This document shows positions 1-35,376 of a stretch of 35,376 nucleotides of DNA, piece after piece. Each line of letters begins with the position of its first letter. The first letter of the stretch is position 1. Under the pieces are notes generated by a model that saw nothing but the letters and a program-made list of their open reading frames with translations, was not told the DNA's origin and did not search any database. The DNA lies in the NCBI GenBank assembly GCA_018716965.1, contig DVJF01000067.1:1-35376 (forward strand), read 5' to 3'. The position numbers and the translations under genes are program-made. This stretch comes from Candidatus Caccenecus avistercoris. GTDB lineage: Bacteria > Bacillota_I > Bacilli_A > RF39 > UBA660.

Positions 1-125
1 TTCTATCATTTGTTGATAGATTTATATCAAGATTTTCATCTTAATATCTTTTTCATCTAGTGTTACTAATTTTCCATAAAACTTTTCACACTATCTATCA
101 GGTAGTTTAAACTACTAACAAAAAT

Positions 126-150
126 GAAGCAGGCGCTTACCAACTGAATA
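126..150 (-). other. Possible truncated tRNA 5'-half remnant
   Basis: Reverse complement TATTCAGTTGGTAAGCGCCTGCTTC resembles the D-arm/anticodon-stem part of tRNAs such as tRNA-Ala (TAGCTCAGTTGGTAGAGCGCCTGCTT); no 3' half is seen. Confidence 0.35.
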
Positions 151-526
151 ACAATTATTTATTATGAATGACAATACTTAAAAAAGCAAGAAAAAGAGTT
201 CGACATAGTTCGACGACTTATGACATCTGTGTCGTAAAATAAAAAATTATCTATTTATTAAGGTGTTTAGAACTATCAAGTTAACTCACATAATCTCTTA
301 ATTCTTTTAATTTCATCTATTTAAATTGGCGAAATGGCAAATTTTTTTGTTCTAGCTTAACTTATAATTTAAATACATTTAGAAAACTCATCATATAACT
401 GATTATGAAGACTAGCTCATGAAAGATTGCTACCTTTTTATTTGCTAAAAGGCAATAAAAAAGCTAAAAATAAAAAAAGATAGTTTTTTTTGAAATTTAT
501 AGTATAATTAAATGAGAGGTGAGTTT

Positions 527-1606
527 ATGAAAGTTGTTGTTAGTGCTGGAGGAACCGGTGGACATATATATCCAGCTTTAGCGATACTAGAAAAACTTAA
601 GAAAGAAGTAGGGAATTTAGAAGTCTTATATATTGGTACAAAAAATCGTATGGAAAGTGAAATTATTCCTAAAAGAGGAATAGAATATGTTGGTCTAGAT
701 ATTTATGGATTTTCTAAAAATATTTTTAGAGATATTAAAAATATTTATTTAGTATCATCTAGTTATCATAAATGTTTAAAATTATTAAAAGAGTTTAAGC
801 CTGATATTGTTTTAGGTTTTGGTGGATATGTAACGTATCCAGTATTAAAAGCGGCTAAAAAATTAAATATCAAAACTTTTTTACATGAACAAAATAGTGT
901 TGTTGGAAAAACCAATAAATTATTATCGAAAGATATCGATTTAGTAGCAGTATCTTTCCTAAGTACCATGAGTAAATTTCCAAAAGCCAAAAAAGTGATT
1001 TATTCTGGAAATCCATGTGGAGAGCATGCCTTAACTACTAAACCTATTAAAAAAAGTGATATAGGTCTTGATAACAAGAAAAAATTAGTTATCGTAGTAG
1101 CGGGTTCTTTGGGAAGTAGTACTGTTAATGAAAAACTAAAAGAATTTTTAAGATTAAGTAAAAAAAGTGATTATCAAGTATTATATATTACTGGTAAATC
1201 GCATTATGAAGAATTTAAGAAAAATACTCGTTTTGGAAGCAATATAAAAGTACTACCATATTTAGATAATTTAGCAGGATTAATGTGCAATTGTGATTTA
1301 ATTGTAACTCGTGCTGGAGCATCAACTATGAGTGAAATTCTAGCTTTAAATTTACCTGCTATTTTCATTCCAAGTCCCTATGTTGCGGGTAACCATCAGT
1401 ATTATAATGCCTTAGAAATTGTTAAAAATAATGCCGGCTTAATGATTGAAGAAGATAAGTTAAATGGCGAAGTCTTATTTAATATGGTTACAGAACTTCT
1501 AAATGATAAACAAAAATATGAAATCATGAAAATGAATTTACGAAATCTAGGTAAGACAGATAGTAGTAAAATAATTGTTGATGAAATAAAGGAGCTAATA
1601 AAATGA
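527..1606 (+). CDS. murG: UDP-N-acetylglucosamine--N-acetylmuramyl-(pentapeptide) pyrophosphoryl-undecaprenol N-acetylglucosamine transferase
   Basis: VVVSAGGTGGHIYPALAI N-terminus and ..TRAGASTMSEILALNLPAIFIPSPYVAGNHQYYNA.. motif; start placed at ATG 527 after GAGAGGTGA RBS. Confidence 0.96.
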   Translation: MKVVVSAGGTGGHIYPALAILEKLKKEVGNLEVLYIGTKNRMESEIIPKRGIEYVGLDIYGFSKNIFRDIKNIYLVSSSYHKCLKLLKEFKPDIVLGFGGYVTYPVLKAAKKLNIKTFLHEQNSVVGKTNKLLSKDIDLVAVSFLSTMSKFPKAKKVIYSGNPCGEHALTTKPIKKSDIGLDNKKKLVIVVAGSLGSSTVNEKLKEFLRLSKKSDYQVLYITGKSHYEEFKKNTRFGSNIKVLPYLDNLAGLMCNCDLIVTRAGASTMSEILALNLPAIFIPSPYVAGNHQYYNALEIVKNNAGLMIEEDKLNGEVLFNMVTELLNDKQKYEIMKMNLRNLGKTDSSKIIVDEIKELIK

Positions 1607-2481
1607 ACGAAATAACAGGAATAAGCATAACTTATGATGCTTCTCTAAAAAATCTAAATACTTACAAGATTGACAGTACAGCTAAATATTTAATAGAAGT
1701 ACAAACACTTGAAGGATTAATTAGTATTTTAAATTATTTAAATGAGCATAACATCAAACACTTTATTTTAGGCGCAGGCTCTAATATTGTTATTGATGAT
1801 TATTTTGATGGTGCCATAATAAAATTAAATGGCTTAAACAAAATAGAAGTAAAAGATAATATCATAACTTGCGAAGCGGGAGCTATGATGGGAGCCCTAT
1901 CTTGTGCCTCTATGGATCATAATTTAACTGGTCTTGAATGGGCTATAAATATTCCAGGAACCATTGGCGGAAGTATTGTTGGTAATGCTGGAGCATATAA
2001 AAAGGAAATATTTGATTCCCTAGTAGAAATTAAAGTCTTAGATGAAAATTTACAAATAAAAGAGATTAAAAAAGAAGAAATCAAACATTCTTATCGTCAT
2101 ACGGATTTAAAAGAAAAACCATGGATTGTACTTGAGGCAACATTTAAGTTAGAAAAAGGAAATAAAGAAGAATCTCTAGCTTTAGTCCGTGATCGTAAAG
2201 AGCGTAGATTAGCTACTCAACCACTTGATATGCCATCCGCTGGAAGTGTCTTCCGTAATCCCGAAAATGATCATGCTGGAAGATTAATTGAAGCTGCGGG
2301 TCTAAAGGGTAAGAAAATAGGGGGAGCTATGGTTTCCGAAAAACATGCCAATTTTATTGTAAATACCGGTGATGCTACTAGTAATGATATTAAAAATTTG
2401 ATAAAATTAGTGCATACGCAAGTAAAAGAAAAATTTAATGTAGATTTAGTTTTAGAACAAGAAATAATTGATTGGAAGTAA
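1603..2481 (+). CDS. murB: UDP-N-acetylmuramate dehydrogenase
   Basis: LGAGSNIVIDD, GLEWAINIPGTIGGSIVGNAGAY, PSAGSVFRNP motifs; ATGA overlap with murG. Confidence 0.96.
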   Translation: MNEITGISITYDASLKNLNTYKIDSTAKYLIEVQTLEGLISILNYLNEHNIKHFILGAGSNIVIDDYFDGAIIKLNGLNKIEVKDNIITCEAGAMMGALSCASMDHNLTGLEWAINIPGTIGGSIVGNAGAYKKEIFDSLVEIKVLDENLQIKEIKKEEIKHSYRHTDLKEKPWIVLEATFKLEKGNKEESLALVRDRKERRLATQPLDMPSAGSVFRNPENDHAGRLIEAAGLKGKKIGGAMVSEKHANFIVNTGDATSNDIKNLIKLVHTQVKEKFNVDLVLEQEIIDWK

Positions 2482-2483
2482 AT

Positions 2484-3251
2484 ATGGAGAAAGTAAAAAG
2501 GGTAAAAAAACGCAAACTAAACTGGAAACGTATTTTAATATTGCTATTAATTCTCTATTTAATAGCAATGCTTTTATATACCTTTTTTACTATGCCCATT
2601 AAAAATATTTATATCAAAGGAACTAATCTACTAACCGATAACGATATAATTGAAGTAGCTAATCTAAAAGATTATCCAGCTATCTTTAAAATCAGTAAAT
2701 CAAAATTAAAAAAAGAAATAAGTTCGTTAGAGTTAGTAGAAGATGTAGATATTAAAAAAACAATAACGGGTAAATTAACGATTACTATTACCGAAGCAAG
2801 GCCATTATTTTTTAATCGAACGACTAATAAAGTAGTTTTAAGTAATAATAAAGAAGTAGAGAATAATAACTATTTAGGCATACCTACTTTAATCAATCGT
2901 GTTCCAACTGATATCTTAAGTGATTTCATAACAGCTCTAAGTGAAATAGATCACGATATTATTAAAATGATTAACGAAATAGAATATGATCCCAATATTA
3001 GCAATGATATTACCATTGATGAGTATCGTTTCTTACTTAGAATGAACGATTCTAATCACGTCTATGTCAATATCATTAATATGGAACGTTTAAATGATTA
3101 TGAAAGTGTTTTCGCAACCATTGGAGATTTGCGAGGAACCGTTTATTTAGATAGTTACAATGCCGATAATATTATCTTTGAAGCATTTGGCAGCGATACG
3201 GAAGAAGAAACTAATACAGGGGGTGAAATAAAAGATGAAACCGAAAATTAA
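2484..3251 (+). CDS. divIB: Cell division protein DivIB/FtsQ (POTRA domain)
   Basis: Basic N-terminus, single TM, POTRA-like IKNIYIKGTNLLTDNDIIEVANL; downstream of murB. Confidence 0.82.
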   Translation: MEKVKRVKKRKLNWKRILILLLILYLIAMLLYTFFTMPIKNIYIKGTNLLTDNDIIEVANLKDYPAIFKISKSKLKKEISSLELVEDVDIKKTITGKLTITITEARPLFFNRTTNKVVLSNNKEVENNNYLGIPTLINRVPTDILSDFITALSEIDHDIIKMINEIEYDPNISNDITIDEYRFLLRMNDSNHVYVNIINMERLNDYESVFATIGDLRGTVYLDSYNADNIIFEAFGSDTEEETNTGGEIKDETEN

Positions 3252-3834
3252 TTATCAAAAAAAATTAGAAGAATTAGTAAGTACTTTTACTAGTAAGCCT
3301 AAGCTTTTATTACATAGTTGCTGTGGACCATGTTCGACAGAGGTCATTGATTTTCTAAAAGATTATTTTGAAATAACCGTCTTTTATTATAATCCTAATA
3401 TTGAGCCAGTGGAAGAATATCTACATCGCAAAACAGAACAAATAAGATTTTTAAAAGAATACAAGGAAGCTGAGGTAGACTTTTTAGATTGTGATTATGA
3501 TAATTCCTCTTTTAAAGAAATAGCTAAAGGTCTAGAACACGAAAAAGAAGGCGGCGCTAGATGTAATAAATGTTTCTATCTAAGAATGTATGAAACAGCT
3601 AAGAAAGCCAAAGACTTAGGTTTTGCTTATTTTGGAACTACTCTTACAGTAAGTCCTCATAAAAATAGTATGATAATTAACGAAATAGGGGAACATATCA
3701 GTGGGTATTTAAAAATAAGTTATATATACGGTGATTTTAAAAAGAATGATGGTTATAAAAAAAGTATTGAATTTAGTAAAATCTACAATTTATATCGTCA
3801 AGATTATTGTGGATGTTTGTACGGAAAGGAGTAA
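3235..3834 (+). CDS. queH: Epoxyqueuosine reductase QueH (DUF208)
   Basis: LLLHSCCGPCSTEVIDFL...YYNPNIEPVEEYLHRK...CNKCFYLRM...DYCGCLYG cysteine motifs. Confidence 0.92.
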   Translation: MKPKINYQKKLEELVSTFTSKPKLLLHSCCGPCSTEVIDFLKDYFEITVFYYNPNIEPVEEYLHRKTEQIRFLKEYKEAEVDFLDCDYDNSSFKEIAKGLEHEKEGGARCNKCFYLRMYETAKKAKDLGFAYFGTTLTVSPHKNSMIINEIGEHISGYLKISYIYGDFKKNDGYKKSIEFSKIYNLYRQDYCGCLYGKE

Positions 3835-3837
3835 TAT

Positions 3838-4338
3838 ATGGATTTAGAAAAATATATAATAATAGTTACATTTATACCCTGGATTTTAATTGCCATAGTA
3901 AGTACTATTAATAATTTAAATAATGAACATTATCGAACTTTTTCATTAAAATATTTAGGTAAAAATATATTTAAAATATTTCGTTTAGACACTTTATTAT
4001 TAATTTTATGTTTTTGGTATTTTGCGTCTTTTGACAGAGAATTTGTTGATAAATATTTATTTGCTATCATGTGTTTATATTTATTTGTTAATTTCTTTTA
4101 TGAGAAAAAAAATCCTATTAAAAAGGAATTTTTTAAAGAGCATATTATAGAATTAATATTATTAATTGTAATGATGGCTATTCCATTTATTTACTACCAT
4201 AATACTGATAACTTAAATTTCACTTATAAACTAATGCTTTTATATTTATTCTTTGAGTACATAATTATTTTAGCAGTAAGTTTAATAGCAACATTAATAA
4301 AAAAAATAGGCAAAAGAAAAGGTCATACTAGCAAGTAG
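3838..4338 (+). CDS. Integral membrane protein of unknown function
   Basis: ORF with several hydrophobic segments, directly downstream of queH. Confidence 0.7.
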   Translation: MDLEKYIIIVTFIPWILIAIVSTINNLNNEHYRTFSLKYLGKNIFKIFRLDTLLLILCFWYFASFDREFVDKYLFAIMCLYLFVNFFYEKKNPIKKEFFKEHIIELILLIVMMAIPFIYYHNTDNLNFTYKLMLLYLFFEYIIILAVSLIATLIKKIGKRKGHTSK

Positions 4339-4347
4339 GCCTTTTTC
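4317..4347. terminator. Bidirectional intrinsic terminator
   Basis: AAAAGGTC-ATACTAGCAAGTA-GGCCTTTT hairpin between convergent genes. Confidence 0.75.
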
Positions 4348-5561
4348 TATACTTCCAATTCTTCATCACTTTCAATATCAACAGTTTTCATAATTTCTTC
4401 CATACTAGTTAATCCTTCAACAGCTTTAGTTAGTCCATCTTCAAACATAGTCGTAATATCTTCTTTCGCATGATAAACGAGTTCTTTTAATTCTTTTCTT
4501 GAGGCATTAGTAGTAATAGCTTCCCTGATATCCTCATTAATAGATAACACTTCATGAATAGCAATTCGACCCATATATCCATGATTACAATACTTGCAAC
4601 CAACAGGTGTATAAACCTCATTTACTAAAACTCCTAAATGCTTTTTAATAAGCTTTTTTTCATAAGGAGTAGTGGGTCTAGTTCCTCGACATTTAGGGCA
4701 TAATTTTTTAACTAATTTTTGAGAAACTATCCCTGTTAAAGCACTACCAAGTAAATAACGTTCCACTTCCATATCAATTAATCTTTCGATAGTCGTTAAG
4801 GAATTATTGGTGTGAACCGTAGATAATACAAGATGCCCCGTAATACTAGCTCGAACTGCAATTCTAGCCGTTTCATTATCTCTTATTTCTCCAACCATAA
4901 TAATATCTGGATCCTGTCTTAATATACTTCGTAAAGTATAGGAAAAAGTACGTCCAATATCACTTAATACTTGAACTTGATTAATATTTTGTATTTTCAT
5001 TTCGACTGGATCTTCAACCGTAATAATATTTCGCTCTTTTGTATTTAATTTTTGAAGTAGAGCATAAACTGTAGTCGACTTACCAGTACCAGTAGCACCA
5101 GTAACTAAAATAAGACCATTAGGTTTTTGGATCATTTCTGAAAGTCTTTTTAAGTTTGTCTCACTGAACCCCAAATTTTCTAAACCATTTAAACTCATAC
5201 TATAATCTAAAATACGAATAACCATTTTTTCGCCATTAACACAAGGAAGAGAAGAAACACGAAGATCGATTGCTACTTCTTGAATAACATTTTTAATCGC
5301 TCCATCTTGAGGCATTCTCGTCTCTGTAATATTCATACCACTAATAATCTTAATTCTAGTTACAACATTTTTCTGAAGTATCTTTGGAATTTTGGCATAA
5401 TCTTGTAATTCCCCATCTATACGAATACGAACCATTAAACAATCATCCAGTGGATCAAAATGAATATCACTAGCTTCTCTTTTTATAGCATCTATAATAA
5501 TATCATTAACTATTTCGACAATACTAACACGTTCAAAATCAAAAGTTCTCAAATACATCAC
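4347..5561 (-). CDS. GspE/PilB/ComGA-type secretion/pilus ATPase
   Basis: Walker A GATGTGKST, DPDIIMVGEIRDNETARIAVRASITGHLVLSTVHTN, CPKCRG/CKYCNHGYMGR zinc motif. Confidence 0.95.
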   Translation of the reverse strand: MMYLRTFDFERVSIVEIVNDIIIDAIKREASDIHFDPLDDCLMVRIRIDGELQDYAKIPKILQKNVVTRIKIISGMNITETRMPQDGAIKNVIQEVAIDLRVSSLPCVNGEKMVIRILDYSMSLNGLENLGFSETNLKRLSEMIQKPNGLILVTGATGTGKSTTVYALLQKLNTKERNIITVEDPVEMKIQNINQVQVLSDIGRTFSYTLRSILRQDPDIIMVGEIRDNETARIAVRASITGHLVLSTVHTNNSLTTIERLIDMEVERYLLGSALTGIVSQKLVKKLCPKCRGTRPTTPYEKKLIKKHLGVLVNEVYTPVGCKYCNHGYMGRIAIHEVLSINEDIREAITTNASRKELKELVYHAKEDITTMFEDGLTKAVEGLTSMEEIMKTVDIESDEELEV

Positions 5562-5684
5562 CTATTCTAAAATAATTATACACTAAAAGAGATTGGATAA
5601 CAAGGAAATTAAAATATTAACTAAAAAAATAATAACAATAATTTAGAAATATGCTATAATATAAAAAAGAAAATTTGAAGTTAT

Positions 5685-7309
5685 ATGTCAAAAAGGAAAA
5701 AAATAATAATCTATAGTGTAATTGGATTAATCTTTTTAAGTGTAATTATCTTTATTCTTTTTTCTCATTTTATAATAAAAAAAGAGCTTACTTTCAATGG
5801 TTTTCACTTTAAAGAAGTAACAGAATTAAATTATAATGCTTATGATTTAAGTGCTTTTGTAGAAGAAGTAACTTGTGAAGAAAAATGTTTATTTAACAAA
5901 GAAGAATTAGACTATTCTATTTCTAATATCGAAACTTTAGGGACCAAAGAAATTACTGTAAAGATAACTTATCAAGGAAAAGTTTATGAAAAAACTTATG
6001 AAGTAGAAGTAATAGACAAACTATCACCAGTGATTACTTTATCAAATGAAGAAATAGAAATTTTAAAAAACAGCGATTTTGATTCTAAAGCATACATTAC
6101 GGAAGTAACAGATAATTATAATGATTTAACAATTAACGATGTAGAAATAGAAAGTAAAGTAAATACAAAAGAAATAGGGGATTATACAGTTACTTATACT
6201 CTTATTGACTCTAATAATAATATTGGTACAGCTAGTTTAATTGTTCATGTTGTAGAAAAAATAGAAAAAATGAAAATGATGATGATACCAAACAAGAAAC
6301 AAATAATCCCAATAATAAAAACGATAACAAAACATCAAATAATAATACGAATAATTCTAATAGCACAAATTCTAATTTTAAATCCGTCATTAATAGTGTA
6401 TCCCTATCTCCACTTACAACTAGATATCCCGATTTAGATAATGAAATAACAAGTATTATCTCAAGTGTAACTAATAGTGGCATGTCAAATTATGAATTAT
6501 TACAAGCTATTTATAATTATGTCAAAAATAAACTAAGTTATGGCCAAGTTTCCATAAATATTTCTGATCTTTTAGGTTTAAAAGAGACTTATAGTTATTA
6601 TGAATGGGATGCTTATCAAGTATTAAGATCTTATTATTCACTTCATACCGGTTATGGTGTATGTGACAATTATGCTGCTCTATTTATGATTTTAGCAAGA
6701 CGAATCGGCTTTAATGCTTATGTTGTTGGTGGTTCTGTAAATAAAGTTGGAGGTGGAACGACTGGGCATGCATGGGTCATAATTAAAGCAGGGGGAACAT
6801 ATTATATATTTGACCCTCAAATTGAAGATAGTAAAGGAACAAGCTATGATTATTTTGGTAAAACGGATTCAGAGCTTCCAATTTATCATTATACGTTATC
6901 GACTCATGTGAATAGTTTTAAATATTTTAAAGAAAACCCAAATCAAATTCACCATTTTACTGTTGATTTTAATATAAGTGGTGTCTCAACAGGAACTAAG
7001 TCTTTATCTAGTAATGGTAGTTATAGTGCTTACAATTCAGCTTGGTTTAATATAGGTGATACAGTTACCATTAATTTTAAAGCATCACTATCTCAAAATT
7101 ACACATTAGAAATACTAAAAAATGATCAAGTAATATCAAGTGAATCTTATGATGGATCTAGTAAAACAGTAACTCTTACCTTTGATGAAGCTGGTCAAAT
7201 AAATTATGATATTAAAATAAAAATAAGTAATAGTCGCTACGTACTATATGGTGTTCATAAAACAGTAAAAGAACCAACATCAACAAATACTACTGTAAAT
7301 GAAGCTTGA
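5685..7309 (+). pseudogene. Ig-like/transglutaminase-core surface protein, interrupted by one -1 frameshift
   Basis: ORF1 (5685-6437): N-terminal TM and Ig-like repeat. ORF2 (6482-7309): transglutaminase core GYGVCDNYAALF...GHAWVII...FDPQ. Reading upstream in the ORF2 frame gives KNENDDDTKQETNNPNNKNDNKTSNNNTNNSNS...YPDLDNEITSIISSV, the natural linker. Confidence 0.88.
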
Positions 7310-7331
7310 AGGTAAAATCAAGCTTTTTCTT
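7302..7331 (+). terminator. Intrinsic terminator
   Basis: AAGCTTGA-aggtaaaa-TCAAGCTT followed by TTTCTTT. Confidence 0.85.
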
Positions 7332-7380
7332 TATTTAAAAATATGGGTATTCATGGTAGAATATTGTTGGAGTGATAAAT

Positions 7381-8589
7381 ATGCCTAAAGTATTAATTGA
7401 AAGATTAGATGATTTTGGAAGAGGTATAGCTCACATTAACAATAAAGTTGTTTTTATAGAAAATGCTTTACCAGAAGAAGAAGTGGAAATAAAAATAATA
7501 AATGATAAGAAAAGTTTTAGTGAAGCAAAAGTAGTAAAATATTTAAAATTAAGTAAGAATAGAATAGAAAGCAAATGTCCATACTTTGAAGTTTGTGGAG
7601 GTTGCAATTTACTTCATTTAAGTTATGAAAATACTTTAACATTTAAACAAAGCAAAATAAAAGAATTATTAAAGAAAAATAAGATAAATTATAACAAAGA
7701 AATAGAAATGATTAAAAATGACAATCCTCATTATTACCGCAACAAAGTAAGTTTGAAAATAGAAAATGGGCATTTAGGCTATTATGAAGAAAGTAGTCAT
7801 AAATTGATTGAAATAAAAGAATGTATAACAGCCAAACATTCCATCAATGAAGTAATTAAAAATTACAAATTATTAAATTTAGAAAATGCCAAACTAACGA
7901 TTCGTTCTAATTACAATGATGAAATATTACTTATTATAGAAAGTGAGTCAAAAGAATATAACATAGATCTAGCTGCATTAAAAGAAAAAATAAAACTAGT
8001 AGGAATAGTTTACAATAATATTACCATTTATGGTGAAAACTTCTTTTATGAACGAGTGGGTGGTAAACTATTTAAAGTGTCATTTGATTCTTTCTTTCAA
8101 GTAAATGAGTGTATGACGAATGAATTATTTAATTTAATAAAAAATAATATAGATAAAGATAGTATAGTTCTAGATTTATATAGTGGAGTTGGAACCTTAG
8201 GTATCATCGCTGCTTCTAAATCTAAAGAAGTCTATAGTATGGAAATTATTAAAAATGCTGTTTTAAATGGCATAACCAATGCCAAATTAAATCGAGTAAA
8301 TAACATTAAGTTTATGTTAGGAGATGTATCTAAAACCATTGATAAAATAAACTTTGACTTTGATACATTAATTGTTGATCCCCCAAGAAAAGGACTAGAT
8401 AAAAAAACAAAAGAATTTATTTTAAAACATACTCCTTCTAAAATTATTTATATATCGTGCGACCCAAATACTTTAATGAGAGACTTAAAAGAATTAGAGA
8501 ATGTTTATGAAATAAATGATTTTAAAATCATGGATATGTTTAGCTACACATATCATGTAGAAAGTTTTTGTGTTTTAAAGAAAAAATAA
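7381..8589 (+). CDS. rlmD: 23S rRNA (uracil-5-)-methyltransferase RlmD/RumA family
   Basis: TRAM-like N-terminus, CPYFEVCGGCNLLHL cluster, LDLYSGVGTLGI, DPPRKGLD, YISCDPNTLMRD. Confidence 0.92.
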   Translation: MPKVLIERLDDFGRGIAHINNKVVFIENALPEEEVEIKIINDKKSFSEAKVVKYLKLSKNRIESKCPYFEVCGGCNLLHLSYENTLTFKQSKIKELLKKNKINYNKEIEMIKNDNPHYYRNKVSLKIENGHLGYYEESSHKLIEIKECITAKHSINEVIKNYKLLNLENAKLTIRSNYNDEILLIIESESKEYNIDLAALKEKIKLVGIVYNNITIYGENFFYERVGGKLFKVSFDSFFQVNECMTNELFNLIKNNIDKDSIVLDLYSGVGTLGIIAASKSKEVYSMEIIKNAVLNGITNAKLNRVNNIKFMLGDVSKTIDKINFDFDTLIVDPPRKGLDKKTKEFILKHTPSKIIYISCDPNTLMRDLKELENVYEINDFKIMDMFSYTYHVESFCVLKKK

Positions 8590-8601
8590 AAGGTGAGAAA
8601 G

Positions 8602-10989
8602 ATGAAAAAAATAATAAAAAGTATAATTTTTAGTTTATTGTTATTTATTCCTATAACGGTTTATGCGGAAGAAGGAATCGAAAAGTTTTATATTAATGCA
8701 ACTGTAGAAGAAAATGGCGATTTAACAGTTGAAGAATATTTCTATTTAAATGGTGAATTTAATGGCATGGAGCGAGAAATACTATATAGTAATGATGATT
8801 TATATGATTTTCACCCTGAATTAGATTATTATGGTGGAAGTAAACTTCATAATGGAAGTGGGATAGAACTAATAGAAATTAGAGCTTTACCCATAGATGA
8901 AAACTTTAATTTTGCTAATATTTCTGGCACATTGTTTGAAGAGGTAAGTAATGCAGATAAAGGAGATTATGGTGTTTATACAGTTGATACATCTAGCAAT
9001 GGAGAGTCTTATCAAATTTATTTACCAGATAATAAAAAGGAAGCTTTTTATATCAAATATACATTAAAAGATATGGCTATTGTTCATAATGATGTTGCCG
9101 AACTTTATTGGAATGCAATAGGGGATTCTCTTCGTGAATCAATTGGGACTTTAAGAATAACCGTAACATTTCCAGGAAATGAAACAGAATTTCGTGTATG
9201 GGCTCATGGGCCCTTAAATGGTGTAATAAACAAAGCTTCAAATCAAGTATTAACGGCTGAAGTAACGAATGTTTATAGTTATCAAGCTGTTGATATTCGA
9301 GCAGTCTTTGACAAATCTGTTATTCCAAATTCTACTAAAACAACTGGAGTCGATGCTTTAACTAAAATACTAAACTACGAAGAAGATTTAGCAAATCAAG
9401 CCAATTATGAGCGAGAGCAAACAGAATATCAAAATCAAGAGCAAGCATACGCGGAATTAGATTATTGTAATCGTTATCCAACTAGGGTCTGTTACAATAA
9501 TGCTTCATATTATGTATCATTAGTTACAAATGAAACAGTACTAGGGGATTTACAAACCAAATTAGAAGAATTACATGTTCTTGTTGTAGAAACTGAAGAG
9601 AAAACAGCCAAAGAAGATGTTGAAATAGCCTTAGAAACACGTGATTATTATTGGTATGATGTAGCAATGGAGTCAGTAGCACTATTAGAAAATGAAGAAT
9701 TAAAAAGTGAATTATTAGCAAAGCTTGTTCCTGTTAAACAAGAAATTATCGAAAAGGAAGAAAACTACAATAAAACAGCAACAATCATCGCTGGTATTGT
9801 AATTGCATGCCTAGTAGGAACAGGAATTTACATTTACTTTAAATGTGATAAAGAATATGAAGCAGATTTTCCACATAAATATATGCGTGATTTCCCAGAT
9901 AATTTTTCACCATCGACAGTTGAATATTTAATGAAAAAGAAAATAACCGAAGAATCTATTTCTGCTGAAATTCTCTATTTAATTTACGAGAAGAAAATAA
10001 AAGCTACAGAAGACAAAGACAAAAAAGATATACTTTTAGAAAAAAACGGACTAGAACTAGATCACACAAATGAATTAGAAAAAGCCTTAATAAATTTGAT
10101 ATTTAGAAGTAAAGAAAAAATTTGGTTAAAAGATTTAAAAAAGACTGCCAAAACAACAACTAGTTTTTACAAAGACTGGAAGAAAGTAAACAAAATAATG
10201 TTGAATACTGCTTTAAGTGAAAGATTATATGAAGAAGACAAGACAAAAGTAGAAAGTTCTACTAAGAAAAAAGAAACATGGAAAGAAATAGTTACACTAA
10301 TAATTCTTTTCATTGCAGCTAGTTTAGGATTTTTTGCCTTTATAATTGCTCTTGTAATTCTTCTTATCTGGAACCGAAAGACACTTTCTTACAAATTAAA
10401 GGAAGTTAAAAACAAATTTTATCGTATTAAAAAATATAGTAGAATATTTGCAATATTAACAATTATTTACTCTATAATAGGAATAATCCACTTATTTGTT
10501 TACAATCATTTTATTAACGATGCATTTTCAGTTTATTTAATAGTTATAATAGTTGCAATAATTCTCTTAATTTATACAACAATTGCTAAGAAAAGAACGG
10601 AAAAAGGAGCATTAGCATATAAAAAATGTGAATCTTTTAAACGATTTCTAAAAGATTTTGGCACCATGGATGAAAAATCTTTACCAGAAATTATTCTTTG
10701 GGAAAAATACTTAGTCTATGCAGTTGTTTTAGGTTGTGCTGATAAACTATCAAAAACAATGAAAATAAAACTAGAAAATATGAATGTTGATTATACCTTC
10801 AGTTTTGATCCTATAACATTTACACATTTAAGTATAATCAATCATGCAGTATCTTCATCAATTCATAGTGCTAGAACTTACAATAGTTCTGGAGGTAGTT
10901 CTAACTGGTCAAGTGGTTCTGGAGGTGGAGGAGGATTCTCTTCCGGTGGCGGCTTCGGCGGAGGCGGAGGCGGCGGTGGTAGGTTTTAA
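8602..10989 (+). CDS. DUF2207 domain membrane protein with Gly-rich C-terminus
   Basis: Signal peptide, DUF2207-like N-terminal domain, TM segments, terminal GGGGGFSSGGGFGGGGGGGGRF typical of this family. Confidence 0.88.
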   Translation: MKKIIKSIIFSLLLFIPITVYAEEGIEKFYINATVEENGDLTVEEYFYLNGEFNGMEREILYSNDDLYDFHPELDYYGGSKLHNGSGIELIEIRALPIDENFNFANISGTLFEEVSNADKGDYGVYTVDTSSNGESYQIYLPDNKKEAFYIKYTLKDMAIVHNDVAELYWNAIGDSLRESIGTLRITVTFPGNETEFRVWAHGPLNGVINKASNQVLTAEVTNVYSYQAVDIRAVFDKSVIPNSTKTTGVDALTKILNYEEDLANQANYEREQTEYQNQEQAYAELDYCNRYPTRVCYNNASYYVSLVTNETVLGDLQTKLEELHVLVVETEEKTAKEDVEIALETRDYYWYDVAMESVALLENEELKSELLAKLVPVKQEIIEKEENYNKTATIIAGIVIACLVGTGIYIYFKCDKEYEADFPHKYMRDFPDNFSPSTVEYLMKKKITEESISAEILYLIYEKKIKATEDKDKKDILLEKNGLELDHTNELEKALINLIFRSKEKIWLKDLKKTAKTTTSFYKDWKKVNKIMLNTALSERLYEEDKTKVESSTKKKETWKEIVTLIILFIAASLGFFAFIIALVILLIWNRKTLSYKLKEVKNKFYRIKKYSRIFAILTIIYSIIGIIHLFVYNHFINDAFSVYLIVIIVAIILLIYTTIAKKRTEKGALAYKKCESFKRFLKDFGTMDEKSLPEIILWEKYLVYAVVLGCADKLSKTMKIKLENMNVDYTFSFDPITFTHLSIINHAVSSSIHSARTYNSSGGSSNWSSGSGGGGGFSSGGGFGGGGGGGGRF

Positions 10990-11037
10990 ATTAAGGGTAT
11001 CAATAGTGGTAGTAGGTTTTAAATCAGGGTATCAATA
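10975..11037 (+). repeat. Imperfect tandem duplication of about 30 bp spanning the DUF2207 stop codon
   Basis: ggtggtaggttttaaattaagggtatcaata followed by gtggtagtaggttttaaatcagggtatcaata. Confidence 0.85.
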
Positions 11038-11055
11038 AAGGAGGTCGTTTCCAAT

Positions 11056-11553
11056 ATGATTTACACAAGTACATACACTACACCAATTGGCGATGTATTG
11101 CTTGCAAGCAAAAATAATGAACTAATCGGATTATGGTTTGAGGGACAAAAGTATTATTTAAATTCTATAAATGAAGAGATGCAAGTAAAAAATGAAGAAG
11201 AAATTTTAAAGAAAACAAAGAACTGGTTAGATAGATATTTTAAAGGCGAAAAACCAAGTATAAAAGAAATAAAGATAAATCCTATCGGTTCAAATTTTAG
11301 AAAAGAAGTTTGGAAAATCCTTTGCGAGATTCCTTATGGAAGTACGATAACTTACAAAGTAATAGCAGAGAAAATAGCCAAAGAAAGAGGATTAAAAAGT
11401 ATGTCAGCTCAGGCAGTTGGAGGAGCAGTTGGCCACAATCCCATATCGATTATTATTCCTTGTCATAGAGTAGTAGGTTCTGATGGAAAGCTAACTGGAT
11501 ATGCCGGCGGATTAGATAAAAAAGAATATTTACTTAAATTAGAACAAAGCTAA
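11056..11553 (+). CDS. ogt: Methylated-DNA--[protein]-cysteine S-methyltransferase
   Basis: PIGSNFRKEVWKILCEIPYGSTITY...GGAVGHNPISIIIPCHRVVGSDGKLTGYAGGLDKKEYLLKLE. Confidence 0.96.
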   Translation: MIYTSTYTTPIGDVLLASKNNELIGLWFEGQKYYLNSINEEMQVKNEEEILKKTKNWLDRYFKGEKPSIKEIKINPIGSNFRKEVWKILCEIPYGSTITYKVIAEKIAKERGLKSMSAQAVGGAVGHNPISIIIPCHRVVGSDGKLTGYAGGLDKKEYLLKLEQS

Positions 11554-12045
11554 ATTAGGATGGTAATAGGTAAGTATAGCATTAACTATCACTACGAGTA
11601 ACCAAGCCAAAATAATTTTCTTTTCTAATTCAGAATTATATTTTCTTTTAAGTAATTGATAGTTCAGTAAAACACTAGTAACAATACAAATAAAGTAAAT
11701 GATTAGCATTAATAACATATTATGTTCACTATTTAAAAAATAAAAATAAATAGGAAAGTAAATAAGCATGAATAAACCTGCACAAGTAAGCGCAGCAATT
11801 AAGCCACTTGTACATGTATTAATGTCATGCTTTTTTCGTATGGTAACTTTTTCAAAAACAGACCAAATCAAAAAAGAAAGTATAATTACTTTATTAAATT
11901 GCCATATACTATCATTTATTGGAAATAGTAAAGAAGTAATAAATGATGGAAACCAGTAATACATATTCCGTACCAAAAAAGAAAGTAAAAAGATCACTGC
12001 AATACTACAAGCTTTCCATATCTTAAGTTTTAAATGATTATCCAT
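11539..12045 (-). CDS. DUF6512-like membrane protein (copy 1)
   Basis: Multi-TM; WKACSIAVIFLLSFLVRNMYYWFPSFITSLLFPINDSIWQFNKV; paralogous to 18659-19180. Confidence 0.8.
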   Translation of the reverse strand: MDNHLKLKIWKACSIAVIFLLSFLVRNMYYWFPSFITSLLFPINDSIWQFNKVIILSFLIWSVFEKVTIRKKHDINTCTSGLIAALTCAGLFMLIYFPIYFYFLNSEHNMLLMLIIYFICIVTSVLLNYQLLKRKYNSELEKKIILAWLLVVIVNAILTYYHPNLALF

Positions 12046-12165
12046 AAAATATCACCTTTTATTAGTTTAATAAATTTTCATGTATTTATAACAAAAAACA
12101 AAACTTAAAAACATAAAAAAAGTAATAAATATTTAATAAAAAAGTAAAATTTTACTATTTTTAGG

Positions 12166-12214
12166 TTGACAAAAATTACATTTAATAATATTATTGTATT
12201 AAGCAAGTAATACA
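12166..12214 (+). promoter_or_regulatory. GntR-1 promoter with palindromic operator
   Basis: TTGACA (12166-12171), 17 bp, TATTAT (12189-12194); perfect inverted repeat TGTATTA-agcaag-TAATACA at 12195-12214. Confidence 0.75.
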
Positions 12215-12230
12215 GCGAAGGGAGATAATT

Positions 12231-12605
12231 ATGAATTACATTTTTGATAATGAAAGACCAATTTATATTCAATTAGTAGAGTTGATCAGAACTGACATTG
12301 TTTCGGGAAAATATGAAAAAGGGAGTAAACTTCCTTCTGTAAGAGAGCTAGCACTTACAATGAAGGTAAATCCTAATACAATGCAAAAAGCTTTAGTAGA
12401 ATTAGAAAATGAAAAACTAATTTATACGGAAAGAACAAATGGAAAATATGTAACGGAAGATGAAAAAAAACTAGAAAAAATAAAAAAACATCTTGCCCAA
12501 GAAAAAGTGAATAATTATCTTAACAGTATGAAAAGTATTGGAATTAATTATGAAGATGCCTTAAGTTACTTGCAAGAATTAGGAGGAAAAGATGGAAATA
12601 ATTAA
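12231..12605 (+). CDS. GntR-family regulator, YtrA-like (short C-terminus)
   Basis: PIYIQLVELIRTDIVSGKYEKGSKLPSVRELALTMKVNPNTMQKALVELE wHTH; 124 aa; linked to ABC genes. Confidence 0.93.
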   Translation: MNYIFDNERPIYIQLVELIRTDIVSGKYEKGSKLPSVRELALTMKVNPNTMQKALVELENEKLIYTERTNGKYVTEDEKKLEKIKKHLAQEKVNNYLNSMKSIGINYEDALSYLQELGGKDGNN

Positions 12606-13287
12606 ATGTGATCATTTGTATAAAACTTTTGATAATAAAGAAATACTAAGAGATGTTAATTTAAGTATTCCTAAAGGAAAGATCATTGGTTTACTAGGAA
12701 AGAATGGTACCGGAAAAACAACACTAATAAAATTAATAAACGATTTACTAACTCCAACAAGTGGCGAAATATTAGTAAATGGAAAAAAGCCAGGTGTTGA
12801 ATCGAAAAGAATAATATCTTATCTACCTGAGAGAACCTACTTAGATAAAAATATGAAAGTTGAACAAATATTAACTTTTTTTGAAGAATTTTATGATAAC
12901 TTTAATAAAGAAAAAGCCATAAAATTATTAAAAGATCTAGATTTAGATATTAATTTGAAAGTAAGCAAAATGTCTAAAGGAATGAGGGAAAAATTACAAT
13001 TAATATTAGTAATGAGTAGAGATGCTGAAATTTATATTTTAGATGAACCACTAGGAGGAGTAGATCCAGCAACAAGAGATTATATATTAGATACAATACT
13101 TTCTAATTTTAATGAAGGTGCTAGCATCATTATTTCTACTCATTTAATTAGTGATATCGAAAGAATATTAGATGAAGTAATTTTTATTGACAAAGGAAGT
13201 AGCGTTTTAACATCTTCTGCTGATGAATTAAGAAAAAAAGAACAGGCAAGTATTGATGAAATATTTAGGAGGAGATTTAAATGTTAG
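12592..13287 (+). CDS. ABC transporter ATP-binding protein
   Basis: GLLGKNGTGKTTLIK Walker A, MSKGMREKLQL signature, IYILDEPLGGVDP Walker B. Confidence 0.96.
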   Translation: MEIIKCDHLYKTFDNKEILRDVNLSIPKGKIIGLLGKNGTGKTTLIKLINDLLTPTSGEILVNGKKPGVESKRIISYLPERTYLDKNMKVEQILTFFEEFYDNFNKEKAIKLLKDLDLDINLKVSKMSKGMREKLQLILVMSRDAEIYILDEPLGGVDPATRDYILDTILSNFNEGASIIISTHLISDIERILDEVIFIDKGSSVLTSSADELRKKEQASIDEIFRRRFKC

Positions 13288-14069
13288 GTAAACTTTTAAA
13301 ATATGATTTAAAATGGTGTTTTAAACCCTTAGTCGTTTTCTATATTTTAGCTATTATTTTCTCGATCATCACAAGAATGATTGAAAGTGTGGATCAAACT
13401 TTGATTTTATTAATCATGGATAAAATATGCAGTGGAGTAGTTATTGCTATGTTAATTAATATATTAATTAATTGTTTGATGCGAAATTGGGTAAGATTTG
13501 AAAGGAATATATATAAAGATGAGTCTTATTTAACTCATACTCTCCCTGTGAGTAAAAATAAAATTTATTTATCCAAAATCTTAACAGCTATAATTACTCT
13601 CTTCGTATCATTTATTATTATTGTTATTTGTCTTGCTATTGTTTGCTTAAATGATATTACATGGTACTCATTAAAATTATCACTAGAGCAATCTGCCATA
13701 TTTTTAAATAGTAGTCCCTTAAGTCTAATTATAGTTCTAATAATTACAATATTTTTTGAATTTTTATTCATGATTCTATCAGGAATATTAGGAATTGTAA
13801 TAGGACATAGAAGTAATAATATGAAAATAGTAAAATCAATTTTAATTGGTATGGGAATATATATGGGATTATCATTATTTTCTTTAGCTATTATATATAT
13901 GGCAGGAATATTAAGTCCAGATATCATGTCCGTTTTCAATAATATAAAGGTGAGTTCAAATGCCATAAAAAGCATTATGATAATTGGTATTTTTGTATAT
14001 GCTATCTATAATTTAATGATTTATTTTATAGGTAATGCTTTATTAAATAAAGGCATAAATGTTGATTAA
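13281..14069 (+). CDS. ABC transporter permease
   Basis: Multi-TM protein overlapping the ATPase gene. Confidence 0.85.
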   Translation: MLGKLLKYDLKWCFKPLVVFYILAIIFSIITRMIESVDQTLILLIMDKICSGVVIAMLINILINCLMRNWVRFERNIYKDESYLTHTLPVSKNKIYLSKILTAIITLFVSFIIIVICLAIVCLNDITWYSLKLSLEQSAIFLNSSPLSLIIVLIITIFFEFLFMILSGILGIVIGHRSNNMKIVKSILIGMGIYMGLSLFSLAIIYMAGILSPDIMSVFNNIKVSSNAIKSIMIIGIFVYAIYNLMIYFIGNALLNKGINVD

Positions 14070-14122
14070 AAAATGCTAAAATCAAAATTATAGTAAAAAA
14101 AAGTCAAATGAAGCAAAACAAA

Positions 14123-14151
14123 TTGAGTACAAAAAAATATTGTGATATAAT
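14123..14151 (+). promoter_or_regulatory. pyrG promoter with extended -10
   Basis: TTGAGT (14123-14128), 17 bp, TGnTATAAT with TATAAT at 14146-14151. Confidence 0.85.
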
Positions 14152-14157
14152 TTAAAA

Positions 14158-14188
14158 GAGCCTAAGGTTTCTCCCAAGGGCTTTTTTT
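14158..14188 (+). terminator. Leader terminator (attenuator) between pyrG promoter and CDS
   Basis: AGCCU-AA-GG-UUUCUC-CC-AA-GGGCU followed by seven T, starting at about +1/+2 of the predicted transcript. Confidence 0.72.
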
Positions 14189-14212
14189 GTTTTTTAGAAA
14201 GAGGTGTTTTTT

Positions 14213-15819
14213 ATGGCAAAATATGTATTTGTAACAGGAGGAGTATGTTCGGGACTGGGAAAAGGAATTACAGCATCAAGTATTGCTCTTTTGTTGAAAG
14301 CAAAAGGTTATAAAGTATTTATGCAGAAATTTGATCCTTATATGAATGTGGATCCAGGAACAATGTCTCCCATTCAGCATGGAGAAGTATTTGTAACATT
14401 TGATGGATGTGAAACAGATCTTGATTTAGGTCATTATGAAAGATTTATTGATGAAGAACTAAATTATACATCAAACATAACCAATGGTAAAATTTATTCT
14501 AGTGTTATAGAAAAAGAGCGAGTTGGCGACTTTTTGGGTTCAACCGTCCAGATAGTACCTCATGTTTCTAATGAAATAAAAAATAAAATATATGAGGCAG
14601 CAACCAGTAGTGGGGCTGATATTGTAATTACTGAGATTGGTGGAACAGTTGGTGATATTGAATCCGCTGTAATGATGGAATCTCTTCGTCAATTTAGATT
14701 GGAAAGTGGGCGTGAAAATTCTTTGTTTGTCCATACAACCTTAGTTCCATATTTATTTGGTTCTAATGAACTAAAAACGAAACCAACGCAAAATAGTATT
14801 ATTGAATTACGTAGATTAGGAATACAACCAGATATTATTGTAACCCGTGCTCCGATCGATTTAGGCGAGGCAGTAAAAAAGAAAATATCTTTATTTGGAA
14901 GTATTCCCCCTGAAAATATTATTGAAGCTAAAGATGTTAATAATATTTATCAAATACCAATAAATTTCCATAAACAACATATCGAAGATATCATATTAAA
15001 TCAATTTGGCCTAAAATCTGGAAAAAGTAATTTAGAACATTGGGAGAACTTAATCAAAACAAGCGAATCTTTAAAAGATGAAATAGAAATAGCTTAGTAG
15101 GCAAATATGTCGAATTAGAAGATGCTTATTTGTCTGTTAAAGAAGCCCTAAAAGCAGCTGGATATAAATATCATACCAAAATAAAAATTAAATGGGTAAA
15201 TAGCGAAGAATTAGAAGAGGATAATTGTAACTTAAAAGAAATATTTAAAAACTCTAAAGGAATTATTGTTCCAGGAGGATTTGGCTCACGTGGTATTGAA
15301 GGCATGATTAAGGCTTGTGAATATGCGAGAACAAACAAAATCTCTTATTTAGGTATTTGTCTAGGAATGCAAATTGCTGTCATAGAATTTGCTCGTCATG
15401 TTTGCAAGTTACCAGATGCTTCATCTAGGGAATTTGAAGAATTGTGTGTTAATCCGGTTATTGATTTAATGGCAGATCAAAAAGCCATTATTAATAAAGG
15501 AGGAACCTTAAGACTTGGTAACTATAAATGTAAAATTACTAAGGGAACTCTAGCTTATGAAGACTACAAAACTGAAGAAATACTAGAACGTCATCGTCAT
15601 CGTTATGAATTTAATAATAATTACAAAGAACTACTCGCCAGTAAAGGTATGATTTTCTCAGGAATAAATCCAGAAAGTAATTTAGTAGAAATAATTGAAT
15701 TAAAAGATCATCCTCATTTTATCGCATGTCAATTCCATCCTGAATTTAAAAGTAGACCAACTAGACCTCATCCCTTATTTGATTCTTTTATCAAAGCAAG
15801 TATAGAAAATAAAAAATAA
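14213..15819 (+). pseudogene. pyrG: CTP synthase, interrupted by one -1 frameshift near 15094
   Basis: MAKYVFVTGGVCSGLGKGITASSIALLL synthetase domain; GICLGMQ and CQFHPEF of the glutaminase domain. Frames join as [21 protein letters not shown] if one base is restored. Confidence 0.95.
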
Positions 15820-15894
15820 AAAAGCATCAAAAAAGATTGGCAAACAATAGTATACTTTGATATACTTAAAGTAAGAAAATCAGTGGGGTAGAAT

Positions 15895-16781
15895 ATGAAT
15901 GATATTGTTTTTAAAAATGAAGAAAAAATTGAAAATTTGATTTATGAAATACGTGGTAAACAAGTAATACTTGATAGTGATTTGGCAAGACTTTATAAAT
16001 GTGCTAATGGAACAAAAACTATTAATTTGGCAGTAAAAGACACATTAATAGATTTCCAGAAAGATTTATGTTTCAATTAACAATGGATGAAGTGAGTAGC
16101 ATTTCAAGGTTTCAACTTGAAACCTTGAAAGGACAAGGCCACAATATTAAATATTTACCATATGCGTTTACTGAGCAAGGTGTAGCTATGCTAGCAACAA
16201 TACTTAGAACTTCCGTGGCTGAAGAAGTAAGTATTAAGATAATGGATGCTTTTGTTGCTATGCGTAAATACATTGGAACTAATTTAATAGAACAAAAATA
16301 TATTAACAAATTAGTATTAGAAGATCATAATAAAATACAAGTTTTAGAAGAATCATTTCAAAAACTTGAAGAAAAAAGAAAAGACAGTGAAATTTATTTT
16401 GACGGTCAAATTTATGATGCTTATTCTAAGGTATTAGATATTTTTAAAAGTGCCAAAAAAAGAGCTAATTATTATTATTCTTATGCCGATAATACACTAC
16501 TTGATATAATAAAAAGATTAAATCTCAAAGTAATCATTATAACTAAACCAAACAATTTATTAACAAAACAAGACTTAGAAAAGTATAACAAACAGTATCA
16601 TAATTTAAATGTAAAATATGATAATACATTTCATGATCGCTATTTTATACTTGATAACAATACTGTGTATCATTGCGGAGCCAGTATTAACCGAATTGGT
16701 TATAAAACATTTTCTGTTACTTTAATTAGTGATTGTGATATATGTAAAACTTTAATGAAGAAAGTAAGTAAAATCACTTAA
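15895..16781 (+). pseudogene. ORF6N-domain protein, interrupted by one -1 frameshift near 16053
   Basis: IRGKQVILDSDLARLYKCANGTKTINLAVKDTLIDF then MFQLTMDE...LPYAFTEQGVAMLATIL; restoring one C gives IDFPERFMFQLT. The C-terminal domain contains FHDRYFILDNNTVYHCGASINRIGYKTFSV. Confidence 0.9.
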
Positions 16782-16838
16782 AATGATAGACAAAACAATG
16801 AATAGACATTATACTATATAAATAGTTTAGGAGGAAAT

Positions 16839-17774
16839 ATGGAAAATATATTATCAAAAATCAACTCAAGTACAAAATATGTTAGCGAAAATTCTAGGTA
16901 TGTAAAAATTAATTATGAAAGACTAAATAAAATAATAGATAAATTAGATATTTCGAAAATAAAGTACTGGTTAGATTCTAATCCTTATGGTTTATTAGAT
17001 TTAAGTTGCGAAGAAATTATTGATTTTTTATTAATTTATCATACAATAGGCGATTATTGCTTTTGGGGAGATCCTAAATGGAAAATAAAAACACAAGACG
17101 GAAAAATAATTGATGGGTCATATGCGATGTTATATTTGTTAATGACGCGATATAAAGAAGAAAAATCATTTGACATGAGTAAAGAAGAATTTAAAGAGTT
17201 TTTAAAAGGAAATGTACAAATTCCTTTACTTGAAGATAGATATCAAAATCTAGTTATAATGAATAACTTTCTAAGAGAAAGAAAAATGTCTTTTTATGAA
17301 TTAATTAAAAATTTTTATAAAGACGAAGAATTAATTGATTTTATCATTTCTAATTTTTCATATTTTAAAGATGAAAGTGAATATAAAGGAAGAACAATAT
17401 ATTTTTATAAAAGAGCCCAACTTTTAGCATCAGATATTCTTCATGTAAGAAAAATATTAGAGCATGTAAAAGTAGATTTTAGTCATTTACCAGGATGTGC
17501 CGATTATAAAATACCTCAAGTAATGAGATGTATGGGCATACTTGAATTTAGTGATGAACTAGCAAATTTGGTAGATAACAAAATAGAATTAAAAGAAGGA
17601 AGCGAAATGGAAGTAGAAATAAGAGCAAATGATTTAGTAGTATTAGATTATATGGCAGAAAAATTAAATGAAAAAATATCAAGAATGGATTTAAATGATT
17701 ATATATGGTTACTTGGTCAAGATAAATCAAAAATGACTAAACCATATCATAGAACATTAACCAAACATTATTAA
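16839..17774 (+). CDS. Queuosine salvage protein, Qng1/DUF2419-like
   Basis: IGDYCFWGDPKWKI...GSYAMLYLLMTRY...LPGCADYKIPQVMRCMGILEFSDELANLVDNKIELKEGSEMEVEIRAND, typical of the DUF2419 family. Confidence 0.82.
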   Translation: MENILSKINSSTKYVSENSRYVKINYERLNKIIDKLDISKIKYWLDSNPYGLLDLSCEEIIDFLLIYHTIGDYCFWGDPKWKIKTQDGKIIDGSYAMLYLLMTRYKEEKSFDMSKEEFKEFLKGNVQIPLLEDRYQNLVIMNNFLRERKMSFYELIKNFYKDEELIDFIISNFSYFKDESEYKGRTIYFYKRAQLLASDILHVRKILEHVKVDFSHLPGCADYKIPQVMRCMGILEFSDELANLVDNKIELKEGSEMEVEIRANDLVVLDYMAEKLNEKISRMDLNDYIWLLGQDKSKMTKPYHRTLTKHY

Positions 17775-18199
17775 TGAAAAAAGTTGTATTTGTTGGCTTA
17801 TCTAATAAAAAAGATAAAGAAGCTTTTGATGAAACTACTAATAGTGGAAAAATTATTAATGAAATAATAAATCAGTTAGATTATGAATGCTTCAAGCTAA
17901 ATCTGGTACCATATGCTCCAACAGATGAATTTGGAAAATTAAGATATCCCACAAAAGAAGAAATAAAAAAATCTTTGAAAAACTTTAAAAAAGAAATAGA
18001 AAAAATAAATCCCGACTGTATTGTGGGATTAGGAAACTTTGTAAATTACGAACTAAGAAAGATAATGGAGTATCAAAATATTTTAATTAGTGAAAAACAC
18101 CCATCTTATATTTGTGTATATAAAAAAGCACACTTAAAACAATACATAACCAATTTAATAGATAAAATTAATAGAAAGATAGGTACTAAAAATGATTAA
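17774..18199 (+). CDS. Uracil-DNA-glycosylase-superfamily-like protein
   Basis: VGLSN.. N-terminal motif, NPDCIVGLGNFVNYELRK, SEKHPSYICVY (HPS motif), about 140 aa; start overlaps the stop of the qng1-like gene. Confidence 0.6.
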   Translation: MKKVVFVGLSNKKDKEAFDETTNSGKIINEIINQLDYECFKLNLVPYAPTDEFGKLRYPTKEEIKKSLKNFKKEIEKINPDCIVGLGNFVNYELRKIMEYQNILISEKHPSYICVYKKAHLKQYITNLIDKINRKIGTKND

Positions 18200-18629
18200 T
18201 CGAATTTTAATGGAACTATATGATGACTATGAAAAAAATAATATAGAAAGTTTAATTGAGTTTGCCCGAAAAACATTTCCCAGCGATGGAACAGAAAAAT
18301 TATTTATAGGCTGTACTTTAATTCTTTTTTCTAGATGTAGTGGCTATAAAGCAAGATATAGCGCTACCAGAGAAGCTTTACTTTCTATAGTTTTATCAGC
18401 CAAAGAAAAAGTAGGAAACGCTAGCTTACTTGCTTTCTACTTAGATAGGGTAAATACAAAAAAAGGTATTAACAAATATTTGAAAGACATTGTGAATGAT
18501 AAGCATATTAATCAATATGCCAATTTAATAATTGAATATTTAGAACAATTTAAACCTGATTTTATAGCAGAAATAAAGCAAAATAAAAACCTAGATAATT
18601 ATTTAAATAGTATAAGAAAAGAAAAATAA
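18192..18629 (+). CDS. Hypothetical protein, third gene of the qng1-like operon
   Basis: ORF overlaps the previous gene by 8 nt; no family recognised. Confidence 0.7.
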   Translation: MINRILMELYDDYEKNNIESLIEFARKTFPSDGTEKLFIGCTLILFSRCSGYKARYSATREALLSIVLSAKEKVGNASLLAFYLDRVNTKKGINKYLKDIVNDKHINQYANLIIEYLEQFKPDFIAEIKQNKNLDNYLNSIRKEK

Positions 18630-18658
18630 GTATTATAGATGTTCTAAAAAATTTTAAC

Positions 18659-19180
18659 TTACTTTAATCCATAAATCTTATTAGTATAATCATAAAAGAG
18701 TGCTACTTTTGGTGGGTAATAAGTAAATATTATATTAATTAAGAAGAAAATAACAAAGAGTATAATTCCTAATTCTTCTAATTTCGAATAATATTCTTTT
18801 TGTAGCAATTTATAAGAAACAATTTGACTAATAATAATAGCCAAAATGAATATTCCAAAAGTTACAATCATATTATCATTAGTTTTTAAAATATATAAAT
18901 ACACTGGAGTAAAAATAAGCATAACTAAAATCATGCAAACTAGAGAAGAAATAGATTCGGCAAAGATAACATTTTTCTTTTTCTTATAATATATTTTTTC
19001 AATAATAGCCCAAAAAAGAAAAGAACCAACAATAATTTTATTATGTTCCCCAATACTTTCATTTACTGGAAAAAACAAGCTTGTAAAAAAGTTAGGAAAC
19101 CAATCATAAATAAAATGGAGTAGGGCACTAAATAAGAAAATACCCACAACACTAATTACTTTCCATTTTTTTAATGTCAT
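18659..19180 (-). CDS. DUF6512-like membrane protein (copy 2)
   Basis: MTLKKWKVISVVGIFLFSALLHFIYDWFPNFFTSLFFPVNESIGEHNKI; ATG at 19180 after an AGGTGAT RBS; paralogous to 11539-12045. Confidence 0.82.
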   Translation of the reverse strand: MTLKKWKVISVVGIFLFSALLHFIYDWFPNFFTSLFFPVNESIGEHNKIIVGSFLFWAIIEKIYYKKKKNVIFAESISSLVCMILVMLIFTPVYLYILKTNDNMIVTFGIFILAIIISQIVSYKLLQKEYYSKLEELGIILFVIFFLINIIFTYYPPKVALFYDYTNKIYGLK

Positions 19181-19243
19181 AATATCACCTGCTATTATAT
19201 AGTGTAAAAATGAAAAAAATATACACAAATAATCATTTTCTAC

Positions 19244-19284
19244 TTGACAAACACATATAATCTGTATATAGTGTATATATACAG
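19244..19284 (+). promoter_or_regulatory. GntR-2 promoter with palindromic operator
   Basis: TTGACA (19244-19249), 17 bp, TATAGT (19267-19272); perfect 9-bp inverted repeat CTGTATATA-gtgta-TATATACAG at 19262-19284. Confidence 0.8.
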
Positions 19285-19297
19285 ATGAGGTGATAGT

Positions 19298-19672
19298 TTG
19301 CAAATAATTATTAGTAATTCTATTGATACTCCTATTTATGAGCAAATAAAGAATAGTATCAAAGAAAGTATTTTAAAAGGAGAACTAATAGGAGGGGAAA
19401 CACTTCCATCTATTCGTTCTTTAGCAAGAGATCTTCGCATCAGTAATATAACAACCAAAAGAGCCTATGAAGAATTAGAGCGTGATGGTTTTATTGAAGC
19501 AATTCCTGGGAAAGGCTATTTTGTTAAGAAAAAAAGTAGTGAATTCTTAAAAGAAGAAGTTTACACAAAGATTGAAGAAAAATTAAATGAAGCAATTACC
19601 TTAGCAAACACCTACAACATCGAGTATAGCAAATTAAAAGAAATGTTAGATACACTTTATAAGGAGGAATAA
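19298..19672 (+). CDS. GntR-family regulator, YtrA-like
   Basis: TPIYEQIKNSIKESILKGELIGGETLPSIRSLARDLRISNITTKRAYEELERDGFIEAIPGKGYFV; TTG start after GAGGTGAT. Confidence 0.95.
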   Translation: MQIIISNSIDTPIYEQIKNSIKESILKGELIGGETLPSIRSLARDLRISNITTKRAYEELERDGFIEAIPGKGYFVKKKSSEFLKEEVYTKIEEKLNEAITLANTYNIEYSKLKEMLDTLYKEE

Positions 19673-19674
19673 AA

Positions 19675-20496
19675 ATGGATAGTATAAGTGTTGAAAATTT
19701 AACCAAGAAATATGAACATTTTACGTTAGATAAGCTAAGTTTGAAAGTACCAACAGGGTCAGTAGTAGGACTAGTTGGTGCCAATGGAGCCGGTAAAACA
19801 ACTTTGATTAAACTCCTACTTGGAATAATCAAAAAAGATAGTGGCAATATCAATATTATAAATAAAGAAGATATCGGAATCGTTTTAGATGATGCTTTCT
19901 TACCAGAACTATTAAAAATAAATGATATTAATAAAATAATGAAAAATGTTTACAAGAATTGGGATGAACAAGCTTTTCAAGAATATTTAAAAAAATTTAA
20001 TTTAACCAACAATATGACTATTAAATCCTTATCTAAAGGAATGAAGAAAAAACTAGAAATAGCAACATCTTTATCTCACAAGCCAAAATTATTAATATTA
20101 GATGAACCAACTAGTGGTCTAGATCCAATCGTAAGAGGAGAAGTCTTAGATTTATTTCGAGAGTTTATGGAAAGTGATGACCATAGTATTTTAATATCTT
20201 CTCACATTACAAATGATCTTGAAAATATTGCTGATTATATCGTCTTGATTAATGAAGGTAAAATTATTTTAAATAAATCTATTATAGATATCACAGATAA
20301 TTATGGAATTGTTCATTGTAACAAAGAAATGTTTGATAAATTAAAAGAAAAAGCCATAAATTATCGAAAAAATAAATATGATTATGAAGTTTTAATTGAT
20401 AATAAAAAAGAGCTTAAGAATAAATTTAAAGACATAAATATCGATAAAGCAAGTATCGATGAAATGATGTATTTACAAGTGCGAGGTGAAAAATAA
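19675..20496 (+). CDS. ABC transporter ATP-binding protein
   Basis: GLVGANGAGKTTLIKLLLG, LSKGMKKKLEIA, LLILDEPTSGLDP. Confidence 0.97.
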   Translation: MDSISVENLTKKYEHFTLDKLSLKVPTGSVVGLVGANGAGKTTLIKLLLGIIKKDSGNINIINKEDIGIVLDDAFLPELLKINDINKIMKNVYKNWDEQAFQEYLKKFNLTNNMTIKSLSKGMKKKLEIATSLSHKPKLLILDEPTSGLDPIVRGEVLDLFREFMESDDHSILISSHITNDLENIADYIVLINEGKIILNKSIIDITDNYGIVHCNKEMFDKLKEKAINYRKNKYDYEVLIDNKKELKNKFKDINIDKASIDEMMYLQVRGEK

Positions 20497-21149
20497 TGAA
20501 AGGATTAATTTTAAAAGATTTGCTTATTTTAAAAAATCAAATGCGCAGTGTCTTAATTATTATACTAGGATTTATTCTTTTATCTTTATGGATGGAAAAT
20601 TATTTTTATATAGCATTTATTATTCCATTTTATATTGTAATGCTTGTAATATCCACTTTTAGCTATGATGATTTAAATAATTCCAATACTTATATTGTAG
20701 CACTTCCCTATAGCCGCAAAACAATTGTTAAATCTCGATATATCTTAAGTGTGATAAGTATTATAACATCTTTATTAATTGGCTTAGTACTATCTCTAAT
20801 TATTCCTATATTTAATAGTGAAATGGATTTTGCAAGCACTTTTGCATCAACCGCTGCCACTATTTTAGGAGTAATTTTCGTAATTGCACTACTCATGCCA
20901 TTTTTCTACAAATTCGGTGTTCAAAAAGGCAGAATAATGTTATTTATAGCTATCATGGGAATATCTATATTAATTGGTATTATTATTTCCTTATTTGAAA
21001 ATGCTAATCTAAACATTGCTTCCTTCTTTAACAGCTTAGAAAATATGAATTTTATTATTTTAATATTAATAGCTATAGCCATCATGACAATTATCCTCTA
21101 TATTTCTTATCTGGCTTCTTGTAAAATTTTTAAAAATAAAGAATTTTAG
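20496..21149 (+). CDS. ABC-2 type permease
   Basis: Multi-TM; MKGLILKDLLILKNQMRS start typical of ABC-2 permeases; adjacent to the ATPase. Confidence 0.88.
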   Translation: MKGLILKDLLILKNQMRSVLIIILGFILLSLWMENYFYIAFIIPFYIVMLVISTFSYDDLNNSNTYIVALPYSRKTIVKSRYILSVISIITSLLIGLVLSLIIPIFNSEMDFASTFASTAATILGVIFVIALLMPFFYKFGVQKGRIMLFIAIMGISILIGIIISLFENANLNIASFFNSLENMNFIILILIAIAIMTIILYISYLASCKIFKNKEF

Positions 21150-21161
21150 TCTAATATATGT

Positions 21162-21189
21162 CAAGTGCCCTCCAGTGCTTGCTTTTTTT
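21162..21189 (+). terminator. Intrinsic terminator
   Basis: CAAGUGC-CCUCCA-GUGCUUG stem (two G-U pairs) followed by CTTTTTTTT. Confidence 0.65.
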
Positions 21190-21225
21190 TATGAGAAATA
21201 TAGTATAATAATGCCGAGGTGTTAT

Positions 21226-22605
21226 ATGAAAAGTAGTAAAAGAAGTAAAAAAATAAAGCTGACAAAAAAAGCTAAAATATTTGGTAGCATTATTATTATA
21301 GGAATAGTTTTATGTTCTTTAACATTTATTCATTCAAATAAAAATTTAGAAGTAGAAGTACATGAAATCGAAGAAGAAAAAAATTACACCTTAAAAATAG
21401 ATTATCCCGAAATAGAAAATAAAAATATAAATGATAAAGTTACAAAACATATCCAACAACATAAAGACGAGTTTCTAAAAATGGCAGAAAAATTAGATCA
21501 AGTAACAGAAACAAAATTAGATTTATCCATAACTTATACTCTAGAAGATTTATTTAATTATAAAGCCTTGCATTTAACAATTTACTCTTTCACAGGCGGA
21601 GCCCATTATAATAAAGAAATTAAGTCTTATTATTTCAACAAAGAAAATGGTGAAGAAGTAAATATAACTAACTTTTTAGAACAAAATGCATCTTTAGAAG
21701 ACTTATCTAACTTAGCTTATTATTACACTCTAGATTACTATAAACAAGCGAATAAAGAATATGATGAAGAATGGATAAAAGAGGGTACTAGTGCGAAGAT
21801 CGAAAATTTCTCTCATTTTGATATTACCGAAGATGGCTTAAAACTATTATTTCCTCATTATCAAGTAGGACCATATTCCGATGGTGAAATAGAAATTACG
21901 ATCCCTGAAGAAAAATTAAAAGGAATTATAAAAAAAGAATATTTAAGTATTGAAGAAGAACCAATAACCTTTCCTAATTCTCCTAAACGAGATTTAAGTG
22001 AATTCCAAAATAAAAAACTTCTAGCTTTTACTTTTGATGATGGACCAAGTAATGGACCAACCAATAAATTATTAGATAATTTAGACAAATATAATGCTAG
22101 AGTAACTTTCTTTGTTTTAGGAAGTAGGGTAAATACTTACAACAATACTTTAAAAAGAGCGTATGAGATGGGAAATCTTATTGGTAGCCATACCTATAGT
22201 CATCTAAACCTATTTAAATTAGGTGATTATGATATTATGAAAGAAATTAATAGTACCAATGATGCTATTGAAAACATTTTAGGTATTCGTCCTGATAAGC
22301 TTAGAGCCCCTTATGGTAATACTAATGAACACATAAGAAATCTAAGTAATATGTATTCTATATTATGGGATATTGACACAGAAGATTGGCGCTACAAAGA
22401 TGCCGAAAAAATTAAAGAAAATATTGTATCTCACGCTCATGATGGAGCAATTATTCTTCTTCATGATATATATGAAACCAGTGTAGAAGGAGCCTTACTT
22501 GCTATGGAGGAATTACAAAATGAATATGCTTTTGTAACCATTGATGAAATGATTGAATTAAAAGGTATCACTTTAGATAAAACTAAATCTTATTTTAACT
22601 TCTAA
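21226..22605 (+). CDS. Membrane-anchored polysaccharide deacetylase (NodB domain, DUF3298-like N-terminus)
   Basis: TFDDGPSNGPTNKLLDNL, GSHTYSHLNL, LRAPYGNTNEHI, DTEDWRY, ILLHDIYE. Confidence 0.93.
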   Translation: MKSSKRSKKIKLTKKAKIFGSIIIIGIVLCSLTFIHSNKNLEVEVHEIEEEKNYTLKIDYPEIENKNINDKVTKHIQQHKDEFLKMAEKLDQVTETKLDLSITYTLEDLFNYKALHLTIYSFTGGAHYNKEIKSYYFNKENGEEVNITNFLEQNASLEDLSNLAYYYTLDYYKQANKEYDEEWIKEGTSAKIENFSHFDITEDGLKLLFPHYQVGPYSDGEIEITIPEEKLKGIIKKEYLSIEEEPITFPNSPKRDLSEFQNKKLLAFTFDDGPSNGPTNKLLDNLDKYNARVTFFVLGSRVNTYNNTLKRAYEMGNLIGSHTYSHLNLFKLGDYDIMKEINSTNDAIENILGIRPDKLRAPYGNTNEHIRNLSNMYSILWDIDTEDWRYKDAEKIKENIVSHAHDGAIILLHDIYETSVEGALLAMEELQNEYAFVTIDEMIELKGITLDKTKSYFNF

Positions 22606-22623
22606 TGAAAGAAAGGTGTAAAA

Positions 22624-23748
22624 ATGATTAAATTTATAAATGTCTCAAAAACATTTGGAAACAAAAAGATTTTAGACAATATCAATTTAGAAATCGAAAA
22701 AAATAAAATTACATGTTTAATCGGAGAAAGTGGTTGTGGAAAAACCACTCTTTTAAAGATGATTAACCGCTTAAATGATCCTACTAGTGGTATAATTACA
22801 ATTAATGGGAAAAACATATTAAAAGAAGATCCTATAAAATTAAGAAGAAATATAGGCTATGTAATTCAACAAACAGGATTATTTCCTCATATGACTATAG
22901 AAGAAAATATTGAAATTATACCTAGAATTGAAAAAGCACCCCAAAAAGTAATGGAAAAGAAAACGCTAGAATTAATGGATATGATTGACTTAAATCCAAA
23001 TGAATATTTAAAAAGATATCCAAGTGAATTATCTGGAGGTCAGCAACAAAGAATAGGGATTGCTCGAGCATTTGCAACAGACCCTAACATTATTTTAATG
23101 GATGAGCCATTTAGTGCTTTAGATCCAGTAACCAGATTATCTTTACAAGATGAGTTAATAAAAATTCAAAACAAGCATAAAAAAACAATTGTCTTTGTAA
23201 CACATGATATGGATGAAGCTATAAAATTAGCAGATAAAATTGCCATCTTAGAAAGTGGTCATATTATCCAATACGATACACCCGAAATGATTTTAAAAGC
23301 CCCAGCTAATAATTATGTAAAAGAATTTGTAGGTACTAAAAGAATATGGTCATCACCTGAACTAATTAAAGTAGAAGACATTATGATTGCTCATCCTGTA
23401 ACATGTACTCCAGAATATTCTATCTTTTATTGCTTAAATAAAATGCGAATGATGAAAGTAGATACATTAATGGTAGTAAATGAAGAGAATGTTTTATTAG
23501 GTATACTTTATGCGTCAAACTTAACAGGAATAACTGATTATGATAAAAAAGCAAAAGACTTTATTGAAAAAGATTTTCTTGCTACCCATCCTCAAGATTC
23601 TATTATTGATTTAGTTGGTTTAATTAATGAGCAAAAAATTACTACTATGCCAGTAATAGACAAAAAGGGAAAATTAAAAGGACTAATTACAAGAAGCACA
23701 CTTCTAACTTATATGAGCAAACAATTCTTGAAAGATGGTGAAAAGTAA
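22624..23748 (+). CDS. opuCA: Osmoprotectant (glycine betaine/carnitine/choline) ABC transporter ATPase with CBS domains
   Basis: IGESGCGKTTLLKMINRL, SGGQQQRIGIARAFATDP, MDEPFSALDPVTR; C-terminal CBS-like repeats. Confidence 0.92.
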   Translation: MIKFINVSKTFGNKKILDNINLEIEKNKITCLIGESGCGKTTLLKMINRLNDPTSGIITINGKNILKEDPIKLRRNIGYVIQQTGLFPHMTIEENIEIIPRIEKAPQKVMEKKTLELMDMIDLNPNEYLKRYPSELSGGQQQRIGIARAFATDPNIILMDEPFSALDPVTRLSLQDELIKIQNKHKKTIVFVTHDMDEAIKLADKIAILESGHIIQYDTPEMILKAPANNYVKEFVGTKRIWSSPELIKVEDIMIAHPVTCTPEYSIFYCLNKMRMMKVDTLMVVNEENVLLGILYASNLTGITDYDKKAKDFIEKDFLATHPQDSIIDLVGLINEQKITTMPVIDKKGKLKGLITRSTLLTYMSKQFLKDGEK

Positions 23749-25322
23749 TGGCATTTTTAGATTATCTATTTTCGAATTTTTCTGAAATATTAGACCTTTT
23801 AATTGAACATATCAAATTAACATCTTTATCGGTTCTAATTGCTATTATAATTGGAGTGCCAATAGGAATATTAATTTGTTATATGAAAAAAATAGGAAGA
23901 CCTGTTCTTGCTTTTGCTAACATTATGCAAGCAATTCCATCAATGGCATTATTAGGATTTACCATTCCTTTTTTAGGAATTGGCACAATACCTGCTATAT
24001 TAATGGTAGTATTGTATTCTTTATTACCAATTATAAAAAATACGTATACAGGAATTGCTAATATTAATCCTCAAATGATTGAGGCAGCAACTGGGATCGG
24101 CTTAACAAAATGGCAAATACTAACGAAAGTTCAAATTCCTTTAGCTCTACCAGTAATTATGAGTGGTATTCGTATCTCAGCAGTTAGTGCAGTAGGTTTA
24201 ATGACTCTAGCCGCATTCTGTGGAGCAGGTGGTTTAGGCTATTTAGTTTATGCTGGGATTCGTTCTATTAATAATTATCAGATTTTATCAGGAGCTATAC
24301 CAGCATGTTTGTTAGCATTATTCATTGATTACGTCTTAGGAATTATTGAAAACTTAGTTACTCCTAAATATAATAAAGATAAAACAAAAAAAGGTTTTTT
24401 CAAAAGAGAAAAGACCCAGAAAGCAATTTTAATAATAGTAGGAATTTTACTTATTGTACTATTAATATTCCCAATGTTTTTCCAAGAGAAAAATGATAGA
24501 GAAATAACAATTGGTAGTATGGATTTTACTGAACAAGAAATACTATCTTATATGATAAAAGATTTAATTGAAGACCGAACAGATATAAAAGTAAATCAAA
24601 AATTATCTCTTGGTTCATCAAGTATTGTATTATCCGCAATAAAAGAAAATGATATTGATTTATACATTGATTATACGGGAACTATTTATGGTAGTGTTCT
24701 AAAAAAAGATCCAAACTCCAATATTAACGAAGTTTATCAAATATCTAAAAAAGAACTGAAAGAAACATACGATTTAAATATCCTAAATGACTTAAATTTT
24801 AGTAATACCTATACATTAGCCGTAACTAAAGAAACAGCTCAAAAATACAATTTGCGAACAATTAGTGATTTGAGTATTGTATCAAAGGAGTTAATATTTT
24901 CACCGACTTTAGTATTTATGGAAAGGACGGACTGTTGGTTAGGACTACAAAAAGCATATCCTATAGCTTTTAAAGACGTTATTGCTTTAGATGGAGCCCC
25001 AAGATATTTAGCTTTAATGAATAAAGAAAGTGATGTCATCGATGCTTATTCAACTGATGGTTTATTAAAAAAATATGATTTAGTAGTTTTAGAAGATGAT
25101 AAAAATTTCTTTTTACCTTACCAAGCTATCCCAATTGTTAATAATCGTATATTAGAGGAATTTCCAGAAATTATTCCTTTATTAGAAGAATTAAGTAATT
25201 ATTTAAATGATAATATAATGAGAGAACTAAATTACTTAGTAGATGAAGAAAGAATAGAGCCAAAAGAAGTAGCTCAAAATTTTTTAATCCAAAACAATTT
25301 AATTACGAAAGAAACAATATAA
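23748..25322 (+). CDS. Osmoprotectant ABC transporter permease fused to substrate-binding domain
   Basis: Permease domain (AIPSMALLGFTIPFLGIGTIPAI, EAATGIGLTKWQIL), then ITIGSMDFTEQEILSYMI...DLYIDYTGTIYGSVL OpuAC-like binding domain. Confidence 0.93.
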   Translation: MAFLDYLFSNFSEILDLLIEHIKLTSLSVLIAIIIGVPIGILICYMKKIGRPVLAFANIMQAIPSMALLGFTIPFLGIGTIPAILMVVLYSLLPIIKNTYTGIANINPQMIEAATGIGLTKWQILTKVQIPLALPVIMSGIRISAVSAVGLMTLAAFCGAGGLGYLVYAGIRSINNYQILSGAIPACLLALFIDYVLGIIENLVTPKYNKDKTKKGFFKREKTQKAILIIVGILLIVLLIFPMFFQEKNDREITIGSMDFTEQEILSYMIKDLIEDRTDIKVNQKLSLGSSSIVLSAIKENDIDLYIDYTGTIYGSVLKKDPNSNINEVYQISKKELKETYDLNILNDLNFSNTYTLAVTKETAQKYNLRTISDLSIVSKELIFSPTLVFMERTDCWLGLQKAYPIAFKDVIALDGAPRYLALMNKESDVIDAYSTDGLLKKYDLVVLEDDKNFFLPYQAIPIVNNRILEEFPEIIPLLEELSNYLNDNIMRELNYLVDEERIEPKEVAQNFLIQNNLITKETI

Positions 25323-25323
25323 A

Positions 25324-25346
25324 AACACATCCTTATCGGGTGTGTT
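25324..25346. terminator. Bidirectional terminator between the osmoprotectant transporter gene and rpmB
   Basis: AACACAtCCTTATCGGgTGTGTT hairpin. Confidence 0.65.
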
Positions 25347-25506
25347 ATTTTTCCATTGTTCTAGCTTCTCTAGCACTAATTCTTACCTTAGTTCCATCAA
25401 TAGTCTTCTTTTGAATATTAGGTTTTTGCTTCATTTTAGTTGCGTTAAGTGCATGACTTCTCTTATTGCCTGTTAAAGGTTTCTTTGTTGTAACTTTCTT
25501 AGCCAT
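25345..25506 (-). CDS. rpmB: 50S ribosomal protein L28 (no-CxxC form)
   Basis: MAKKVTTKKPLTGNKRSHALNATKMKQKPNIQKK...VRISAREARTMEK. Confidence 0.93.
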   Translation of the reverse strand: MAKKVTTKKPLTGNKRSHALNATKMKQKPNIQKKTIDGTKVRISAREARTMEK

Positions 25507-25632
25507 TTTGCCACCTCCATAAATTTCATTACTTAAAAACTTTACCATATTATATGGAAAAAGTCAATTTAATATCGCAATTTTAAGCATATTTCTCATA
25601 AGAATACATACAATTTTTTAGGAGATGATAAG

Positions 25633-26337
25633 ATGAATTGTAAAATACCATTTACAAAGGATATTGATTTCGAAAAAAAAGTAAGTGAAATAACTTCTAT
25701 CAGTCTTGAACACGAAACCAAAGTAGAAGAGGATACATTAAAAGGAAACTTCATTGTATCTGGAGATTTTAAAAGTCATGAAGTAAGTGTTAATAAAGAA
25801 CCATTTTCTTATATCCTACCTTTTGAAATTGATTTAGCGGAAGATATTGATAGGGATACAATTGAATTTATGATTGAAGATTTTACTTATGAAATAGTAG
25901 ATAATACGATTCTTCGAATCAATATTGATTTTAATGTTATAGCCAGTCTAAAAGAAAAAGAAGAAGAGCCAAATGAAGAAGAAGTATTATTTCAAGATGC
26001 TAGCAATGCTTTTTTAGAAGAAGAGGAAGTCTTAGATGAAGACGAAAGAAAAGAACCGCTAATAGAAGAAGAAAAAGAAGTTTTAGAAGAACAAAAAGAA
26101 GAAGAAACAAAAGAAGTAAAAGAAGAAGAAAGAGAGAGTGAAGATACAATAATAAACAGTATTAAAAGTGATGGTAAAGAATATGCTACTTATCACATTC
26201 ATATGGTAAGTGATGGAGAAAGTATTGAAACTATTTGTACGATGTATAATTCTAATCTAAATATCTTGCAAGATTATAATGATTTAGCCAATATTACTCC
26301 TGGGGATAAATTAATTATACCTGAGAATAATGAATAA
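25633..26337 (+). CDS. SpoVID-like protein: N-terminal spore-coat-assembly-like domain, acidic linker, C-terminal LysM
   Basis: YHIHMVSDGESIETICTMYNSNLNILQDYNDLANITPGDKLIIPEN is LysM-like; N-terminal domain plus E/K-rich linker; followed by a YsxE-like gene as in Bacillus spoVID-ysxE. Confidence 0.72.
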   Translation: MNCKIPFTKDIDFEKKVSEITSISLEHETKVEEDTLKGNFIVSGDFKSHEVSVNKEPFSYILPFEIDLAEDIDRDTIEFMIEDFTYEIVDNTILRINIDFNVIASLKEKEEEPNEEEVLFQDASNAFLEEEEVLDEDERKEPLIEEEKEVLEEQKEEETKEVKEEERESEDTIINSIKSDGKEYATYHIHMVSDGESIETICTMYNSNLNILQDYNDLANITPGDKLIIPENNE

Positions 26338-27229
26338 TGCTTTAGAAGTATTAAAAAGAGAATTTAAGCCATATCGTTTAACCAAAAAGAAAAATGTAAC
26401 AATTATTGATTCTACTAGTGGCACATTTGTCGTAAAAGAAAAAAAAGATAACAAAGTAGCTAATGCCTATGAGTATTTAAAAAGCCGCAATTTTGATTAT
26501 TTTCCTCCTTTAGCTCTAAATGATAGAGGGGATGTAAATGTCTTTGAATATATAGAAGATGTAAAAATGCCCAAAGAACAAAAAGCGATGGATATGGTTG
26601 ACTTAGTAGCACTCCTTCATAACAAAACAACTTATTTTAAAGAAGTAACTGAAGATAAATACAAAGAAATTTATGAAAACTTAAAAGACAACATTATTTA
26701 TACTAAAAACTATTATGACTTTCTATATGAAAAATTAATCGAAGAAGTATATCCATCGCCCAGTCATTATTTATTAATGCGTAACATTTATAAAATTTTT
26801 GAATCCTTAGATTTTTGCACAAACGAGTTAGAAGATTGGTTTGAAAAATCCCGAAATGAAAAGAAAACTAGGGTAGCTTTTATCCATAATAATTTAGAAA
26901 CGGATCATTTTATTAAAAATAACCGAGAATATTTAATAAGTTGGGAAAAATCAAAAATCGATTCTCCTGTTCTTGATTTAATAGGATTTTATCAAAAAGA
27001 ATATATGAATTTAAATTTTGAAGCTATATTAGAAAGATATTTTCGCTCTTATCCTTTAAGTCCCGAAGAAAAACACTTATTTTTCTTAGTCATAAGTATT
27101 CCACCAATTATAAACTTAGAGGGAAGTGAACTTTCTATTACCAAAGAAATTCGTAAAAAACTAGATTATATGTTTAAAACAGAAAATTTAGTTAAAAATC
27201 TTCTTCCTCCTAACAACGGGGATAGATAA
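26330..27229 (+). CDS. Spore-coat kinase-like protein, CotS/YsxE family
   Basis: LLHNKTTYFKEVTEDKYKEIYENLKDNI...PSPSHYLLMRNIYKIFESLDFC; overlaps the upstream SpoVID-like gene. Confidence 0.75.
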   Translation: MNNALEVLKREFKPYRLTKKKNVTIIDSTSGTFVVKEKKDNKVANAYEYLKSRNFDYFPPLALNDRGDVNVFEYIEDVKMPKEQKAMDMVDLVALLHNKTTYFKEVTEDKYKEIYENLKDNIIYTKNYYDFLYEKLIEEVYPSPSHYLLMRNIYKIFESLDFCTNELEDWFEKSRNEKKTRVAFIHNNLETDHFIKNNREYLISWEKSKIDSPVLDLIGFYQKEYMNLNFEAILERYFRSYPLSPEEKHLFFLVISIPPIINLEGSELSITKEIRKKLDYMFKTENLVKNLLPPNNGDR

Positions 27230-27395
27230 TACGAAACAATAACCAAAACAAAATAAACACCTCTACTAACAAAATAAAAATATTAAATCGAAAAGGTAAA
27301 ATCAAAGTAATAAGGAGTTGATAAAAAATCAAAATAGAAAGACAAAATATAGCCAGTATAGTAAAAAATCCCCCTCCAGGACGTCTTGGACACAT
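27210..27395 (-). CDS. Small membrane protein (MCPRRPGGG... about 61 aa)
   Basis: ATG at 27395 preceded by AGGTGG RBS; hydrophobic segments; N-terminal CPRRPGGG motif. Confidence 0.6.
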   Translation of the reverse strand: MCPRRPGGGFFTILAIFCLSILIFYQLLITLILPFRFNIFILLVEVFILFWLLFRIIYPRC

Positions 27396-27474
27396 TTTAA
27401 CCACCTATCATATTGTATGAGTAAATAAAAAAATCGTTAAATGCAAATTGGTAAAAATTGTCGAACGCTTTTGC

Positions 27475-27503
27475 TTGATTATTACTGAGAGTAAATATAT
27501 AAT
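27475..27503 (+). promoter_or_regulatory. Promoter of orphan RNA candidate
   Basis: TTGATT (27475-27480), 17 bp, TATAAT (27498-27503). Confidence 0.75.
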
Positions 27504-27508
27504 AGTGT

Positions 27509-27603
27509 TGTACAGATTTATTTCTGTACACAAATAAAAGCACTTGACCAAATTTCCAAACTCTCTTTTGGCTTATATGCCCTCGTGGTCAGGTGCTTTT
27601 TTT
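27509..27603 (+). ncRNA. Candidate small RNA with 5' hairpin and intrinsic terminator
   Basis: TGTACAG-atttattt-CTGTACA (27509-27530), then GCACTTGACCA...TGGTCAGGTGC (27540-27596) plus seven T; no ORF. Confidence 0.65.
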
Positions 27604-27695
27604 ATGGAAAAATAAAATACAAGTAAACAAAATGTAAATATATTGACAAAATTTGATAATTGTTTTTTACATTAGAAACTGTTATAATAGATTAG

Positions 27696-28547
27696 GTGAA
27701 TAATATGAGGGAAGAGTACTTTGTGAATATTGCTTTTGACAAATCAATTAAAAAATACTTAGCTTTAGAAAGCAATAAAGATAGTGTGAACTATAATACT
27801 TTTCCTGTGGTAGTAATTCGCATGCTCGCTTTAATATATGGAAAATTAGATATATTAAATCCATATTATTTAAAAAATAGCATAGCTTTTATGAATAACT
27901 TAGGTAAATATGGAGTTAGCAAATCGGAACTTGCATTATTTAAAGATGATTTTCTAAGTTTTTATGAATTTGACATAGCAAATGAAAAGAAGAGTATCAA
28001 ATCGAAAAACCCATATTTCACCAACATTCAAAAATATTTAGTAGATATGTTTGTTGCCAAGAAAAAAAGTACTGATGTATCACTAACTGAAGAAGAAACA
28101 TTTTTAGAATTAATTTATTCTAGTCATACTAAAAATATTTATCGTATGTCTTATAATTATTGGATGAGTGATGATCCGAATTTTATTGAAAAATATTATT
28201 ATTCCAAATTAAATGAAATGGACGTTACCAAAGAACTAGCACTAGATAAAACAATAACTGGCAATCTAAATTTAGATGCTCTAAATGCTATGGGTATAAG
28301 TTTATCGAATCTATTAGATATGACAAATGACCAAATTAATAAAGCTCAAGATAAAGCTTATGAATATTTTGAAGTGGATGCCGAAAGTGTTACTCGAGAT
28401 AAAGATTTAAATAATGCTCTAGATTATTATAAAATGTATGGCAAAAAAATAACTTCAGGTAATGGTTATGTCGATATATTATTATTAATGAGTGTTATTG
28501 TAACATCGCTAAGTGTCATATCTATTATTATTTTTAGTATTATATAG
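27696..28547 (+). CDS. Hypothetical protein with C-terminal transmembrane anchor
   Basis: 283-aa ORF ending DILLLMSVIVTSLSVISIIIFSII; no family recognised. Confidence 0.75.
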   Translation: MNNMREEYFVNIAFDKSIKKYLALESNKDSVNYNTFPVVVIRMLALIYGKLDILNPYYLKNSIAFMNNLGKYGVSKSELALFKDDFLSFYEFDIANEKKSIKSKNPYFTNIQKYLVDMFVAKKKSTDVSLTEEETFLELIYSSHTKNIYRMSYNYWMSDDPNFIEKYYYSKLNEMDVTKELALDKTITGNLNLDALNAMGISLSNLLDMTNDQINKAQDKAYEYFEVDAESVTRDKDLNNALDYYKMYGKKITSGNGYVDILLLMSVIVTSLSVISIIIFSII

Positions 28548-28556
28548 GGAGGGTTT

Positions 28557-28835
28557 ATGGAAGTAATTACAATTAATAATCGTAAATATCAAGTATTAAA
28601 TAATTATAAAGATGCAATTAATATTGAAGAATTAGAAGAAAAAATAACCGAGTACTTTGATGATTTTGATTATATTGTTGGGGATATTGCTTATGGCAAA
28701 CTAAGATTAAAAGGCTTTAATAGTAAAACCAACAAAAATTTTAAAGAATTCAATGATGTTGATAAAGTGGAAGATTATATTAAAAATAATTGTGCTTATG
28801 GATGTCGTTGGTTCATGATTAGTGAAATAAAATAA
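28557..28835 (+). CDS. YutD-like protein (DUF1027)
   Basis: FDYIVGDIAYGKLRLKGF...DKVEDYIKNNCAYGCRWFMI matches the YutD pattern. Confidence 0.85.
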   Translation: MEVITINNRKYQVLNNYKDAINIEELEEKITEYFDDFDYIVGDIAYGKLRLKGFNSKTNKNFKEFNDVDKVEDYIKNNCAYGCRWFMISEIK

Positions 28836-28888
28836 TTGAAGTAAAAAGAAATTTTTGATATAATGAGTTAGAATAGAGAGGGATTAAA

Positions 28889-29992
28889 ATGGCAAGATTA
28901 AATATTACGAAGCCTACGGGAAACGTTGATAGTCTAAACTTAATAAGTGCTTTTAAAGCTGAAAATAACACTTATGTTGTTTTAGATAGTGAAAAAATGG
29001 GTTCAATGGGTCTTCCGATAATTTATATTAGTAAATATACAACAAAACTTGAAAAAATAAATAATGACATGGAGTGGCAAAGTGTTAAAAACTATTTGAA
29101 AGGAATTATTAGTGGAACCAATTTTGAATATGTAAAAATAGGGGATAACTTAACAGCTGATGAAGCTTATTATACTCCTCTAACTTTACCCCAAAATTCC
29201 TTTGATGCTATAAAGAACCGTTATGTTATAACTGAGACTCCAGCTGCTAATGTGATGCCAACGGAAACGGTAATACCAGCAAGAACAGAAGCATCTCCTG
29301 TGATGCCAAATCCTAGTACTACAAGTAATGCCACTGTAAATGTAAGCCCAGTTACTCCACCACAAGTAGAACCTACTGCTGAACCACAACAAGAGTCTGT
29401 AATGAATTTGATAGATGAAGCTTACCGCGTAAGTACGCCAGCCCAAGCATCTTCTGTAGCCCAAAATGTTCCATCTATGCCTAATATGGAATCTACACCA
29501 TCATCAGCTGTAACACCGTCATCTGTTATACCAACTATGGCATCTAATCCAGCACCAACTATGCCACAAGCATCTCCGGTAACGCCATCTTTCGTTGCTG
29601 AAGCTCCCGTAGTAAATCCAGCTCCGGTAAGAACAGAATCACCAGTAGTAACACCTGTAGCACCGGCACCAAGTGTAACAAATGTAACAAATGTAGCATC
29701 ATCTATAAAGATGCCAACGATAAATTTTGATAATGATAAAGAAACTTTCTTAAAGGCTTGTGAAAACATGTTTGATGCTCTTGTTTCCAAATATCAAAAA
29801 GAGTTAACAGCATTAGAACAAAAAGAACAAGAATTAAAACAAAAAGAAGTGGAGATTAATGCAAAATTAAGAGATGCTAGTGAACATCTAGCTAATGCTG
29901 AGGCTAAAGAGACGGTTGCCAACATCGCTCATGATAATGCTAAAAAAGTAATGGAGTTAAATAATTTTATGCCCGTAAATCCCAATAACTGA
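28889..29992 (+). CDS. Hypothetical protein: N-terminal globular domain, long Pro/Ala/Ser/Thr/Val-rich linker, C-terminal coiled coil
   Basis: RBS plus ATG; linker residues about 120-270; coiled coil ALEQKEQELKQKEVEINAKLRDASEHLANAEAKE; no signal peptide. Confidence 0.8.
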   Translation: MARLNITKPTGNVDSLNLISAFKAENNTYVVLDSEKMGSMGLPIIYISKYTTKLEKINNDMEWQSVKNYLKGIISGTNFEYVKIGDNLTADEAYYTPLTLPQNSFDAIKNRYVITETPAANVMPTETVIPARTEASPVMPNPSTTSNATVNVSPVTPPQVEPTAEPQQESVMNLIDEAYRVSTPAQASSVAQNVPSMPNMESTPSSAVTPSSVIPTMASNPAPTMPQASPVTPSFVAEAPVVNPAPVRTESPVVTPVAPAPSVTNVTNVASSIKMPTINFDNDKETFLKACENMFDALVSKYQKELTALEQKEQELKQKEVEINAKLRDASEHLANAEAKETVANIAHDNAKKVMELNNFMPVNPNN

Positions 29993-30014
29993 TGTATGAA
30001 AGCATCAGTTTTTT
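29988..30014 (+). terminator. Intrinsic terminator
   Basis: ACTGATG-tatgaaag-CATCAGT followed by TTTTT. Confidence 0.8.
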
Positions 30015-30036
30015 CATACAATGAATTAGTGATAAT

Positions 30037-30963
30037 ATGAAAGATATGATTAATTACTATTATAATTTAAATATCGAAAGTACCGAAGATTGGGATAATT
30101 TGTATATTTTTGAATGGAATCATAATAAGTTTTATTTTGTTCCCTTAAATAGAACAGAAAAAGAACTAATCGATTTAGTAGAAATTAGTAAAGAGTTAAA
30201 AGCAAGAGGTCTAGCTTGCCATGATCTAATTCTAAATAAATTTGGAAAATTTATAACCAACATTTATGAAGCTAACTATATTTTATTAAGACCTATTGGG
30301 GATATTTATGAAGAGTATGATATAAAAGATATGATCCAAATAAATAATAGACTTCTAGTAAACCCTAATAAGCGTAATTTATACCGTAATTCCTGGGCTA
30401 AACTATGGAGTGATAAGATTGATTACTTTGAATATCAAATTCATGAGTTAGGTAAAGATAAAGAGTTAATATTAGATAGTTTTAGTTATTATATTGGCTT
30501 AGGAGAAAATGCGATAAGTTATGTAAATAACACGAATAAAAAATATCATGGCAATAACCAAGATCGCATATGTTTATCACACCGAAGAATTAAATACCCC
30601 AATTACAAACTAAATTATTTAAATCCCTTAAGTTTTATCTTTGATCTAGAAGTAAGAGATATTGCAGAGTATATTAAAAGTGCCTTTTTTGAGGGAGTTG
30701 ACGCTTTAAGTTATTTAAGAGAAACTTTAAAAATAACCAACTTTTCTATTTATAGTTTAGAATTATTATATGCAAGACTTTTATATCCAACTTATTACTT
30801 TGATATTTATGAAAGTATTATGAATAAAGGAGAGAGTGAAGAAAAATTAATACCTATTATTGAAAAAGCTGATGATTATGAAGAATTTTTACGTTTTGCT
30901 TATTTAGAAATTAATAAATATGCTCCCATTGAAGGCATAAGTTGGCTTTTAGATAAAAAATAA
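30037..30963 (+). CDS. Spore-coat kinase-like protein, YutH-like
   Basis: FYFVPLNRTEKELIDLVEISKELK...CLSHRRI...PLSFIFDLEVRDIAEYIKSAFFE; next to a NifU-like (YutI) gene as in Bacillus. Confidence 0.65.
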   Translation: MKDMINYYYNLNIESTEDWDNLYIFEWNHNKFYFVPLNRTEKELIDLVEISKELKARGLACHDLILNKFGKFITNIYEANYILLRPIGDIYEEYDIKDMIQINNRLLVNPNKRNLYRNSWAKLWSDKIDYFEYQIHELGKDKELILDSFSYYIGLGENAISYVNNTNKKYHGNNQDRICLSHRRIKYPNYKLNYLNPLSFIFDLEVRDIAEYIKSAFFEGVDALSYLRETLKITNFSIYSLELLYARLLYPTYYFDIYESIMNKGESEEKLIPIIEKADDYEEFLRFAYLEINKYAPIEGISWLLDKK

Positions 30964-30966
30964 GAG

Positions 30967-31191
30967 TTATAAATCAACATTTATAACTCCTTCAATTTCT
31001 GGTATTTTATCTTTTATTAAAGCTTCTATTCCATAACTAATAGTACCATCTTGATACAAGCAATTTTTACAAGCTCCCGTTAGCTTAATATACACATAAT
31101 TATCTTCTATACGCAAAAACTCAATATCGCCACCATCTTGTATTAAAAAGGGACGAATACTTTCAATTAATTCTTTAACTTGTTCTTCCAT
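30967..31191 (-). CDS. NifU C-terminal domain protein (YutI-like Fe-S scaffold)
   Basis: IRPFLIQDGGDIEFLRIEDNYVYIKLTGACKNCLYQDGTISYGIEALIKDKIPEI. Confidence 0.93.
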   Translation of the reverse strand: MEEQVKELIESIRPFLIQDGGDIEFLRIEDNYVYIKLTGACKNCLYQDGTISYGIEALIKDKIPEIEGVINVDL

Positions 31192-31274
31192 TAATAATCA
31201 CCAAACATATTATAAAAGAAAATATTTCATTAGTAAAGAAAAACATGTTATAATATTTGTACAGGTGGTAATTC

Positions 31275-31622
31275 ATGTTTAAAATAGGAGATACAGTTAA
31301 ATGCGTTGTAACAGGATTTAAAGAATATGGAATTTTTGTGCGTGTAAATGATGAATATAATGGTTTAATTCATATATCAGAAATATCCAACAGTTTTGTT
31401 CATAATGTAAGTGATTATGCCGAAATAGGGGAAGAAATCTATGCAAAAGTAATAGAAGTAGACAATGTAACCAAACATTTAAAACTATCTATAAGAGCTA
31501 TCAATTACAAATTAGATGGTAAAGAAACCGAAGAAAGTAATAAAGATGGATTCAAGCCCTTAAAAGAACATTTGGGTTTATGGATTAATGAAAAGTTAAA
31601 AGAAATAGGACGATATAAATAA
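31275..31622 (+). CDS. S1 RNA-binding domain protein (YugI/CvfD-like)
   Basis: FKIGDTVKCVVTGFKEYGIFVRVNDEYNGLIHISEIS...SIRAI. Confidence 0.9.
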   Translation: MFKIGDTVKCVVTGFKEYGIFVRVNDEYNGLIHISEISNSFVHNVSDYAEIGEEIYAKVIEVDNVTKHLKLSIRAINYKLDGKETEESNKDGFKPLKEHLGLWINEKLKEIGRYK

Positions 31623-31650
31623 TCTTTATTATAATATTATTGGTGATGTT

Positions 31651-31962
31651 ATGAATATAAAACGTAATTTAAGAGATATTCTTAAAACAAATATTAAATA
31701 TTATCGAATAAAAGCCAATCTGACTCAAGAAGATTTAGCTGAAAACGCAAATGTAACAGCTAAATATATCTCTGATTTAGAAAGAGGTATATTTAATGTA
31801 AGTTTAGAAAAACTAGAACAAATTGCTGAAGCTTTAAATATTGAAGCATATCTACTTTTAAAAGATGATTATAAAAATGAAGTAATACCTATTAAAGTAG
31901 ATATGATTACGAAAACAAGAAAATCAAAAAACATCATTAAATTTATATACGAAAAAACTTAG
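31651..31962 (+). CDS. XRE-family helix-turn-helix protein
   Basis: YRIKANLTQEDLAENANVTAKYISDLERGIFNVSLEKLEQIAEAL. Confidence 0.93.
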   Translation: MNIKRNLRDILKTNIKYYRIKANLTQEDLAENANVTAKYISDLERGIFNVSLEKLEQIAEALNIEAYLLLKDDYKNEVIPIKVDMITKTRKSKNIIKFIYEKT

Positions 31963-31977
31963 GACGACCTAAGTTTT
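31954..31977 (+). terminator. Intrinsic terminator
   Basis: AAACTTAGG-ACGA-CCTAAGTTT hairpin. Confidence 0.75.
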
Positions 31978-32074
31978 ATATTTTATATACTCCAGTGGTA
32001 ATGACACTAACACAAGGATTTTCAGTATTTGACTGTAATATAAAAAACTCCAATAGGAATTTCAAATTCAAAGA

Positions 32075-32163
32075 TGGTGCCCAAGGCCGGACTTGAACCG
32101 GCACGGGTTTTAACACCCGCAGGATTTTAAGTCCTGTGCGTCTACCTATTCCGCCACTTGGGC
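32075..32163 (-). tRNA. tRNA-Leu (anticodon TAA), CCA encoded
   Basis: Reverse complement GCCCAAGTGGCGGAATAGGTAGACGC...ACTTAAAATCC...GGTTCAAGTCCGGCCTTGGGCACCA. Confidence 0.97.
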
Positions 32164-32316
32164 AGGCACTTGTCTTAATGAATAAGACTTCTTAAGTATA
32201 ATATGTTTTTTTATCTTTTTCAAGTCTTTTTTTCAAAAATTAGGTATTTTTTATGAAATATTTTAAAAAATACGCTTATATTAATATTAAGAAGTTAAAA
32301 AATTGAAGAAATATGG

Positions 32317-32345
32317 TTGACATGCTAAAATATCTTTGCTATAAT
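32317..32345 (+). promoter_or_regulatory. tRNA-cluster promoter, perfect consensus
   Basis: TTGACA (32317-32322), 17 bp, TATAAT (32340-32345). Confidence 0.9.
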
Positions 32346-32368
32346 TGCTTTGTTGACCGGGAAAATAT

Positions 32369-32461
32369 GGAGGAATACCCAAGTCTGGTTGAAGGGACCG
32401 GTCTTGAAAACCGGGAGGTCGAGCAATCGGCGCAGGGGTTCGAATCCCTTTTCCTCCGCCA
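32369..32461 (+). tRNA. tRNA-Ser (anticodon TGA), CCA encoded
   Basis: GGAGGAA...GTCTTGAAAACC...GGGTTCGAATCCC...TTCCTCCGCCA with long variable arm. Confidence 0.97.
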
Positions 32462-32474
32462 CTTAATTTTACAT

Positions 32475-32551
<77 letters not shown>

Positions 32552-32554
32552 TGT

Positions 32555-32631
32555 GGTTCGTTAGTCTAGAGGCCTATGACGTCTGCCTGTCACGCAGAAG
32601 ATCACGGGTTCGAATCCCGTACGAACCGCCA
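32555..32631 (+). tRNA. tRNA-Asp (anticodon GTC), CCA encoded
   Basis: GGTTCGT...GCCTGTCACGC...ACGAACCGCCA. Confidence 0.96.
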
Positions 32632-32638
32632 TTTTTTT

Positions 32639-32714
<76 letters not shown>

Positions 32715-32727
32715 GAAAATGTTAGTT

Positions 32728-32756
32728 AAAAACCTAGGAATTACCTAGGTTTTTTC
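32728..32756 (+). terminator. Terminator of tRNA cluster
   Basis: AAAACCTAGG-AATTA-CCTAGGTTTTTT. Confidence 0.88.
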
Positions 32757-33051
32757 ATAACTTAAAGCTGGGACAAAAATACTACTAACTCTTTTTCTAG
32801 GTTAAAATTGAGCCAATTTAGCAAAGCTTAATAGTAGTGGTACATCAATGATTAATATTATATAGTGTCAGTTTAAAAAAATAATTTTATGAAAGATAAA
32901 AAACAAACAGTTTTAAAATAAATTCTAATTTTTAAGAATAGAGTTTATATTTTTTATTTGCTTATTATGATTAGTCATGCTAAAATATATTTAATAGTTA
33001 AAGTAATATAAAGATGAAAAAGTCAGTTAATTATTAGTTTAGGAGTGTAGT

Positions 33052-33846
33052 ATGGCAAAGATAGTTGATGAATTAAAAAAAGAATATAAAGAAACAAAGA
33101 AAAGCAGCTTGCTTGTTTATTTTATCTTACGTTTTTTAGTTATATTATGTTTAATAAGACAAATAATATTGGGGCATTTAGATAGTGCTTTATTATGCAT
33201 ATTATCTTTATTTTTGCTTATTTTACCCATTATTATTCAAAGAAGATTTAAAATAACCTTACCTAATACTTTAGAAGCAATTATTTATATTTTTATTTTT
33301 TCTGCTGAAATACTAGGTGAAATTTATAACTTTTATGGAAATATTCCTAACTGGGATCTAATGCTTCATACATTAAATGGATTTTTATGTGCCGCAATAG
33401 GATTATCTCTAATTGATTTATTAAATAAAAATAGTAAAAGTATGAAATTATCTCCTCTATATGTAGCTATAGCATCTTTCTGTTTTAGTATGACTATTGG
33501 TGTATGTTGGGAATTCTTTGAATATGCAGCTGATCGAACACTGCCAGTAGATATGCAAAAAGATGAAATAATAACTCGCATTTCTTCTGTAGAATTTGAT
33601 CCTAATAAAAGCAATAAAGCAGAGGTGATAAAAGAAATTGATAAAACAGTTTTGTATAACGAAAACAATGAGGAATTAATAACAATTGCAGGTGGGTATT
33701 TAGATATTGGCCTAAATGATACGATGGAAGATTTATGGGTTAATTTTATTGGTGCCAGCATTTATTCTATATTAGGATATTTCTATATTAAAAATAGAGA
33801 TAAATATTCTTTAGCTAGCAAATTTATTATTACCAAGCAAAAATAA
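33052..33846 (+). CDS. Multi-TM membrane protein, DUF2238-like
   Basis: WDLMLHTLNGFLCAAIGLSLIDLLN and GVCWEFFEYAADR motif region; TM segments. Confidence 0.65.
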   Translation: MAKIVDELKKEYKETKKSSLLVYFILRFLVILCLIRQIILGHLDSALLCILSLFLLILPIIIQRRFKITLPNTLEAIIYIFIFSAEILGEIYNFYGNIPNWDLMLHTLNGFLCAAIGLSLIDLLNKNSKSMKLSPLYVAIASFCFSMTIGVCWEFFEYAADRTLPVDMQKDEIITRISSVEFDPNKSNKAEVIKEIDKTVLYNENNEELITIAGGYLDIGLNDTMEDLWVNFIGASIYSILGYFYIKNRDKYSLASKFIITKQK

Positions 33847-33897
33847 ATAAGTCATAAAAAGTTTATTTTGGCGTACTCTTTACTAGAGGTGTTAGTT

Positions 33898-35040
33898 TTG
33901 AAAAAAATATTAATAACAATTTTTGCTTTTTGCCTATTTATTCCTTTAGTAAATGCTGCTGATTCTCTTAATCTGAGTAGTGAAAGTGCTATATTAATGG
34001 ATGCATTAAGTGGCAAAATTTTATATGAAAAAAATATTGATGAAAAATTACCAATGGCTAGTATGACCAAAATTATGAGTATGCTTTTAATTATGGAAAA
34101 TATTGAAAAAGGAAATTTAACTTATGAAGAAACCGTACTAATTAGCGAAAATGCTAGTGGTATGGGAGGATCCCAAGTATTTTTACAAGCAGGGGAGGAA
34201 TATACAGTAAATGACTTACTTAAATGTATTGCTATATCAAGTGCTAATGATGCTGTAGTAGCGATGGCTGAAAAAATAAGTGGAAGTGTTGATGCTTTTG
34301 TCGAACTCATGAATACTCGTGCCCAAGAATTAGGATTAGTTAATACTCATTTTGCTAATCCCCATGGCCTAGATAATGAAGATCACTATTCTACAGCTCG
34401 TGATATGGCATTAATGGCTAAAGAATTATTGAGTCATGAAGATATTTTAAAATATACATCTATTTATGAAGATTATTTAACAAAACCAGATGGTTCCCAA
34501 GTATGGCTTGTAAACACCAACCGTTTAGTAAGATTTTATGATGGAGTAGATGGTCTAAAAACTGGATATACAACCGAAGCTGGATATTGCCTAACAGCTA
34601 CTGCTAAAAAAAATGATTTAAGATTAATTAGTGTAGTCATGAAATCGCCTAGTGCGGAAGAAAGAAGTAGTGATACTTCAACATTATTATCCTATGGCTT
34701 TAATTCCTTTAAGAATAATATAGTTCTTAGTAAAGAGGAATCTCTTGGAAAAGTAAAAGTAGAGAAAGGAAAAATTGATGAAATTGATGTTTATTTAAAA
34801 GAAGATGCTACCGAAATACTAAGTGTAACTGAAAAGCCAAGTGACTATACTTTTAATATCAAAATTGATAAAATAGAAGCACCTGTTAAGAAGGATAGTA
34901 TTGTTGGTACAGCCGAAATAATTGATAATGAAGGTAATATTATTAAGGAAGCTGAAATAATAGTTAAAGAAGATATTGAGAAGGCAGGTTTTCTAGATTA
35001 TTTAAAACAAAACTTAAAATTTTTAACTAGTGGTAATTAA
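33898..35040 (+). CDS. D-alanyl-D-alanine carboxypeptidase (DacF/PBP5-type)
   Basis: Signal peptide, PMASMTKIMSML (SxxK), SSANDA (SxN), DGLKTGYTTEAGYC (KTG). TTG 33898 start with an AGAGGTG RBS preferred over the ORF start 33868. Confidence 0.93.
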   Translation: MKKILITIFAFCLFIPLVNAADSLNLSSESAILMDALSGKILYEKNIDEKLPMASMTKIMSMLLIMENIEKGNLTYEETVLISENASGMGGSQVFLQAGEEYTVNDLLKCIAISSANDAVVAMAEKISGSVDAFVELMNTRAQELGLVNTHFANPHGLDNEDHYSTARDMALMAKELLSHEDILKYTSIYEDYLTKPDGSQVWLVNTNRLVRFYDGVDGLKTGYTTEAGYCLTATAKKNDLRLISVVMKSPSAEERSSDTSTLLSYGFNSFKNNIVLSKEESLGKVKVEKGKIDEIDVYLKEDATEILSVTEKPSDYTFNIKIDKIEAPVKKDSIVGTAEIIDNEGNIIKEAEIIVKEDIEKAGFLDYLKQNLKFLTSGN

Positions 35041-35046
35041 GCAAAC

Positions 35047-35082
35047 AAAAACTACTTTTGCTGTGAAAAGTAGTTTTTCTAT
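35047..35082 (+). terminator. Intrinsic terminator
   Basis: AAAAACTACTTTT-gctgtg-AAAAGTAGTTTTT. Confidence 0.88.
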
Positions 35083-35106
35083 TATAAAAGTCATTTCATC
35101 AATAAT

Positions 35107-35192
35107 TGGTGCAAGGAAGGAGATTTGAACTCCCACGAATGAAATTCACTACCCCCTCAAAGTAGCGCGTCTACCGATTCCGCCATCCTTGC
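35107..35192 (-). tRNA. tRNA-Leu (anticodon GAG), CCA encoded
   Basis: Reverse complement GCAAGGATGGCGGAATCGGTAGACGCGCTACTTTGAGGGGGTAG...GAGTTCAAATCTCCTTCCTTGCACCA. Confidence 0.95.
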
Positions 35193-35376
35193 ATGTTTTA
35201 ATTATAATTTTGCTTATTGAAAAAGTCAAGATATTAACTTGACTAACATTGAATTTTATTGAAAGTTCCCGTTTGAAAAACACTGGGAATTTAGTCTCAA
35301 AAAAACTTTTATCAACAATTTATATTTTGTAATTGTTTTGTTAAATATTATAAATAAGAAAATAACTATCTTGTCA

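Follow-up and report, generated by a model that had tools for sequence, protein, structure and literature searches.

What does the overlap of three genes on one strand mean, when the first two appear to encode N-glycosidases of different folds? The question is raised by a stretch of 35,376 nucleotides from Candidatus Caccenecus avistercoris (hereafter the window), in which three overlapping genes are read on the plus strand (16839-17774, 17774-18199 and 18192-18629). The second gene starts on the last base of the stop codon of the first (TAATG) and overlaps the third by 8 nt. A sequence-only reading of the window had described this coupled arrangement, and its coordinates, the TAATG junction and the 8-nt overlap are all exact. 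Translation of gene 2 is probably coupled to that of gene 1 in the window. The features of the site are as follows; L086 is a related locus of another genome, described below.

15895..16781, plus strand: gene 0, a frameshifted gene for an ORF6N domain and a C-terminal region (the two halves of ORF6N lie in separate ORFs; PADLOC PDC-S05, 3.5e-61; gene order in L086)
16787..16815, plus strand: promoter-like site in the leader of gene 1, TAGACA, 17 nt, TATACT (10/12 consensus match)
16829..16834, plus strand: Shine-Dalgarno sequence AGGAGG of gene 1 (sequence)
16839..17774, plus strand: gene 1, Qng1/Q_salvage nucleosidase, 311 aa (PF10343, E 2.7e-37; PDB 7uk3 and 7u07; K191 and D222)
17774..18199, plus strand: gene 2, minimal UDG-fold protein without Fe-S cysteines, 141 aa, motif 1 GLSNKK, motif 2 HPSY (PF03167, E 3.9e-10; alignment of 13 relatives; AlphaFold; Foldseek; profile match to 4zbx, E 6.7e-13)
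18192..18629, plus strand: gene 3, all-helical protein, 145 aa (family-restricted homologues; AlphaFold pLDDT 89.9)

The putative promoter falls in a stretch that is missing from L086, and the window holds 31 such matches against 24.7 expected from shuffled sequence, so that they are no commoner than by chance.

Gene 1 belongs to the Qng1 family (DUF2419, Q_salvage), as had been proposed. Its residues 58-311 align with PF10343 (129.3 bits, cut-off 25), a PDB profile search matches the solved Qng1 structures (7u07, 7uk3 and 7ugk represent the family) with an E of about 1e-28, and the motifs FYKRAQ..SD and ADYK(I/V)PQ are common to gene 1 and solved Qng1. K191 and D222 are invariant in 16 relatives. 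We take these two residues to be the active-site lysine and aspartate, which would be K199 and D231 of the Sphaerobacter Qng1, matched by counting on the structure alignment. By analogy with the family, the enzyme most likely releases queuine, by cleavage of queuosine-5'-monophosphate or queuosine that tRNA turnover supplies. A search of phage and plasmid records with gene 1 gave no phage match.

What differs from the known Qng1 systems is the setting of the window copy, a genome with QueA, QueH and a TGT of preQ1-type motif. The pocket of this TGT reads GGTSVGE, and so keeps the valine of preQ1-using enzymes, whereas queuine-using TGTs read GG[LS][AS]G (PMC11570991). The Chlamydia type of direct queuine salvage combines a TGT of the latter type with the absence of QueA and QueH; the window genome shows the GGTSVGE pocket and both enzymes, so that direct reuse of queuine is not predicted. 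Among the 49 Qng1-positive genomes of the same bacterial family (291 genomes), QueA is present in 44 and QueH in 45, against backgrounds of 258/291 and 251/291. As these are background rates, Qng1 adds to the preQ1-to-Q route without replacing it. The released queuine may be exported, may be waste, or may be returned to preQ1 by a QueL-type lyase, an enzyme which turns queuine back to preQ1 (PMC11130926, PMC11570991). Queuosine salvage in gut bacteria is still poorly mapped on the bacterial side, and the presence of Qng1 in 49 of 291 genomes makes the fate of queuine a testable question. The queH gene that the sequence-only reading had placed at 3235 is real (3235-3834, E 2.1e-64), but it lies 13 kb away and QueH is present in most genomes of the family, so it is background and no part of the three-gene unit.

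Gene 2 passes the Pfam UDG cut-off (PF03167, 40.4 bits, cut-off 24.3), which confirms the UDG-superfamily likeness noticed earlier. Structure prediction, which had been suggested as a check, found the UDG fold: the AlphaFold model, built from an alignment of 13 relatives, has a mean pLDDT of 92.5, and its best 33 Foldseek matches in the PDB are all UdgX or family-4 UDGs (best E 4.4e-6). The resemblance to family 4 (Tth UDGa 1ui0, TM0511 1vk2, S. tokodaii 4zbx) extends from the fold to single residues. N43 of gene 2 aligns with the uracil-binding N80 of the Thermus enzyme (Tth UDGa), and H109 stands within HPSY, that is in motif 2, which in Tth UDGa holds the catalytic H155. N43 and H109-P110-S111, which includes the motif 2 histidine, are invariant in the 13 aligned sequences.

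The differences from family 4 are as clear. The Fe-S cluster cysteines are absent from gene 2 and from its short clade in the alignment of 13 relatives, while longer relatives in other genomes of the bacterial family carry them. L9-S10 stand at the position of E41-G42, so that gene 2 lacks the EG/EA doublet of family-4 motif 1, which mutational work has shown to be important (PMC5387724). Gene 2 also stays below the two curated NCBIfam cut-offs for family-4 UDGs (25.6 vs 125.3 bits and 28.6 vs 250 bits). UdgX proteins provide the best Foldseek matches (E 4e-6 to 1e-4), but motif 1 of gene 2 reads GLSNKK where PMC10359453 gives GEQPG for UdgX, the Fe-S cysteines are again lacking, and the UdgX model does not match gene 2. 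A third group, UDG subfamily B of the same bacterial family (about 225 aa, MNPT motif), belongs to the PF03167 superfamily and, in G218, a genome of the same genus where it lies beside Ham1 and gene 3, holds the slot before gene 3; its motif 1 and its length differ from those of gene 2, and searches with gene 2 do not retrieve it.

By its sequence and predicted fold, gene 2 is classed as a member of the UDG superfamily and not as a family-4 enzyme. Because family-4 motif 1 is replaced, its substrate need not be uracil. The most likely activity of the protein is to cleave the N-glycosidic bond that holds a damaged or modified base, whether in DNA or in a nucleotide, by means of the conserved H109 and N43. 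In G052 and G279, Fe-S-type relatives of gene 2 are fused to a 3-methyladenine-DNA-glycosylase domain (fusion loci L036:946-2028 and L037:949-2043; PF03352 confirmed in L036, the domain of L037 assigned by similarity).

Gene 3, which the sequence-only reading had left unrecognised, is just as isolated in the databases: searches of Pfam, NCBIfam, PHROG and PADLOC return no family at a meaningful score, and a profile search returns only coiled-coil-like chance matches. The AlphaFold model is all-helical, and a search of the PDB with this fold gives nothing below an E of 1.5. Homologues are restricted to the same bacterial family, where they are present in about 18 of 291 genomes; none was found in phage records or viral contigs. 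Between the window and L086, dN/dS is 0.19 for gene 2 and 0.09 for gene 3; both are under purifying selection, and so are real genes and not chance reading frames. The changes within the species complex are too few to gauge selection on the window Qng1.

Relatives of gene 2 were sought in 84,980 genomes, with the alignment of its short clade as the query, and were detected at eight loci (L084 to L091); Qng1 is adjacent at two of them only. These two, L084 (100% identity) and L085 (97%), have the same gene order as the window. At L086, genes 2 and 3 are 82% and 89% identical to those of the window and their 8-nt overlap is kept, but gene 0 directly precedes gene 2, and about 1.0 kb, consisting of the leader and Qng1, is missing exactly between them. 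In L090 and L091, gene 2 is preceded by a Nudix gene and overlaps it slightly, and in L087 to L089 it has other neighbours. When the genomes of the eight loci were searched for Qng1, it was found only in those of L084 and L085 and not in the L086 to L091 assemblies; all the searched genomes are incomplete assemblies, which makes such absences provisional. Close relatives of gene 2 occur in about 10 of the 291 genomes of the bacterial family, and none of the other Qng1 loci inspected in this family has gene 2 beside it. The gene-2 alignment also retrieves short-clade relatives with 44-45% identity from two viral contigs (L169 and L170), which carry them without Qng1; the sequence of gene 2 alone matches no viral contig, has three weak matches in phage records and matches no plasmid record. 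The pairing of Qng1 with gene 2 is thus confined to the window, L084 and L085, that is to one species complex, and is not kept across lineages. The neighbourhood search that the sequence-only reading had recommended therefore returned the very outcome which that reading had set against its own proposal for this pair.

Several reading frames are disrupted in these loci. The two-frame split of gene 0 is also present in L085, while the ORF6N gene of L086 is in one frame. At 14204-15819 of the window, a gene is split into two ORFs that correspond to a single 538-aa ORF in L084 and L085, which suggests a frameshift or an assembly error; by eye, we take this ORF to resemble CTP synthase. In L085 (5001-5423), gene 2 lacks one base close to its start (GTATTTG has become GTATTG), which removes the frame of the ATG; the deletion is either real or an assembly error.

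G218 provides a second view of the site. Its region is syntenic with that of the window, with neighbours that are 68-87% identical and a gene 3 that is 86% identical, but Ham1 and a UDG of subfamily B occupy the position of Qng1 and gene 2, and a further Ham1 follows gene 3. The Qng1 of G218 lies at another location and is only 38-39% identical to that of the window, and in a tree of 38 Qng1 proteins the window sequence falls in a well-supported clade with other genera. The simplest and most likely reading is that Qng1 was gained by transfer at this site, the alternative being its loss in L086; the preference for gain rests on one close outgroup at the site (L086) and on the Qng1 tree.

It therefore seems probable to us that the arrangement is a mosaic rather than an operon dedicated to one pathway: a Qng1 cassette would have been gained in front of a pair, genes 2 and 3, that already existed. 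This older pair would have lain in a part of a small Bacilli genome that is variable. Directly upstream of gene 2, the species complex of the window would then have acquired Qng1 together with its leader, such that the start of gene 2 fell on the Qng1 stop codon, with translational coupling as a probable consequence. The function of Qng1 would be independent of genes 2 and 3. Most likely, the arrangement arose by local accident, probably a recent insertion, where the genome is variable. A pathway cannot be deduced from tight overlap in a single genome, as close relatives have the pair without Qng1. As it stands, the arrangement matters little, and the main interest lies in the odd variant of gene 2 and in leads from related genomes, more than in the operon itself.

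One such lead would give the company of these genes a meaning: the region may be one of several shuffled islands, in which Qng1, UDG-fold, Ham1, Nudix and similar genes are exchanged since each removes abnormal nucleotides. The order Ham1, UDG subfamily B, gene 3, Ham1 at the same site in G218 fits this idea, as do a Nudix gene 9-11 nt 3' of Qng1 in G265 and G168, a Ham1 gene 66 nt before Qng1 in G012, and the fusions of a UDG with a 3-methyladenine glycosylase among the relatives of gene 2. UDG-fold genes (PF03167) were located in the genomes positive for Qng1 or for gene 3. Outside the species of the window, 4 of 48 genomes have such a gene within 3.5 kb of Qng1 (G150, G189, G241 and G012; 0.74 expected), and 4 of 28 have one near gene 3 (G218, G088, G185 and G265; 0.45 expected). 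The Poisson values are descriptive only: the distance limits were set after the positions had been seen, uniform placement was assumed, and the clustering of accessory genes in hot spots, which inflates such counts, was ignored. The association of gene 3 with UDGs within 3.5 kb weakened as genomes were added: all four cases come from the first 17 other genomes, where it seemed promising, and none from the next 11. In G150, a 253-aa protein, Qng1, a 136-aa protein and UDG-B follow each other on the same strand with gaps of -26 to 19 nt; this run is the only operon-like one among the four nearby Qng1-UDG cases, and we take it as no more than a lead. For a general link between Qng1 and UDGs, the statistical support is post hoc and weak. 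As most loci of Qng1 and gene 3 have no such neighbour, we regard the shuffled islands as unlikely.

A stronger version holds that Qng1, in this bacterial family, joins small shuffled operons of N-glycosidases and nucleotide-sanitising enzymes (the protein X described below, fused to it in three genomes, UDG-B, Nudix and Ham1) which take more than one step to process a modified nucleotide, gene 2 being an Fe-S-free UDG-fold enzyme with a non-uracil substrate and gene 3 its partner. We consider this version quite improbable. Were it correct, the UDG-fold enzyme of gene 2 would be very small and would work without the Fe-S cluster that its nearest characterised relatives carry, and the partners of bacterial Qng1 would not be limited to transport and TGT.

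The sequence-only reading had inferred from the tight coupling an undescribed pathway for 7-deazapurine/queuosine salvage or modified-base processing, in which Qng1 and the UDG-fold enzyme would act on successive or parallel substrates. Both proteins are indeed of N-glycosidase types, the TAATG junction and the 8-nt overlap are what such a pathway might show, and the arrangement is kept in L084 and L085. Against it, the pairing does not extend beyond one species complex, genes 2 and 3 persist in L086 without Qng1, more distant relatives of gene 2, including those of the two viral contigs, also do without it, and the unit contains no further Q gene. The 1-nt deletion in gene 2 of L085, where Qng1 remains open, points the same way unless it is an assembly error. 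A common pathway for the three genes is thus very unlikely. That genes 2 and 3 have a phage-related or anti-phage function, with Qng1 as a passenger, is the least credible reading and a far-fetched one, for although gene 0 matches the PADLOC candidate PDC-S05 and PHROG anti-repressors in profile searches and two viral contigs carry relatives of gene 2, no PADLOC model matches genes 2 or 3, searches of phages and viral contigs returned no gene 3, and no phage structural genes were seen around the unit.

Apart from the genes at the window site, Qng1 has other neighbours in related genomes. Three genomes encode Qng1 with an N-terminal fusion to a protein of about 250 aa, protein X (L132:5191-6882, L141:6180-7865 and L146:6229-7917), which in L126:7748-8509 and L128:6335-7084 is encoded separately just upstream of Qng1, with an overlap of 8-26 nt. 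The Qng1 proteins associated with X form one supported clade, which includes one Qng1 without X. Protein X does not resemble Qng1. A VAPDTHV motif seen by eye had suggested an HhH-GPD glycosylase, but neither hhalign against E. coli Nth nor Pfam or PDB profiles supported this assignment, and profile searches did not support the resemblance of the 136-aa gene product that follows Qng1 to nucleoside deoxyribosyltransferases.

The genome of L085 has a second Qng1 on another contig (L168), with 52% identity to that of the window. At L144:6850-7287, a gene 20 nt before Qng1 encodes an alkyltransferase-like DNA-binding protein that scores below the Pfam cut-off, and at L129:5914-6534 a gene for a Ham1-family protein precedes Qng1 by 66 nt. 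The Qng1 proteins of one divergent clade (L152, L160 and L161, partly L158 and L163) are about 30-39% identical to that of the window, and their genes run operon-like with those of a FolE2-type GTP cyclohydrolase, a GTP cyclohydrolase II-like protein, a CYTH protein and a thymidylate-kinase-like protein, and in one case with a ComB-like phosphatase. Most Qng1 proteins of this clade read ADYG where that of the window reads ADYK, and a different substrate is possible for them.
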